Below are positions 1-64,000 of a stretch of 64,000 nt of DNA, piece by piece. The notes under the pieces were generated by a model that worked only from the letters and a program-made list of their open reading frames with translations, did no database searches and was not told where the DNA came from. Numbering within the stretch: the stretch's first letter is position 1; each line of letters begins with the position of its first letter. The position numbers and the translations under genes were made by a program. Where the stretch lies: the NCBI RefSeq assembly GCF_024213555.1, contig NZ_JANAVO010000001.1:1116001-1180000 (forward strand), in the 5' to 3' direction. The DNA is from Allokutzneria sp. A3M-2-11 16 (lineage in GTDB: Bacteria; Actinomycetota; Actinomycetes; Mycobacteriales; Pseudonocardiaceae).

Positions 1-543
1 CGCCTCGATGCCCGCGTACCCGCCGCCGATGACCACGAAGGTCAGCAGCTTGCGGCGCAGCTCCGGGTCGACGGTGGTCGCGGCGAGGTCCATCCGCGAG
101 AGCACGTGGTTGCGCAGCAGGATCGCCTCGCCCACGGTCTTGAAGCCGATGCCCCGCTCGGCCAGCCCGGGGATCGGCAGCGTCCTGGCGACCGAGCCGA
201 GCGCGGAGACGAGCACGTCGTAGCCCAGCTCCTCGACGTGGCCGTCCGGCAGCTCGACGGTGGCCGTCTTGTCAGCGTGGCTGATCTTGGTGACCCGGCC
301 GGTCAGCACGTGGCAGCGCTTGAGCGCCTTGCGCAGCGGGACCACGACGTGCCGGGGCTCGATGGAACCAGCGGCCGCCTCGGGGAGGAAGGGCTGGTAG
401 GTCATGTGCGGCTGCGGGTCGACCACGGTGACCGAGGCTTCCCCGGCTTTCAGCTTGGACTGCAGCCGCAGCGCGGTGTACATGCCGACGTAACCGCCGC
501 CGACGACCAGAATGCGAGTGGGTTGAGACCTCACAGCAGCCAT
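1..543 (-). CDS. Type II NADH dehydrogenase (NDH-2-like FAD oxidoreductase), N-terminal 181 residues only
   Basis: The gene runs off the left edge, so only the first 181 codons are present. It starts at the ATG at 543 (MAAVRSQPTRILVVGGGYVG). The first Rossmann FAD-binding motif GGGYVG lies near residues 15-20. A second glycine-rich motif, VVIGGGYAGIE, begins just before the edge and matches the NAD(P)H-binding fold of this family. The pattern between them (TYQPFLPEAAAGSIEPRH) is typical of actinobacterial Ndh, a membrane-associated, non-proton-pumping NADH:menaquinone oxidoreductase. Other pyridine nucleotide-disulfide oxidoreductases are possible, because the C-terminal membrane-anchoring part is outside the window. 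Confidence 0.85.
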   Translation of the reverse strand, partial: MAAVRSQPTRILVVGGGYVGMYTALRLQSKLKAGEASVTVVDPQPHMTYQPFLPEAAAGSIEPRHVVVPLRKALKRCHVLTGRVTKISHADKTATVELPDGHVEELGYDVLVSALGSVARTLPIPGLAERGIGFKTVGEAILLRNHVLSRMDLAATTVDPELRRKLLTFVVIGGGYAGIEA

Positions 544-603
544 ACACAAATGGTCGCACCCGTGCACCGCCAACGCTGAACAAATCGCACGTGTTCTGCC
601 CCT

Positions 604-633
604 CAGGGCGAGGCGAACCCGCAGGTCGCCCTG
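604..633 (-). terminator. Hairpin downstream of the AbiE-like operon
   Basis: CAGGGCGA (604-611) and TCGCCCTG (626-633) form a perfect 8-bp stem with a 14-nt loop. It lies 37 bp past the stop codon of the nucleotidyltransferase gene and before the start of the NADH dehydrogenase, so it could separate the two minus-strand units. There is no T tract, which is common for actinobacterial terminators. Confidence 0.4.
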
Positions 634-669
634 CGAACGTGGCCAGCGGCACACGCCCACGTGGACCTG

Positions 670-1536
670 TCAACTGAATCGGTCCACCGCCCCGTGATCA
701 CTTCGCCACCCCGCGTCACCGCACGCTCGCAGCAGTTCGTCGATGAGCAGCGTCGTGGAAACAGCGATCCTCTCCTCGTCGTCGAGGCCCGAGACCGCGG
801 AGGCGGCCGCCGACGCGATCGGCCCGTTCGCGTCTCTGCCGTGCTCGGCCAGGGCGTTCAACGCCGATGTCGTGACCTGACCCGCGAGCCGGTCCGACGC
901 CAGCATCCGCAACCGACCGGCGACCTCGTTCATGTCGATCACCTGGAGGAGCCGCAGCACGTCGAGTCCGTCCTTGGGCTTCTGCCGATGCGGTGTCGCT
1001 CGACGCTCCTCGAGCTTCACGATCTTCGCCACCAGCAGCGCCGCCGGACCGGCCACCCGAAGCCGAGCGCGCCGAGGATCGTCCGGGTCCAACGCGGCGA
1101 TCCCATGCCACGCGCTGTCGACGAGTGCGGGCTCCAGGCCGAGCGTTCGACGGGCGACCCTGTTGCCGTGCACCGCCAGCCGAGCGCCCCGCCTGCCCCC
1201 GGACCCGCTCAGCGCCTCCGGAACCTTGATGTCGATGGGGATGCCGCTTCGGCCGCACCAGGTGCCCGGATTGGCGCCCGGGATGAAACCCGCCGCGTTG
1301 AGGGCGTCGGCGAGCAAGGGCTCGTCGCACAGGAGATCCGGGGCCAGCGCGACGTCCGCGTCGGTCGTCGTGGGCGCGACCGCGAGATCACTGCCCCCGG
1401 TGTGGAAGTAGACGGCCTGCGCCCCGACGAGGACGACGGCGTCCAGGTGAGCCGACAGAGCATCAAGCGCGTCCAGCAGAACGGCGCGAGCCTCGATGTA
1501 CTCGCGCGGCGGTTCGAGGTGGGTCACAAAGTCCAT
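670..1536 (-). CDS. AbiEii-type nucleotidyltransferase toxin (type IV toxin-antitoxin system)
   Basis: A 288-residue protein with a minimal nucleotidyltransferase signature: VVLVGAQAVYFHTG at residues 34-47 (glycine turn), then TTTDADVAL at 56-64 with the acidic pair D59 and D61 expected to bind metal. A basic and acidic stretch, KPKDGLDVLRLL, near residues 184-195 resembles the K/D-rich third motif of the AbiEii family. Known members transfer nucleotides onto tRNA or other acceptors and arrest growth or abort phage infection. The start codon overlaps the last codons of the upstream antitoxin gene by 13 bp, which suggests translational coupling. Toxin function is inferred from family and gene pairing; the true substrate cannot be read from sequence. 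Confidence 0.75.
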   Translation of the reverse strand: MDFVTHLEPPREYIEARAVLLDALDALSAHLDAVVLVGAQAVYFHTGGSDLAVAPTTTDADVALAPDLLCDEPLLADALNAAGFIPGANPGTWCGRSGIPIDIKVPEALSGSGGRRGARLAVHGNRVARRTLGLEPALVDSAWHGIAALDPDDPRRARLRVAGPAALLVAKIVKLEERRATPHRQKPKDGLDVLRLLQVIDMNEVAGRLRMLASDRLAGQVTTSALNALAEHGRDANGPIASAAASAVSGLDDEERIAVSTTLLIDELLRACGDAGWRSDHGAVDRFS

Positions 1537-2570
1537 CCGGGGTCGTCAGTGGCCAGAACGTCCATGAGCTGTTCCGCTTCCTCGCTCGATCGCCCTGGTC
1601 CGGTCAGGAGATCTGCCACGACCTGACAGGCGGGCGCACACCGCAACCGATCACGGGTCTGGGCGCCTTCCAGGACCACCGCGTTGAAGGGGCGGACGAG
1701 CAGCACGTTCGCCCCACGCTCCGTGGCCCTCAGACCAAGGTCTCGTTCCAGCACGCCCGGTGCGCGGGTGTAGACCGTCAGCACCGTCAACGGGACGACG
1801 GAAAGCGCCGCTGGTGGCAAGTACGCCCGTGCCGCCGCGGAACCGGTCAGCACGTGGTCGTCGCCGAGGTCTCGAAGCTCGCTGAGAGCGTGGTCGACTC
1901 CCCGCGGATCGATCATGCGCACGATCTCGTGCGAGGTCATCAGGCCGTAGTCCTGAACCCACCGTCGAACCAGGGACTTCTTGCGCACCAACTCGACCTC
2001 ACCGGCGTCAGTCCGGTTGACGAGCCCTTCGCGGTCCAGCAGCTCCAGCACGCGCGCGCTCGTCCCCGCCCCGACGCCGACATCGGCGGCCAGCGCCCGC
2101 ACTCCGACCGGCCCCCGGGCGCCCAGAAGACCACGCACCACGCGGGCGGCACCCGGACCGCGCAAGGACTTCAGCCGACGGTCGGCCGGGTCCGTGAACG
2201 GGGCACGGTCGGCGCCCTGCCGGTCGATGAAGACGCTCGGCCGGTCCAGGCGCAGCCGGAGGTTGCCGGTCTGGTCGAACCAGCCGAGACCGGCCTCGGC
2301 GAGTCGTTCCCGTGCCAGGGGGGACGCGAACGACGTGATGATCATGACCGCGTCGGCTGCGAAGAGGGACTTCCACCGCTGAGCCTGTGCCTGAATGTGC
2401 GGCACGGCTCTCGGCTCCAGCTTGCGGCTCACCTCGGCCACGATCACCGCCGTCGAACCGTCCGGCGAGCTGAGGCGCAGGAGCGCGTCAACTTCCGTCC
2501 CACCGCTCCGGCGCTCCGGCTCGGCCATCAAGGACCAGTCGGGCGGAAGCGCTCGTTCGAGGGACGCCAT
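1524..2570 (-). CDS. AbiEi-type antitoxin/transcriptional regulator with nuclease-like N-terminal domain
   Basis: The ATG at 2570 was chosen (348 residues), because the longer open frame to 2867 runs back into the uracil-DNA glycosylase gene and through an operator-like inverted repeat. Residues about 25-110 look like a restriction-endonuclease-fold region: EVDALLRL (D28) followed by VIVAEVSRK (E46, K50), the spacing of a D...ExK-like site, although E46-V-S-R-K50 is not a strict ExK. Residues about 118-185 form a winged helix-turn-helix (GVRALAADV, then ARVLELLDREGLV). The C-terminal half is the usual AbiEi-like antitoxin region. In characterised AbiE pairs this protein represses its own operon and neutralises the downstream nucleotidyltransferase without stable binding. 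Confidence 0.75.
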   Translation of the reverse strand: MASLERALPPDWSLMAEPERRSGGTEVDALLRLSSPDGSTAVIVAEVSRKLEPRAVPHIQAQAQRWKSLFAADAVMIITSFASPLARERLAEAGLGWFDQTGNLRLRLDRPSVFIDRQGADRAPFTDPADRRLKSLRGPGAARVVRGLLGARGPVGVRALAADVGVGAGTSARVLELLDREGLVNRTDAGEVELVRKKSLVRRWVQDYGLMTSHEIVRMIDPRGVDHALSELRDLGDDHVLTGSAAARAYLPPAALSVVPLTVLTVYTRAPGVLERDLGLRATERGANVLLVRPFNAVVLEGAQTRDRLRCAPACQVVADLLTGPGRSSEEAEQLMDVLATDDPGWTL

Positions 2571-2597
2571 CAGCTCTTGCGCACGCCCTGACAAGGG

Positions 2598-2652
2598 CGT
2601 TCCGCAAATCCTGCCGTTCCGCGTCACGTGGAACAGCTTAATTTGCGGAACG
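2598..2652 (-). promoter_or_regulatory. Inverted-repeat operator upstream of the AbiEi-like gene
   Basis: CGTTCCGCAAAT (2598-2609) and ATTTGCGGAACG (2641-2652) are a perfect 12-bp inverted repeat with a 31-bp spacer. Inside it lies a second dyad, GTTCC (2616-2620) and GGAAC (2630-2634). The block ends 27 bp upstream of the proposed antitoxin start. AbiEi antitoxins are known to autorepress by binding paired inverted repeats in their promoters, so this is a good operator candidate. Confidence 0.6.
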
Positions 2653-2671
2653 GGTTCGCGCCAGCCGACGT

Positions 2672-3388
2672 TCAGGTGAGGCCCGCGGAGTGCTTCGCGG
2701 CGGTGAGGACGGCTTCGACCATCGCGGGGGTCAGGCGGCCGGACATGGTGTTGCGCTGGCTGACGTGGTAGCAGCCGAACAGGGTCAGCGGAGGGCCGTC
2801 GTTGGTGGCGGGGAGGTCGACGCGGACGCCGTGGCCGAACTTGGGGCGGGGCACGGGCACGGCCCACGAGGAGGACGCCAGGACCGGCAGCAGCGCCTGC
2901 CAGCCGAACGCGCCGAGGACGACCACGGCGCGCAGCGTCGGGCGGAGCAGGCGCAGTTCGGCGCTGAGCCAGCGGCGGCAGGTGTCGCGCTCCTGCGGCG
3001 TGGGCTTGTTCTCCGGTGGCGCGCAGCGGACGGGGGCGGTGATGCGCGTGCCGATGAGGCGGAGGCGGTCGTCGCGGAGTCTCGAGGAAGGGTGGACGGC
3101 CTCGGCCTGCGTGGCGAGCCCGACGGCGTGCATGGCCGCGAAGAGCACGTCACCGGAGCGGTCGCCGGTGAACATGCGGCCGGTCCGGTTCGCGCCGTGA
3201 GCGGCCGGGGCGAGGCCGACGATCCCCAGCGCGGCGTCCGCCGGGCCGAAGCCGGGGACGGGACGGCCCCAGTACTCGTGGTCGCGGAAGGCGGCGCGTT
3301 TGACGGCGGCGACCTCTTCGCGCCAGGCGACCAGGCGGGGGCAGGCGCGGCAGGTGATCACCGACGCGTCGAGGGCTTCGAGGTCCAC
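2672..3388 (-). CDS. udgB: Family 5 uracil-DNA glycosylase (UdgB)
   Basis: A 238-residue base-excision repair enzyme that removes uracil, and in this family also hypoxanthine, from DNA. Two N-terminal cysteines (C13, C16 in ITCRACPRL) and two further cysteines in VRCAPPENKPT and ERDTCRRW fit the [4Fe-4S] cluster of the family. The active-site loop GLAPAAHGANRTGRMFTGD and the C-terminal loop HVSQRNTMSGRLT are both present. The first loop has Ala instead of the Asp/Asn of family 1, as is usual for UdgB. Start is GTG at 3388. The AbiE-like operon follows on the same strand after about 100 bp, apparently with its own promoter. Confidence 0.9.
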   Translation of the reverse strand: MDLEALDASVITCRACPRLVAWREEVAAVKRAAFRDHEYWGRPVPGFGPADAALGIVGLAPAAHGANRTGRMFTGDRSGDVLFAAMHAVGLATQAEAVHPSSRLRDDRLRLIGTRITAPVRCAPPENKPTPQERDTCRRWLSAELRLLRPTLRAVVVLGAFGWQALLPVLASSSWAVPVPRPKFGHGVRVDLPATNDGPPLTLFGCYHVSQRNTMSGRLTPAMVEAVLTAAKHSAGLT

Positions 3389-3475
3389 GCCGAACAGGGT
3401 GCCCCAGGTAACGGATGGACAAAGCAGTTGTGGACCTCAACTAACAATCACGGCGATGCGAGCTAAGGTCGCGTC

Positions 3476-4975
3476 ATGCCAGCGAAAGACGCCAAGGAGC
3501 CGGAGGCTGCCAGCGACAAGGAGCTCGACACCGAGACCCCGTCTCGGCCGGACGAGCCCATCGACGATCTGGTGACCACGCGGCACGCCCTGACCATCAA
3601 GCGCCGCAAGCTGAACTACACCGCCACCGCGGGGCGCGTCGTCCTCCGCAGGGAGGTGCACACCGACGGCACCTTCGACGGCCACAAGCCCAAGGCCGAG
3701 GTCTTCTTCACCTCCTACACCGTGGACGGGGGCTCGGCCGACCGGCCGGTGACGTTCGCGTTCAACGGCGGTCCGGGCTCTTCGAGCGTCTGGCTGCACA
3801 TGGGCGTGCTCGGCCCCAAGCGCGTGCTGAGCGGCGACGCGGGCGAGCTGACCCCGCCGCCGTACGGCCTCACCGACAACCTCGAAACCCTGTTGGCGCA
3901 CAGCGATCTGGTGTTCATCGACCCGGTGTCCACGGGCTACTCGCGCGCGGCGACCGGTGAGAAGCCAGGAGACCACCACGGCTACACCGGCGACCTGGAG
4001 ACGGTCGCCGAGGTGATCCGCCTGTGGACCTCGCGCAACGGCCGGTGGATGTCGCCGAAGTTCCTCGCGGGCGAGTCCTACGGCACCCTGCGCGCGGCGG
4101 GGCTCGCGGAGTACCTGCAAACGCGATTCGGCATGTACCTCAACGGGCTCATGCTGATTTCGAGCGTGCTGGACATGGGCTCGATCCGGTTCACCCCCGG
4201 CAACGACCAGCCCCACGCGCTGTTCCTGCCGACGTACGCGGCGATCGCGCACTACCACGGCCTGCACGGCGATCGGCCGCTGGCGGACGTGCTCGCCGAA
4301 GCGGAGGAGTACGCCGCGCGCGACTTCCTGTGGGCGCTCGGCCGCGGAGCGCGACTGACCGCGGAGGAGCGCGCCGAGGCCGTACAGAAGGTCGCGTCGC
4401 TGACCGGCCTCTCCACCGACTACGTGGACCGCGTTAACCTGCGCATCGAGCACGTTCGCTTCTACACGGAACTGCTGCGCTCGCGCGGGCTCGTCGTCGG
4501 CAGGCTGGACGGTCGGTTCACCGGCTGGGAACGCGACGGCGGGGTGGAGACCTTCGACCACGACCCGTCGATGACGGCGATCACGGGTCCCTACGCGGCG
4601 GCGCTGAACCACTACGTGCGCACAGAACTCGGCTACTCCAACGACCTGCCCTACGAGATCCTTTCGCGGCGGGTGCACCCCTGGTCCTACAAGGAGTTCG
4701 AGAACCGCCACGTCACCGTCACGGGAAAGCTGGCGGAAGCCATGCGCGCCAACCCTTTCCTCAAGGTTCACGTGGCTTCGGGCTACCACGACGGCGCGAC
4801 GCCGTACTTCGCGGCGGAGCAGGTTTTCGCGCAGCTCCAGATTCCCGAGGAGCTGCGCGAAAACATCGAGGTGAAGTACTACGAGGCCGGACATATGATG
4901 TACGTCCACGAGCCCTCGCGCATCCAGCAGTCGAAGGACCTGGCCGCCTTCGTGAAGGCCGCCTCGAACCGCTAG
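3476..4975 (+). CDS. Serine carboxypeptidase-like peptidase, family S10
   Basis: A 499-residue alpha/beta-hydrolase peptidase. The oxyanion region FNGGPGSSSVW is near residues 99-109. The nucleophile is S201 in GESYG, the Asp sits in ASGYHDGATPY, and the His in EAGHMMYVHEP, so the full triad is present. S10 enzymes release C-terminal residues, usually at acidic pH. No signal peptide or membrane segment is visible: the N terminus is a charged, Lys/Glu-rich tail of about 35 residues, so a cytoplasmic location is likely. It is transcribed alone from ATG 3476 and converges with the small gene at 4998. Confidence 0.9.
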   Translation: MPAKDAKEPEAASDKELDTETPSRPDEPIDDLVTTRHALTIKRRKLNYTATAGRVVLRREVHTDGTFDGHKPKAEVFFTSYTVDGGSADRPVTFAFNGGPGSSSVWLHMGVLGPKRVLSGDAGELTPPPYGLTDNLETLLAHSDLVFIDPVSTGYSRAATGEKPGDHHGYTGDLETVAEVIRLWTSRNGRWMSPKFLAGESYGTLRAAGLAEYLQTRFGMYLNGLMLISSVLDMGSIRFTPGNDQPHALFLPTYAAIAHYHGLHGDRPLADVLAEAEEYAARDFLWALGRGARLTAEERAEAVQKVASLTGLSTDYVDRVNLRIEHVRFYTELLRSRGLVVGRLDGRFTGWERDGGVETFDHDPSMTAITGPYAAALNHYVRTELGYSNDLPYEILSRRVHPWSYKEFENRHVTVTGKLAEAMRANPFLKVHVASGYHDGATPYFAAEQVFAQLQIPEELRENIEVKYYEAGHMMYVHEPSRIQQSKDLAAFVKAASNR

Positions 4976-4980
4976 CGGCG

Positions 4981-5021
4981 CTTCCCCGCCATTCCCGTCA
5001 GGAGATGGGGATGGCGGGAAG
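4981..5021. terminator. Compact bidirectional hairpin at a convergent gene junction
   Basis: CTTCCCCGCCATTCCC (4981-4996) pairs with GGGATGGCGGGAAG (5008-5021), with one bulge. The hairpin starts 5 bp after the carboxypeptidase stop and overlaps the last codons of the opposing small gene, so it could end both transcripts. Confidence 0.5.
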
Positions 5022-5510
5022 CCCGACCTCGGCGCGGACCGCGGCGACGAAGTCGCGTTCCGCGGCCCAGAGGGCTTCGAACAGCTCGTGCGGAACTTCG
5101 CCGACCCCGTGGGTGGCGCGCGCGGCGGCGATGCCACGAGCCTTGCGTACCAAGGCATTGAGCTTCGCCACCGTATCGGCGGACTCCGAGACCAGTCGCA
5201 CCCTGGTCTTGGTCGCTTCGAGCTTTTCCTTGTAGGGACTGCCTTTCTCGTCGAAGAACGGCATCAGTTCACCGGTGAGCTTCGGGTGCGGAGCAGTGGT
5301 GATCGTGATGCCCGGTTCGAGGGTGAACGCGATGAACTCCCTCAGCGCGGTGAGGAAGTCGCCGCACGCGGTCAAGCGGATGTCCCGCCACTCGCGGGCG
5401 TGGTCGCGGCGGTGCAGGCGTTCCTGGTTGCGGATGGACAGCCAGCCTCCGAGCAGGACGCCGAGCAGCGTGACCAGCGCGGTGATCGCCGTGGCGAGCG
5501 GGTTCGCCAT
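4998..5510 (-). CDS. Hypothetical single-span membrane protein
   Basis: A 170-residue protein (ATG at 5510; a GTG at 5513 is also possible). An N-terminal hydrophobic segment, NPLATAITALVTLLGVLLGG, is followed by a basic stretch, SIRNQERLHRRDHAREWRDI, and then a mostly helical soluble domain without recognisable motifs. This layout fits an N-out, C-in anchored protein. It begins 6 bp after the ppx stop codon on the same strand, so it is probably translated from the ppx transcript. I do not recognise the family. Confidence 0.7.
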   Translation of the reverse strand: MANPLATAITALVTLLGVLLGGWLSIRNQERLHRRDHAREWRDIRLTACGDFLTALREFIAFTLEPGITITTAPHPKLTGELMPFFDEKGSPYKEKLEATKTRVRLVSESADTVAKLNALVRKARGIAAARATHGVGEVPHELFEALWAAERDFVAAVRAEVGLPAIPIS

Positions 5511-5516
5511 CACCGG

Positions 5517-6476
5517 TCAGGAGTCCGCGAGCGAGAGCGCGATCCCGTCGAGGATGTCGTGCTCGCTGGCGATCATCTCGGTGATGCCCGCGCGCTTGGC
5601 GAACTGGTCCGCGAGGGAGCGCAGCACGAGCGCGCCGCCATTGATCACGTCGACCCGTCCCGGGTGCATCGGCCCCAGCGCCGCGCGCTCGTCGTGGGTC
5701 ATGGTCAGCAGGCGGTCCGACACCTGGTGCACGGTGTCCAACGACATGCGGTGGAGGTGCACGCGGTCGGAGTCGTACTCCGGCAGGTCCTGCGCCACGG
5801 CGGCGATCGTGGTGATCGTGCCCGCGACACCCACCCAGGTGCGGGCCTCGCGCACGTCCACGGCCTCGAACGCCTCGGCCAGGATCTCGGCGACCACCCG
5901 CTCCGCCTCCGCGCGCTGCTCGGCGGCAGGCGGGTCGTCGTGCAGGCACCGCTCGGTGATCCGGACGCAGCCCACGTCCACGGAGCGGGCGGCGGTGATC
6001 TCCGCGCGCACCCCGTCCCAGGTGCCGACGACGACCTCGGTGGAGCCGCCGCCGATGTCGGTCACCACGAACGGCCCGTCCTCCGGTTCGAGGTCGCCGA
6101 CCGCGCCGGTGAACGACAGCCGGGCCTCCTCGTCACCGCTGATCACCTCGGCCTCCGCGCCGAGGGTGGCGCGCACCATGCCGAAGAAGTCCTCCCGGTT
6201 GCCCGCGTCCCTGGTCGCCGAGGTCGCGGTCATCCGCACCCGCTCGGCGCCCTTGCGGCGCAGCACGGCGGTGTAGTCGGCCAGCGCGGCGCGCGTGCGC
6301 TCGATCGCCTCGGGCGCGAGCTGCCCGGTCGCGTCGACGCCCTGGCCCAGCCGGACGATCCGCATCTCGCGGTGCACGTCGCGCAGCCAGCGGCTGCCGT
6401 CCTCGCGCACGGTCACATCGGCGACGAGCAGCCGGATCGAGTTGGTTCCACAGTCGATCGCTGCGACCCGTGGCAT
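5517..6476 (-). CDS. ppx: Exopolyphosphatase / pppGpp phosphatase, Ppx/GppA family
   Basis: A 319-residue member of the actin-like ATPase superfamily. The N terminus AAIDCGTNSIRLLVAD is the phosphate-1 motif, and FVVTDIGGGSTEVVVG near residues 136-151 is phosphate-2. The length matches the short, single-domain actinobacterial Ppx proteins, which hydrolyse long-chain polyphosphate or guanosine pentaphosphate. AGGAGG lies 6 bp before the ATG at 6476. In mycobacteria ppx directly follows the eno-ftsB-DUF501 run. Here a transglycosylase and an AidB gene have been inserted between them. Confidence 0.92.
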   Translation of the reverse strand: MPRVAAIDCGTNSIRLLVADVTVREDGSRWLRDVHREMRIVRLGQGVDATGQLAPEAIERTRAALADYTAVLRRKGAERVRMTATSATRDAGNREDFFGMVRATLGAEAEVISGDEEARLSFTGAVGDLEPEDGPFVVTDIGGGSTEVVVGTWDGVRAEITAARSVDVGCVRITERCLHDDPPAAEQRAEAERVVAEILAEAFEAVDVREARTWVGVAGTITTIAAVAQDLPEYDSDRVHLHRMSLDTVHQVSDRLLTMTHDERAALGPMHPGRVDVINGGALVLRSLADQFAKRAGITEMIASEHDILDGIALSLADS

Positions 6477-6528
6477 GCCAGACCTCCTACGCTGGGCGGA
6501 CTCCCGGCCCCACCGTAGCGGCAGCGGC

Positions 6529-7794
6529 TCAGCGCGGCGTCGAGGTCTTCGCGGGCCCGGGCTCGGCCTTCGAGGTCGGCGGAGCCGGGGTGACGCAGGT
6601 GCTGGTGGTCGGCGTCGGCGTCGAGGTGGTGGGCTTCGGCGGCGTCGTGGTCGTCGTGCTCGTCGGCGTGGTCGTCGTCGTGCACGGCGGCGTCGTGGTG
6701 GTCGGCCGCGTCGAGGGCGAGGTCGTGATCGGCTTCGCCGAGGTGGTCGTCCACGGGGTGGTCGACGTCGGCGTGGTCGTGGACGGCTGCTGCGTGGTCG
6801 GGTCCGGGTTCGGCGGCGGCACGTTGGGGTCCGGCACCGGCGTGGGCTGCGGAACGGGGTTCGGCACCGGCGGCGCGCCCTGCGCCAGCACGTCCGGCGG
6901 AATCGGGTTGGTGGGCAACGGGTTCACGCCGGTCGCGTACGCCGCCGCCCACAGCAGCACCTTCTGCACGTAGACGTTGGAGTGGTTGTAGCGGAACACC
7001 GCCTGCACGAGCTGGGACGGGTCGAGCAGGTTCAGCCCGCCCGCGCAGAGGTACTTGCCACTGGCCAGCGCGGCGTCGTAGACGTTGTGCGGGTTGGTGA
7101 CCCCGTCGTTGTCGCCGTCCGCGGCGTAGAGGGCCCAGGTGCTGGGGATGAACTGCATCGGGCCGACCGCGCGGTCCCAGACGGTGTCCCCGTCGAGCCT
7201 GCCGCCGTCGGTGTCGGCGATCGCCGCCATGCCAGGGGCGCCGTTGAGCACGGGGCCGAGGATGCGGCCGATGGTGTTGCCGCGCATGTCCACCGAGGAG
7301 TTCGCGTGCCTGGACTCGATGCGCCCGATGCCCGCCAGGACCGACCAGTGCAGCCCGCAGCCGGGCGTCGTGCCCTGGAGCGTGCGGTCGGCGCGCATGT
7401 AGGCGTCGAGCACCGTGCCGGGGATGCCGAGCGTGCCGCCACCGGGTAACTCGGCGAACGGGTCGTCGCTGAGCTGGCCGGGATCGCGGAGCGCGTCGAG
7501 CAGCGTCGGGCTGATGGAGTCGTTCTGCGCGAGGTGGCCGCCCGCGCCGATGTCACCGGGGTAACCGCGGAGCTTGGTGAGGAGGTCGCCGAAGGCGTAG
7601 GCGGAGTCCTGGTCCCCCGCCCCCGTGCCCGGGAGCGTGCTGAGCCCGGCGACTCCGGCGAGCGCCGGTGGGATGACGAGGGCGGCCGTCGCGGTCGCGG
7701 CTGCCGCCATGCGCCTGGCCTTGTTCTGCAGCACGCGGCGCCTGCGGGCCCTGCGGAGCGCGGTCCGGCCGAGCGGCGCGTTGGAGGCTTCCAC
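6529..7794 (-). CDS. Secreted lytic transglycosylase with Thr/Pro-rich tail
   Basis: About 421 residues from GTG 7794, chosen because GAGGAGAGG lies 8 bp upstream. An N-terminal Arg-rich stretch and a hydrophobic segment (MAAAATATAALVIPPALAGV) act as signal anchor. The catalytic domain contains SVLAGIGRIESRHANSSVD, where the Glu of IES is the expected acid catalyst, then LDGDTVWDRAVGPMQFIPST and ADGDNDGVTNPHNVYDAAL, the MltB-like transglycosylase pattern. The last 120 or so residues are almost only Pro and Thr, probably a cell-wall-spanning or glycosylated linker. It cleaves peptidoglycan glycan strands. Paralogues lie at 14786 and 15638. Confidence 0.88.
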   Translation of the reverse strand: MEASNAPLGRTALRRARRRRVLQNKARRMAAAATATAALVIPPALAGVAGLSTLPGTGAGDQDSAYAFGDLLTKLRGYPGDIGAGGHLAQNDSISPTLLDALRDPGQLSDDPFAELPGGGTLGIPGTVLDAYMRADRTLQGTTPGCGLHWSVLAGIGRIESRHANSSVDMRGNTIGRILGPVLNGAPGMAAIADTDGGRLDGDTVWDRAVGPMQFIPSTWALYAADGDNDGVTNPHNVYDAALASGKYLCAGGLNLLDPSQLVQAVFRYNHSNVYVQKVLLWAAAYATGVNPLPTNPIPPDVLAQGAPPVPNPVPQPTPVPDPNVPPPNPDPTTQQPSTTTPTSTTPWTTTSAKPITTSPSTRPTTTTPPCTTTTTPTSTTTTTPPKPTTSTPTPTTSTCVTPAPPTSKAEPGPAKTSTPR

Positions 7795-7997
7795 CAAGCA
7801 CCCTCTCCTCAAGGTCGTCACGTACCCGCGGGCCCACCGTACCTACAAGTAGGTCGGTTGTTGAGGTGTCTTCGTTATCTCGTCGGCGATTTCCCACCGA
7901 TGTATCAATTCACTTAACAACTCCTTTACCGGGTGCCGTATACCGGTCACTCGGTGTGCTCTTCTCCTCGCAGGACAACGAGGTTACTGTCCGGTAC

Positions 7998-9614
7998 ATG
8001 CCGCAAGGGGACTTCGTCACACACCGGGTCACCAACCAGCCGCCCGCGCTCGCCGACTTCGACGCCTCGGCCTGCGACCCCGCGCTGACCAGCGCGATCA
8101 CCGATGCGGAGCTGCTGGAACGGCTGCACGGGATCGGCCGCCTCACCGGATCGGCGCAGGCGCGCGAGCACGGGAGGCTCGCCAACGAGAACCCGCCCGT
8201 CCTGCGCACCCACGACCGTTGGGGCAATCGCGTGGACGAGGTGGAGTTCCATCCTTCGTGGCACTGGCTGATGGGCCATGCGGTCGAAATGGGATTGCAC
8301 GCGGCGCCGTGGTCCCCGGACGCGGGCCCCGGCGCGCACCTCGCCCGTGCGGCGGGCTTCTACCTGTGGAGCCAGGCCGAGTCCGGCCACGGCTGCCCCA
8401 TCTCGATGACCTACGCGTCGATCCCCGCGCTGCGCCACTCCCCCGAGCTCGCGGAGCGCTTCGAGCCCGGGCTGCGCTCGCGCACCTACGACTTCGGCCT
8501 CCGCCCGCCCGAGGCGAAGGCGGGGCTGCTGGCGGGCATGTCGATGACGGAGAAGCAGGGCGGCAGCGACGTCCGCGCGAACACGACGACGGCGAAGCCG
8601 CTGGCCGACGGCAGCTACGAGCTGGTCGGGCACAAGTGGTTCACCTCGGCGCCGATGAACGACCTGTTCCTGACTCTCGCGCAGGCACCGGGCGGGCTGA
8701 CCTGCTTCGTGCTGCCGCGCGTGCTCCCGGACGGCTCGCGCAACCCGATTCGCTTGCAGCGCTTGAAGGACAAGCTCGGCAACAAGTCGAACGCGTCGTC
8801 GGAGATCGAGTACGCGGGCGCGCTCGGATGGCGCGTCGGCGAGGAGGGGCGCGGGGTCCCGACGATCATCGAGATGGTGTCGATGACGCGGCTGGACTGC
8901 GTGATCGGTTCGGCGTCGACGGTGCGCGCGGCGCTGACCGAGGCCGCGCACCACGTGGCGCACCGCTCCGCGTTCGGTTCCCGGCTGGCCGACACACCGC
9001 TCATGTCGGCGGTGGTGGCCGATCTGGCGCTGGAGTCCGAGGCGGCGACCCGGATCGCGATGCGCCTCGCCCGCGCGGTGGACGCCGGAGAGCGGTCGCT
9101 GCTGCGGCTGGCGCTCCCGGTCTCGAAGTACTACGTGTGCAAGCGCTGCCCGGTCGCGGTGGCGGAAGCCCTGGAATGCTTGGGCGGCAACGGTTATGTC
9201 GAGGACTCCGGGTTGCCGCGGCTCTACCGGGACGCGCCGCTGAACTCGATCTGGGAGGGCTCGGGCAACGTCACCGCACTGGATGCCTTGCGCGCCATGG
9301 CCAAAGAACCGTCCACAGTGGACGCATTGCTCACCGAGATCGACCTGGCCGCCAGGGTCGACGCGCGACTGGACGCGGGCGTCGCCGACCTCCGCAAGGA
9401 ACTGGCCGACCCGCATCCCGCCCGCGCGAGGCGGTTGGCCGAGCTCGCCGCCCTGTGCCTCCAAGGCTCCCTGCTCCTCCGCGAAGCCCCGACCGAGGTG
9501 TCCGACGCCTTCCTGGCCACCCGCTTCGGCCCGGAAACCACGCGCACCTTCGGCACGCTCCCGCGCGGCCTCGACACCACCGCGCTCGTCACCCGGGTCA
9601 CCCCCTCCTGCTGA
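7998..9614 (+). CDS. AidB-like acyl-CoA dehydrogenase family flavoprotein
   Basis: 538 residues from ATG 7998 (MPQGDFVTHRVTNQPP), close to the length of E. coli AidB; the open frame extends upstream but without support. Typical segments are THDRWGNRVDEVEFHPSWHW, GMSMTEKQGGSDVRANTT (FAD and substrate binding) and LGGNGYVEDSGLPRLYRDAP with EGSGNV. The last part corresponds to the C-terminal helical region that in AidB binds DNA. AidB is induced by alkylation damage and is thought to protect DNA, with weak isovaleryl-CoA dehydrogenase activity. The gene stands alone, ending in a convergent repeat. It also holds one GTCCACAGTGGAC motif at 9311. Confidence 0.85.
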   Translation: MPQGDFVTHRVTNQPPALADFDASACDPALTSAITDAELLERLHGIGRLTGSAQAREHGRLANENPPVLRTHDRWGNRVDEVEFHPSWHWLMGHAVEMGLHAAPWSPDAGPGAHLARAAGFYLWSQAESGHGCPISMTYASIPALRHSPELAERFEPGLRSRTYDFGLRPPEAKAGLLAGMSMTEKQGGSDVRANTTTAKPLADGSYELVGHKWFTSAPMNDLFLTLAQAPGGLTCFVLPRVLPDGSRNPIRLQRLKDKLGNKSNASSEIEYAGALGWRVGEEGRGVPTIIEMVSMTRLDCVIGSASTVRAALTEAAHHVAHRSAFGSRLADTPLMSAVVADLALESEAATRIAMRLARAVDAGERSLLRLALPVSKYYVCKRCPVAVAEALECLGGNGYVEDSGLPRLYRDAPLNSIWEGSGNVTALDALRAMAKEPSTVDALLTEIDLAARVDARLDAGVADLRKELADPHPARARRLAELAALCLQGSLLLREAPTEVSDAFLATRFGPETTRTFGTLPRGLDTTALVTRVTPSC

Positions 9615-9617
9615 GGC

Positions 9618-9755
9618 GGTTGGGGCGTCTTCAAGTACCGCCAACCCCCTCCCCAGCGGTCGCTAACCGCAGCTAACCCCCGAGGGAGCCAAGGGGGTTA
9701 GCTGCGGTTTTCGGTGATCGTTTGGGGGGTTCGGGGTACTTGAAGACGGGGGAAC
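9618..9755. repeat. Intergenic convergent-junction repeat, copy 1
   Basis: The ends are CGTCTTCAAGTAC (9626-9638) and GTACTTGAAGACG (9736-9748), an inverted pair. The centre is a perfect 17-bp stem, AACCGCAGCTAACCCCC (9665-9681) with its complement at 9693-9709, and an 11-nt loop. The element fills the space between the converging aidB-like and DUF501 genes, so it could stop transcription from both sides. Confidence 0.8.
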
Positions 9756-9765
9756 CCGCGCTGGG

Positions 9766-10284
9766 TCAGGAGGGTGGGGAGTGGCGTTGGGCGCAGGGGC
9801 CGGGTTTCCACCACTCGCCCGCGGCTTCGATGGACTCGTCGCCGAAGGGGTTCACGCCTGGGCCCGCGGCCAGCGCGTGGGCTACGTGGACGTGAAGGCA
9901 CTTGACGCGGTCGGGCATGCCGCCTGCGCTGACCTTGGTGCCCAGGGACTCGATCGCGTCGCGTTCGGCCAGGTAGGACTCGTGTGCCTTGCGGTACTGC
10001 TCGGCCAGGGCCGGGTCCTGGGCCAGGCGCTCGGTCATCTCCTGCATCACGCCGGACGCCTCCTGCGTGCCCAGGCGGGAGGACAGCCGAGCGCAGGTCA
10101 GGTAGTACATCGTCGGGAACGGCGTCCCGTCCTCCAGGCGCGGGTTGGTCTGCACCACGGCCGGGTCACCGCACGGACAGCGGTAAGCCACGGCACGAAC
10201 TCCGCGCGGGGTCCTGCCGAGCTGCGCGGTGATCGCGTCCCGGTCTGCCTGGCTGGCGGGCTCGTGCCCGGCTCCGGACGTCAC
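9766..10284 (-). CDS. DUF501 domain protein
   Basis: 172 residues from GTG 10284. This start was preferred because GGAGG, overlapping the ftsB stop codon, lies 9 bp upstream. The protein has the conserved DUF501 features: QLGRTPRGVRAVAYRCPCGD, a TNPRLEDGTPFPTMYYLTC segment, and a C-terminal PDRVKCLHVHVAHALA block with GVNPFGDE. The conserved Cys and His residues suggest metal binding or catalysis, but no function is established for the family. It is almost always found between ftsB and ppx in actinobacteria and is probably cotranscribed with eno and ftsB here. Confidence 0.9.
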   Translation of the reverse strand: MTSGAGHEPASQADRDAITAQLGRTPRGVRAVAYRCPCGDPAVVQTNPRLEDGTPFPTMYYLTCARLSSRLGTQEASGVMQEMTERLAQDPALAEQYRKAHESYLAERDAIESLGTKVSAGGMPDRVKCLHVHVAHALAAGPGVNPFGDESIEAAGEWWKPGPCAQRHSPPS

Positions 10285-10289
10285 TGCGG

Positions 10290-10925
10290 TCAGCCTCCGA
10301 CGATCGTTTCCCACAGGCGCTCGAACCACGTCTTGTTCGGGGCCACCTGCTTGGTGTTGTCCTGTTCCTGCGGCGCCGCCGGGGTCGGCAGCTCCACCAC
10401 GTACGGGGTCTCCCCCGGGTTGACGTACTTCAGCCGCCGCCGCGCCTCGGCCTCCACCTGGGCGGGGTCGAGCAGCTGGGCCTTGCGCTCCTCCAGCCTG
10501 CGCACCTCGGCGGCGTTCTGCTGCTGGAGCAGGGTTTCCTGGCGGATCTCCGAGCGCTGGCTGATGTAGGTCCGCAACGGCACCGCGACCGACAGCACCA
10601 GCGCGCAGACCACCAGCGCCAGCATCGCGGCCCGGCGGGTGGACGAGAGCTGGAAGGCCCCCGCCGCCTTCGGCGCCATCCTCGGCCTGCGCGGCTGCGG
10701 GGTGCGGCGGGGCGGTCCGCCGCGATGGGGTGAGCCCGGCTGCTGCTCACGCGCGTGCGGCCGACCCGCGCGTTCGCCCCGCTCGCTGCGATCACTGCGA
10801 TCGCTGCGATCTCCTCGAATGCCGGTCCAGCCGCTCAGCCTGCGCTGGGCGCGCTCCGGTCGACGCGCCGCCGCGGCTTCGGTCCGGCGGCGGCGGCGCT
10901 CCCGATCCTGATCGCGCCCAGCCAT
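10290..10925 (-). CDS. ftsB: Septum formation initiator FtsB/DivIC family protein
   Basis: A 211-residue bitopic division protein. A long, Arg-rich cytoplasmic N terminus of about 100 residues includes a short DRSDRSDRSERGER repeat. It is followed by one membrane span (AAMLALVVCALVLSVAVPL), an extracellular coiled coil (SEIRQETLLQQQNAAEVRRL) and LKYVNPGETPYVVELP. FtsB/DivIC joins FtsL and FtsQ in the divisome and signals activation of septal wall synthesis. The ATG is 6 bp after the eno stop codon and the gene ends next to DUF501, so eno-ftsB-DUF501 look like one operon. The basic N-terminal extension is common in actinobacterial homologues. Confidence 0.9.
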   Translation of the reverse strand: MAGRDQDRERRRRRTEAAAARRPERAQRRLSGWTGIRGDRSDRSDRSERGERAGRPHAREQQPGSPHRGGPPRRTPQPRRPRMAPKAAGAFQLSSTRRAAMLALVVCALVLSVAVPLRTYISQRSEIRQETLLQQQNAAEVRRLEERKAQLLDPAQVEAEARRRLKYVNPGETPYVVELPTPAAPQEQDNTKQVAPNKTWFERLWETIVGG

Positions 10926-10931
10926 GGCTCA

Positions 10932-12272
<1,341 letters not shown>

Positions 12273-13118
12273 CTAGTCGTGCCGAGCGAGCACGTCGCGG
12301 ACCACCTCCGCGGCAACGGCGCCGAGCCCGGCCGGAGCCCCCCTACGCGCCCTGACCCGCAGCGGAGCGGGCCGCAACGTGGGAAGTCCTACATATTCGG
12401 CCAGCCCCTCCGGGCGGCGCGCGGTGACCGGGAGCAGCGTGACGCCGAGCCCGCCCCGGGCCGCGGCGAGCACTCCGGAGAGGTCCTGCGCCTCACACGC
12501 GAGCCGGTGCGGGATGCGCTCCTCGTTGAGCGCCGCGAGCGCGGTCCGCCGCACCACGCAGGGCTCGGCGTAGACGACGAGGGGCAGCGGGTCGCTCGGC
12601 ACGAACTTCGGCGCCGCGAACCAGGTGAGCCGCATCGTGCCCGCCGCGCGGCTGCGCCCGCCGGAGGGCCCGCCGAGCAGCAGCGCGAGATCGACGTCAC
12701 CGTGCTCGACCGCCTCGGCCAGCCGCGCGGAGCGGTCCAGGCGGAAGCGGATCTCGCGTTGTGGGAACGCATCGCGCAGGGCGACGGCCAGTTCCGGCAG
12801 GAGCTGGTCGGCCGCGTGCTCGCTGGAGCCGATGACCAGCGCGGCGTCGTGGTCGAGCCCGAGCCTGCGCAGCGCCTGGTCGTGCGCGGCGAGGATCGAC
12901 CTGGCTTCGCCGAGGAGCCGTTCGCCGCGTTCGGTGAAGCGGCTCTGGCGGCCGTCGCGTTCGAGCAGGTCCGCGCCGACGAGCTTGGCCAGCCGCGCGA
13001 TGTGCTGGCTGACCGCGGACTGCGTCAGGTGCAACGCGGTGGCCGCGCGGTGGAATCCGCCGTGGTCGGCGATGGCCACCAGGCTGCGGAGCTGGACGAT
13101 GTCGAGGACGGCGGCCAT
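12273..13118 (-). CDS. LysR-family transcriptional regulator
   Basis: 281 residues from ATG 13118 (MAAVLDIVQLRSLVAIADHG). The N-terminal winged helix-turn-helix FHRAATALHLTQSAVSQHIARL is followed by the linker helix and a periplasmic-binding-protein-like effector domain (LALLLGG, then CVVRRTALAAL and GGLGVTLLPVTARR). It is divergent from the EamA exporter gene at 13215, the classic arrangement in which a LysR protein controls its neighbour. The ligand is unknown; by analogy it may be a metabolite exported by the transporter. Confidence 0.9.
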   Translation of the reverse strand: MAAVLDIVQLRSLVAIADHGGFHRAATALHLTQSAVSQHIARLAKLVGADLLERDGRQSRFTERGERLLGEARSILAAHDQALRRLGLDHDAALVIGSSEHAADQLLPELAVALRDAFPQREIRFRLDRSARLAEAVEHGDVDLALLLGGPSGGRSRAAGTMRLTWFAAPKFVPSDPLPLVVYAEPCVVRRTALAALNEERIPHRLACEAQDLSGVLAAARGGLGVTLLPVTARRPEGLAEYVGLPTLRPAPLRVRARRGAPAGLGAVAAEVVRDVLARHD

Positions 13119-13147
13119 GCGCGAATGGTAGCTCCCCATCAATCACA

Positions 13148-13177
13148 TTTGCTGATCGATCGCGTTTCCTAATCGAT
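13148..13177. promoter_or_regulatory. Direct repeat in the LysR/EamA divergent promoter
   Basis: TTTGCTGATCGAT (13148-13160) and TTTCCTAATCGAT (13165-13177) match at 11 of 13 positions with a 17-bp period. They lie in the 96-bp region between the divergent genes, which is markedly AT-richer than its surroundings. This is a candidate regulator binding site or overlapping promoter. Confidence 0.4.
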
Positions 13178-13214
13178 TGGCATCACGGCCGGACCCGCGG
13201 ATCACCCTGACCGC

Positions 13215-14111
13215 ATGAGGATTCCCGTTCCGATCGCGACCGGAGTCGTGTTCGTCTGGACATCGGGGTACCTGCTCGGCGCTCTCGCCGTCGGCATTGT
13301 CCCGCCGTACCTGCTGACGGCGGTGCGCCTGACGCTGGGCGCCGTGCTGATGGGCGTGATCGCGCTCGCGACCCGCGCGCGCTGGCCGCGCGGACGACTC
13401 CTGCTGCACGTCTGCGTTGCCGGAGTGCTCACCCAGGCCGTGCAGTTCGTCGGTGTCTACGGCGGATTGCAGGCTGGAGTTCCCGCGGCGGTCACCGCGC
13501 TCGTGATGGCGTTGAACCCGGTGCTGACGGCGGTTCTGGTGACCGGGTTGCTCGGCGAGCGCGTCGGTCGCCCGCAGCTGGTCGGGCTCGCACTCGGGGT
13601 GCTGTCGGTGATCGCGGTGCTCGGCGAGCGCGTCGTGGAGGTTGGGCTGGACGCGGGCAGCCTGTTGACGCTGCTCGGACTGTTCGGCTTTGCGATCGGC
13701 GGGATTTACCAACAGCGGTTCTGCACCGGAGTGGACGTGCGGACCGCGAGCACCGTGCAGATGGCCGTGTCCGCGCCCGTGGTCGGAGTGCTGGCTCTGT
13801 TCGAGGGCGGCACGGTGGCCGATTGGACCGGTGCCGGGCTGATCGCGCTGTGGTTGGTGTTGATCAACGCATTGTTCGGCACGGCGGTGTACATGGAGGC
13901 GGTCCGGCGCGGCGGTGCTCGCCGGGCCAGCTCGCTGTTCAGCGTCGTGCCCGCGGTGACGGCGATCGCCGCGTGGCCGGTGCTCGGCGAGGTGCCGTCG
14001 CTCGGCGCGGTCGCCGGGCTCGTCATGGGCGCGGCGGCCTGCGTGCTGGGGACGGCGGAAACCCGTCCGGTACCGCGAAGAGATCGCGTTGCGTCCGTCC
14101 ATCCGGGATGA
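13215..14111 (+). CDS. EamA-family (DMT superfamily) membrane exporter
   Basis: A 298-residue integral membrane protein with ten predicted hydrophobic segments in two homologous halves, for example IPVPIATGVVFVWTSGYLLG at the N terminus and VGLALGVLSVIAVLGERVV in the middle. GGARRASSLFSVVPAVTAI in the second half corresponds to the second EamA repeat. Such proteins export amino acids, nucleosides or other small metabolites. The divergent LysR gene at 12273 probably regulates it. The substrate cannot be told from the sequence. Confidence 0.88.
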   Translation: MRIPVPIATGVVFVWTSGYLLGALAVGIVPPYLLTAVRLTLGAVLMGVIALATRARWPRGRLLLHVCVAGVLTQAVQFVGVYGGLQAGVPAAVTALVMALNPVLTAVLVTGLLGERVGRPQLVGLALGVLSVIAVLGERVVEVGLDAGSLLTLLGLFGFAIGGIYQQRFCTGVDVRTASTVQMAVSAPVVGVLALFEGGTVADWTGAGLIALWLVLINALFGTAVYMEAVRRGGARRASSLFSVVPAVTAIAAWPVLGEVPSLGAVAGLVMGAAACVLGTAETRPVPRRDRVASVHPG

Positions 14112-14197
14112 TCACTGAGGGTGCCGGTGCGCGCTGCCGACTGCCCACCATCCGGCGGTCGATCACTGGCCGCCCGCGGCGTAGCGTGGGGTGGACC

Positions 14198-14575
14198 ATG
14201 AGCGACGGCACATTCGAGGCGTTCCGCAGGGCCGAGGCGCTACTCGCGCGACGGCGGCCCCTTGACGCCATCCGGGCTCTGGAACCGGTGCTGGAGAACG
14301 AACCCAACACACCGAGCGTGCAGCTGCTCGCTGCGCGCGCCTACTTCGCCTCCGCTCAGCTCAACCGGGCGGAGGCGGCTTTTCGGCGCGTGGTCGAGCT
14401 CGATCCGACCGATCACTACGCGCGGTTCGGGCTCGGCAAGACGCTGCACCGCCAGGGCCGCCTGCACGACGCGGTGCGGCAGCTGAGGATCGCGGTGGCC
14501 ATGCTCCCCTCCCCGGACTACCAGGAAGCCCTCAACGAGGTGCGCGCCCGGATAGCCGTGGAGAACAGCAACTAG
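14198..14575 (+). CDS. Small tetratricopeptide-repeat protein
   Basis: 125 residues from ATG 14198; the same frame is open further upstream inside the EamA gene but without meaning. Three TPR units are visible: AFRRAEALLARRRPLDAIRALEPVLE, VQLLAARAYFASAQLNRAEAAFRRVVELDP, and ARFGLGKTLHRQGRLHDAVRQLRIAVAMLP. TPRs form a concave helical scaffold for protein binding. No signal peptide is seen, so it is probably a cytoplasmic adaptor. The partner is unknown. Confidence 0.85.
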   Translation: MSDGTFEAFRRAEALLARRRPLDAIRALEPVLENEPNTPSVQLLAARAYFASAQLNRAEAAFRRVVELDPTDHYARFGLGKTLHRQGRLHDAVRQLRIAVAMLPSPDYQEALNEVRARIAVENSN

Positions 14576-14625
14576 CGCGTGTCCTGCAAGCGGTTGAGCC
14601 GAGGGTTCCGGTAACGATGCCGCCC

Positions 14626-14764
14626 GGGTTGGGGCGTCTTCAAGTACCCCCAACCCCCCACTCGATCATCTTTAACCACCCCCAACCCCGACACCGCCCC
14701 AGGGTTTGCCGTCGTTAAAGACCGCTGGGACGAGGGTCGGGGGTACTTGAAGACCGGCAAACCT
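14626..14764. repeat. Intergenic convergent-junction repeat, copy 2
   Basis: The ends GGGCGTCTTCAAGTAC and GTACTTGAAGAC (14743-14754) match the other copies. The inner stem is degenerate, with CTTTAAC (14670-14676) and GTTAAAG (14714-14720) retained. The whole element is nested in a second perfect inverted pair, TCCTGCAAGC (14582-14591) and GCTTGCAGGA (14769-14778). It separates the converging TPR and transglycosylase genes. Confidence 0.75.
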
Positions 14765-14785
14765 GACGGCTTGCAGGAGAAGGTC

Positions 14786-15604
14786 CTAGCGGCCGAGGCT
14801 GCGGCGGGCGTAGGTGTCGGCGACGCCGAAGACCTTCTGGCCGTACTCCGTGGAGTTGTTGTAGGAGAAGACCGCCGCCCACCAGCCCTTGGCCTCGCCG
14901 AGGTCGCGGTTGGCCGAGCACAGGTAGCGGGCGGCCGTCACCGCGGCGTCGTCGATCTGCTGCGGGTCGGCGCGGCCGTCGCCGTTGCCGTCGGCGGCGT
15001 AGCGCTTCCACGTGCCCGGGATGAACTGGAGCGGACCCACCGCGCGGTCCCACGTCGTGTCCCCGTCGAGCGTTCCGCCGTCCGAGTCGGGGATCGCGCG
15101 CACGTTCGGCCCGCCGTCCAGCGGGATGCCGATGATCGGCCTGGACGGCCTGCCCTCGTCGGTGAGGGTGGCACCGCCGTAGCGGCCGTGGTTGGACTCG
15201 ATGCGGCCGATGCCCGCGACGGTCGCCCAGGACAGGCGGCAGCGCGGCCGTTCCACCCGCATCGCCAGATCGGCGAGCGCGTAGGCGCGCAGCGCCCTGG
15301 CCGGTACGTCAACGGTGTTCGAGAGCTTGGTCGCCCACTCGGTCAACGGATCATGACCGGCGGGAGCGCCTTGCGGAGCGGGGACCACGCCCGCGTCACC
15401 GGGGATCACCGAGCCCGGCCGCACCGGAGCCGCGGTGATCGGCGTCTCCGGCTTGCTGTCGCGGGTCGGCGTGACCAGGTCGACGAGCACGGCCAGGCCG
15501 AGGCCACCGATTCCGAGCACCAGACCGACGACGAGGAGCCGCCCCAGCAGCGAGCGCCCGCGACGCGGCGGGAGCGGCGACAGCACCGGGGCAGGGGTTA
15601 CCAC
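14786..15604 (-). CDS. Membrane-anchored lytic transglycosylase paralogue 2
   Basis: A 272-residue protein (GTG 15604) with an N-terminal membrane anchor (LLGRLLVVGLVLGIGGLGLAV), a Pro-rich spacer and a transglycosylase domain. The motif ATVAGIGRIESNHGRYGG holds the expected catalytic Glu, followed by IPDSDGGTLDGDTTWDRAVG, LQFIPGTWKRYAADGNGD and AARYLCSANRDL. It lies between mazG and eno, the place of lpqU in mycobacteria, so it or its neighbour is the likely positional orthologue. It trims peptidoglycan glycan strands. The next paralogue, at 15638, is 33 bp upstream and on the same strand, suggesting an operon. Confidence 0.88.
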   Translation of the reverse strand: MVTPAPVLSPLPPRRGRSLLGRLLVVGLVLGIGGLGLAVLVDLVTPTRDSKPETPITAAPVRPGSVIPGDAGVVPAPQGAPAGHDPLTEWATKLSNTVDVPARALRAYALADLAMRVERPRCRLSWATVAGIGRIESNHGRYGGATLTDEGRPSRPIIGIPLDGGPNVRAIPDSDGGTLDGDTTWDRAVGPLQFIPGTWKRYAADGNGDGRADPQQIDDAAVTAARYLCSANRDLGEAKGWWAAVFSYNNSTEYGQKVFGVADTYARRSLGR

Positions 15605-15637
15605 CCGGTCAGGTTACGGGGTTTTCTCGTGCCCGGG

Positions 15638-16447
15638 TCAGAGCCGACGGCTCAACCTGCCATAACGATCCGCGCGGTCGAGCACGTCCTGGGCGTACCT
15701 GCGGCTCTCGTTGTAGGTCAGCACACCGCGCCACCAGCCGTCCTCCGTGCCCAGGTCACCCCCGGAAGCGCAGAGGTAGCGGGCGGCGGCCAGCGCGGCG
15801 TCGTCGAGGTCGTTGGGGTCGGCGAGCCCGTCGCCGTCCGCGTCCGCCTCCCAATCGCGCCAGGTGGTCGGGATGAACTGCATCGGACCGACCGCGCGAT
15901 CCCACACGGTGTCCCCGTCGAGCCTGCCGCCGTCGCTGTCCGGGATCGACTTCACCCCGGGGCGCCCGTCCAGTGGGAGGCCGCGGATGGGCAGGGTCGG
16001 CCGCGCGTCGGGGCCCAGCCGCGCGCCGTTGAACCGGCCGTGGTTGGACTCGACCTGGCCGATCCCGGCGAGCACGGTCCAGGTGATCCGGCAGGCCGGG
16101 CGCTCGCGCTGGAGCCGGATGGTCGCGTAGCCGTACGCCTGGAGTGCCGCCCTCGGCACGTTGAGCAGATCGGACATGCTGCTCGCCCAGCCCGCCAGCT
16201 GGCGCTGCGGTGACCGGCCGAGCACCGCCAGGTTCGCGGCGAGCCCGAGCCTCGGCAACGCGGTGCCGCCGTTGGGCGGGGCGCTCGCGGGCAGCAGCGG
16301 CTCGGTGGGGCCGGAGGGCTGCTGCCGGGGCCGGGCCACGGGGTCGTCGGAGACGAGCAGCACGGAGAGCGCGCACGCCGCCATGCCCAGCGAACCGACC
16401 ACGAGCGCCGACCACCGCCGTTTCGCCCAGGACACGTCGAGCCGCAC
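15638..16447 (-). CDS. Membrane-anchored lytic transglycosylase paralogue 3
   Basis: 269 residues from GTG 16447, with GAGGAGG about 7 bp upstream. The N-terminal anchor is WSALVVGSLGMAACALSVLL. The catalytic segment TVLAGIGQVESNHGRFNG has the expected Glu, and LDGDTVWDRAVGPMQFIPTT with ADADGDGLADPNDLDDAAL follows the same order as the two paralogues at 6529 and 14786. The close resemblance and tandem order with the 14786 gene indicate a local duplication. It is predicted to face the periplasm-like zone or cell wall. Confidence 0.88.
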   Translation of the reverse strand: MRLDVSWAKRRWSALVVGSLGMAACALSVLLVSDDPVARPRQQPSGPTEPLLPASAPPNGGTALPRLGLAANLAVLGRSPQRQLAGWASSMSDLLNVPRAALQAYGYATIRLQRERPACRITWTVLAGIGQVESNHGRFNGARLGPDARPTLPIRGLPLDGRPGVKSIPDSDGGRLDGDTVWDRAVGPMQFIPTTWRDWEADADGDGLADPNDLDDAALAAARYLCASGGDLGTEDGWWRGVLTYNESRRYAQDVLDRADRYGRLSRRL

Positions 16448-16663
16448 TGGAGCCTCCTCTCCGGCGGCCAGGGTGCCGGTAACGCCAGCGGTTCGGGCCA
16501 GGACGCGGGAGGACTCGCGGAGGAGTCACGCGAGCAGGTGAGAACGTTCGCTCATCCGGTGGATCTGTCCACTGTGGATAGACGCGGCGAATTCCGGGGG
16601 ACAGCGGCTGTTCGGGCAACTAGGCTGGCTCGTTCCCTTTCTCATGGCTGAAGGAGCCGACTC

Positions 16664-17623
16664 ATGGGCGCGCCCTACCCACCGATCGAGCCCTACGACC
16701 ACGGCATGCTCGACGTCGGCGACGGGAACCTCGTCTACTGGGAGACGTGTGGGAATCCGGACGGCAAGCCCGCGGTCGTCGTCCACGGCGGTCCGGGCTC
16801 CGGGTGCACGGTGAACCCGCGGAAGAACTTCGACCCCGAGCGCTATCGGATCATCCTGTTCGACCAACGCGGTTGTGGCCGCAGCCTGCCGCACGCAGCC
16901 GATCCGGCGACGGACATGAGCGTCAACACCACCGAACACCTGATCGGTGACATGGAGAAGCTGCGCGAACACCTCGGTGTGCAGCGCTGGCTGATCTACG
17001 GCGGCTCGTGGGGCGTGACGCTGGCGCTCGCCTACGCCCAGCGGTTCCCCGAACGCGTGTCCGAGATGGTGCTGCTCGCGGTGAGCACCACTCGTCGCCA
17101 CGAGCTGAGCTGGCTCTACGGCGGGGTTCGCCGGTTCTTCCCGGAGGCGTACGAGCGGTTCCGCGACGCCGTGCCGGAGGCCGACCGCGACGGTGACCTG
17201 ATCACCGCCTACGCGCGCATGATGGAGGACCCCGACCCCGACGTGCGGATCAAGGCCGCGCAGGAGTGGTGCCTCTGGGAGGACACCGTGCTCAGCCTGG
17301 AGCCCAACGGCTCACCGAGCGCCTTCATCGGCCGTCCTTCGGACTCCACCCTCGCCCTGGTCCGGATCATCACGCACTACTACTCGAACGCGGGGTGGCT
17401 GGAGGAAGGTGCGCTCATCCGGAATGCCCACCGCCTCAAGGGAATCCCGGGCGTGGTGATCCACGGCCGCCAGGACCTCAGCTGCCCGGCGGAGACCGCC
17501 CACGAGCTCGCCGCCGCGTGGCCCGACGCCGAACTGCACATCGTCGACCAGGCCGGGCACAAGGGCGGCGGCGACTTTCCCAAGCACCTGTTCACCGCAC
17601 TCGACCGCTTCGCCACCACCTGA
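16664..17623 (+). CDS. pip: Proline iminopeptidase (prolyl aminopeptidase), family S33
   Basis: A 319-residue alpha/beta hydrolase that releases N-terminal proline from peptides. The oxyanion motif VVHGGPGSG is near residues 39-47, the nucleophile is in YGGSWGVTLALAYA, the Asp is expected in VIHGRQDLSCP, and the His in DQAGHKGGGD. AAGGAG lies 7 bp before the ATG. It converges with a tricorn protease gene. In Thermoplasma, factor F1, the partner of tricorn, is a proline iminopeptidase, so the pair may act together in peptide recycling. A GTCCACTGTGGAT motif lies at 16567 in its upstream region. Confidence 0.93.
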   Translation: MGAPYPPIEPYDHGMLDVGDGNLVYWETCGNPDGKPAVVVHGGPGSGCTVNPRKNFDPERYRIILFDQRGCGRSLPHAADPATDMSVNTTEHLIGDMEKLREHLGVQRWLIYGGSWGVTLALAYAQRFPERVSEMVLLAVSTTRRHELSWLYGGVRRFFPEAYERFRDAVPEADRDGDLITAYARMMEDPDPDVRIKAAQEWCLWEDTVLSLEPNGSPSAFIGRPSDSTLALVRIITHYYSNAGWLEEGALIRNAHRLKGIPGVVIHGRQDLSCPAETAHELAAAWPDAELHIVDQAGHKGGGDFPKHLFTALDRFATT

Positions 17624-17630
17624 CGCACGC

Positions 17631-17763
17631 GGGTTGGGGCGTCTTCAAGTCCTACGAACCCCACCGAAATCGGTCTCAAACCGCCCCCAACCGTCGCGAG
17701 GGTTGGGGGCGGTTTGAGACCTCTGGGGTGGGGGTGCGGTGTACTTGAAGACACCCCGACCAC
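17631..17763. repeat. Intergenic convergent-junction repeat, copy 3
   Basis: The left end is GGGTTGGGGCGTCTTCAAGT (17631-17650) and the right end GTACTTGAAGACACCCCGAC (17741-17760). The centre is a perfect 21-bp stem (17672-17692 with 17701-17721, starting GGTCTCAAACCGCCCCCAAC) and an 8-nt loop. It separates the converging pip and tricorn genes. Confidence 0.85.
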
Positions 17764-17769
17764 GGTCGG

Positions 17770-20700
17770 TCAGGTCAGCGGGGGCAGCTCGGGGAGGGTT
17801 GCGGCGGGGTTCTCCGCGAGCGACTCCAACGCGATGCGGATCGCCGTGTCCAGCTGCGGATCGCGGCCGTTGACCCAGTCCTGCGGGGCCATCACGACCT
17901 CGACGTCCGGGTCGACACCGTGGTTCTCCATGCCCCACTCCACGCCCTTGATCCACGTGGCGTAGCGGGGCTGGGTGACCAGGGTGCCGTCGACGAGGCG
18001 GTAGCGGGAGTCGATGCCCACGGTGCCGCCCCAGGTGCGGACTCCCACCACCGGGCCGATGCCCATCGCCTTGGTCGCGGCGTTGACGATGTCGCCGTCG
18101 GAGCCGGAGAACTCGTTGGCCACCACCACGACCGGCCCGCGCGGGGCGTGCAGCGGGTAGGTGCGCGGGTGGTAGCCGTCGCGGCCGACCTGCCAGCCCA
18201 CCACGCGCCGGGCAAGTTTTTCCACCACCAGCTGGGAAAGGTGCCCGCCGCGGTTCTCCCGGACATCGGCGATGACCGCCTCGCGGGAGACCTCCACCCG
18301 GAGGTCGCGGTGCAGCTCCGCCCAGCCCGGCCCCATCATGTCCGGGACGTGCACGTAACCGATCCGACCCTCGCCCACTCTGTCCACATAGGACCGACGA
18401 TCGGCCACCCATGCTTGGTAGCGCAGGGATTCCTCGGAGCCGAGCGGCACCACGACCACGCGCCGCGACTCGCCGCCGTCGCGCGGACCAACGGTCAGCT
18501 CGATCGCCGTGTCCACGGTGCCCGCGAGCAGCGGCCCCGGCCCGGCTTCGGAGTCGACCGCACGCCCGTTCACCGCGAGCAGCGCGTCGCCCTCGCGGAC
18601 CCCGACACCCGGTGCCTCCAAAGGAGATCGCGCGTCGGGCACGGAGGACTCGCCGGGCAGGATGCGGCGAACGCGCCACACACCCGCCTCGTCGCGGGCG
18701 ATGTCCGCGCCCAGCATGCCCATCCGCCGGTCCGCGGCGCCGGGCCGCGCGGGCGGGCTCACATAGGCGTGGGAAGCGCCCAGTTCGGCCTGGACCTCCC
18801 AGAGCAGGTCGACGAAGTCGTCGGGGCTGCCCAACCGGTCCAGCAGCGGTTCGTACCGGTCGAGCACGCCCGCCCAGTCGACGCCGCTCATGTCGGCGCG
18901 CCAGTAGTGATCGCGCATCAGGCGGCCGTTCTCGCGGAACGCCTGCCGCCACTCCGCGCCCGGATCGACGACGACGCGCACCCGGGAGAGGTCGATGTCG
19001 ATCTGGTCGTCGCCCGCGTCGCCGTTGGACTTCGCCTTGCGGTCGGCGGGCAGCACGCGCAGGCCGCCGTTGTCCCGCACCACGATCCGCTTGCCGTCGC
19101 CGCTGACCCGGTAGCCGTCGAGGTCCTCGACCAGCTCCTCGACGGAGCGCTTCTCCAGGTTGTAGTACTCCAGCACGGTCGACTGCCCGTCGACACCGCT
19201 CGCGCCGTCTTCGTCGAGCACGCCGTTGATCGGGTCGCGCAGCCACAGCAGACCGCCCTCGGCCGCGCTCAGCCCGTAGTAGCGGGCGATCGGCACCGGG
19301 AACCCGACCACGCGGGCGGCGAGGCCCTCGATGTCGACGGTGACCGTGGCCGTGCTGTCGTCCTTCTTCCGCTCCGGTTCGGAGTCGGAGTCCGGGGTGA
19401 ACGGGCGCCCGTCCAGCTGCGGCCCGAAGGGCGACCGGGTGCTCGCCGCGAGCGGGACCAGGTACGGCCGCCCGCCGTTGGCGAAGGACATGTCGAAAAC
19501 GTGTTCGTCGTAGATCGGGTCGAAGTTCCGCTTCGACAGGAACGCGAGGTGCTTGCCGTCCGCGGTGAACGCCGGGGAGTAGTCCACGAAGCGCGGCGGC
19601 GTGACGTCCACAGTGGACAGATCGTCGACCCGGGCCAGCTTGATCTGGCACAGCGGCCACGCACCCGGGTGCGACCACGCCACCCACTCGGAGTCCGGTG
19701 AGAAGACCGCGTCGTTCGGCTCGCCCTGCCCACCGGAGGCCAGCTCGCGCAGATCCCCGCTGTCCACGTCGATCAGCACCAGCCTGCGATCGTGCGTGGT
19801 GACCGCGATGGTCTTGCCGTCCGGCGACACCGCCAGCTCCAGCACGCGGCCGAGCTGACCGGAGGCCAGCCTGCGCGGGGACACCCCGGCGGAGCGGCCC
19901 GCGACCGGGCTGATCTCCAGGGCGTCCTCGCCGTCCGCGTCGGTCACCCACACCACTCGGTCCTCACCGACCGGCCGCGGCAACCGGCCGCGCACACCCG
20001 GCTCGGCGGCCAGCGCGCGCACGGGCCCATCGCGATGGGTAAGCCAGTGGACCGTGCCGCGCACCTCGACCGCGCTGGCCCGGCCCGTGCGGTCGGGAAC
20101 CGCCGCGCCCAAGTGCTTGCTGGTGGGCACCGGCGTCGGCTGGCGGAACGGCCTCGGGCCCGTCAGCCGCACGTTGAGCCTCCTCGGCTCCGCGTCCAGG
20201 CCGTCGAGCAGCCACAGCGAGCCACCGCTCTGGTAGACCACGCGCGAACCGTCCGTGCTGGCGTGCCGGGCGAAGAAGTCCTCGTGCGAGGAGTGCCGCC
20301 GCACGTCGGAGCCATCCGGAGTGCACGAGTAGACGTTGCCGACGCCTTCGTGGTCGGAGATGAAGACGATCCGCCCGTCCACCCACAACGGCCGGACGAG
20401 GGAGGACCGCAGCTCCGGCAGGATGTGCGCGAACTCCCCGTCCCCGCTCGCGTCGACCCAGAGCTTGCCCGCGGTGCCGCCGCGGTAGCGCTTCCACCAC
20501 GCGGGCTCCGGGCTGGCCGCCGAGCTGAGCACGACCGCGCCGTCCTCCGCGAGGCCGAGGCCGCTGACCGGACCGTAGGGCAGGCGGGTCGCGGGACCGC
20601 CGTCGATCGGCACGGCACGCGCCCACGTGTGCCGGATGCTCTGCTCGCCGACCGAGCTGAGCGCGAGGACGTCGCCGTCCGCGGTCCAGCCCAGCACACT

Positions 20701-20967
20701 GGTCTTGAGATTGCCCCAGAAGGTCAGCCGCTTGCCGAGCCCACCGGCGACCGGCACCACGTGGACCTCGGGGGCTCCGTCGAGCCTGCTGGCCCAGGCG
20801 AGCAGCTCGCCGTCGGCGGAGAAACGGGGATTGGCCGCGGGGACGCCGTCCGCGGTGACCCGCCAGGCCCGGCCGCCGTCGAGCGGGGCCAGCCAGACGT
20901 CGTCCTCGGCGACGAAGGTCACCAGATCGGCGTGCACGTGCGGAAAGCGCAGGTACCCATCAGTCAC
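17770..20967 (-). CDS. Tricorn protease homologue, family S41
   Basis: A 1065-residue cytoplasmic protease. The N-terminal two thirds consist of WD/TolB-like beta-propeller blades (for example FSADGELLAWASRLDGAPEV, VAVSPDGKTIAVTTHDRRLV and FTADGKHLAFLSKRNFDPIY). A PDZ segment follows (GVGVREGDALLAVNGRAVDS), then the S41 catalytic core. The tetrad expected from Thermoplasma tricorn is present: Ser-His in ELGASHAYVSPP, the nucleophile Ser in NEFSGSDGDIVN and the Glu in EWGMENHGVDPD. Tricorn cuts proteasome products to short peptides. Start is GTG 20967. It holds GTCCACAGTGGAC at 19606. Neighbouring pip may process its products. Confidence 0.93.
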   Translation of the reverse strand: MTDGYLRFPHVHADLVTFVAEDDVWLAPLDGGRAWRVTADGVPAANPRFSADGELLAWASRLDGAPEVHVVPVAGGLGKRLTFWGNLKTSVLGWTADGDVLALSSVGEQSIRHTWARAVPIDGGPATRLPYGPVSGLGLAEDGAVVLSSAASPEPAWWKRYRGGTAGKLWVDASGDGEFAHILPELRSSLVRPLWVDGRIVFISDHEGVGNVYSCTPDGSDVRRHSSHEDFFARHASTDGSRVVYQSGGSLWLLDGLDAEPRRLNVRLTGPRPFRQPTPVPTSKHLGAAVPDRTGRASAVEVRGTVHWLTHRDGPVRALAAEPGVRGRLPRPVGEDRVVWVTDADGEDALEISPVAGRSAGVSPRRLASGQLGRVLELAVSPDGKTIAVTTHDRRLVLIDVDSGDLRELASGGQGEPNDAVFSPDSEWVAWSHPGAWPLCQIKLARVDDLSTVDVTPPRFVDYSPAFTADGKHLAFLSKRNFDPIYDEHVFDMSFANGGRPYLVPLAASTRSPFGPQLDGRPFTPDSDSEPERKKDDSTATVTVDIEGLAARVVGFPVPIARYYGLSAAEGGLLWLRDPINGVLDEDGASGVDGQSTVLEYYNLEKRSVEELVEDLDGYRVSGDGKRIVVRDNGGLRVLPADRKAKSNGDAGDDQIDIDLSRVRVVVDPGAEWRQAFRENGRLMRDHYWRADMSGVDWAGVLDRYEPLLDRLGSPDDFVDLLWEVQAELGASHAYVSPPARPGAADRRMGMLGADIARDEAGVWRVRRILPGESSVPDARSPLEAPGVGVREGDALLAVNGRAVDSEAGPGPLLAGTVDTAIELTVGPRDGGESRRVVVVPLGSEESLRYQAWVADRRSYVDRVGEGRIGYVHVPDMMGPGWAELHRDLRVEVSREAVIADVRENRGGHLSQLVVEKLARRVVGWQVGRDGYHPRTYPLHAPRGPVVVVANEFSGSDGDIVNAATKAMGIGPVVGVRTWGGTVGIDSRYRLVDGTLVTQPRYATWIKGVEWGMENHGVDPDVEVVMAPQDWVNGRDPQLDTAIRIALESLAENPAATLPELPPLT

Positions 20968-21050
20968 CGCACCGACGTTAGTCGCTGCCCCCGTTACCCG
21001 GTCGTGAACGGACCCGCGCGCTATTCACTCTTCAACAACGACTGAAACCC

Positions 21051-21129
21051 CCAATGACTCGTTGAGGTACTCAGACGCCCTGAATGAGTCATTCGGGGCG
21101 CTCAAGTACCTCAATGACTCATTCAGGGC
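21051..21129 (-). terminator. Nested palindrome overlapping the mazG stop codon
   Basis: GCCCTGAATGAGTCATT (21077-21093) and its exact complement (21113-21129) form a 17-bp stem with a 19-nt loop. A third, related arm (CAATGACTCGTTGAGGTACT, 21052-21071) can instead pair with the AGTACCTCAATGACTC copy at 21105-21120. The right arm contains the last sense codons and the TGA of mazG. It is a likely transcription terminator for the mfd-mazG direction and clearly AT-richer than its surroundings. Confidence 0.6.
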
Positions 21130-22111
21130 TTACGTGGCGGCCGGGCCAGTGGGCGCGCCAGCCGTCAGGGCCCATGGTGGCGGGGTCGAGTCCGGCGGCC
21201 TTGGCGGAGCGCTCGGCGGCGCGGACGTCCTCGGCGTAGCGCCGGGCGACCACCCTCAGCTCGTTCTCCGGGTCCTCCCCTGCGAGCTTGGCCAGCGCGG
21301 CGACCACGAACAGCGTCGCCCCGGAGCCGTCGCCGTCCGGCAGCAGGTCGGCGGGGAAGCCCGCGCGCGCCGTCCGCTGGGCGAGCTTGGCCGCGAGCGC
21401 CACCGCGGGCTGCCCGAGCGCCACACCGTCCACAGTGGACTCACGCCGCTTCTCGGCCTGCTTCAGCTCCTCCCAGCGCACTTCCTGGGTCGCGGCGTCG
21501 CGCACGGCGGGATCGCCGCCCGCGAACACGTGCGGGTGTCTGCCGACGAGCTTGCCGACGAGGTCACCGGCGACCTCGTCGATGGAGAACGGGTCCGCGG
21601 GGTCCTCCTCGGCCACCCTGGCGTGGAAGAGCACCTGGAGCAGCACGTCTCCGAGCTCTTCGCGCAGCGCGTGCCGGTCGCCGTCCTCGATGGCCTCCAG
21701 CAGTTCGTAGGTCTCCTCGACCAGGTACTGCCGGAGTGAGTCGTGGGTCTGCTCGGCGTCCCACGGGCACCCGCCGGGCGAGCGCAGCCGATCCATCACG
21801 TGGGTGGCCTCGACCAGCGCCGCGCCCGCGGGCTCCGGCGTGCCGAGCACCCGCGCGCCCGCCTCGTGCAGTGCGGCGGCCACCGGGTCGGTCAGCGCGG
21901 TCGCGATCAGCACGACCGGTTCGGCGGCGGCGCGGCGCAGCAGCTCGGCGGGTTCCGGGGCCGGTTCCGCGCCCGCCTCCTCCGGGGCACCGGGGGCCGC
22001 GTAGACCGCCTTGGCGGCACGCAGCACCGGCAACGCGGCGGCGGGCAGGACGGGACCGAGTCGCGGGCTGAGCAGGACGACCGCGCAGCCCTCGGCGAGC
22101 GGGGACGTCAC
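21119..22111 (-). CDS. mazG: Nucleoside triphosphate pyrophosphohydrolase MazG
   Basis: 330 residues from GTG 22111; the open frame continues upstream but only as a shadow of the lipoprotein gene. The all-alpha MazG core begins at GGCPWDAEQTHDSLRQYLVE. It carries the metal-binding acidic residues in EETYELLEAIEDGD and LREELGDVLLQVLFHARVAE. A less conserved domain of about 100 residues precedes it, as in mycobacterial MazG. The enzyme hydrolyses abnormal and damaged NTPs to monophosphates, protecting DNA and RNA. It starts 2 bp after the stop of the SurA-like gene. GTCCACAGTGGAC occurs at 21428. Confidence 0.92.
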   Translation of the reverse strand: MTSPLAEGCAVVLLSPRLGPVLPAAALPVLRAAKAVYAAPGAPEEAGAEPAPEPAELLRRAAAEPVVLIATALTDPVAAALHEAGARVLGTPEPAGAALVEATHVMDRLRSPGGCPWDAEQTHDSLRQYLVEETYELLEAIEDGDRHALREELGDVLLQVLFHARVAEEDPADPFSIDEVAGDLVGKLVGRHPHVFAGGDPAVRDAATQEVRWEELKQAEKRRESTVDGVALGQPAVALAAKLAQRTARAGFPADLLPDGDGSGATLFVVAALAKLAGEDPENELRVVARRYAEDVRAAERSAKAAGLDPATMGPDGWRAHWPGRHVSPE

Positions 22112-22113
22112 GG

Positions 22114-23088
22114 CTACGACTCGGTCGGAGCGGCCTTGAGCTGGACGGCGGCCTTCTCCAGCGCGTTCGGCACGAGCTGCGCGTTGGTCAGGTCCCAGGT
22201 GCCGTAGCGCGGGCTGACCTGCATGCCGATCTCGCTCGCGTAGAGCGAGGCCATGCTGAGGCCGAGGACCCGGTTCAGCGCCGCCTGGGTCGCGGCGTTG
22301 GTCTGGGCCGGGGCGCCGCTGGCGTTGGTCTCGCGCTTGTGCACGTACGCGACGACCCACTGCGAGGTGGGCGTGGTCTGCTGCTCCATCTGGCCGGAGT
22401 CGTCGGCGACCGGGAAGGCGACGACGGTGCCCGCGGCGGTGGCGAACATCGGGCTGACCGCGATCGCCTGGCTGGCCTGCCAGAAGTTGAACCGCGCGTT
22501 CGCGTTGGCCTGGCGCCGCTTGGCGCTCTCGTCCTTCACGACCTGGGCGGAGGCCGCCGGGCCCTTGGCCATCTGCTTGGCCTTGGCCAGGGCGTCGGCC
22601 CGCTCGCCGGTCACGACGATGTCGGCGACGACGGAGGTCCGGTTCGCGTACTTCTTGCCGATCGCGCCCGACAGCAGCTCGGCGCGCAGCAGTTCCCGCA
22701 CGGACCGGCGGTCGTAGGCCGGGTGCCCCTCCTGCTTGATCCGCTCGTCGCTGATCTCGGCCATCTCGGCGTCCACGGCGGCGTCGTCGACCTGGATGCC
22801 CTCGCGCTTGGCGAGCCGCTCCAGCAGCTCCAGCCGGATCATCATGCTGAGCAGGTTCCGGCCGCCCACGTCCAGCCGGTTCTGGCTCTGCTGCCGGAGG
22901 TACTTCGGGTCCTGGGCGGCGAGGCCCTCGTCGATCCGCCGCTGCACCTCGGCGACGGGGATGACCCGGTCGGAGATGATCGCGGCGGCGTTGGGCTGCC
23001 CGGCTCCGGTGCTGCACCCGGTGAGCAGGAGACCGGTGGCCGCCGCCAGCGCGGCGACCAGGCGGGAGGAACGGCTGATGGCCTTCAC
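22114..23088 (-). CDS. SurA-like peptidyl-prolyl isomerase-type lipoprotein
   Basis: 324 residues from GTG 23088 with GAGAAGG 9 bp upstream. A lipobox LLTGC places the lipidated cysteine at residue 25, so it is exported and attached to the outer face of the membrane. Residues about 35-160 look like the SurA N-terminal chaperone domain (AAIISDRVIPVAEVQRRID, then NRLDVGGRNLLSMMIRLELL). No complete parvulin catalytic domain is recognisable, so a chaperone role is more likely than isomerase activity. It sits between mfd and mazG in an apparent operon. The substrate is unknown. Confidence 0.8.
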   Translation of the reverse strand: MKAISRSSRLVAALAAATGLLLTGCSTGAGQPNAAAIISDRVIPVAEVQRRIDEGLAAQDPKYLRQQSQNRLDVGGRNLLSMMIRLELLERLAKREGIQVDDAAVDAEMAEISDERIKQEGHPAYDRRSVRELLRAELLSGAIGKKYANRTSVVADIVVTGERADALAKAKQMAKGPAASAQVVKDESAKRRQANANARFNFWQASQAIAVSPMFATAAGTVVAFPVADDSGQMEQQTTPTSQWVVAYVHKRETNASGAPAQTNAATQAALNRVLGLSMASLYASEIGMQVSPRYGTWDLTNAQLVPNALEKAAVQLKAAPTES

Positions 23089-23159
23089 GGTGTCGTACCT
23101 TCTCACGATCGGGTCGGCGGTGGGAGCGAAGGGTTGGCCAAGCATCGAATGGTCGCTGG

Positions 23160-26723
<3,564 letters not shown>

Positions 26724-26799
26724 CGTGACGTTCCCTCCGTATTGCCGTGTGCGACCCCGAGACTACGTCGTGGGTCCGACGGTGGCGCGCCGCGCCCGT

Positions 26800-27639
26800 T
26801 CAGCTCGCGTCGAGGGCGTCCAGCACGGCCTGCGCCCGCTCCCTGGCCTTGTCGGCCAGGTCGCCGTTGGGCAGTACGTGCAGCACGTCTCGTTCGACCG
26901 CGGCGAGGATCCGCTCGGCGGCGACGTCCGCGTCGATCATGGTGTCGGCGGCGGTGCGCAGTCCACTGATTAGTTCGTCCATCGCGGCCTGGTCGGGGAG
27001 GCTGTCGCGGACCATCCGGTAGTGCTCGGAGTCGGGTTCGGCGTCGAGCAGCGCGAACACGCCCACCGCCATCGGGGTGTTGACGAAGCCGGGGCAGACG
27101 ACGCTCACGCCGACGCCGGTGTGCCCGCGCGAGCGCAGCTCCAGGCGCAGCGTCTCCGAGAGCGCGACGACCGCGTGTTTGCTGGGCCCGTAGGCGCCTT
27201 GCAGCGGCGCTCCGCTCAGTCCGGCCAGCGAGGCGGTGTTGATCACGTGCCCGCGTCCGGCGTCGATCATCTTCGGCACGAACGCGCGGATCCCGTTCAT
27301 CACGCCGAACACGTTGACGTCGAAGGTCCGCCGCCATTCGTCGTCGGTGCTCTCCCACAGCATCTTGCCGCCGTAGCCGACGCCCGCGTTGTTGAACAGC
27401 AGGTCCACCCGCCCGATCCGCTCGGCGAGCGCGTGCACCGCTTCGGGATCGCTCACGTCGAGGGTTTCGGCGCGCACCTGGACCGCGTTCAGCTCGCTCG
27501 CGGCTTCCCGGAGCGCTTCGGCCTGCACGTCGACGAGCACGAGGTCGACGCCGCGCGCCGCGAGCGCCCCGGCCAGCGCCCGCCCGATCCCACTGGCCGC
27601 TCCGCTGACGTAGGCGACCTGTCCCGCTTCGATGATCAC
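26800..27639 (-). CDS. Short-chain dehydrogenase/reductase
   Basis: 279 residues from GTG 27639, preferred over longer frames because GGAGGGGGAG lies just upstream and the cofactor motif follows directly. The classical SDR signs are all there: SGAASGIG near residue 11 (nucleotide binding), DLLFNNAGVG, NTASLAG with the catalytic Ser, and YGPSKHAV with Tyr and Lys. A small acidic residue after the second strand (VLVDVQAEAL) favours NAD(H). The substrate cannot be told. It precedes mfd's stop-side neighbour on the same strand but is separated from mfd by 76 bp, so linkage is uncertain. Confidence 0.88.
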   Translation of the reverse strand: MIIEAGQVAYVSGAASGIGRALAGALAARGVDLVLVDVQAEALREAASELNAVQVRAETLDVSDPEAVHALAERIGRVDLLFNNAGVGYGGKMLWESTDDEWRRTFDVNVFGVMNGIRAFVPKMIDAGRGHVINTASLAGLSGAPLQGAYGPSKHAVVALSETLRLELRSRGHTGVGVSVVCPGFVNTPMAVGVFALLDAEPDSEHYRMVRDSLPDQAAMDELISGLRTAADTMIDADVAAERILAAVERDVLHVLPNGDLADKARERAQAVLDALDAS

Positions 27640-27771
27640 GCGCTCCCCCTCCGCTCCCCCTGGGGCCCGGGCCGCGCACTTCCAGCCACTGACACCCCCC
27701 ACCCTCCCGGGGGGCGACCCCACGCCCAGCCTACCGATCGAAGACGCCGCGAAACCGGTGATGACGGCACC

Positions 27772-27799
27772 TGTGGACAAGCCCCGCCGATGTGGACAA
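27772..27799 (-). promoter_or_regulatory. Pair of perfect DnaA boxes
   Basis: TTGTCCACA occurs twice on the minus strand, at 27780-27772 and 27799-27791, in the same orientation with a 19-bp period. This is the consensus DnaA box of high-GC actinobacteria. It lies in a divergent promoter region far from any visible origin genes, so it may be a DnaA-controlled promoter or titration site. Confidence 0.5.
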
Positions 27800-27843
27800 C
27801 CAGCCGCACCAGGGTGGTGTTCTGCCACGAAAAGCGGTGGTGA

Positions 27844-27912
27844 GAACCCGTTTCGTACTCAAAGCGGGCGAACTCGCGCGATCAAACCCGCTATGAGTAC
27901 GAAACGGGGTTC
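27844..27912. repeat. Long imperfect inverted repeat in a divergent promoter region
   Basis: The left arm is 27844-27868 (GAACCCGTTTCGTACTC followed by AAAGCGGG) and the right arm 27887-27912, ending GAGTACGAAACGGGGTTC. The arms pair over 25 bp with one mismatch and one extra G; the spacer is 18 bp. It sits between two genes transcribed away from each other, so it cannot serve as a simple terminator for either. Confidence 0.6.
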
Positions 27913-27968
27913 AGCGGCCCAGCCCCACGTTCACGGTGGTTGTACGCGGGGAGGGCGAACATGAAGGG

Positions 27969-29132
27969 GTGATCAGGCGCAGCGTTGCGGGTGTTGTGGC
28001 GTTGGTGGTCGTCGCCGGGTGTTCCGGGCAGGGGTCTCCCCAGCCGCAGGGGAACGCGCCCGCGGCGGGACGGGCGCCCGCGCTCAAGGTCGAGGTGGTC
28101 ACCGCCGGGCTGGAGCACGGGTGGGACGTGGGTTTCCTCCCCGGCGGCAAGGCGCTCGTCACCCAGCGGCCGGGGAAGTTGACGTTGCTCTCCGGCACCG
28201 GGCCGGGCGCGACGGCGACGACGGTGCAGGCGGACTTCGCCGACCTGTTCGCGCGGAGCGAGGGCGGGCTGATGAGCCTGCTCGTGCACCCGGGCTTCGC
28301 CGCCAACCGGCGGTTCGTGACGTGCCAGACCACGCAGGCGGACACGCGCCTGGTGAACTGGCGGTTGTCGGAGGACGGGACGCGGGCCGAGCGGACCGGG
28401 GACCTGCTCACCGGAATCCCGGTCAGCTCGGGGCGGCACTCCGGGTGCCGGATGGAGCTGGCCGACGACGGCTCGCTGCTGGTCGGCACCGGCGACGCCG
28501 CGCGGGCGGCCTCGGCCCAGGACCGCAACGGCTTGGGCGGCAAGGTGTTGCGGCTCGACCTGGAGACCGGCGGGCCCGCACCGGGGAACCCGTTCGCGGG
28601 CTCGGCGAACCCGCGCGAGCGTCTACTGTGGACATACGGGCACCGCAACGTGCAGGGCCTCGCCAAGCGGCCGGGGACCGGCCAGGTCTTCGCCGTGGAG
28701 CACGGGCCCGACGTCGACGACGAGGTGAACCTGCTGCGGTCAGGCGGAAACTACGGGTGGGACCCCTCGCGCGGGGGCACCGTCGGCGGGTATGACGAGG
28801 ACGTGCCCATGACCGATGTCAAGCGGTTCCCCGACGCGGTCGCCGCCGCGTGGAGCTCGGGGTCGCCGACCGAAGCCGTGTGCGGCGCCGCCTTCCTGTC
28901 CGGCCCGAGCTGGGGCGAGCTGGACGGCGTGCTCGCGGTGACCGCGCTCAAGGGCAGCAAGCTGATGCTGTTCACCCTCGACCCGGCCGGGGCGGTGCGC
29001 CAGGTCGCGACGCCCGCGGAGCTCAACGACACGCACGGCCGACTCCGCGGCGCCCGGCTCGGGCCGGACGGGGCGCTGTACGTGACGACCTCCAACGGCG
29101 ACGACGACAAGCTGCTCCGGATCAGCCGGTGA
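27969..29132 (+). CDS. PQQ-dependent glucose/sorbosone dehydrogenase-type lipoprotein
   Basis: 387 residues from GTG 27969. A signal peptide ends in the lipobox VVAGC (Cys 18). The rest is a six-bladed propeller of the soluble aldose-sugar dehydrogenase family: GLEHGWDVGFLPGGKALVTQ, EGGLMSLLVHPGFAANRRFV, SGRHSGCRMELADDGSLLVG, DRNGLGGKVLRLDL, GHRNVQGLAKRPGTGQVFAV and EHGPDVDDEVNLL. Such proteins oxidise sugars or sugar alcohols with PQQ and act outside the membrane. The final TGA overlaps the GTG of the next gene, a polysaccharide lyase, which suggests a joint role in polysaccharide or sugar use. Confidence 0.87.
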   Translation: MIRRSVAGVVALVVVAGCSGQGSPQPQGNAPAAGRAPALKVEVVTAGLEHGWDVGFLPGGKALVTQRPGKLTLLSGTGPGATATTVQADFADLFARSEGGLMSLLVHPGFAANRRFVTCQTTQADTRLVNWRLSEDGTRAERTGDLLTGIPVSSGRHSGCRMELADDGSLLVGTGDAARAASAQDRNGLGGKVLRLDLETGGPAPGNPFAGSANPRERLLWTYGHRNVQGLAKRPGTGQVFAVEHGPDVDDEVNLLRSGGNYGWDPSRGGTVGGYDEDVPMTDVKRFPDAVAAAWSSGSPTEAVCGAAFLSGPSWGELDGVLAVTALKGSKLMLFTLDPAGAVRQVATPAELNDTHGRLRGARLGPDGALYVTTSNGDDDKLLRISR

Positions 29133-31150
29133 GCACGGGGCGCTGGCTCGACCTGCTCACCGGTGGCAAGGACGCCGATCCGGGCGATCCGGTGATCGCC
29201 GCGGCCATCGAGCGCGCCGAGTCCCGCGCCCGCACTCTTTTGTCCACTATGGACAGATCGCCCGGCAGGACGTCGCTGTGGCCGGACCTCCCCGGCCCAG
29301 GCGTCGAGCACACGACCGCATCGCTGTCCAGACTGCGCGCGATGGCCCTGTCGGCGAGCACCAGGGACGTGGTGACCGAAGCGCTGGAGTGGATCGCGCG
29401 CCACCGCTACCGGGAGGACATGGACGAGGTGGGCAACTGGTGGGAGTGGGAGATCGGCATTCCCAACCTGCTACTGGACACGGTCGTCCTGTCGGGAGCA
29501 CGGATTCCCGCGCTGCTCCGGGCCGTCCGCCGCTTCGTTCCCGATCCGACGCGGCGCACGGCCAACCCAGCCGAGGAGGAGACCGGGGCGAACCGCGCCG
29601 ACAAGGCCTACATCCACCTCCGGCGCGGTCTGCTGAGCGATGACACCAAGCTCGTCGAGGAAGCGCGGCGCGCGCTCGACCAGGTCTACGAGTACGTGAT
29701 CAGCGGCGACGGCTTCTACCGCGACGGCTCCTTCGTCCAGCACCAGCGGCACGCCTACACCGGTACCTACGGCGTGGTCCTGCTCGGCAGCGTGGCGAGA
29801 ACCCTTGCGGTGCTTGGTGATCCGATCCCGGAGACGGTCGAGCGCTGGGTGTTCGACAGTTTCGAGCCGATCACCTTCCGGGGCCAGGTGATGTCGTTCA
29901 CCCGGGGTCGCTCGATCACCAGGAGCACCGACGACCACGCGTGGGGGCGCCAGCTCGTCAGCGCCCTGACCTTGTTGTCCAGCAAGAAGATCGGGCCGCT
30001 CATCGGAAGTCTCGTCCAGTCCGGGGCCTACCAGAGGACAGCGAGCGCGGCCGAGATCGTCCTGCTGCGCAAGGCCGTGGCGCCGCCAGTACAACCGAAG
30101 TCCTCCCACCACACGTTCGCGAACATGGATCGCGCGGTGCACCACCGCGGCGACTGGGTGTTCGCGATTTCCGCGCGCAGCAACAGGATCAACGGTTACG
30201 AGTCGGGCAACGGGGAGAACCTGCGCGGGTGGTACACCGGCGAGGGCATGACCTACCTCTACAACAACGACCTCCAGCACTACTCCGGCGATTTCTGGTC
30301 CACAGTGGACACGTATCGGCTGCCTGGCACGACGACCGCCACTGCGGCGACACATCCCCGCACACCCGCGGACAACCTGTGGTTCGGCGGATTCCGAGGA
30401 CCGGACAAATGGGTCGGCGGAGTCACCCTGGACCACGACAACGGCAGCTTCGGGATGCAGTTCACCGCAGGCCCCGACCAGCTCGACAACGGCCTCCCCG
30501 GAGCGCCGAACTCCTTGCGCGGCACCAAGTCCTGGTTCATGTTCGGCGACGAGATAGTCGCGCTGGGCGCGGGAATCACCAGCGAGGACGGCGACATCAT
30601 CACGACGGTGGAGAACCGCAGGACCTCGGCGAGGTTCACCACCGGACCCGGCTGGGCCCACCTGGCCGGGGTCGGTGGATACGTCTTCCCCGCGAACACC
30701 AACGTCCGCTCCGAGACGGGCGAGTACGCCGTCCTGCTGTTCGACCACGGCCGCAACCCTCGGTCGAACACTTACCAGTACGTGCTCCTGCCCGGGTGCA
30801 CAGCGGAGGAAACAGCGGAACACGCACGGAACCCGAAGTCCGTCGTGCTCGGCAACACCGCGAAGATGCAGGCCGTGCGGCACGGCGGCACCCTCGCGGT
30901 GAACTTCTACGAGCCCGGCGCCATCGAGGACCTGTCCGCCGACAACCCGGCGGCGATCGTGTTCGACCGGCGCACACTGGCCGTCTCCGACCCGACGCGG
31001 TCGCAGGAACCGTTGGTACTGCACGTATTTCGCCCCGAGCTTCGGGTGTCGGCCGCCGATCCCGGTGTGCTGGTGACGGAACTGCCACGGGGGCTGCGCA
31101 TCACGGTCGACGCCGCGGCCGGGAAGACCTACCGCGTGCGCTTCGCGTAG
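29129..31150 (+). CDS. Polysaccharide lyase family 8 (hyaluronate/chondroitin/xanthan lyase type)
   Basis: 673 residues from GTG 29129, whose last bases form the TGA of the previous gene. The alpha/alpha toroid carries the aromatic patch in GNWWEWEIGIPN (W104, W105). The catalytic set matches the known PL8 spacing: N155 in TGANRAD, H205 in VQHQRHAYTG and Y214 in YTGTYG, that is 50 and 9 residues apart. NGYESGNGENLRGWYTGEGM and DTYRLPGTTTAT are further PL8 blocks before the beta-sandwich domains. The enzyme cleaves uronic-acid polysaccharides by beta-elimination. Unusually, no signal peptide is present. It contains GTCCACAGTGGAC at 30298. Confidence 0.92.
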   Translation: MSTGRWLDLLTGGKDADPGDPVIAAAIERAESRARTLLSTMDRSPGRTSLWPDLPGPGVEHTTASLSRLRAMALSASTRDVVTEALEWIARHRYREDMDEVGNWWEWEIGIPNLLLDTVVLSGARIPALLRAVRRFVPDPTRRTANPAEEETGANRADKAYIHLRRGLLSDDTKLVEEARRALDQVYEYVISGDGFYRDGSFVQHQRHAYTGTYGVVLLGSVARTLAVLGDPIPETVERWVFDSFEPITFRGQVMSFTRGRSITRSTDDHAWGRQLVSALTLLSSKKIGPLIGSLVQSGAYQRTASAAEIVLLRKAVAPPVQPKSSHHTFANMDRAVHHRGDWVFAISARSNRINGYESGNGENLRGWYTGEGMTYLYNNDLQHYSGDFWSTVDTYRLPGTTTATAATHPRTPADNLWFGGFRGPDKWVGGVTLDHDNGSFGMQFTAGPDQLDNGLPGAPNSLRGTKSWFMFGDEIVALGAGITSEDGDIITTVENRRTSARFTTGPGWAHLAGVGGYVFPANTNVRSETGEYAVLLFDHGRNPRSNTYQYVLLPGCTAEETAEHARNPKSVVLGNTAKMQAVRHGGTLAVNFYEPGAIEDLSADNPAAIVFDRRTLAVSDPTRSQEPLVLHVFRPELRVSAADPGVLVTELPRGLRITVDAAAGKTYRVRFA

Positions 31151-31153
31151 GTC
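31126..31153. terminator. Compact hairpin at a convergent gene junction
   Basis: GACCTACCGCG (31126-31136) and TCGCGTAGGTC (31143-31153) pair with one bulge and a short loop. The structure includes the stop codons of both the polysaccharide lyase and the TetR gene, which are one base apart. Confidence 0.4.
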
Positions 31154-31769
31154 AGGAACGGACGACGCGGCGCTTGGGCTTGTGGTCCAGGTGGGACAGG
31201 CCGTTCCAGCACAGGTTGACCAGGTGCGCGACGACTTCGTCCTTCTTCGGCTTGCGCGCCTCCAGCCACCACTGGCCGGTCAGCGCGACCATCCCCACCA
31301 ACGCCTGCGCGTAGAGCGCGGCCAGCTTCGCGTCGTAGCCGCGGGAGGAGAACTGCTGGCCGAGGATGTCCTCGACCTGGGTGGCGATGTCGTTGAGCAG
31401 ACTGGAGAAAGTGCCCGTGCTCGCCGCGACCGGGGAGTCCCGCACCAGGATGCGGAACCCGTCGGTGGAGTCCTCGATGTAGTCCAGCAACGAGCTGGCC
31501 GCCCGCTCCAGCAGCTCCCTGGGGTGGTCGGCGACGGAGAGCGCGGAGACCATGCCGTCCAGCAGGACCTGCATCTCGCGGTCCACCACGACCGCGTAGA
31601 GCCCTTCCTTGCCGCCGAAGTGTTCGTACACAACGGGTTTGCTCACCCCGGCGCGGTGCGCGACCTCCTCGATGGAGGTTCCGTCGAACCCCTTCTCCGC
31701 GAACAGCTTCCTGCCGATGTCCAGCAGTTGTTGCCGCCGCTCCTTGCCGGTCATCCGTACACGGGCCAC
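31152..31769 (-). CDS. TetR/AcrR-family regulator (Rv1019-like)
   Basis: 205 residues from GTG 31769, with GGAGGGGGAG upstream. The DNA-binding domain covers RRQQLLDIGRKLFAEKGFDG, TSIEEVAHRAGVSKPVVYEH and FGGKEGLYAVVVDREM, followed by an all-helical ligand domain. In mycobacteria a TetR gene (Rv1019) lies at the corresponding point between glmU and mfd, and this looks like its positional counterpart. Here it lies downstream of a fatty acid desaturase on the same strand, so control of membrane lipid desaturation is a reasonable guess. The ligand is unknown. Confidence 0.88.
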   Translation of the reverse strand: MARVRMTGKERRQQLLDIGRKLFAEKGFDGTSIEEVAHRAGVSKPVVYEHFGGKEGLYAVVVDREMQVLLDGMVSALSVADHPRELLERAASSLLDYIEDSTDGFRILVRDSPVAASTGTFSSLLNDIATQVEDILGQQFSSRGYDAKLAALYAQALVGMVALTGQWWLEARKPKKDEVVAHLVNLCWNGLSHLDHKPKRRVVRS

Positions 31770-31923
31770 CGGAGCTCCCCCTCCTGCGAGGGCGGCACGC
31801 GCGTGTCGACACCGTCGCAAGTGAACTGTGGCGACAAGTTTATGCGCTTCGCCAACGAATTACCGGGGACCCCTGCGAACAGGAGCCCCCGGTGCCGTGC
31901 GTCTCTGTGCTGGTCAGTGCCGG

Positions 31924-32895
31924 TCAGTGTTGGTCGACGGTGATCCGGGCCAACCGCGCCTCGGTGGGCCAGCGGACGTTCCACACCCAGCCGAACTTCT
32001 CGAAGATCCAGATGACCCGAGCGGAGGTGTCGATCTGGCCGCGCTTGACGCCGTGCCGGGCCGAGGTCGGGTCGGCGTGGTGCAGGTTGTGCCAGGACTC
32101 GCCGAAGGACAGGATCGCCAGCGGCCAGAAGTTCGCCGCCTTGTCCTTGGACTTGAACGGGCGCTCGCCGATCATGTGGCAGACCGAGTTCACCGACCAG
32201 GTCACGTGGTGCAGCACCGCGATGCGCACCACCCCGGCCCAGAAGAACGCGGTGACCGCGCCCCACAGGGACCAGGTGATCAGGCCGCCGAGCAGCGCGG
32301 GCAGGCCGAGGCTGAGCACGACCCACACCACGAACAGCTTGTCGACGCGGCGAATGTCCTTGTCCGCCAACAGGTCCGGCGCGAAGCGCTCGGCGTTGGT
32401 GACGTCCCTGCGCAGCATCCAGCCCATGTGCGCGTGCCAGAAGCCCTTGGTCAGCGCCCACGGCGAGGTGCCGTAGAGCCACGGCGAGTGCGGGTCGCCC
32501 TCCTTGTCGGAGAACGCGTGGTGCCGCCGGTGGTCGGCGACCCAGTGCAGGATCGGGCCCTGCACCGCGCTGCTGCCCGCGATCGCGAGCATGACGCGCA
32601 CCCAGCGCTTGGCCTTGAACGAGCCGTGGGTGAAGTAGCGGTGGTAGCCGACGGTCACGCCGAGCCCGCCGATGTAGTAGAAGACCAGCGCCAGCGCCAC
32701 GTCCACCCAGCCGAGACCCCAGCCCCAGACGAAGGGGACGGCCGCGATGAGCGCCAGCGTCGGGATGATCACGAACGCGAACACGACGATCTGCCCGACG
32801 CGGGTGCGGGGCTCGTCGAACATCGGCTTCGGGCCACGCGCGGTCTCCGCGGCGTCAGCCCCAGGTCGCGTGGAGGGCTCGGATGTCAGCGTCAT
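31924..32895 (-). CDS. Acyl-CoA delta-9 desaturase family membrane enzyme
   Basis: A 323-residue di-iron membrane desaturase. The three histidine boxes are GYHRYFTHGSF, VADHRRHHAFSD and SWHNLHHADP, in the usual order and spacing. Hydrophobic hairpins lie before and between them (VFAFVIIPTLALIAAVPFVW, then LPALLGGLITWSLWGAVTAF). It introduces a cis double bond into saturated acyl-CoA to adjust membrane fluidity, with electrons from a ferredoxin or reductase not encoded nearby. Two identical-pattern operator boxes lie 58-84 bp upstream of ATG 32895, suggesting repression by a TetR protein. Confidence 0.92.
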   Translation of the reverse strand: MTLTSEPSTRPGADAAETARGPKPMFDEPRTRVGQIVVFAFVIIPTLALIAAVPFVWGWGLGWVDVALALVFYYIGGLGVTVGYHRYFTHGSFKAKRWVRVMLAIAGSSAVQGPILHWVADHRRHHAFSDKEGDPHSPWLYGTSPWALTKGFWHAHMGWMLRRDVTNAERFAPDLLADKDIRRVDKLFVVWVVLSLGLPALLGGLITWSLWGAVTAFFWAGVVRIAVLHHVTWSVNSVCHMIGERPFKSKDKAANFWPLAILSFGESWHNLHHADPTSARHGVKRGQIDTSARVIWIFEKFGWVWNVRWPTEARLARITVDQH

Positions 32896-32952
32896 GCGTT
32901 GGCTACCTCGTCAGTTCGGCACAGGCGAGTCCGTACGACTCTTCCCTACGGC

Positions 32953-32979
32953 TACGGAACCGTAACCTACGCAAGCGTA
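32953..32979 (-). promoter_or_regulatory. Twin operator boxes upstream of the desaturase
   Basis: TACGGAACCGTA (32953-32964) and TACGCAAGCGTA (32968-32979) share the dyad pattern TACGSAASCGTA and are offset by 15 bp, about one and a half helical turns. They lie 58-84 bp upstream of the desaturase start. Such paired dyads fit a TetR-type repressor binding cooperatively; the TetR gene at 31152 is the nearest candidate. Confidence 0.6.
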
Positions 32980-33120
32980 AGTTGAGCGTGAGCCGCCCGT
33001 CACCCCCCGAGTGACAACTCACGGCGTGTCGCATCAAATCGGGCGTGTCGGACACCGGCTGCCCCGCGATGTGTCGCCGGCCACACCGGCGCCACGCGGC
33101 CGATCGCGGATGATCCCGGC

Positions 33121-34341
33121 ATGACGACTTCCCCCGTCGCCGAGGCCCCGGTGGTGCGGCCGAAGGCGCGGCGCACCACACCCCGCCGCCGCCTGACCGT
33201 CTTCCTCCTGGTCACAGTGCTGCTGCTGGGCGGGGCGGCGATGGGTGGCTCGTACTACTACTCCTCGGTGCTGCTCGTACCGAACCACTCGGCGCCGCGG
33301 TACTACGACGAGGTCTTCGCGGTGCACGACCGCGACGGCGTGAAGAGCGTCACGCTGGCCGAGAACGAGGGCACCCTTCGCCCCGGAACATGGGACATCC
33401 GCTGGTCCACGTCGGTTTCCGGATCGGCGCAGGTCGGCGAGATCCTCGGCCGCTCACCCGGAAAGGTGGAGCGGCGGCTGCTCGGCGGCGCGCAACCGCC
33501 GATCGGTTCCCGCGTCCGGGTGAACGCGGACGTGTGGGGGGCCGGTGATCCGCGCACAGCGTTCGGGCTGGACTTCAGCGAGGTCCTGGTGCCGACCGAA
33601 CTGGGCGGGGCCAAGGCCTGGTACGTCGGCCCGCCCGCCGGGATCGAGCCGGGCACCTGGGTGATCGCGGTGCACGGGCACAACGCCAGCTACACCGAGA
33701 CGCTGCGGATGATCGGGCCGTTGCACCGCGCCGGGCTGGCCTCCCTCTCGATCAGCCACCGCAACGACCGGGACGCCCCCGGTTCCGCGGACGGCCTGCA
33801 CCACCTGGGTGACTCGGAGTGGCGGGACGTGGAGGCGGCGATGCGGATGGCGCAGGGCAACGGCGCCAAGCGGTTCGTGCTCTACGGCTACTCGATGGGC
33901 GGGGCGGTGATCGGCCAGCTGCTCGCCAGGTCGGCGCTGGCCCCCAGGATCGCCGCGGTCGTACTGGACTCACCGGTGGTGAGCTGGAACAAGACCCTCA
34001 CCTTCCAGGCGGAGCAGCGCGGCCTGCCGACCTTCCTGGTACCGCTGACCAAGACCATCAGCAGCTGGCGGGCCGGGCTGGACTTCGACCGGTTCGACCT
34101 GGCGCAGCGGCCTCCCGCGACGCGGCCGGAGACGCTGCTGCTGCACGGGGACGCCGACACCTCCGTCCCGGTGAGCGCCGCCCGCGAGCTGGCGTGGGCG
34201 GCCGGAAAGCTGAACTGGCCGCTGCGCTACACCGAGATGCCGGGGGCCGGGCACGTCGCGCTGTGGAACCACGACCGGGCGAGCTACGAGCGGACGGTGA
34301 CGGGCTTCATTACCAACTCCGTCGCGGCCGCGGGGCGCTGA
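33121..34341 (+). CDS. Membrane-anchored alpha/beta hydrolase
   Basis: 406 residues. An Arg-rich N terminus is followed by one membrane span (LTVFLLVTVLLLGGAAMGG), which puts the remaining chain outside the membrane. The hydrolase domain begins near residue 165: GTWVIAVHGHNASYTET, the nucleophile elbow LYGYSMGGAV, the acidic residue in LLHGDADTSVP and the His in PGAGHVALWNHD. The region between anchor and hydrolase core is a beta-rich domain of about 120 residues. The substrate is unknown; lipid or peptide esters of the cell envelope are plausible. No strong ribosome-binding site is visible before the ATG. Confidence 0.85.
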   Translation: MTTSPVAEAPVVRPKARRTTPRRRLTVFLLVTVLLLGGAAMGGSYYYSSVLLVPNHSAPRYYDEVFAVHDRDGVKSVTLAENEGTLRPGTWDIRWSTSVSGSAQVGEILGRSPGKVERRLLGGAQPPIGSRVRVNADVWGAGDPRTAFGLDFSEVLVPTELGGAKAWYVGPPAGIEPGTWVIAVHGHNASYTETLRMIGPLHRAGLASLSISHRNDRDAPGSADGLHHLGDSEWRDVEAAMRMAQGNGAKRFVLYGYSMGGAVIGQLLARSALAPRIAAVVLDSPVVSWNKTLTFQAEQRGLPTFLVPLTKTISSWRAGLDFDRFDLAQRPPATRPETLLLHGDADTSVPVSAARELAWAAGKLNWPLRYTEMPGAGHVALWNHDRASYERTVTGFITNSVAAAGR

Positions 34342-34351
34342 CCGGGGAAAA

Positions 34352-34390
34352 GCTGTCGGAAAACAGCCAGAAGTGTGGCCTGCCTGCCAC
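34352..34390 (+). terminator. Two short hairpins downstream of the membrane hydrolase
   Basis: GCTGT (34352-34356) pairs with ACAGC (34363-34367), and GTGGC (34375-34379) with GCCAC (34386-34390). They lie 10-50 bp past the hydrolase stop codon and before the tRNA gene. They are weak and lack a T run. Confidence 0.3.
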
Positions 34391-34457
34391 GAACGGCGCG
34401 CGCATGCCACCATGTCGTTGCGTGCGGTAGCGATGCCGTGCGCGATATCGCCCACTA

Positions 34458-34528
34458 TCCGCCGTGGTGTAACGGCAGCACCTCAGATTTTGGTTCTGAT
34501 GGTTCAGGTTCGAATCCTGGCGGCGGAG
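34458..34528 (+). tRNA. tRNA-Gln (anticodon TTG)
   Basis: The 71-nt sequence folds as a standard cloverleaf: acceptor TCCGCCG with CGGCGGA and discriminator G, anticodon stem TCAGA/TCTGA with the loop TTTTGGT (anticodon TTG), and T arm TCAGG-TTCGAAT-CCTGG. CCA is not encoded. It lies between the membrane hydrolase and the first diguanylate cyclase gene. Confidence 0.95.
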
Positions 34529-34617
34529 CGGACGGGCCCTCCCGGTGTACCCGGCACCGGCGAGCGTGCCCGGCACGGTGCCCACGACCACGTCGTGGCT
34601 GTTCACAAGGGGGGTGA

Positions 34618-36540
34618 ATGCACCTGCAGCAGGAGACCGGCGTCGACGGTCCCGCGTACAGCCCGGAAGAGTCCCGCACGGGACGGCGGCGGCTGGAGCA
34701 CCTTCCCCCGGAGCAGACCGACCTGGAGCTGTCCACCCCGGACCTCCCCGTCATCCCGATCCGCGCCCTGCCCGATCCCTCGGACGGGGAAGCGGCGCCC
34801 GTGAGTCACCCAGTGGACCAGCCCGAGCGCCAGGACAGGCATCAGGATGCGCCACCGCCCGCCCTCGCCGAGGTCTCGGACGCGTGGCTGGTCGGTCGTG
34901 CCCGCGAGCTGACCGCGACGGCGCAGTCCAGCGACCTCGAAGCCCAGCTGGCCATCGCGCGCGAGGCCGACGACCTGCTGACCGAGGCGCAGCGGCGGGG
35001 CGAGCCGAGGATGGTCGCGCAGATCCTGCGCTCCTCGGTGATCGTCCGCCTGGTCACGCCCGGCCTCAGCGAGCTGACCGATCCGCTGCTGGAGGAGCTG
35101 CTCAGCCACACCGGCAGGCACGGGCTGATCGTGCTGCGGGCCGACGCGCACGCGCTGGCCGGACGCCGCGCGCTGATGTCGGGCTACGAGGACACCGCGC
35201 TCTCCGAGGTGGCCGCCGCGCTGGTGATGCTGGAGGGCGATCCGGTCCCCGACGAGATCTTCGGCGGCCGCAACTGGGCCCGCCTGCTGGCCGCGGCCTG
35301 GGTCGACATCGGCCTGGTGCTCACCCAGCTCGGCGTCTACGAGCTCGCCGACGAGGTGCTGGCCAGGGCGAACCTCTGCGTCCGGGAGAACGGCGGACCG
35401 CACGAGATCGCCGTGCACATGATCAACCGGGTGCGGCTGCTGCTCGGCTGGGGCCTGCGGCTGGAGCGGGTCGGCAAGGGCGACGAGGCCCTGGACCGGT
35501 TCGCCACCGCCTCCGCGCTCGCCGTCTCGGTGGAGGGCCCGTGGCGGGAGTCGCTGTTCCCGCGCCGCAGCGACCGCCCGGCCGCCGCGCAGGTGCCGAT
35601 GCTGGGCGCGGCGCACGCGCTGGCCCGGCCCGGCCCCGAGCACATCTGCTCGCTGGAGGAGCTGCTCACGCTCTCGATGTACCCCAGGGAGCAGATCGTC
35701 ACCGCGATCGCGCTGTCGCGCTGCCTGGAGATGGCCGGGCGGGACGTGGAGGCGCAGCGGATCCTGGGCACCACGCGCAAGCAGTTGGAGCGCGACACCA
35801 GCGAGCCGACGCTGATGCTGTGCCTGGTCCGCGAGTACGCGCGGCTGTGCGGGCCGGACGGCGGCCAGGAGACGAGCAACGCGCTGGAGGCGTACGCGAC
35901 CGCGCTGGAGCACGAGCTGTGGACGCTGCGCGAGGCGCGGGTCGCCACGCTGCTGACCCGGCTGGAGCACGAGCGGCTCAGCCGCGAACACGGCGCGATC
36001 GCGCAGCAGGCGTTGCAGGACCCGCTGACCGGGCTGCCCAACCGCCGCGCGCTGGACGAGCGGATGGACGCGCTGGTCGCCACCCCGTCGGCCTACCCGC
36101 TGTCGGTGGCCCTGGTGGACCTGGACGGTTTCAAGAGCGTCAACGACCGGTGCTCGCACGCCGAGGGCGACGACGTGCTGCGGGTGATCGCGAGCACGCT
36201 GCGCGACGCGCTCCGCGGTGACGACCTGGTCGGCCGCTACGGCGGGGACGAGTTCGTGGTGCTGCTGCCGGGCGCCCCGCTCGGCGCGGCCGAGGCGGCG
36301 CTGTCCAGGGCGGTCGAGGCCGTGTCGCGGCTGCCGGTGGACTTCTCCCGCGGCGTCACGCTGTCGATCGGCGTGGTCTCGGTGAAGCCCGCCGAGTCCC
36401 CGGGGCAGGCGCTCGCCCGCGCCGACGCCGCGATGTACCAGGCCAAGCGCCAGGGCGGCAGCAGGGTCGCGGTGAGCGGCGCCGACATCGCCGACGATCT
36501 GCCGCACTCGCCGAGCTGGGTGCCGCCGCCCACCCCCTGA
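34618..36540 (+). CDS. Diguanylate cyclase (GGDEF) with helical sensor region, paralogue 1
   Basis: 640 residues from ATG 34618, preceded by AAGGGGGGTGA. The C-terminal GGDEF domain has LTGLPNRRALDERMDAL, VALVDLDGFKSVNDRCSH and the active site RYGGDEFVVLLPG. RGDD, five residues before GGDEF, matches the RxxD product-inhibition site. The 350 or so residues before it are helical repeats resembling TPRs, without membrane spans, so this is a cytoplasmic cyclase making c-di-GMP from two GTP. A disordered Pro/Glu-rich stretch of 90 residues starts the protein. The adjacent gene is a paralogue with the same architecture. Confidence 0.92.
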   Translation: MHLQQETGVDGPAYSPEESRTGRRRLEHLPPEQTDLELSTPDLPVIPIRALPDPSDGEAAPVSHPVDQPERQDRHQDAPPPALAEVSDAWLVGRARELTATAQSSDLEAQLAIAREADDLLTEAQRRGEPRMVAQILRSSVIVRLVTPGLSELTDPLLEELLSHTGRHGLIVLRADAHALAGRRALMSGYEDTALSEVAAALVMLEGDPVPDEIFGGRNWARLLAAAWVDIGLVLTQLGVYELADEVLARANLCVRENGGPHEIAVHMINRVRLLLGWGLRLERVGKGDEALDRFATASALAVSVEGPWRESLFPRRSDRPAAAQVPMLGAAHALARPGPEHICSLEELLTLSMYPREQIVTAIALSRCLEMAGRDVEAQRILGTTRKQLERDTSEPTLMLCLVREYARLCGPDGGQETSNALEAYATALEHELWTLREARVATLLTRLEHERLSREHGAIAQQALQDPLTGLPNRRALDERMDALVATPSAYPLSVALVDLDGFKSVNDRCSHAEGDDVLRVIASTLRDALRGDDLVGRYGGDEFVVLLPGAPLGAAEAALSRAVEAVSRLPVDFSRGVTLSIGVVSVKPAESPGQALARADAAMYQAKRQGGSRVAVSGADIADDLPHSPSWVPPPTP

Positions 36541-36674
36541 TCTCCCGCGCGGAACCCGAATCGGACCCGCTGGATTTTCACTTTCCTGATTCGAGTGTGG
36601 TCCTGGCCACAGCGGTCGTCCTAGAGTGCGGTGGTCCGATCGGAGCAGAAGATCTTCGCGAGGGGGTGCCGCCG

Positions 36675-38303
36675 ATGCCCCGGACCCCGCGCGACGACGA
36701 CCTCCCGAGCGGTGAATGGCTCAACGAGCGCGGGAACGTGCTGGTCGCCCGCGCCCAGAGCGTGCCGGTGCACGAACGCTGGGCCATCCTCGCCGAGGTC
36801 GACGACCTGCTGGCCAAGGCGCGGCTGGTCGCCTCCGGTGAGGTGCTGGCCGCGACGCAGCGCCGGGCGCTGGTGCTGCGGCTGCTGACCAACCCCGCCG
36901 ACGAGGCGGTCGACGCGCTGCTCGACGAGTTGGACGCGACGGCGCGCACCCATGAGCTGCTGCTCTACGAGATCCACCACTACGCGCTGCGCGGGCGGTT
37001 CGCGCTCCGGCGGGGGTTGCAGAGCGACGCGCTCGTCGCGGCGGCACGCGGGCTCGCGATCATGGCCGAGCCGCTCGACCCGCCGGAGGGCACGGCGCCC
37101 GCGGTGTGGGGCAAGAAGGTGGCGTGCGCGCTGCTGACGCTGAGCGGCGCGCTGTCCGGGCTCGGCACCTACGAGCTCGCCGAGGAGACGCTGGACCACG
37201 CGGAGCGCCACATCGCGGCCGACGACGTCCACCAGCGCACGGTGCTCACGGTCAACCGGCTGTGCCTGATGCTGGACTGGGGTCTGCGGCTGGAGCGCGC
37301 CGGCTTCGCCGAGCAGAGCGCCGAGCGCTACGCGGCCGCGGAACGGCTCGCCCACACGGCCGAGGAGCTGTGGGGCGGTTCGATGTTCGCCGAGGACTCG
37401 GCGGGCAAGGCGGCCGACGAGGTCGGGGCCATCGCGGTGGCGCTCGCCCTCGCCGATCCGGACGTCTCGCACGTCGACCGGCTGTTGCGGCTGCGCGAGG
37501 CGTTGCGCGAGCCCAGCGAGCTGATCCACGTGACCATCGCGCTGGCCCGCTGCATCGACGACCCCGGGACCGCGATCGCGTTGATCACCGACCTGCAACG
37601 CGAGCTGAAGAGCAGTACCGAAGCCCGGCTGCTGCGGTTGACGCTGAGCTGGGAGCACGCGCGGCTCTTCGCCGCGCAGAAGGGCTTCGAGCAGGTCGAC
37701 TGCCCCGCCTACCAGCACATGACCGCGATGGAGGAGTACCTCTGGGGCGCCAGGCAGGCGCTCATCGGCACCATCCGGGCCCGGGTGGAGCACGAACGAC
37801 TGGCGAGGACGCACGGAGCCGTGACCAGACAGGCGTTGCAGGACCCGTTGACCGGGCTGGCCAACCGCAGGGGACTCGCCGAGCGGATGCGCGCGGCGGC
37901 GCTGGCCCCCGGCGGGCCCGCGGTCATGGTCGCCGTGCTCGACCTGGACGGCTTCAAGGAGGTCAACGACCGGCTCAGCCACATGGTCGGCGACACGGTG
38001 CTGCGCGCGGTCGCGGACACCCTGCGCGGCGCGGTCCGGGCCGACGACCTGGTGGCCCGCTACGGCGGTGACGAGTTCGTCGTCGTGCTGCCCGGGGTGA
38101 ACACCGAGCAGGCGCGGGCGGCGCTGGAGCGGGCCGTGCAGGCCGTCGCGGGGTTGCCCCGGCCGGTCGGGCACGGGGTCACGCTGTCCGCGGGGCTGAC
38201 CCGGCTGCGCGCGGAGGAACCGGCCGAGGAGACCCTGCGCCGCGCCGACGCCACGATGTACGTGGCGAAACACCAGGGTGGCAACCGGGTGGCGGTCGGC
38301 TGA
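36675..38303 (+). CDS. Diguanylate cyclase (GGDEF) with helical sensor region, paralogue 2
   Basis: 542 residues from ATG 36675, with GAGGGGG upstream. Architecture as in the preceding gene but without the long disordered start: helical repeats, then QDPLTGLANRRGLAERM, VAVLDLDGFKEVNDRLSH and RYGGDEFVVVLPG. RADD supplies the inhibitory RxxD site. EHERLARTHGAVTRQALQDP, linking sensor and cyclase, is nearly identical to the same stretch in paralogue 1, showing tandem duplication. The 134-bp gap between the two genes contains a TGTGG/CCACA dyad at 36596-36611, so it may have its own promoter. Confidence 0.92.
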   Translation: MPRTPRDDDLPSGEWLNERGNVLVARAQSVPVHERWAILAEVDDLLAKARLVASGEVLAATQRRALVLRLLTNPADEAVDALLDELDATARTHELLLYEIHHYALRGRFALRRGLQSDALVAAARGLAIMAEPLDPPEGTAPAVWGKKVACALLTLSGALSGLGTYELAEETLDHAERHIAADDVHQRTVLTVNRLCLMLDWGLRLERAGFAEQSAERYAAAERLAHTAEELWGGSMFAEDSAGKAADEVGAIAVALALADPDVSHVDRLLRLREALREPSELIHVTIALARCIDDPGTAIALITDLQRELKSSTEARLLRLTLSWEHARLFAAQKGFEQVDCPAYQHMTAMEEYLWGARQALIGTIRARVEHERLARTHGAVTRQALQDPLTGLANRRGLAERMRAAALAPGGPAVMVAVLDLDGFKEVNDRLSHMVGDTVLRAVADTLRGAVRADDLVARYGGDEFVVVLPGVNTEQARAALERAVQAVAGLPRPVGHGVTLSAGLTRLRAEEPAEETLRRADATMYVAKHQGGNRVAVG

Positions 38304-38410
38304 CGACGCGGGGCCGGGGCCGGTCGGGACACCCGTAGGATCGCCCCCGCCGGGGTCGCCGGTTCACGGGCCCCGCGCGTCTGTCGCGAAACGACCCAAG
38401 GAGAGCTCTG

Positions 38411-39934
38411 ATGCCACAGGGCGCACCCGCCCCAGGCTCCTCCAGCGGCCCCGCCACCCCAGGACCGGTCAACGCAATCGTGCTCGCCGCAGGCGAGGGC
38501 ACCAGAATGCGTTCGGCCACCCCGAAGGTGCTGCACCCGCTGGCCGGACGGCCGCTGATCGAACACGCCGTCCGGGCCGCGGCGGGCCTGGACCCCGCGC
38601 ACCTCGTCGTGGTCGTCGGCCACGGCAGGCAGGCGGTCGGTGAACGGCTGGAGAGCATCGGGCACCAGCTCGACCGCAAGATCGTCACCGCCGTGCAGGG
38701 CAAGCAGAACGGCACCGGGCACGCGGTCGGCTGCGCGCTCGCCGCCCTGCCCGCGGGCGCGGACGGCACCGTCCTGGTGACCTACGGCGACGTCCCGCTG
38801 CTGGAGACCGCGACCCTGGAACGGCTCCTCGACGAGCACCGTGACCAGGGCAACGCCGTGACTGTTCTCACCGCCGTGGTGTCCGATCCGTCCGGTTACG
38901 GCCGGGTGCTGCGGGATGCCGACGGCGGCGTGCTGGCCATCGTCGAGCAGAAGGACGCCACCGAGGAGCAGCGCGCGGTCCAGGAGATCAACTCCGGGGT
39001 CTACGCCTTCGACGCCGCGGTGCTGCGGGACGGCCTGGGCCGGATCTCCACCGCCAACGCGCAGGGCGAGCTCTACCTCACCGACGTGCTCGGCATCGCC
39101 CGCGGTGACGGGCGCCGGGTCGGCGCGCTGGTGTGCGAGGACGTGTGGCAGGTGGAGGGCGTCAACGACCGCGTCCAGCTCGCCGCGCTCGGCGCCGAGC
39201 TGAACCGGCGGCTGGTCACCGGCTGGATGCGCGAGGGCGTCACGGTCACCGACCCGGCCTCGGTCTGGCTGGACGCCGACGTGGTGCTGGCTCGCGACGT
39301 CGTGCTCGAACCGAACGTCCAGCTCAAGGCCGCGACGCAGGTCGGCGAGGGCGCGGTGGTCGGCCCGGACACCACGTTGAGCAACTGCGCGGTGGGCGAG
39401 GGCGCCGCCGTGGTGCGGACCCACGGCACCGACGCGGAGATCGGCGCGGGCGCCTCGGTCGGCCCGTTCGCCTACCTCCGCCCCGGCACCCGGCTCGGCG
39501 CGAAGGGCAAGATCGGCACCTTCGTGGAGACCAAGAACGCCAAGATCGGCGAGGGCACCAAGGTCCCCCACCTGACCTACGTCGGGGACGCCACGATCGG
39601 TGACTTCAGCAACATCGGCGCGGCCACCGTCTTCGTCAACTACGACGGCGTGACCAAGAGCCACACCACCATCGGCTCGCACGCCCGCACCGGCGCGGAC
39701 AACATGTTCGTGGCCCCGGTGACCGTGGGCGACGGCGCTTACACCGCGGCCGGTTCGGTGATCACCAGCGACGTCCCGCCGGGCGCCATGGGGGTGGCCA
39801 GGGCCAAGCAGCGCAACGTTGAGGGATGGGTCACACGCAGGCGCTCCGGCACGCCTGCCGCCGACGCCGCGGCACGAGCACTGGCGGCGAACAGCGATGA
39901 TGTGCCCGGCAACGACGCGGAGGACGGGAAGTGA
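38411..39934 (+). CDS. glmU: Bifunctional GlmU: GlcNAc-1-P uridyltransferase / GlcN-1-P acetyltransferase
   Basis: A 507-residue enzyme making UDP-GlcNAc for peptidoglycan and other envelope glycans. The N-terminal pyrophosphorylase domain has LAAGEGTRMRSATPKVLHPL (the GxGTRM loop), QGKQNGTGHAV and VTYGDVPLL. From about residue 265 a left-handed beta-helix of hexapeptide repeats (VVGPDTTLSNCAVGEGAAVV, then VGPFAYLRPGTRLGAKGKIG) carries the acetyltransferase site, including NYDGVTKSHTTIG. A Pro/Ser-rich N-terminal tail of about 20 residues and a C-terminal tail are extra. AAGGAG precedes the ATG, and the TGA overlaps the prs start. Confidence 0.96.
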   Translation: MPQGAPAPGSSSGPATPGPVNAIVLAAGEGTRMRSATPKVLHPLAGRPLIEHAVRAAAGLDPAHLVVVVGHGRQAVGERLESIGHQLDRKIVTAVQGKQNGTGHAVGCALAALPAGADGTVLVTYGDVPLLETATLERLLDEHRDQGNAVTVLTAVVSDPSGYGRVLRDADGGVLAIVEQKDATEEQRAVQEINSGVYAFDAAVLRDGLGRISTANAQGELYLTDVLGIARGDGRRVGALVCEDVWQVEGVNDRVQLAALGAELNRRLVTGWMREGVTVTDPASVWLDADVVLARDVVLEPNVQLKAATQVGEGAVVGPDTTLSNCAVGEGAAVVRTHGTDAEIGAGASVGPFAYLRPGTRLGAKGKIGTFVETKNAKIGEGTKVPHLTYVGDATIGDFSNIGAATVFVNYDGVTKSHTTIGSHARTGADNMFVAPVTVGDGAYTAAGSVITSDVPPGAMGVARAKQRNVEGWVTRRRSGTPAADAAARALAANSDDVPGNDAEDGK

Positions 39935-40932
39935 ACGACATGACCGTGAGCGCGAGCGCGATGTCGGCGACACCGAAGAAGAGCCTGATGCTCTTCGCCG
40001 GGCGCAGCCATCCGGAGCTGGCCGAGGAGGTCGCCAAGCACCTGGACGTTCCGATCACGCCGCAGGCGGCCTACGACTTCGCCAACGGCGAGATCTTCGT
40101 CCGGTTCGAGGAGTCGGTGCGCGGGTGTGACGCCTTCGTCATGCAGAGCCACGCCGCGCCCATCAACCAGTGGGTGATGGAACAGCTGATCATGGTCGAC
40201 GCGCTCAAGCGCGCCAGCGCCAAGCGGATCACCGTGATCATGCCGTTCTACCCCTACGCCCGGCAGGACAAGAAGCACCGCGGCCGCGAGCCGATCTCGG
40301 CCCGGCTGATCGCCGACCTGTTCAAGACCGCGGGCGCCGACCGGATCATGACCGTGGACCTGCACACCGCGCAGATCTCCGGCTTCTTCGACGGCCCGGT
40401 CGACCACCTGCTGGCGATGTCGCTGCTGGCCAACCACGTCCGGGGCAAGTACAGCGACGCCAAGATGACCGTCGTCTCCCCCGACGCCGGCCGCACCAAG
40501 CTGGCGGAGAAGTGGGCCAACACCCTCGACGGCTGCCCGATCGCCTTCATCCACAAGACCCGCGACCCGTTGAAGCCCAACGAGGTGGTGGCCAACCGCG
40601 TCGTCGGTGAGGTCAAGGGCCGCACCTGCGTGGTGATCGACGACATGGTCGACACCGGCGGCACCATCGCCAAGGCGGTGGAGCAGCTGCTCGACGAGGG
40701 CGCGGCGGACGTGATCATCGCGGCCACCCACGGCGTGCTCTCCGGCCCGGCCACCGAGCGGCTGGCCAACTGCGGGGCCAAGGAGGTCATCTTCACCAAC
40801 ACGCTCCCGATCCCGGACGAGCGCCGCTTCCCGCAGATGACGGTGCTCTCGATCGCGCCGCTGCTGGCCAAGGCGATCCACCAGGTCTTCGACGACGGCT
40901 CGGTGACCAGCCTGTTCGACGGCGAGGCCTGA
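39931..40932 (+). CDS. prs: Ribose-phosphate pyrophosphokinase (PRPP synthetase)
   Basis: A 333-residue enzyme transferring pyrophosphate from ATP to ribose-5-phosphate, giving PRPP for nucleotides, His, Trp and arabinosyl lipids. Key segments are FPYARQDKKHRGREPISARL-like (here FYPYARQDKKHRGREPIS), the class I signature DLHTAQISGFFDGPVDHL and the PRPP-binding loop VVIDDMVDTGGTIAKA. It starts at GTG 39931 within the glmU stop, so the two are translationally coupled. An N-terminal tail of about 15 residues precedes the usual start of the domain. Confidence 0.97.
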   Translation: MNDMTVSASAMSATPKKSLMLFAGRSHPELAEEVAKHLDVPITPQAAYDFANGEIFVRFEESVRGCDAFVMQSHAAPINQWVMEQLIMVDALKRASAKRITVIMPFYPYARQDKKHRGREPISARLIADLFKTAGADRIMTVDLHTAQISGFFDGPVDHLLAMSLLANHVRGKYSDAKMTVVSPDAGRTKLAEKWANTLDGCPIAFIHKTRDPLKPNEVVANRVVGEVKGRTCVVIDDMVDTGGTIAKAVEQLLDEGAADVIIAATHGVLSGPATERLANCGAKEVIFTNTLPIPDERRFPQMTVLSIAPLLAKAIHQVFDDGSVTSLFDGEA

Positions 40933-40937
40933 GGAAC

Positions 40938-41258
40938 ATGATCGTCTGGACCGGCTGGGGAATCCTGACCGTCGTCATCGCCGCGATCGGCGGGGCGGGC
41001 GGCAGCGGTATCGGCGTCGCCCTCGGCGGTCCCAGCGACTCCGCCAACCTCGGCACCGTGATCGGCCTGCTGCTGGCGGGCGTGGCGATCTGGTTCGTCG
41101 GCGAGCGGCTGAACCGGCCGGTTCCGGGTTTCGACCAGGCGACCGGCCAGCCGGTGCTCTACCGCGACCGGCACCGGCTGTTCTGGGTGCCGATGCAGTA
41201 CTTCGGCCCGATCGTCGGCCTCGCGGCCCTCGGGGTCGGCGTCGGCATGCTGTTCTGA
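40938..41258 (+). CDS. Small membrane protein downstream of prs
   Basis: 106 residues, starting 5 bp after prs and ending just before a strong terminator, so it is the last gene of the glmU-prs unit. Three hydrophobic segments are visible: an N-terminal pair separated by a Gly-rich turn (TGWGILTVVIAAIGGAGGSG, then LGTVIGLLLAGVAIWFVGER) and a third near the C terminus (FGPIVGLAALGVGVGMLF). The charged middle LYRDRHRLFWVPMQY contains a Trp-Val-Pro-Met pattern often seen in small actinobacterial membrane proteins. Its role is unknown. Confidence 0.8.
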   Translation: MIVWTGWGILTVVIAAIGGAGGSGIGVALGGPSDSANLGTVIGLLLAGVAIWFVGERLNRPVPGFDQATGQPVLYRDRHRLFWVPMQYFGPIVGLAALGVGVGMLF

Positions 41259-41274
41259 GCCGTCCACGCGTCGG

Positions 41275-41306
41275 AAGGGGCCCCGCCGGGATCGGCGGGG
41301 CCCCTT
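41275..41306 (+). terminator. Strong intrinsic terminator of the glmU-prs operon
   Basis: AAGGGGCCCCGCC (41275-41287) pairs perfectly with GGCGGGGCCCCTT (41294-41306) around a 6-nt loop, followed by TCCCC. It begins 17 bp after the last stop codon. This is the clearest terminator in the window. Confidence 0.85.
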
Positions 41307-41343
41307 TCCCCGTGTTGGGGGATTGCGGGAAACCGGCCCCCGG

Positions 41344-41373
41344 TTAGGCCCTGGGAAAACCACGGCATACACT
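41344..41373 (+). promoter_or_regulatory. Putative promoter of rplY
   Basis: TTAGGC (41344-41349) and TACACT (41368-41373) are spaced 18 bp apart and lie in a 267-bp intergenic region after the terminator and before rplY. The -10 agrees well with vegetative promoters; the -35 is only a partial match. Confidence 0.35.
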
Positions 41374-41525
41374 TGCCGGGTTGTCTCGGCGAGGTCGGGT
41401 CGTCGCACCCGGCGTGATCGACGCGGCGGCCACCGGCCGCGTGCATCCACACCCTCCCGCGCCGCCCGCCGCCGCAGACCGCCACTGACGAATGTGATCA
41501 CCCGACGTCGCAAGGGAGCACCACC

Positions 41526-42143
41526 GTGTCCGAGGTCCGTCTCGCAGCCGAGCCGCGCACCGAGTTCGGCAAGGGTGCCGCTCGCCGCACCCGTCGCGCC
41601 GGCAAGATCCCCGCGGTCCTCTACGGCCACGGCTCCGACCCCAAGCACGTGGCCCTGCCCGCGCTGGAGTTCGCCCGCGTGATGCGCAACCACGGCACCA
41701 ACACCGTGCTGGCGCTGGAACTGGGCTCGGACACCGAGCTGGCGCTCACCAAGACCGTCGTGACGCACCCGCTGCGGAACTACATCGAGCACGTCGACCT
41801 GCTGCTGGTCCGCCGCGGCGAGTTGGTCACCGTCGACGTCTCGGTCGCCGTGACCGGCACCGCCGCCTCGGGCACGATGATCACGCAGGAGGCCACCGAG
41901 ATCCAGGTCGAGGCCGACGCGCTGAACATCCCCGACGGCTTCGAGGTCTCGGTCGAGGGCGCCGCGGTCGGCACCCAGATCCTGGCCTCCTCGGTCCAGC
42001 TGCCCGCGGGCGTCACCCTGGTGACCGACCCCGAGGCGCTGCTCGTCAACGTCGTGGCCGCCCCGAGCGCCGCGCAGATGGAGGCCGCCGTCGACGCCGA
42101 GGGCGCCGGTGTGGTCGAGGACGCTCCGGAGACCGAGAGCTGA
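41526..42143 (+). CDS. rplY: 50S ribosomal protein bL25 (Ctc/TL5 type)
   Basis: A 205-residue two-domain L25: the N-terminal 5S rRNA-binding beta-barrel ([38 protein letters not shown] and [19 protein letters not shown]), then the Ctc C-terminal domain ([20 protein letters not shown]), and an acidic, Ala/Glu-rich tail. It binds 5S rRNA in the central protuberance of the ribosome and is linked to stress in Gram-positive bacteria. Start is GTG 41526 after AAGGGAG. The order prs-rplY-pth is conserved in actinobacteria. Confidence 0.95.
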
Positions 42144-42176
42144 TTCCGCCCACGACGTCGGGCACACAGCACTGCT

Positions 42177-42210
42177 GACGGCGCGTCGCCCGCGAGGGTG
42201 GCGCGCCGTC
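42177..42210 (+). terminator. Hairpin between rplY and pth
   Basis: GACGGCGCG (42177-42185) pairs perfectly with CGCGCCGTC (42202-42210); the loop can extend the stem further. It lies 34 bp after the rplY stop and 46 bp before pth, so it could reduce readthrough into pth. Confidence 0.5.
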
Positions 42211-42255
42211 GTCGCGTTCGGGGGTTCGTTCAGGCGTTCGTTCAAGGAGAGGGTC

Positions 42256-42840
42256 ATGGTCGGCACGGACGGGCTGGCGCTGGTGGTCGGCCTCGGCAAC
42301 CCGGGGCCGGGTTACGCGGGCAACCGGCACAACATCGGCTTCCTGGTGCTCGACGAGCTGGCCGGGCGCATCGGCGGGAAGTTCAAGTCGCACAAGGCCG
42401 GCGCCGAGGTGCTGGAGGGCAGGCTCTCCGGGAGCCGGGTGGTGCTGGCCAAGCCCCGCTCGTACATGAACCTCTCCGGCGGTGCCACGGCGGGCGCGGC
42501 GCGGTTCTACAAGGCCGAGCCCGGATCGGTGGTCGTCGTGCACGACGAGCTGGACCTGCCGTTCGGCCAGGTGCGGCTCAAGCTCGGCGGCGGCGAGAAC
42601 GGCCACAACGGGCTGCGCAGCATCTCCAAGTCCCTCGGCACCAAGGACTACCTGCGCGTCCGCTTCGGCATCGGCCGCCCGCCCGGTCGCCAGGACCCGG
42701 CCGACTTCGTGCTCAAGGACTTCTCCGGCACCGAGCGCAAGGAGCTGGCCTTCGCGATCGACCTCTGCGCCGATGCCGTCGAAGGCTTGGTATCACTAGG
42801 TCTCGAAGCCGCCCAGAACAAGTTCCACCCGCTCTCCTAG
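42256..42840 (+). CDS. pth: Peptidyl-tRNA hydrolase
   Basis: 194 residues from ATG 42256, chosen because AAGGAGAGG lies just upstream. It recycles tRNA from prematurely released peptidyl-tRNA. Conserved segments are [20 protein letters not shown] (with the catalytic His of the NRHNIG motif), [32 protein letters not shown] and [20 protein letters not shown], with [16 protein letters not shown]. The gene converges with an exonuclease gene across repeat copy 4. Confidence 0.96.
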
Positions 42841-42857
42841 CCAGCTCGGCGCCGAGG

Positions 42858-42991
42858 TCGGGCGGTCTTCAAGTCCCCCGAACCCCCGCCAAAACCGTCT
42901 CAAACCGCCCCCAACCTCGGCTTCCCGTCGGGGTTCGGCACCGTTTGCGACCGCCACAGCCGGGGTTCGGTGTACTTGAAGACGCCCCAAC
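42858..42991. repeat. Intergenic convergent-junction repeat, copy 4
   Basis: The left end GGGCGGTCTTCAAGTC (42860-42875) and right end GTACTTGAAGACGCCCCAAC (42972-42991) match the family. The inner stem is of the copy 3 type (GTCTCAAACCGCCCCCAACC at 42897-42916), but its partner at about 42931-42952 has decayed. A perfect palindrome, CTCGGCGCCGAG, flanks it at 42845-42856. It separates pth and the exonuclease gene. Confidence 0.75.
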
Positions 42992-43022
42992 TTGCGCGCG
43001 CGGTCGTGGAGGCGGGCCTAGG

Positions 43023-43072
43023 TTGCGCGCCTCCGGAGCACGCCTCGTTGCGCGCCTGCGGAGCACGCTCAG
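43023..43072. repeat. 25-bp tandem duplication at the 3' end of the exonuclease gene
   Basis: Two head-to-tail units, 43023-43047 and 43048-43072, share TTGCGCGCCT, then CGGAGCACGC with a few differences. The second unit runs into the stop codon of the exonuclease gene, so a slipped duplication beyond that codon is likely. Confidence 0.6.
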
Positions 43073-43626
43073 CGGCGCGCCCGCCGGAGAACCCCGGCCA
43101 GCAGGGCGGCGATGTTCCACGCGTCGTCGACCCCGCGGTGGTGGGTTCCCTCCAGCGGCAGGCCCGCCAGCTCGACCGCGCGGTCCATCCCCACCTCGGA
43201 CTTCAGGTTGTGCGCCAACGCGAAGAGCGTCTTCACGTTGATGTGCCGCGGCCCGAACGGGTACTTCGCCCCGGTGGTGTCGCACTGCCGTTGGAACTGC
43301 TTGCGGTCGTAGTCCCCGTAGCTCGCCCACACCAGGTCCCGCGAACCGAGCTCCTCGCGCAGCACCGCGCATGCGTCCACAAAGGACAGTCCATCGGCGA
43401 CGTCGGCCGCGGTGAGCGTGGTCAGCTCCGTGCAGAACGCACTGACCTCGGAGTGCTCGGGGCGGACCAGGATCGCCATGCGCTCACCGCGCTCCAGGGT
43501 CGCGGTGTCCAACACGCACACGCCGATCTCGATGATCTCGTTGACCTGCCCGGCGGGCGGCGCCCCGTCCCAGCAGGTCGCCTCCACGTCGACGACCAGC
43601 ACCCGCTCCAGGCTTCGTTTTCTCAC
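43069..43626 (-). CDS. 3'-5' exonuclease, DEDDh superfamily (KapD/ERI-1-like)
   Basis: 185 residues from GTG 43626. The Exo I motif VLVVDVEATCWDG supplies the Asp-x-Glu pair, Exo II is around LVWASYGDYDRKQF, and Exo III is THHRGVDDAWNIA with His and Asp, giving a full DEDDh set. The EATCWDG variant and the phrase NEIIEIGVC resemble the ERI-1/KapD group of RNA or DNA 3' exonucleases rather than the DnaQ proofreading subunit. The cellular substrate is unknown. The 13-mer GTCCACAAAGGAC lies at 43375. Confidence 0.88.
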   Translation of the reverse strand: MRKRSLERVLVVDVEATCWDGAPPAGQVNEIIEIGVCVLDTATLERGERMAILVRPEHSEVSAFCTELTTLTAADVADGLSFVDACAVLREELGSRDLVWASYGDYDRKQFQRQCDTTGAKYPFGPRHINVKTLFALAHNLKSEVGMDRAVELAGLPLEGTHHRGVDDAWNIAALLAGVLRRARR

Positions 43627-43647
43627 GACGGCGCAGCGTACTTCCCG

Positions 43648-43696
43648 CGCCGCCCCAACGCCTCACGTTATCGAGCGCACCGTGGTTGGGGCGGCG
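43648..43696 (-). terminator. 12-bp inverted repeat between the acyl-AMP ligase and exonuclease genes
   Basis: CGCCGCCCCAAC (43648-43659) and GTTGGGGCGGCG (43685-43696) match perfectly across a 25-bp spacer. It lies 10 bp downstream of the acyl-AMP ligase stop and 21 bp upstream of the exonuclease start, so it may end the first gene or regulate the second. The GTTGGGGCG half resembles the outer ends of the intergenic repeat family. Confidence 0.45.
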
Positions 43697-43706
43697 AACC
43701 CGGTTG

Positions 43707-45347
43707 TCAGGAGGGGATGAACTTCCGGGCCTCGGTGCGGCGGAGCTTCCCCGAAGGCGTCTTCGGCAGCGTGGCGGGCGGGAGGACCACGACTGCCGCG
43801 GGGCGGACTCCGACGGCGTCCATCACCCGGGCCGCGATCTCCTTGCTCATCGCGCTTTCCGCCGCGGCGTCACCCGCGTGCTTGGACTCCACGGCGACGG
43901 CGAACCGCTCCCGCCGGTCGCCCGCGTCGAGCCGGACCGCGACGGCGTTGCCCGCGCGCACTCCGTCCACCGAACCCGCGGCGCGCTCCACGTCGGTCGG
44001 GTAGATGTTGCGGCCGCCCATGATGATGACGTCCTTGCGGCGGCCGCACACCACGACCTGACCGCCCACGAGGTAGCCCTCGTCGCCGGTGTTCAGCCAG
44101 CCCTCACTGTCCTTTGTGGCCAGTGGACCGTCCATGGTGAGGTAGCCGTCGGTCACCGCGTCACCGCGGATGCGCAGTTCGCCGACCTCGCGATCGCCGA
44201 GCACCCGGCCGTCCTCGCTGACCGCCTGCACTTCCAGTCCGGGCAGCGGCGGGCCGAGCAGCGGGAACTCGCGGGACTTCGCCCCGTCACCGGCGGGAGT
44301 CGCGATGTGCTTGTCCGCCAAGGCTTCCGCGTCGACGACATCCACCTCAAGGCCGGTGTCCAGCGGCGCGAAGGACACGCCGAGCGTCGCCTCGGCCATG
44401 CCGTAGGCGCTCACCATGCACTCCGGCCGCAGCCCGAACCGCGCCGCGGCGTCGGTGAAACCGCGCACCGAGGCCGGATCGATCGGCTCCGCCCCGTTGA
44501 GCGCGAAGCGCAGCGTGGACAGGTCGATCGCCCCATCGTCCAAAGTGGACATACGACGGCCCGCGACCGCGTAGCCGAAGTTCGGGGCGGCGGTGACCGT
44601 GCCGCGGTACCTGCTGATCATTTCGAGCCACATCAGCGGGCGCCCGACGAACTCCGCCGGGGACGCCTTGACCAGCTCGGCGCCGAGGGTCATCGGCACG
44701 GTGAAGAAGCCGACCATGCCCATGTCGTGGAACAGCGGCAGCCAGGAGATGAGCACGTCCCGCTCGGCGTCGATCTTCGCCGTGGTCACCATCGCCTTGA
44801 TGTTCGCCCACAGGCCGCCGTGGCTGATCCGCACGGCCTTCGGGTCCGAGGTCGAGCCGCTGGTGAGCTGGAGCAGCGCGACGTCGTCCTCGCCGGTCTC
44901 CACCGGCTCGGCCAGCGGCGCCGCGTGCGAGCGCAGTTCCTCGATCAACAAGAATTCGATGCCGTGCTGGCGCAGAACGTCCGCCAGCGCGTCGAACGGC
45001 GCGCCGAGCAGCACCCGCCGGGCGCCGATCATGCCGAGCACCTTGAGCGTGTCCTCGGCCCACATGGCCAGGTCTGTTCTCGGTGTGGGCTGGTGCAGCA
45101 TGGTCACGCTGCCCCCGGCCAGCCAGCACGCCTGCACGGCGGCGGCGATCGGCGCGGGGTCGGCGGCGAGCACGGCGAGGGAGTCACCCCTGCGCACACC
45201 CGCTTCGACGAGGGCGGCGGCGGCCCTGCTGGCTTCCTCGTGCACCTCACCCCAGGTCCTGCGCTGGGGGGCGGCGGGAACGCCGGTGGTCAGGCCGCGG
45301 TCGGTGGACCGCGCCCTGCTCACCAGTGCCTCGATGAACTGGCTCAT
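43707..45347 (-). CDS. Fatty acyl-AMP ligase / acyl-CoA synthetase (Pks16-like)
   Basis: 546 residues from ATG 45347. It belongs to the adenylate-forming superfamily: P-loop LLQLTSGSTSDPKAVRISHG, A5 SAYGMAEATLGVSF, A7 WLNTGDEGYLVGGQVVVCGR, A8 RKDVIIMGGRNIYPTDVE, and the C-terminal lysine in LPKTPSGKLRRTEARKF. WLPLFHDMGMVGFFTVPM is characteristic of fatty acyl-AMP ligases acting with polyketide or non-ribosomal synthases. The position beside pth matches mycobacterial pks16 (Rv1013), which is an acyl ligase despite its name. No synthase lies nearby, so the acceptor is unknown. Confidence 0.88.
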   Translation of the reverse strand: MSQFIEALVSRARSTDRGLTTGVPAAPQRRTWGEVHEEASRAAAALVEAGVRRGDSLAVLAADPAPIAAAVQACWLAGGSVTMLHQPTPRTDLAMWAEDTLKVLGMIGARRVLLGAPFDALADVLRQHGIEFLLIEELRSHAAPLAEPVETGEDDVALLQLTSGSTSDPKAVRISHGGLWANIKAMVTTAKIDAERDVLISWLPLFHDMGMVGFFTVPMTLGAELVKASPAEFVGRPLMWLEMISRYRGTVTAAPNFGYAVAGRRMSTLDDGAIDLSTLRFALNGAEPIDPASVRGFTDAAARFGLRPECMVSAYGMAEATLGVSFAPLDTGLEVDVVDAEALADKHIATPAGDGAKSREFPLLGPPLPGLEVQAVSEDGRVLGDREVGELRIRGDAVTDGYLTMDGPLATKDSEGWLNTGDEGYLVGGQVVVCGRRKDVIIMGGRNIYPTDVERAAGSVDGVRAGNAVAVRLDAGDRRERFAVAVESKHAGDAAAESAMSKEIAARVMDAVGVRPAAVVVLPPATLPKTPSGKLRRTEARKFIPS

Positions 45348-45394
45348 GGTTTCGGAGCCTAAGCCAGTCCGACGATCAGTGGACAATCACGGGA

Positions 45395-47197
<1,803 letters not shown>

Positions 47198-47237
47198 CAA
47201 TCCTCACATCACGAAACGCACGAAGGCAGAAGAAGAA

Positions 47238-48203
47238 CTAGGCGTGGACCTCGGGCGGGACGGGCCGCGGCGTGTCATCGCCGCCGATCACCCGAGCCCC
47301 GTGCACCGGACCCTGCGCCACCCGAACGCTACGGCAGACGCCCGCGCCGGAGAGCTCCGCGGCCACCCGGACGGCGGCGTCGGCGGAGGAGCACAGGAAA
47401 GCGCAGGTCGGGCCGGAGCCGGAGACGATCCCGGCGAGCGCGCCCGCGTCCACCCCCGCGCGCAGCGTGCGGCGCAGCGCGGGCCGCAGCGACACCGCGG
47501 CGGCCTGGAGGTCATTGCCCAGCAACAGCGCCAGCTGGCGCGGGTCACCGGTGGCGAGGGCTTCGAGCACCGGCTCGACCGAGCCGACCCGCGGCGGGCG
47601 GCCGTCGGCACGCAGCCGGTCCAGCTCGGCGAACACGGTCGGAGTGGATAGGCCGCCCTTGTCCAGCGCGATGACCCAGTGGAAGGTGTGCCTGGTCAGC
47701 ACGGGCACCAGCCGCTCACCGCGGCCCGCGCCGAGCGCGGTCCCGCCGTGCAGGCAGAACGGCACGTCGCTGCCGATGGTCGCGGCGATCTCGGAGAGCT
47801 CGTCCCGGCCGATCTCCATCCGCCACAGCGAGGCTGCGGCGACCAGGGCGGCGGCGGCGTCGGCGCTACCGCCCGCCATACCGCCCGCGACCGGGATGCC
47901 CTTGCGGATCACCACGCGCACGCGGGGGTCGTCGGGATCGCGGCCCGCGCGCTCGGCCAGCGCCTCGATCGCCCGCCACGCCAGGTTGGAGGCGTCATCG
48001 GGCACCAGGTCGGCCCCGTCCCCGATCACCTCGATGCCCGGCTCATCGGCCTGGGCGACGGTGACCTCGTCGTTGAGGGACAGGGCCTGGAACACGGTCA
48101 TCAACTCGTGATAACCGTCTTCACGCAGGTCACCAACCGCAAGGTGGAGGTTCACCTTGGCGGGGGCACGGACGGTGACAGGGGGCGGGACCACGGCAAG
48201 CAC
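47238..48203 (-). CDS. ispE: 4-diphosphocytidyl-2-C-methyl-D-erythritol kinase
   Basis: A 321-residue GHMP kinase that phosphorylates CDP-ME in the MEP pathway of isoprenoid precursors. [20 protein letters not shown] starts the domain, the ATP-binding loop is [20 protein letters not shown], and the third motif is [13 protein letters not shown]. Start is taken as GTG 48203; GTG codons a few residues later are possible. The gene usually follows rsmA in actinobacteria, but here the metNIQ operon is inserted between them. Confidence 0.95.
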
Positions 48204-48251
48204 CCTGCCAGCCTACGGCCCCGCGCCCCCGGCTCACGTTTTCACCGATTT

Positions 48252-49067
48252 TCAGGCGGGGATCACACCGCCCGGGAAGGTCTTGCCGATGTAGTCCCGC
48301 ACCTGCTGCGAGCGGAGCAGCTCGGCCAGCGCCTTGACCCGCCTGTCCTCGGCCAGCTCCGGCCGGGTGACCAGCAGGTTGGCGTAGGAGTTGCCCTCGG
48401 CCCTCTCCACGGCGAGCGCGGTCTTCAGGTCGAGCCGGGCCTCCAGCTGGTAGTTGCCGTTGACCACGGCGGCGTCGGCGTCGTCCAGGCTGCGCGGCAG
48501 CTGGGCGGCCTCGGTCTCCAGCAGCTCGACGCGCTTGGGGTTCTCGGCCACGTCCTGCTTGGTGGCCTTGGCCTCGGTGCCCGGCTTGAGCTTGATCAGG
48601 CCGGTGGAGGCGAGCAGGTTCAGCGAGCGGGAGAGGTTGCTCGGGTCGTTGGGCAGCGCGACCTTCGCGCCCTGCGGCAGCTCCTCGACCTTCTTGACCT
48701 TCTTGGAGAACACCGCGAGCGGCTCGATGTGCACCGCGCCGACGGACTGGAGCTTGATGTTGCGCGCGCCGGTGAACTCGTCGAGGTACGGCTTGTGCTG
48801 GAAGTAGTTCGCCTCCAGCTGGCCCTCGGCGAGCGCGGTGTTCGGCGTCACGTAGTCGTTGATCTCGACCACGTCGACCTTGATGCCCTTGTCCTTGGCC
48901 AGGTTGTCCGCGACGTAGCGCAGGATCTCGGCGTGCGGGACGGGGCTGACGCCGACCCGGATGGCGGCGTTGGGGTCCTTGGCGGGGTCCGCGCCTCCGC
49001 AGGCGGCCAGCACGAGGGCGCTGGCGGTGACGAGTGCGGCGGCGGCGAGCGTGCGGATACGACGCAT
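48252..49067 (-). CDS. metQ: Methionine ABC transporter substrate-binding lipoprotein
   Basis: A 271-residue NlpA/MetQ-type protein. Signal peptide and lipobox LVLAAC give Cys 23 as the lipid anchor. RVGVSPVPHAEILRYVADNL and GIKVDVVEINDYVTPNTALA, then LEANYFQHKPYLDEFTGA, are the typical MetQ core, and ANLLVTRPELAEDRRVKALA lies near the end. It captures methionine, often D- and L-forms, outside the membrane. It is the third gene of metN-metI-metQ and 24 bp from metI. Confidence 0.93.
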   Translation of the reverse strand: MRRIRTLAAAALVTASALVLAACGGADPAKDPNAAIRVGVSPVPHAEILRYVADNLAKDKGIKVDVVEINDYVTPNTALAEGQLEANYFQHKPYLDEFTGARNIKLQSVGAVHIEPLAVFSKKVKKVEELPQGAKVALPNDPSNLSRSLNLLASTGLIKLKPGTEAKATKQDVAENPKRVELLETEAAQLPRSLDDADAAVVNGNYQLEARLDLKTALAVERAEGNSYANLLVTRPELAEDRRVKALAELLRSQQVRDYIGKTFPGGVIPA

Positions 49068-49091
49068 GGGAATCGGTTCTTCCTTACTGGT

Positions 49092-49771
49092 TCAGGCGGT
49101 GACCCGGCGGCGGCGGTCGATGCCGCGGGCGCCGAGGTCGAAGAGGAACTGGACGAGGCGGGCGAAGACGCCGAGCACCACGACGGTGCTGATCAGCACC
49201 CGGGTGTCGAAGCGCTGGTAGCCGTAGCGGATCGCGAGGTCACCGAGACCCCCGCCGCCGACCACGCCCGCCATGGCGGAGTAGCCGATCAGCGCGATCA
49301 CGGTGACGCCGATCCCGGCGACGAGCGCGGGCGCGGCCTCGCGGAGCAGCACGCCCCGGACGATGTGCGGTTTGGTGGCCCCGGTGGTGATCGCGGCCTC
49401 CACGACGGAGGTGTCCACCTCGCGCAGCGCGCCTTCGACGAGCCGGGCGAGGAACGGGATCGCGCCGACCGTCAGCGGGACCACGGCGGCGGTGCTGCCG
49501 AGCGTGGTGCCGACGATCGAGCGCGTCACCGGGAGCAACGCGATCAGCAGGATCACGAACGGCAGTGACCTGCCGACGTCGACGACGAAGTTGAGCACGC
49601 GGTGGGTGAACACCTGGGGGCGCAAGCCTCCCGGAGCGGTCACGTGCAGCAGCACGCCGAGCGGCAGGCCGCCGATGAACGCGAACACGGCGGACAGCGC
49701 CACCATGTAGAGCGTCTCCCACCCCGTTTCCGCGAGCAGCTCAAAAACGGTGGACCAGGGTGTTTCGGTTC

Positions 49772-49775
<4 letters not shown>
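49092..49775 (-). CDS. metI: Methionine ABC transporter permease
   Basis: 227 residues from GTG 49775, which overlaps the TGA of metN. Five hydrophobic spans and the EAA-type loop EAAITTGATKPHIVRGVLLR, which docks on the MetN ATPase, are visible. FVVDVGRSLPFVILLIALLP and ALVAGIGVTVIALIGYSAMA with GVVGGGGLGDLAIRYGYQRF are typical MetI blocks. It forms the channel homodimer of the MetNI importer. Confidence 0.93.
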
Positions 49776-50785
<1,010 letters not shown>

Positions 50786-50802
50786 GATGACTCCATGGCA
50801 CG

Positions 50803-50820
50803 GCCGCCGCTCGTGGCGGC
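50803..50820 (-). other. GC-rich hairpin near the metN ribosome-binding site
   Basis: GCCGCC (50803-50808) and GGCGGC (50815-50820) can pair. On the metN transcript this stem ends 17 nt before the start codon and just above the GGAG, so it could influence ribosome access. Confidence 0.3.
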
Positions 50821-50832
50821 AGCGCTCCGGAA

Positions 50833-50849
50833 CCGTCCTTTGTGGACGG
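50833..50849 (-). terminator. Possible attenuator hairpin between the leader ORF and metN
   Basis: CCGTCC (50833-50838) pairs with GGACGG (50844-50849) around a 5-nt loop. It lies 27 bp after the leader-peptide stop and 48 bp before metN. There is no T tract. The loop and arms coincide with the recurrent 13-mer GTCCACAAAGGAC read on the minus strand. Confidence 0.35.
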
Positions 50850-50875
50850 TGATGGGGTGGGAGGGGGTGAGGCGG

Positions 50876-50989
50876 TCAGGCGTCGGTGCGGGATACGCGG
50901 CGACAGCCACTCACCGTGCGGAGGCACTGGTCGACACAGCGTCGACGAACCAGGTTGGGTCGACGTGCGGACATCGGCGGGCGTTGCAT
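50876..50989 (-). CDS. 37-residue cysteine-containing leader peptide upstream of metNIQ
   Basis: A short ORF from ATG 50989 to TGA 50876, with GGAG (50998-50995) 5 nt before the ATG. It contains cysteines 18, 22 and 29 in the segment VRRRCVDQCLRTVSGC. This arginine-rich, VD-then-Cys pattern resembles the small leader peptides found upstream of sulfur-assimilation operons in actinobacteria, where ribosome stalling on Cys codons controls the downstream genes. It lies between the SAM riboswitch and metN. Its GGAG overlaps the 3' strand of the riboswitch P1 stem, so the two elements are probably linked. Translation is inferred, not shown. Confidence 0.65.
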   Translation of the reverse strand: MQRPPMSARRPNLVRRRCVDQCLRTVSGCRRVSRTDA

Positions 50990-50991
50990 GA

Positions 50992-51085
50992 GGACTCCAT
51001 CGGTCCTGGCGGTAGCACCTGCCCGTTTCCGGGTGGTTGCTGCGGCGTCGCTGAGCCAGGTCTCTCGGCCGCTCGGGATGGATTG
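50992..51085 (-). promoter_or_regulatory. SAM-I (S-box) riboswitch upstream of metNIQ
   Basis: Read on the minus strand, the aptamer runs from about 51085 to 50992. P1 is TCCATC (51082-51077) with GATGGA (51001-50996). The core holds GAGCGGCCGAGAGACCTGGC, GACGCC, the invariant GCAACC (51040-51035), a short P3 hairpin (ACCCGGAAACGGG) and GGTGCTA (51019-51013). These match the S-box consensus in order and spacing. SAM binding stabilises P1 and is expected to reduce expression of the methionine importer. Confidence 0.88.
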
Positions 51086-51231
51086 CTGCGGACAGTAGAA
51101 CCGACGAGGACGGACAGAGGCAAGTCGTTTCGCGTCTCGAACACTGGATCGTTCGACACATCACACTCACAGCCGAACGCCCTGGTAAACGCCCCGATAC
51201 GCCCAGTTATTCCCGAATGGTGATACCGGGC

Positions 51232-52098
51232 TCAGCCTGAGGTACGGGCTTCCGCGATCCGGGCGAAGTCGGCGACGTCGAGCTGCTCCCCGCGCGTGGA
51301 CGGGTCGACGCCCGCCGCGACGAGGTAGCGCTCGGCCAGCGCGGCCGATCCGGCCCAGCCAGCCAGTGCGGCCCGCAGCGTTTTGCGGCGCTGCGCGAAA
51401 GCCGCGTCCACCAAGGAGAAAACGGCTCCACGGTCCACTGTGGACGGTGGGTCGCGGCGCACGAAGGACACGAGCGCGGAGTCGACGTTGGGCACCGGCC
51501 AGAACACCGCGCGCGGCACCGGCCCGGCCCGGCGCACATCGGCGTACCAGGCGGCCTTGACGCTGGGCACGCCGTAGATCTTGCTGCCGGAACGCGCGGC
51601 CAGCCGGTCGGCGACCTCGGCCTGGACCATCACCAGCCCGCTGCGCAGCGACGGCAGCTCGGCGAGCAGGTGCAGCACGACCGGCACGGACACGTTGTAG
51701 GGCAGGTTCGCCACGAGCGCGGTCGGCGGCTGCGGGAAGTCCGCGGCGGTGACCCGCATCCCGTCGGCGGGCAGCACGGTCAGCCTCTCCGCCAGGCCGG
51801 GAGCCTGCTCTGCGGCGGTGCGCTCCAACCGGGACGCGAGGACGGGGTCGATCTCCACGGCCACCACGGCCTTGCAGGCGTCGAGCAGCGCGAGCGTCAG
51901 CGACCCGAGCCCCGGCCCGATCTCCAGCGCGACGTCGTCGGCGGTGAGGTTCGCCCCGGAGACGATCCGGCGCACGGTGTTGGGGTCGTGCACGAAGTTC
52001 TGGCCCAGCTTCTTGGTGGGCCGAACCCCCAGCTCCTCGGCCAGTCGCCGCACGTCGGCGGGCCCAAGCAGCCGCACACCCTGCACCCGCTCATCCAC
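51232..52098 (-). CDS. rsmA: 16S rRNA (adenine1518-N6/adenine1519-N6)-dimethyltransferase
   Basis: A 288-residue KsgA-type methyltransferase acting on the 3' hairpin of 16S rRNA during small-subunit assembly. [20 protein letters not shown] opens the domain, the SAM site is [17 protein letters not shown], and the target-base motif is [37 protein letters not shown] is in the C-terminal part. GTG 52098 is the start. It is downstream of tatD and rpfB across repeat copy 5. GTCCACTGTGGAC lies at 51433 in the sequence encoding PPSTVDRG. Confidence 0.96.
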
Positions 52099-52130
52099 CC
52101 CCGAACCCTATCCGCTCCCCGTCCCAGCCA

Positions 52131-52260
52131 GGGTTGGCCCGTCTTCAAGTACAACGCACCCACCAAACGATCACCGAAAACCGCCCCTACCCGCGCTGGG
52201 TAGGGGGCGGTTTTCGGTGATCAAAAGCGGGGTTGGTGGTACTTGAAGACGCCCGAACCC
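52131..52260. repeat. Intergenic repeat, copy 5
   Basis: The ends are GGGTTGGCCCGTCTTCAAGT (52131-52150) and GTACTTGAAGACGCCCGAAC (52239-52258). The inner stem pairs 52169-52189 (GATCACCGAAAACCGCCCCT) with 52201-52222, with one bulge. This is the only copy not in a convergent junction: it lies between rpfB and rsmA, both on the minus strand, right after the rpfB stop. Confidence 0.8.
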
Positions 52261-52267
52261 GGGCGGG

Positions 52268-53575
52268 TCAGCGGAGGCCGAGCTTGGAGGAGCAGTGCGG
52301 CCAGGCGCTGTAGCCGCCGCGCCGGTCGCGGAGCTTCGTGGCGATCGCGATCTGCTGCTCACGCGTGGCCTGGCTGGCCACCGGGGCGTAGGCGCCGCCG
52401 CCGTAGGCCTGCCACGTCTGCCGGTCGAACTGGAGGCCGCCGTGGTACTTGCCGTTGGCGCTGACGATCGACCAGTTGCCGGTGGACTCGCACTGCGCGA
52501 GCCGGTCCCAGACCGCGGCGTCGGCGATCGGCTTGGTGCCGACCTTCACCTTGCGCGGTTTCGGCTCCTTGAGGACCTTGCTGCGCAGCTCTTCCTTCTT
52601 GGTGCGCTTGCCGTTGACGGTGATCGCCTTGAAGACGACCTCCTTCTCGCCCGGCTCGCCCTCCTCGATGACTTCCTTCTCGCCCTTGTTCATCGAGGAG
52701 TCTTCCTGCTTCTCCTCGGGCGGGTCGATCTTGACCTTCTCGGTCACCTCGGTGAAGCGGGTCCTGGTGACCTCGATCTGCATCTTCTCGCCGGTGAGCG
52801 GGGTCTTCGCGTCGGGCTTGACGGTGTCGTCCTGCTCCAGGGCGACGTTCTGCTCCTTGAGCAGGTCCTCGACGGAGGTGGCGTTGGTGGCCACCTCGCG
52901 GGCGGGCTGGCCGCCGTCGACGAGGGTGACGAGCTTGGCGGTCTTGAGGTCCAGCGCCATGCCCTCCAGCGGGATGCGCTGGTGCCGGTCGGCGGAGAGC
53001 AGCGCGCCGTCGTGGCGCATGCCGAGGTGGCGCATGGCCTCGTCGACGGTGAGCGCGGTCGTCCACACCTCGCGCTTGCGCCCGTCCACGGTGAGCATGA
53101 GCTTGCGGCCGCGCTTGAGCACGATGCGGCTGCCGTCGATGATCGCGGCGTGCGCGGCGGGGGCGAGCGCGTCCTTGGCGCCCGCGCTCAGCCCGGCGCT
53201 GTCCAGGGCGCCGTCGACGGTGCCCGCGAAGGTGTGCACCTGGCGCTGCTCGTCGTCGACGGTGATCGTGATCGTCTTGTCCATCGCGATGGCGGTGGCC
53301 CCGCCGCTGGTGACGACCAGGAGGGTGGCGGCGGCTGCCGCCCTGACCAACGTGCTCTTCACAGGTGGTCCAGACGTCGGGCGTCCGGGCAGGGGCGAAC
53401 GGTCGTGCTCCGGCGCGGCTCCCACCCAGGTGGAGGCGCCTCGACCGCCCGGGATGTCCCCACCCCGGCTGTCGGTCACGGGACCGTAATGGACATCGGC
53501 GTCGTCGACAACCACCGGGATCTCGACCGTGCGCTCGGTCACGTCCTCGTGCGGTTCATAGCCGGGATCACTCAC
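52268..53575 (-). CDS. rpfB: Resuscitation-promoting factor RpfB
   Basis: 435 residues from GTG 53575, within the tatD stop. A disordered N terminus of about 80 residues precedes a signal-anchor segment (STLVRAAAAATLLVVTSGGA). Three DUF348 repeats follow (TITITVDDEQRQVHTFAGTV, RKLMLTVDGRKREVWTTALT and LDLKTAKLVTLVDGGQPARE), then a G5 domain (EVTRTRFTEVTEKVKIDPPE) and the lysozyme-like Rpf domain with the catalytic Glu in LAQCESTGNWSIVSANGKYH. It cleaves peptidoglycan and promotes regrowth from dormancy. The order tatD-rpfB-rsmA is conserved. Confidence 0.95.
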   Translation of the reverse strand: MSDPGYEPHEDVTERTVEIPVVVDDADVHYGPVTDSRGGDIPGGRGASTWVGAAPEHDRSPLPGRPTSGPPVKSTLVRAAAAATLLVVTSGGATAIAMDKTITITVDDEQRQVHTFAGTVDGALDSAGLSAGAKDALAPAAHAAIIDGSRIVLKRGRKLMLTVDGRKREVWTTALTVDEAMRHLGMRHDGALLSADRHQRIPLEGMALDLKTAKLVTLVDGGQPAREVATNATSVEDLLKEQNVALEQDDTVKPDAKTPLTGEKMQIEVTRTRFTEVTEKVKIDPPEEKQEDSSMNKGEKEVIEEGEPGEKEVVFKAITVNGKRTKKEELRSKVLKEPKPRKVKVGTKPIADAAVWDRLAQCESTGNWSIVSANGKYHGGLQFDRQTWQAYGGGAYAPVASQATREQQIAIATKLRDRRGGYSAWPHCSSKLGLR

Positions 53576-54411
53576 GGCGCGACTACCTCCTGGAACCGGA
53601 AGACCCGTTCAGCGGTGGCGGTGGTGGCGGCGGCCAGCTCCGCGAGGTCGCCCCCGCGCAGTTCGGCGAGGTCGCGCAGGGTGTACGCGACGCAGTACGG
53701 CTCGTTCGGCCTGCCGCGGAACGGGTGGGGAGTGAGGAAGGGGGCATCGGTCTCGACGAGCAGCTGCTCGGCCGGGACCAGCAGGGCGGCTTCGCGCAGC
53801 GCCTTGGCGTTGCGGAAGGTGACCGCGCCCGCGAAGGACAGCACGTACCCGGCGTCCAGGCAGCGGCGGGCGAAGTCGGCATCACCGGAGAAGCAGTGGA
53901 AGACGACCGTCTCCGGTGCGCCTTCCTCGCCGAGCACGCGCAGGATGTCCTCGTGCGCGTCCCGGTCGTGGATCATCAAGGGCTTGCCGACCCGCTTGGC
54001 CAGGTCGATGTGCCAGCGGAACGACTCGGCCTGCGCGTCGTGCGGCGAGTAGTCCCAGTAGTAGTCCAGCCCGGTCTCACCGATCGCGACGACCTTCGGC
54101 TGCCCGGCGAGCTTCTCCAGCTCGGCGCGGTCGGCGTCGGTGAACGTCGAGGTCCTGGTGGGGTGGATGGCGACGGCGGCGAAGACCCGCTCGTCCCAGG
54201 TCGCGGCCTCGGCCGCCCACCGCGCCGCGGCGAGGTCGTCGGCCACGGTGATCGCCCGCGCGACGCCGACCGAGTTCGCCCTGTCCATCACGGTCGCGAC
54301 GTCCTCGGCGGTCACGCAGCCGCAGGCGTCCAAATGGGTGTGCGAATCCACGGCGGGTGCCGGGAGCGGTTCGGGAAGCGGCGGGCGTTGGCCCTTGCGT
54401 TCCCCGCTCAC
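53572..54411 (-). CDS. tatD: TatD-family metal-dependent DNase
   Basis: 279 residues from GTG 54411. TIM-barrel hydrolase with all metal ligands in place: AVDSHTHLDAC, IGETGLDYYWDYSPHD, MIHDRDAHED, FHCFSGD and VETDAPFLTPHPFRGRPNEP. TatD enzymes are 3'-5' exonucleases linked to DNA repair and to quality control of Tat substrates. In mycobacteria metS precedes it; here that gene is missing and a divergent PadR gene takes its place. Its TGA overlaps the rpfB start. Confidence 0.94.
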   Translation of the reverse strand: MSGERKGQRPPLPEPLPAPAVDSHTHLDACGCVTAEDVATVMDRANSVGVARAITVADDLAAARWAAEAATWDERVFAAVAIHPTRTSTFTDADRAELEKLAGQPKVVAIGETGLDYYWDYSPHDAQAESFRWHIDLAKRVGKPLMIHDRDAHEDILRVLGEEGAPETVVFHCFSGDADFARRCLDAGYVLSFAGAVTFRNAKALREAALLVPAEQLLVETDAPFLTPHPFRGRPNEPYCVAYTLRDLAELRGGDLAELAAATTATAERVFRFQEVVAP

Positions 54412-54516
54412 CTCGACACCGCCGGACCACGACGGGGAGTCAGCACACGGGTACACACGGCCGCCTAGCCTACGGTTGGCGGAGTTGGCCGCCTTATCCG
54501 GCTCCGGGAGGGGACG

Positions 54517-55083
54517 ATGTCGGCGACGACGCGGCTGGTGGTGCTGGGTGCGGTGCGCAGGTACCAACCGGCGCACGGCTACCAGATCAGGCAGGGCTTG
54601 CTGAGCTGGCGGATGGATGAGTGGGCGAACGTCGCGCCCGGCTCGGTCTACCACGCGCTGAAGTCGATGGCGCGCACCGGACTGCTGCGCGTGGTGGAGG
54701 ACGAGCGCGACGCGGGCAACGTGGCGCGCACGGTCTACGAGATGACCGACGCGGGCGAGGCCGAGTACCGCAACCTGCTGCGCGGTGCGTGGCTCGGGCA
54801 CAACCGGACGTATGACTCGCTGATGGCCGCGACCGCTCTGCTCCCGGACGTGCCGCGCGCGGAGCTGATCCCGTTGTTGAAGCAGCGGATCGTCCAGCTC
54901 GAAGCCGACGCGCTGCTCACCGAGTCCGGCAAGGAGACCGTGCGGGCCATGGGTCACACGCCGCCGCACGTCAGCGAGCTTTTCGACCTCACAGGCGGCT
55001 TGGCGGCGGCGGAGCTGGTGTGGGTGCGCAACCTGCTCGCCAAGGTCGAGGCGGGCGCTTACCAGGGCTGGTCCACCGTCTGA
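54517..55083 (+). CDS. PadR-family transcriptional regulator
   Basis: 188 residues from ATG 54517 (GGGAGGGG upstream). The winged helix is LVVLGAVRRYQPAHGYQIRQ, then NVAPGSVYHALKSMARTGLL and RVVEDERDAGNVARTVYEMT; the C-terminal helices form the dimer interface. PadR proteins often repress an adjacent multidrug or detoxification gene and are released by the drug. The next two genes encode a drug-type ABC exporter, and a perfect palindrome sits between, so autoregulation and control of the exporter are likely. Confidence 0.92.
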   Translation: MSATTRLVVLGAVRRYQPAHGYQIRQGLLSWRMDEWANVAPGSVYHALKSMARTGLLRVVEDERDAGNVARTVYEMTDAGEAEYRNLLRGAWLGHNRTYDSLMAATALLPDVPRAELIPLLKQRIVQLEADALLTESGKETVRAMGHTPPHVSELFDLTGGLAAAELVWVRNLLAKVEAGAYQGWSTV

Positions 55084-55123
55084 GGAACTTGACGAACCTC
55101 CCAGGCGTACCGCACGCTGCCAC

Positions 55124-55139
55124 TAGTCAAATTTGACTA
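55124..55139 (+). promoter_or_regulatory. Perfect 16-bp palindrome, candidate PadR operator
   Basis: TAGTCAAATTTGACTA (55124-55139) is perfectly symmetric and strikingly AT-rich for this genome. It lies 23 bp upstream of the ABC ATPase start and 40 bp after the padR stop. A PadR dimer binding here would block the exporter genes. Confidence 0.6.
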
Positions 55140-55162
55140 AGTGGATTTGTGCAAGGAGCGAG

Positions 55163-56116
55163 ATGATCAGAGTTCGGGGCCTCACCAGGCGTTTCACCGG
55201 AAAACACGGGACCGTCGATGCCGTCCGCGGCGTCGACCTGGACGTCGAGGCTGGCGAGTTGGTCGGCTTCCTCGGTCCGAACGGCGCGGGCAAGACCACG
55301 ACGCTGCGCATGCTGACCACGCTGTTGCGGCCGACCAGCGGGGAGGCGCGCGTCGCCGGGCGCGACCTGCTCACCGATCCAGACGGCGTGCGCGAGCGGA
55401 TCGGCTACGTCGCGCAGAGCGGCACGCTGGCCTTCGACTACCCGGTGCACGAGGAACTGGAGATGCAGGGCCGCTTCTACGGGCTGGACCGCGCGCGAGC
55501 CAGGTCGAGGTGCACGGAACTGTTGGCGGAACTGGATCTCAGCGAACTCCACGACCGCCTGGTGGCGACGCTCTCCGGCGGTCAGCGGCGCAGGCTCGAC
55601 ATCGCGATGGGCCTGGTGCACTCGCCGGAACTGCTGTTCCTCGACGAGCCGACCACGGGCCTCGACCCGACCAGCCGCGCGGCGCTCTGGGACCGCATCC
55701 GCGCGCTGCGCGACGAGCGCGGCATGACCGTCTTCCTCAGCACGCACTACCTGGACGAGGCCGACGCGTTGTGCGACCGCCTCCTGGTGATCGACAACGG
55801 CGTGATCGTGGCGAGCGGCAGTCCGGACGAGCTGAAGCGCTCCGTCTCCGGGGACGCGGTGACCATGACTGTCCACAGTGGAGCAATTGAGGCCGGGCAG
55901 GTCGCCGACGGCATCGACGGCACGAGCGAGGTCACGGTGGACGGCGAGGTGGTGCGGCTCCGTGTGCGACGCGGTGACGAAGCACTGCCGGTGTTGTTGA
56001 ACGCCTTGCGAGACAAGGACATCGAGCTGGCTTCGGTCACGGTCAAGCGGCCGACGCTCGACGACGTCTTCCACAGCGTCACCGGTCGTTCGCTGCACGA
56101 GGAGGTGGCGGCGTGA
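55163..56116 (+). CDS. Drug-type ABC exporter ATPase (DrrA family)
   Basis: 317 residues from ATG 55163 (AAGGAG upstream). Walker A is GFLGPNGAGKTTTLRML, the signature ATLSGGQRRRLDIAMGL, Walker B ELLFLDEPTTGLDPTSRAAL, and H-loop FLSTHYLDEAD. A C-terminal domain of about 80 residues ending in VTVKRPTLDDVFHSVTGRSL is the DrrA-type CREEM region that regulates the ATPase. It pairs with the permease at 56113, whose GTG overlaps its TGA, and is likely controlled by the upstream PadR. The exported compound is unknown. Confidence 0.93.
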   Translation: MIRVRGLTRRFTGKHGTVDAVRGVDLDVEAGELVGFLGPNGAGKTTTLRMLTTLLRPTSGEARVAGRDLLTDPDGVRERIGYVAQSGTLAFDYPVHEELEMQGRFYGLDRARARSRCTELLAELDLSELHDRLVATLSGGQRRRLDIAMGLVHSPELLFLDEPTTGLDPTSRAALWDRIRALRDERGMTVFLSTHYLDEADALCDRLLVIDNGVIVASGSPDELKRSVSGDAVTMTVHSGAIEAGQVADGIDGTSEVTVDGEVVRLRVRRGDEALPVLLNALRDKDIELASVTVKRPTLDDVFHSVTGRSLHEEVAA

Positions 56117-56877
56117 AGCTGCTGCACGATTCCTGGTTGGTCTGCGCACGAGCGATGCGGCCGCTGTGGCGTTCACCGATGACGCTGGCGTTCGCGATGT
56201 TCCAGCCCGTGCTGTTCCTGGTCCTGTTCGGACCACTGCTCCAGCCGCTCGGCGACCGCTTCGGCGCCCCGGACGGGAACTCGTGGCAGTTCTTCGTGCC
56301 GGGTTTGCTGGTGCAGCTGGCGATCCTCAGTCCGGGCATGGCGGGCTTCGGCGTGATCTTCGAGCACCGCTCGGGGGTGATCGAGCGGATGCGGGTGACA
56401 CCGCTGAGCCGGACCGCGCTGCTGCTCGGGCGGGTGGCGAAGGACGCCGTCACGCTGATCGCGCAGTCCGCGCTGCTCGTCGTCGCGGGCGCGCTGTTCG
56501 GCCTCCGTGCCTCGGTTCCCGGCGCTCTCCTGGGGCTGCTGCTGATCGGCCTCGTCGCGATCGCGCTGGCCGCGGTGTCGAACGCGGTGGCGCTGCGGAT
56601 GCTCGACCGGGAATGGATGTTCGCGCCCACGATGAGCCAGATCTCGGTGCTGGTGGTGCTGCTGTCCGGGCTGCTGCTGCCGATGAGCCTGGCGCCAGAC
56701 TGGCTGCGGTGGCTGTCGATGGCGAATCCGCTGAGCTACGTGGTGGACGCGGAGCGTGCGCTCTTCGCCGGGCGGATCGCGGATCCGGTGGTGCTGACCG
56801 GTTCCCTGGTGGCGGTGGCGCTGACCGCCACAACCGTGTTGTGGGGCACCAGGACCTACCAGCGGCAGGATTCCTAG
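56113..56877 (+). CDS. Drug-type ABC exporter permease (DrrB/ABC-2 family)
   Basis: 254 residues from GTG 56113. Six hydrophobic segments fit an ABC-2 permease: LAFAMFQPVLFLVLFGPLLQ at the N terminus, FVPGLLVQLAILSPGMAGFG, TLIAQSALLVVAGALFGLRA, ALLGLLLIGLVAIALAAVSN, ISVLVVLLSGLLLPMSLAPD and LTGSLVAVALTATTVLWGTR. DWLRWLSMANPLSYVVDAER is the usual conserved motif before the last span. With the ATPase upstream it should form a homodimeric exporter. No biosynthetic genes lie nearby, so resistance or lipid export is as likely as antibiotic export. Confidence 0.92.
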   Translation: MKLLHDSWLVCARAMRPLWRSPMTLAFAMFQPVLFLVLFGPLLQPLGDRFGAPDGNSWQFFVPGLLVQLAILSPGMAGFGVIFEHRSGVIERMRVTPLSRTALLLGRVAKDAVTLIAQSALLVVAGALFGLRASVPGALLGLLLIGLVAIALAAVSNAVALRMLDREWMFAPTMSQISVLVVLLSGLLLPMSLAPDWLRWLSMANPLSYVVDAERALFAGRIADPVVLTGSLVAVALTATTVLWGTRTYQRQDS

Positions 56878-56893
56878 CCCATGATGAGCCATC

Positions 56894-58210
56894 GTGCGAG
56901 TCGTAGCCTGGCCCCTGGCCTCCGACACAGCGCCGGAGCGGGTGTTCCGGCGCCTGTCGGAGCGCGCGCTGGCGCTCGGCCTCGCCCCGCCCGCCGCGCT
57001 GGTCGGTGACTGGTTCGGCTCGCGGGCGGTGCTCGCCCCGACCCTGTCGGCGGAGCCGGTCGACGACGCCGAGGCGTTCGCGATCCCCTGCCAGCAGCCC
57101 TCCGTCGCGGTGACCTCGGCCCCGGCCGACGCGATCGGCGGCGGGTGGTTCGGCTACCTCGGTTACGGGCTGACCGATCCGGGCGCGTGGGACTCCCCGC
57201 GGCGGCTGCCGAACGCGGTGTGGGGCTGGGCCGATCACGTGCTGCGCCAGGACCGGCGCGGGCGGTGGTGGTTCGAGGCGCTCGTGCCCGACGGCCAGCC
57301 CGCGCCGGAGCAGTTGGCCGCCGAGCTGATCGCCCTCGTCGACCGCGGCGAGGACCCGCCCGCGCGCCCGTGGACGGTGGGGCGCCTCGCCCGGCCGTCC
57401 GCGGAGCTGCACATGGACGCCGTCCGGGCGTGCGTCGCCGCGATCGGCGAAGGGGAGATCTTCCAGGCGAACGTGTGCTCGGAGTTCTCCGCCCCGTTCG
57501 ACGGTGACCCCGCCGAGGTCTACGCCGCCGGAGTCGGCAGGCTGCGGCCGACCCGATCCGCTTACCTGGCAGGCGAATGGGGCGCGCTGTCCTCGTTCTC
57601 GCCGGAGTTGTTCCTGTCCCGCAGGGGAAACATCGTCCGGTCCAGTCCGATCAAGGGCACGCTCCCCCGAAGGCTGCCGGAGCACAACGCGAACGCGCGC
57701 CTGCTCCGACAGTCCACAAAGGACGTCGCAGAGAACGTGATGATCGTGGACCTGGTGCGCAACGACCTCGGCCGGGTGTGCGCGACGGGCAGCGTCACCG
57801 TCCCCGAACTGCTCACTGTCTGCCCAGCACCGGGAGTCTGGCACCTGGTGTCCACAGTGGAGGGTTCACTTCCATCCACAGTGGACGATGACGAACTGCT
57901 CGCCGCCGCCTTCCCTCCGGGCTCCGTCACCGGCGCGCCCAAGCTGCGCGCGCTGGAGATCGTCGCGGAGCTGGAGGTGACCCCGCGCGAGGCGTACTGC
58001 GGCGCGATTGGACTCGCCTCCCCCGTCGCGGGCATGGAGCTCAACGTCGTGATCCGAACCCTGGAGTTCCACGGCGGCACCGTGCGCCTCGGCGTGGGCG
58101 GTGGCATCACCGCCGACTCCGATCCCGCCGCGGAGTGGCAGGAATGCCTCACCAAAGCGGCCCCCATCGAAACCCTCCTCGCCACGCCCCTCCCCACCGC
58201 ACTCCGCTGA
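56894..58210 (+). CDS. pabB: Aminodeoxychorismate synthase component I
   Basis: A 438-residue chorismate-binding enzyme for the first step of p-aminobenzoate and folate synthesis. GGGWFGYLGYGL begins the core; IGEGEIFQANVCSEF, SSPIKGTLPRR, DLVRNDLGRVCATGSV and PGSVTGAPKLRALEIVAELE follow, with YCGAIGLASPVAGMELNVVI near the end. The glutaminase partner is not in the window. pabB close to tatD also occurs in mycobacteria. Start is GTG 56894. Three copies of the recurrent motif family lie within it (57712, 57850 and 57874). Confidence 0.9.
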   Translation: MRVVAWPLASDTAPERVFRRLSERALALGLAPPAALVGDWFGSRAVLAPTLSAEPVDDAEAFAIPCQQPSVAVTSAPADAIGGGWFGYLGYGLTDPGAWDSPRRLPNAVWGWADHVLRQDRRGRWWFEALVPDGQPAPEQLAAELIALVDRGEDPPARPWTVGRLARPSAELHMDAVRACVAAIGEGEIFQANVCSEFSAPFDGDPAEVYAAGVGRLRPTRSAYLAGEWGALSSFSPELFLSRRGNIVRSSPIKGTLPRRLPEHNANARLLRQSTKDVAENVMIVDLVRNDLGRVCATGSVTVPELLTVCPAPGVWHLVSTVEGSLPSTVDDDELLAAAFPPGSVTGAPKLRALEIVAELEVTPREAYCGAIGLASPVAGMELNVVIRTLEFHGGTVRLGVGGGITADSDPAAEWQECLTKAAPIETLLATPLPTALR

Positions 58211-58236
58211 CGCAGCACTCCGCTGCCCGCCGAAGT

Positions 58237-58366
58237 CCCCCCGTCTTCAAGTACAACGAACCCCACCAAAAACAACCGCTAACTGTGCCTAACCCCTCTG
58301 ACCGGTTAGGCACAGTTAGCGGTCGTGTGCGAGCGGGTTCGTGGTACTTGAAGACGCCCCAACCAC
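58237..58366. repeat. Intergenic convergent-junction repeat, copy 6
   Basis: The ends CCCCCGTCTTCAAGTACAAC (58238-58257) and GTACTTGAAGACGCCCCAAC (58344-58363) match the family. The inner stem is perfect over 20 bp (ACCGCTAACTGTGCCTAACC, 58275-58294, with 58304-58323) and has a 9-nt loop. It fills the gap between converging pabB and the phosphatase gene. Confidence 0.85.
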
Positions 58367-58367
58367 C

Positions 58368-59207
58368 TCAGCCTGCGATGAGCGCGAGGAGTTCCTCCGC
58401 GAGCGCGGGGGTGGCGGCGGCGACGCCGGACCAGCGGCGGGAGAGGTCGGGGTCGAGCACCAACGGCCGACCGAAGGCGTCGAGCACCACTCCGCCCGCC
58501 GCGGGCACGGTCACCATCGCCGCGGCCAGATCCATGATCCGGTGGGTGTCCGAGCCCGGGTCGGCGAAGCCGTCCACCGAGCCCTCCGCGACCAGAGCGC
58601 ACTCCAGCGCGGTCGTGCCGAGCACCCGGACCCGGTCGGCGCGCGAGGCCACCCGCATCCACGCGTCCCGCGCGCCCGGCTTGGGCCGCAGCAGGCACAA
58701 CTCCGCGCCGTCGACCGACGTCCGCCCGGTGGTCCGGTACGGCGTCGGCTCCCCGGCCTTGGCCCACCACACCCGCCCGGTGTCCAGCCAGCAGGTGACC
58801 GCCTCGGTGGCCACGCCGTCCACCGCGACCACCCCGGCCACGCAGGACAGCGGCACCCCGGCCGCCGCGTTCGCCGAACCGTCGATCGGGTCGAGCACCA
58901 GGGTGGTGGCCGAGCCGTTGTCCAGGAAGCCGATCTCCTCGCTGAGCAGGTTGACCCCGTGCCGGGTCGCGGCCTCCGCGATCGCGCTCTCCACGAGTTC
59001 GTCGACGCGCATCGTCGGCGTGCCGTCCGCCCCTTGGGCCACCACGACGGCAAGATCGTCCCTGCCGAACCGGTGCCTCGACGCGCGGTAGGCGGTCGCG
59101 GCCGCCCGCACGGCGTCGGTGAGCGCGGGGTGGATGTCGTCGGACAACTCGGGCTCCGGTACCGGCCAGGAGATGCGGCGTTCGATGTCCAGGTCCAGTT
59201 CGCTCAC
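58368..59207 (-). CDS. Inositol monophosphatase-family phosphatase
   Basis: 279 residues from GTG 59207, with GAGGAG 6 bp upstream. The family core is present: the Glu of LLSEEIGFLDNG, the metal-binding DPIDGSANAAAGVP, and a C-terminal MDLAAAM in place of the usual WDxAA(G), with a Gly-rich PAAGGVVLDAFGRPL after it. Members remove phosphate from inositol-, histidinol- or 3'-phosphoadenosine phosphates. The lack of Trp before the Asp makes the assignment to true inositol phosphatase uncertain. It is transcribed alone, divergent from a TetR gene. Confidence 0.82.
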   Translation of the reverse strand: MSELDLDIERRISWPVPEPELSDDIHPALTDAVRAAATAYRASRHRFGRDDLAVVVAQGADGTPTMRVDELVESAIAEAATRHGVNLLSEEIGFLDNGSATTLVLDPIDGSANAAAGVPLSCVAGVVAVDGVATEAVTCWLDTGRVWWAKAGEPTPYRTTGRTSVDGAELCLLRPKPGARDAWMRVASRADRVRVLGTTALECALVAEGSVDGFADPGSDTHRIMDLAAAMVTVPAAGGVVLDAFGRPLVLDPDLSRRWSGVAAATPALAEELLALIAG

Positions 59208-59324
59208 AGGGGCTCCTCGATGACGACAGCGACGGTGTGCTCACCGGGTGCCCCGATGGGCCTCGCTCTCAATCATCCGGTGTTGCCCTTGCGCGTGGCC
59301 GTGGCCAGGCGTAGCTTTCGCAGC

Positions 59325-59345
59325 GAACAAGAATTCTGATTGTTC
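59325..59345 (+). promoter_or_regulatory. Dyad upstream of the TetR/hydrolase pair
   Basis: GAACAA (59325-59330) and TTGTTC (59340-59345) frame AATTCTG, making a 21-bp imperfect palindrome with an inner GAATTC. It lies 20 bp before the TetR start and is AT-rich. This is a plausible autoregulatory operator. Confidence 0.5.
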
Positions 59346-59365
59346 ATGGGTTTATTGGAGATCGC

Positions 59366-60013
59366 ATGCCCACGCCGTTCAGCGCCGCAGACCGCACCAG
59401 GATCACCGAGATCCTGCTGCGAACAGGCGAGAACCTGTTCACCACGCAGGGCCTGCGCAAGACCTCGCTCGATGACCTGGTGAAACCGGCCAACATCGCC
59501 AAGAGCAGCTTCTACGCCTTCTTCGAGTCCAAGGAGGCGCTGTACCTGGAGCTGATGCTGCGGCAGGCGCCCGAGGTGCAGAAGCAGCTGCTGGACGAGG
59601 TGCTGACCAAGGCCCCCGACCTGCGGACCGCGATCAAGGACTTCCTGCGCGCGACGCTGCGGGTGCTCGACGACAATCCGCTCTACCGCCGCCTGGTCAC
59701 CCACCCCGAAGAGCTCCAGTCGGTCAGCAGGCGGATCGACCCCGAGCGCGCCGCGGAGGTCCGCGAGCAGGTCAACCTGCCGCTCGGGGAGTTCTTCCGC
59801 CGCGCCCAGCGCAGCAGCAAGCTGATCGACATCAGCCCCGAGGCGGTGATCGGCCTGATGCAGGCGGTGTTGTTGCTGCCGCTGCACCGCGACGAGTTCG
59901 CCGAGGACGTCTACCCCGTCGTGCTGGACCAGCTGATCGAGTTCGTGGCCAACGGGCTCACCACCGCGCCGGTCCGCGCGCTGGTCACCGAGATGTCGCC
60001 GATCTATGTCTGA
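59366..60013 (+). CDS. TetR-family transcriptional regulator
   Basis: 215 residues from ATG 59366 (TTGGAG upstream). Helix-turn-helix: ITEILLRTGENLFTTQGLRK, TSLDDLVKPANIAKSSFYAF, FESKEALYLELMLRQ. The C-terminal part resembles the TetR_C group found in lipid regulators. The last codons overlap the start of a small hydrolase gene by 8 bp, so the two genes are translated from one mRNA and the hydrolase substrate may be related to the regulator's ligand. Confidence 0.9.
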   Translation: MPTPFSAADRTRITEILLRTGENLFTTQGLRKTSLDDLVKPANIAKSSFYAFFESKEALYLELMLRQAPEVQKQLLDEVLTKAPDLRTAIKDFLRATLRVLDDNPLYRRLVTHPEELQSVSRRIDPERAAEVREQVNLPLGEFFRRAQRSSKLIDISPEAVIGLMQAVLLLPLHRDEFAEDVYPVVLDQLIEFVANGLTTAPVRALVTEMSPIYV

Positions 60014-60788
60014 GGGCGTTCTCCCGGGTGGCCTGCCCTACTTCACCGCGGGTGAGGGCAGGCCCCTGGTGTACCTCCCCGGCTTCAACCCCTCGCACCA
60101 CAACCCGCCGCCGACCGGCAGGAAGGTGCTGGCGCGGACGGTGCGGCCGTTCGTGGCGGCGGGGCGGAAGGTCTACTTCGTCAACCGCAAGCCCGGCATG
60201 CCGCTGGGCAGCACCATGAGCGATGTCGCGTCCGACCACGCGAAGGCGCTGCACGAGTACTTTCGCGAGCCGGTCGACGTGATCGGCCACTCCACCGGCG
60301 GTTCGATCGCGCTCCAGCTGATCGTCGACCACCCCGAGGTGGTCCGGCGCGGCGTGGTGGCCAGCACCGCGTACGCCCTCGGCCCGGTGGCCAAGGGCGC
60401 GCAGCTGGAGATGGCCAGGCGGCTCGCCCAGGGCAGGCCCGGCTACCACCTGCTGGTGCCCGGCATGGTGAAGCACCGCGTGCCGCAGGTGGTGCTCGGC
60501 GGGGTGCTGTGGGCGATCGGCCTGGTGATGCCCAAGCCGAAGGACCCCTCCGACATGATGGCGATGATGACCGCCGAGGACGGTTTCGACGTCTACGACC
60601 GGCTGCCCGGGGTCACCACGCCGACGCTGGTGATCTGCGGCGAACGCGACTACTTCTGGACGCCGGAGATGTTCGCCGAGACGGCCGCCAGGATGCCCGG
60701 CGGCACGCTCGTGATGTACCCGAAGACCGGGCACGGAGTGGTCACCAAGCGCGAGTACTACCGCGACGTGCTGGACTTCCTCAGGTGA
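60006..60788 (+). CDS. Alpha/beta hydrolase coupled to a TetR gene
   Basis: 260 residues from ATG 60006, within the end of the TetR gene. GRPLVYLPGFNPSHHNPPPT is the oxyanion region, the nucleophile elbow is DVIGHSTGGSIALQL, the Asp is in LVICGERDYFWTPE, and the His in PKTGHGVVTK. No signal peptide or anchor. It may be an esterase or haloalkane-type hydrolase acting on the inducer of the TetR protein. Its 3' end overlaps the convergent DUF3017 gene by 8 bp. Confidence 0.85.
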   Translation: MSEGVLPGGLPYFTAGEGRPLVYLPGFNPSHHNPPPTGRKVLARTVRPFVAAGRKVYFVNRKPGMPLGSTMSDVASDHAKALHEYFREPVDVIGHSTGGSIALQLIVDHPEVVRRGVVASTAYALGPVAKGAQLEMARRLAQGRPGYHLLVPGMVKHRVPQVVLGGVLWAIGLVMPKPKDPSDMMAMMTAEDGFDVYDRLPGVTTPTLVICGERDYFWTPEMFAETAARMPGGTLVMYPKTGHGVVTKREYYRDVLDFLR

Positions 60789-61101
60789 TCGTCAGCGCCA
60801 CGTAGGTGATCAGCAGGCCCAGCCCGCCGTAGGTGACGATGTCGGTCAGCCGGGTGCGGATGACCAGCAGGCCGCAGCGCTGCGGCGGCAGCACCGCGCG
60901 GAAGGTCGCGGCCAGCAGCAGCGCCCCGGCGATCGCGCCCGAGCCCATCCGCCAGCGGTAGAGCATGATCAGCACGAAGCCGATCAGCACGACGCCCATC
61001 ACCACCAGGTACGGCACGTGCACCTGCCACCGCTCCGACTTCGGCGGCTCCGGGGGCAGGTCCGGCTCGTGGTCGTCAAGCAAGTGCTGCTCCGCGTTCA
61101 T
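60781..61101 (-). CDS. DUF3017 small membrane protein
   Basis: 106 residues from ATG 61101, overlapping the folD TGA. A short acidic N terminus ([20 protein letters not shown]) is followed by three hydrophobic segments: [40 protein letters not shown], and [19 protein letters not shown]. The [17 protein letters not shown] loop is typical of DUF3017, which is regularly found right after folD in actinobacteria. The function is unknown. Confidence 0.88.
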
Positions 61102-61958
61102 CGCGCCGCCCGCTCTGCTGCCTCGACGACATTGCTGACCAGGATGGCCCTGGTCATCGGCCCGACGCCACCTGGCATCGGGGCCACGTGCCCGGCCACC
61201 TCCCGGACGCCGGGGTGCACGTCGCCGACCAGGCCCGCCTCGGTGCGGGTGATGCCGACGTCGAGCACGGCAGCGCCCGGCTTGACCATCTCCGGGGTGA
61301 TCAGCGCCGGGCTGCCCGCAGCGGCGACCACGATGTCGGCGCGGCGCACCTCGGCGGCCAGGTCCTTCGTCCCCGTGTGGCACTGCGTCACAGTCGCGTT
61401 CTCCGACCGCCGCGTCAGCAGCAGCCCGAGCGGCCTGCCCACAGTCACGCCGCGGCCAACGACCACCACGTGCGCGCCCGCGATCGGGACGTCGTAGCGG
61501 CGCAGCAGCTCCACGATGCCGCGCGGGGTGCACGGCAGCGCGCCCGGCTCGCCGAGGACGAGGCGGCCCAGGCTCACCGGGTGCAGGCCGTCCGCGTCCT
61601 TCGCCGGGTCGATCCGCTCCAGCAGCGCGCCGGAGTCGAGGTGCCTGGGCACCGGCAGCTGCAGGATGTAGCCCGTGCAGGCGGGGTCGGCGTTGAGCTC
61701 GTCGAGCACCGCCTCCACCTCGGCCTGGGTGGAGTCGGCGGGCAGGTCCCGGCGGATCGAGGTGACGCCGACCTTCGCGCAGTCGTTGTGCTTGCCGCGG
61801 ACGTAGGCGTGCGATCCGGGGTCGTCGCCGACCAGCACGGTGCCAAGGCCCGGCGTCACACCCCGCTCGCGCAGTGCGGTTACCCGGGTCCGCAGATCGT
61901 CGAAGATCGCGTCTCTTGTGGCCTTGCCGTCAAGGATCGTCGCACTCACGACCTCCAT
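61098..61958 (-). CDS. folD: Methylenetetrahydrofolate dehydrogenase / cyclohydrolase
   Basis: A 286-residue bifunctional enzyme interconverting 5,10-methylene-, methenyl- and 10-formyl-tetrahydrofolate for purine and formyl-Met-tRNA synthesis. [17 protein letters not shown] has the catalytic Lys, [20 protein letters not shown] is conserved, and [17 protein letters not shown] is the NADP-binding signature. A second signature, [14 protein letters not shown], ends the protein. Start is ATG 61958 or GTG 61949. It and DUF3017 form an operon. Confidence 0.96.
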
Positions 61959-61967
61959 CGTGGCAGA

Positions 61968-62930
61968 TCAGCGGGTGGCCCTGCGCGGCAGCGCCGCGAT
62001 GCCGACGGCGGCGACGGTGAGCAGGGTGCCGAGCACCGTCGCGGCGGTCAGGTGGTCGCCCGCGGCGGGAACCACGAGGTCCAGCAGCAGCGCGCCGACG
62101 AGCTGGCCCGCCACCTGGCCGAGGCCGAAGAGCAGCACGCCGGTCGTGGAGACCAGTGCGGCGGCCGCGCCGATGGCGATGGTGCCGAGCACGCCGCCGA
62201 TGTAGAGCCAGGGTTCGCCCGGAAAGGTGACCGGGGCGCCCACGACGAGCAGCCGCACCAGCAGCACGGCGGTCAGCGCCAGCGTCCCGACCAAGAAGTT
62301 GATCATCGCGGTGAGCAGCGCCGAGCCCGCCCGCGCCCGCACCAGCCCGTTGGCCGCCTGCTGCCAGCCCATGCCGATCCCGGCCAGCAGCGGCAGCGCG
62401 GCCAGCCACAGCAGGGACGGCTGCTCGAACCGGTCGGAGACCGCGATCATCACCGCGACCACGGCGAGCCCGGCACCCGCGATCCTGTTGCCGCTCAACG
62501 GTCTCGGCCCATCGGAGCCGATACCGGCGCGATCCACCGCGAGGCTGCTCGCCGCCTGGCCGGTCACCACGGCGACGGTGAACACCGCGACGCCGAGCGA
62601 GGTGATCGTCAGCCCCTGGCTGAGCACGAAGACCGCTCCGCACACCCCGCCGGTGCAGTGCCACCACGACAGCGCGCCGCCGCTGAGCGCCTCCCGCACC
62701 CTGTGCACCCCGCGCCTGCCCGCGGGCAGCGCGAGCACGAGGACGAGCAGCACGAGCAGGCCGCTGCCGAAGGAGATCAGCGCGGCCGTGAGTCCATCGC
62801 CCATCCGGTCGGCGAGTTCGCCGTTGATCCGGGACTGGACCGCCAGCAACATGCCGGTGCCCAGAGCGGCGAGCACCCCGAGGCCTCGGGCTAACCCGCG
62901 TATACGCGGTGCTACAGCGGTTTTCTGCAC
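61968..62930 (-). CDS. DMT-family transporter, YdcZ (DUF606) type
   Basis: A 320-residue protein with ten membrane spans made of two DUF606 repeats: GLGVLAALGTGMLLAVQSRI with NGELADRMG in the first, and WLAALPLLAGIGMGWQQAAN with GLVRARAGS in the second. FPGEPWLYIGGVLGTIAIGA is typical of the family. These are probably exporters, but no substrate is known. GTG 62930 is next to the stop of the MFS gene, so the two transporters are likely one transcription unit. The perfect palindrome CCGCGTATACGCGG (62896-62909) lies in its fifth to tenth codons. Confidence 0.88.
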   Translation of the reverse strand: MQKTAVAPRIRGLARGLGVLAALGTGMLLAVQSRINGELADRMGDGLTAALISFGSGLLVLLVLVLALPAGRRGVHRVREALSGGALSWWHCTGGVCGAVFVLSQGLTITSLGVAVFTVAVVTGQAASSLAVDRAGIGSDGPRPLSGNRIAGAGLAVVAVMIAVSDRFEQPSLLWLAALPLLAGIGMGWQQAANGLVRARAGSALLTAMINFLVGTLALTAVLLVRLLVVGAPVTFPGEPWLYIGGVLGTIAIGAAAALVSTTGVLLFGLGQVAGQLVGALLLDLVVPAAGDHLTAATVLGTLLTVAAVGIAALPRRATR

Positions 62931-64000
62931 CTAGGCATCGTTGCCGACCACCACGCGACGATGCTGTTCCGAAAGCGCAACGTTCCGTACGCGGCCAGCA
63001 CGGATCGCCAAAAGGGTGCCTACCACCGCGAGCAGGCCGCTGACGCCGACAGCGGCCGCCGGGCCGGAGAGGTCCAGCAGGAACCCGGCCAGCGGCGAGG
63101 CCAGCGCCCCGGCGGCCGTGGTCGCGGTGGCCTGCCAGCCGAACGCCTCGGCCAGCCTGCCCTCCGGCACCAGGTCGCCGAGCCAGGTGTTCGCGGTCGC
63201 GATGGCGGGCGCGATCGCCAGCCCGGTGATCACCAGCAGCACGCCGAGCAGCCACGGCGACGGGTCCAGCAGCGGCGGCAGGACGAGCGCGATCGCGATC
63301 ATGCCCGCGCTGAACAGCCCCGCGCGGCGGGCCAGGCTCGGCTCCCCCTTGAACGCGCCCGCGACCAGGCCGCCGATCAGCGAGCCGATCCCCCACACCG
63401 TGACCATCACGGCGATCAACGCGGGGGTGCCGCGCTCGTTCGCCCAGTTGATGATCGCGATGTCGGTGACGGTGAAGGCGCCGAGCATGACCGTGGCGAC
63501 GGCGAGCAGCGGCACCACGCCCCGGTTGCGCAGGATCGAGGTCTTCGCGCTCTGGCTGACCTGGATGGAATCCCGGTCGGGCGTACCGTAGCCGGAGCGG
63601 TGCACCGTCAGCGCGAACCCGAACACCCCGACCGCGACCATGGCGGCGCTCAGCACCAGGCCCGCGCGGCCGCCGCTGATGCCCGCGGCGACCGCGATCA
63701 GCGTCGGCCCGACCAGGAACGCCAGCTCCTGGACGATGGCCTCGATCGAGAACACCGCGTTGTGCTTGTCCCGGTCGACCGCTCTCGTGCACACCGCGCG
63801 CACGATTTGGCCTACCGGCGGCATGAACAGGCCCGTGGCCAACCCGATCACCGGGGCGAGCGGCCACCAGGCCCCGGGTAACGCGGCGAGCGCGAGCAGT
63901 CCCGTCGTGTGCAGCGTTCCGCTGACCGCGAGCAGGCGCGGGGCGGACCCGCGGTCGGCAGCCTTGCCGCGCAGCGGTCCGGAGATGCCCTGCCCCAACG
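62931..64000 (-). CDS. Major facilitator superfamily transporter, N terminus outside the window
   Basis: 356 codons are visible and the gene continues beyond the right edge. The sequence starts near transmembrane helix 2 with LGQGISGPLRGKAADRGSAP, the MFS loop 2-3 motif. Ten further spans are seen, including VIGLATGLFMPPVGQIVRAV, ELAFLVGPTLIAVAAGISGG, and VMVTVWGIGSLIGGLVAGAF. PEGRLAEAFGWQATATTAAG is the repeat of the loop motif in the second half. The overall pattern is that of drug or sugar efflux MFS proteins. The substrate is unknown. Confidence 0.87.
   Translation of the reverse strand, partial: LGQGISGPLRGKAADRGSAPRLLAVSGTLHTTGLLALAALPGAWWPLAPVIGLATGLFMPPVGQIVRAVCTRAVDRDKHNAVFSIEAIVQELAFLVGPTLIAVAAGISGGRAGLVLSAAMVAVGVFGFALTVHRSGYGTPDRDSIQVSQSAKTSILRNRGVVPLLAVATVMLGAFTVTDIAIINWANERGTPALIAVMVTVWGIGSLIGGLVAGAFKGEPSLARRAGLFSAGMIAIALVLPPLLDPSPWLLGVLLVITGLAIAPAIATANTWLGDLVPEGRLAEAFGWQATATTAAGALASPLAGFLLDLSGPAAAVGVSGLLAVVGTLLAIRAGRVRNVALSEQHRRVVVGNDA

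Follow-up and report, generated by a model that had tools for sequence, protein, structure and literature searches.

Riboswitch-controlled upstream open reading frames (uORFs) have been described in Mycobacterium tuberculosis, in the accessible parts of two papers, for B12 at ppe2 (PMC11260477) and for Mg at the pe20 Mbox (PMC12810186). The locus studied here lies in a window of 64,000 nucleotides (the whole stretch of DNA analysed) from Allokutzneria sp. A3M-2-11 16, ahead of the methionine transporter operon metNIQ. It resembles the mycobacterial cases in that there too, as far as these accounts go, a translational riboswitch hides the Shine-Dalgarno (SD) sequence of a uORF ahead of an operon, with Rho being involved in the Mbox case. 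However, at the metN locus the SD lies in the P1 stem of a SAM-I riboswitch and belongs to a Cys leader, whereas the two mycobacterial riboswitches have other ligands and the same accounts describe no amino-acid sensing.

Cysteine-rich leader ORFs are cysteine-responsive attenuators in M. smegmatis according to the accessible parts of two papers (PMC13236596, PMC9094748), and they resemble the metN leaders described below, being short leader ORFs with Cys near the end, located ahead of sulfur genes. However, the mycobacterial ORFs are polycysteine, whereas a single Cys is kept in the metN leaders. The Cys-responsive leader sORFs of mycobacteria reportedly go back to Canestrari 2020, the title of which is said to call them leaderless; therefore, they would not be gated by a riboswitch. 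The leader family Ms5788A (NF042933) presumably stems from the same work.

Actinobacterial Cys leader ORFs were already predicted in 2005, with an output that is unclear in the accessible part of the paper (PMC1262725). The metL leader of Streptomyces lividans is described, in the accessible text, as a short ORF upstream of metNIQ in which Cys residues are clustered, like that of the window, but it is leaderless, Met- and Thr-rich, and the S box in that account stands before threonine genes instead of metNIQ (PMC8079986). In the odc1 motif of alphaproteobacteria, the predicted ribosome-binding site (RBS) of a conserved uORF is part of P1, as it is here, but that motif, in the portion of the paper at hand, is distinct from SAM-I, has an 11-residue peptide and is associated with different genes (PMC8632094). 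No description of SAM-I gating a Cys leader was found in the literature searched, from which subscription papers were mostly absent, so that this is weak evidence; riboswitch-controlled uORFs and Cys leaders are known separately, and on that evidence their pairing is apparently new.

Here, we explore the metN locus and its relatives, and we think it rather probable that metNIQ is controlled by a two-stage leader, in which SAM acts as the gate, cysteine is then read at the leader, and full expression is reached when both are low.

The SAM-I element and the SD of the leader

A preliminary description, made from the letters of the window, had placed an S-box aptamer ahead of metNIQ. The aptamer is detected by RF00162 (SAM-I) at 50994-51084 on the minus strand with 60 bits, compared with a gathering score of 44.4 (cmscan), and the domains of MetN, MetI and MetQ are found downstream. 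The features of the riboswitch and the operon are as follows.

51092 to 51097, minus strand: TACTGT, likely -10 element (by eye)
50994 to 51084, minus strand: SAM-I (S-box) riboswitch aptamer (RF00162)
51077 to 51082, minus strand: 5' strand of P1, UCCAUC (CCAUC without variation in 39 aligned aptamers)
50996 to 51001, minus strand: 3' strand of P1, GAUGGA, overlapping the leader SD (GAUGG without variation in the same 39)
50995 to 50998, minus strand: leader SD, GGAG, with the ATG 5 nt downstream (sequence)
49772 to 50785, minus strand: metN, methionine ABC transporter ATPase, GTG start (PF00005, ABC_tran; PF09383, NIL)
49092 to 49838, minus strand: metI, permease (PF00528, BPD_transp_1); the true start may be further in
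48252 to 49067, minus strand: metQ, NlpA-type lipoprotein (PF03180, 281 bits)

The leader stop is followed after 90 nt by metN, then by metI and metQ, and rsmA lies upstream. The best NCBIfam match of the metN product is TIGR02314 (MetN), under its cut-off. The consensus of the -10 element is TANNNT. Since TACTGT is seen by eye just ahead of the aptamer, transcription probably begins with the aptamer; the similar motifs TCTACT and TGTACT occur ahead of the aptamers of many relatives, and a scan of 50700-51250 for the sigma-70 consensus found none.

In P1, UCCAUC (51082-51077) pairs with GAUGGA (51001-50996). Because GGAG (50998-50995) is the SD, the letters GGA are common to the 3' strand of P1 and the SD; thus, the coordinates agree with the preliminary description, in which the aptamer end GATGGA overlaps the GGAG of a 37-residue ORF. 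Either GATGGAG or GATGGGAG is found at the leader SD in all of the 50 parsed metN loci. The loop-junction pseudoknot CUGG/CCAG is present as well, the CTGG and GCCAGG columns being invariant in 39 aptamers and complementary by reading. The P1 strands CCAUC/GAUGG (alignment columns 5-9 and 88-92) show zero variation in these 39 aptamers, although the SD needs only its GG; as P1 never varies, its covariation support is none.

MetN was searched for in 60 genomes of the GTDB family of the window (46 genera), and the upstream DNA was read at 54 metN loci from 53 genomes and 41 genera, leaving out seven genomes whose best MetN match had an E-value of 6e-72 or weaker. Of the aptamers read, 39 were used to construct a covariance model, R1. 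It finds SAM-I ahead of metN at 53 of the 54 loci, the exception being the second MetN copy of one genome; this is a count and no independent test, because 35 of the 53 sat in the alignment of R1 itself. The Rfam model RF00162 is detected in 295 of 297 genomes of the family.

The same genome carries a second SAM-I element (G000:C11:3474421-3474551), the aptamer match of which ends, by reading, in GATGAGGA at the SD of the following gene. That gene, which by reading resembles one for threonine synthase, comes immediately after the element, and its SD is located where P1 ends.

The overlap of P1 and SD, which the preliminary description had regarded as notable in itself, is real, but it is the ordinary translational platform of the SAM-I elements here; the unusual point is that the platform governs a leader peptide and not a gene. 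Consequently, SAM would decide whether the leader is read. The gating of leader initiation by SAM follows from the anatomy, with SAM binding itself presumed, and so does the proposed order, SAM first and leader second, since the SD lies within P1. By anatomy and coding conservation, the locus has what characterizes a riboswitch-controlled uORF, that is, the SD of a conserved coding uORF within a ligand-stabilised helix. SAM-I would thus be added to the small number of riboswitches that are known to act on a uORF and not on a gene.

The leader peptide and its conserved core

Then, is the leader a real coding sequence, and what does it keep? Three features are needed here.

50876 to 50989, minus strand: leader peptide ORF, 37 codons, ATG start, MQRPPMSARRPNLVRRRCVDQCLRTVSGCRRVSRTDA
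50930 to 50932, minus strand: codon 20, Asp, nine residues ahead of the conserved Cys (invariant in 41 leaders selected by eye; 50/50 where the pattern demanded it)
50903 to 50905, minus strand: codon 29, UGU, sole conserved Cys and presumed regulatory codon

At 53 of 53 metN loci with SAM-I, the riboswitch is followed by a leader that shares the core of the window's leader (44 plus 9, in two parsing rounds), so that the arrangement extends to related genomes and is wider than the single locus first described; since the species are related, these locus counts are not independent. Over 50 leaders, the pN/pS of the core is 0.094 in frame versus 2.7 and 4.5 in the other two frames, and the pairwise identity at codon positions 1, 2 and 3 is 0.77, 0.84 and 0.43. 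Therefore, the leader is under selection as a coding peptide. That it might be a chance reading frame within the expression platform of the riboswitch, a view for which it can be said that the peptide of the window alone matched no family in NCBIfam and Pfam, is contradicted by the in-frame pN/pS and by the leader at every SAM-I-bearing metN locus, and we give it practically no weight.

The consensus of the leaders is LTRRRVVDxxRRTxxxCR; the peptide of the window has Leu in place of Arg at -6. It should be noted that the search patterns for metN leaders demanded R-13, D-9, Arg (or Lys, in the nine-locus round) at -5 and the Cys, so that the invariance of these residues is partly by construction. 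However, none of the SAM-I-bearing metN loci failed the pattern, the UGU codon was in no pattern, and R, D, R and C are all invariant in the 41 leaders that were selected by eye and not by pattern. Residues kept without being demanded are L-16 (49 of the 50 leaders), T-15 (45) and T-4 (47). As the Arg codons use many synonyms, selection acts on the peptide. The stretch ahead of the core varies in sequence and also in length, the longest ones having about 70 residues and the shortest only a few. Strong conservation could also be expected if the leader product were itself a functional small protein; yet what is conserved is chiefly the 17-residue segment that ends with the last Cys, with N-termini and tails varying freely, and the same core occurs ahead of unrelated genes, which makes this explanation very improbable.

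The preliminary description had presented the ORF as a leader with three cysteines. The ORF is real, but only Cys29 is conserved: at the position of the first Cys of the window, 44 of 50 leaders have V, and at that of the second, C occurs in 30 and G in 19. A three-cysteine codon counter is thus ruled out. The conserved Cys is encoded by UGU in 79 of 79 metN leaders (the 53 above, 6 met along the way and 20 from four genera, all in agreement). For comparison, UGU makes up 25 of 201 Cys codons in long ORFs nearby (86 ORFs, 30 of the loci), the Cys seven residues before the conserved one is UGC 23 times and UGU 7 times, and the remaining leader cysteines are UGC 15 times and UGU 13 times. Because only the last Cys is kept, with Arg and Asp at fixed distance, the leader is not a plain counter of Cys codons. 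With conserved residues that should sit inside the exit tunnel and a codon that does not change, the leader resembles a stalling peptide more than a codon counter.

In a refinement of the two-stage model, the nascent leader chain itself would arrest the ribosome at UGU, and the signal would be something other than Cys-tRNA, for instance free cysteine or a different sulfur metabolite. The exit tunnel would hold the conserved residues, which lie at positions -16 to -4 relative to the Cys, and the invariant R, D, R and C of the leaders selected by eye, the unforced L-16, T-15 and T-4, the many Arg synonyms and the N-termini variable in length and sequence would all be in keeping with arrest. However, descent from a leader sensing Cys-tRNA could give the same pattern, and we regard the refinement as possible though rather unlikely.

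To which family does the leader belong? NF042933 matches 17 of 41 metN leaders (best E 8.7e-5, with E up to 10 allowed). NF042934, a putative leader peptide family, has a similar core (RRHVDLxR...C), and its profile matches end at the same Cys, but it reaches only 1 of the 41 (E 0.01). Neither the peptide of the window nor the metN leaders reach the curated NCBIfam cut-off for Cys leaders; on the scale of these leader scores, E 2.5e-7 corresponds to 30.3 bits, compared with a cut-off of 45. The profile of the metN leaders, however, aligns with that of SAM-gated leaders of other lineages over 20 gapless columns (hhalign 90.1%, E 1.6e-6), in line with the mention of actinobacterial Cys leaders in the preliminary description, and 4 of 8 scanned SAM-gated leaders of other lineages reach the NF042934 cut-off. 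Judging by these profiles, the core of the metN leader is related to leaders elsewhere, some of which are annotated as actinobacterial leader peptides.

The genome of the window also has a second related leader, MYVWLTKRRVVDHCRVRSSLCRL (G000:C11:1533916-1533984), ahead of a DUF4395 gene; it has no visible SD and is apparently leaderless. Among the relatives, related leaders with no SAM-I in view precede symporter, DUF4395 and, by reading, rhodanese-like genes, and the last Cys of the leaders with no SAM-I in view is UGU in 10 of 10. UGU leaders ahead of a gene for a sodium:dicarboxylate-type symporter, again with no SAM-I in view, were observed at three loci, L131 (family-tested), L133 and L134.

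From the leader to metN

The region between the leader and metN contains the following features.

50836 to 50875, minus strand: C-rich, G-poor stretch past the leader stop, candidate Rho-loading site (putative function, from base composition)
50832 to 50850, minus strand: hairpin ACCGUCC-ACAAA-GGACGGU (MFE fold; similar ones seen by eye at other loci)
50792 to 50831, minus strand: local hairpin with the metN SD, UGGA, paired with UCCG (MFE fold)

In the two-stage model, ample SAM would let the aptamer keep P1 closed over the leader SD, so that the leader would not be translated and metN would be off. When SAM falls, ribosomes would enter the leader, and their progress at the single UGU would report cysteine or Cys-tRNA, with the Asp and Arg at fixed positions of the nascent chain possibly assisting there. 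A ribosome stalled at UGU would most likely keep metNIQ on, either by masking the C-rich candidate Rho-loading stretch, whose first nucleotides would lie under a ribosome halted close to the stop, or by changing the RNA structure in which the metN SD is held, whereas a ribosome that finishes and departs would allow metNIQ to shut. Consequently, metNIQ would be fully on only if SAM and cysteine are both low. It is the sensing of cysteine, the sign of its effect and the Rho or structural output that we infer here; low SAM with low cysteine is favoured because of the reported behaviour of mycobacterial Cys leaders and because methionine import would serve both needs. If the model is true, SAM and cysteine, the two ends of a pathway, are read in ordered logic on one transcript, and an RNA sensor decides whether the peptide sensor is used at all. 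A ribosome stall close to the stop codon also protects the neighbouring RNA from Rho in the E. coli tna operon, where the leader peptide is TnaC, and the proposed metN leader would block Rho in the same manner; however, TnaC senses free tryptophan and works without a riboswitch.

A classical attenuator is not supported, as no intrinsic terminator (hairpin plus U run) was found in 50700-51250. As for RNA structure, the opening energy of the metN RBS is 12.86 kcal/mol, compared with 10.93 (sd 2.7) when the upstream sequence is shuffled (48 loci, 288 single-base shuffles). A mask representing a ribosome stalled at UGU lowers it by a mean of 0.52 kcal/mol versus 0.17 in shuffles, and by more than 1 kcal/mol in 10 of 48 loci versus 14.6% of shuffles, while opening becomes harder by more than 0.5 kcal/mol in 10 of 48 loci, including that of the window (11.95 to 12.89). 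The mask for a ribosome at the stop codon, run without a shuffled control, gives a mean drop of 0.50, exceeding 1 in 17 of 48 loci. Pairing between leader and RBS is no better within a species than after swapping species (1228 of 10000 permutations were as good), and RNAalifold within three genera gives two-sided changes in 4 of 61, 0 of 50 and 1 of 83 pairs. As the masking, swap and RNAalifold tests gave no support, an attenuator structure is not demonstrated. A single common helix between the leader and the metN RBS was not supported, the swap test being not significant, the masks being little better than in shuffles and RNAalifold being weak. Nor was a hand-drawn helix in the genus of the window, CUCC-GCACGG of the leader with CCGUGC-CAU-GGAG at the metN SD: the MFE fold favours the local hairpin, and this helix was not found by eye in the other genera viewed. 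The unpaired probability of the metN SD is 0.10 at the locus of the window.

As for Rho, the 40 nt past the leader stop have C 0.448 and G 0.186, compared with C 0.336 and G 0.327 in the leaders (50 loci pooled). The same stretch after 19 leaders elsewhere has C 0.413 and G 0.243, compared with C 0.379 and G 0.341 after 179 long ORFs. By base composition, this C-rich stretch would fit a Rho-dependent output.

It is also conceivable that the leader only couples translation to Rho, or aids re-initiation, with SAM as the sole input and no sensing of cysteine. The C-rich stretch and the folding tests, in which no stall-dependent structure was found, agree with such a design, as do the uORFs of M. 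tuberculosis at ppe2 (PMC11260477) and at the pe20 Mbox with Rho (PMC12810186), which the accessible parts of these papers do not describe as amino-acid sensors. However, it leaves unexplained why UGU is kept in all 79 leaders and why the core residues persist amid synonymous drift. In addition, the distance from the leader stop to the metN start, 62-145 nt where measured and 175-227 nt in one genus, is long for re-initiation. We therefore consider control by SAM alone unlikely and retain the two-stage model.

A palindrome, GTCCACNGTGGAC, occurs in 5 copies in the window (9311, 19606, 21428, 30298 and 51433), compared with 0.03 expected, and at 417 sites of the genome, compared with 0 for the reversed control. 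The hairpin between the leader and metN is a near copy of it, and an exact copy is present there in a sister species.

SAM-gated leaders ahead of other genes

Could the pairing of SAM-I and Cys leader occur beyond metN? Model R1 has matches in 116 of 296 genomes of the class, and 30 R1 loci were inspected, two of which belong to the family. Among the other 28, SAM-I is followed by a Cys leader in 3 (L153, L155 and L159); the remainder mostly start a gene directly, often a threonine-synthase-like one by reading, with one unparsed and one misplaced.

A pattern scan for SAM-I in named genomes gave at least 80 loci (82 matches), and leaders beyond metN were found with the pattern D..R.....C near the ORF end. 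Among the matches listed, 18 of 81 non-metN SAM-I elements lead straight into such an ORF, compared with 62 of 20000 random windows, which come from the same loci and include the true leaders. When the tail limit is dropped, the matches listed comprise 19 leaders out of 82, 28 direct genes and 34 others, with 1 set aside. The 18 carriers among the matches listed belong to Rhodococcus and Rhodococcoides (9), Pseudonocardia (2), Nocardia, Plantactinospora and five uncultured organisms; uncultured carriers of the SAM-gated leader include Actinomycetales, Kineosporiaceae and Nanopelagicales. In eight named genomes with 20 SAM-I loci, a leader is present at 9 and none at 6, with 5 unparsed; six of these genomes were picked for carrying a leader, and 5 of the 9 leaders repeat loci of the pattern scan.

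The conserved Cys is UGU in the 23 aligned leaders beyond metN (L155 and L159 by eye). Behind eight SAM-gated leaders are genes for four ABC importer parts, a flavin reductase, a luciferase-like monooxygenase, a nitrite/sulfite reductase and a GNAT acetyltransferase. The overlap of P1 and SD is common but not universal, since the SD only adjoins P1, and is not inside it, in L155, L219 and L229. To judge from these sequences, the pairing of SAM-I and Cys leader recurs ahead of other transporter and sulfur genes of actinobacteria.

We propose, tentatively and with rather less than an even chance of being right, a widespread actinobacterial module in which SAM-I licenses an arrest peptide, D-x2-R-x5-C, that would stall the ribosome at the invariant UGU, with cysteine or a related metabolite of sulfur as the signal. 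If so, RNA and peptide sensors acting in series would adjust importer and sulfur-assimilation genes to two metabolites from the same pathway, and some genomes would have two or more copies of the module. As the leader recurs ahead of genes of several kinds, with constant D..R.....C spacing and an unvarying UGU, this is a sharp, testable claim on cysteine sensing.

Two further observations were made. At locus L320 (G436:C4:119500-136500), SAM-I riboswitches occur three times in 17 kb, twice with a Cys leader, and genes that read like ABC transporter parts lie nearby. In Cellulomonas (L214, L236 and L247), SAM-I is followed by a mini-ORF, MSQT(L/S)CL..., with a UGU codon, which is possibly another Cys mini-leader; in L214 and L247, the mini-ORF shares sequence with a longer ORF, which is metF-like by reading.
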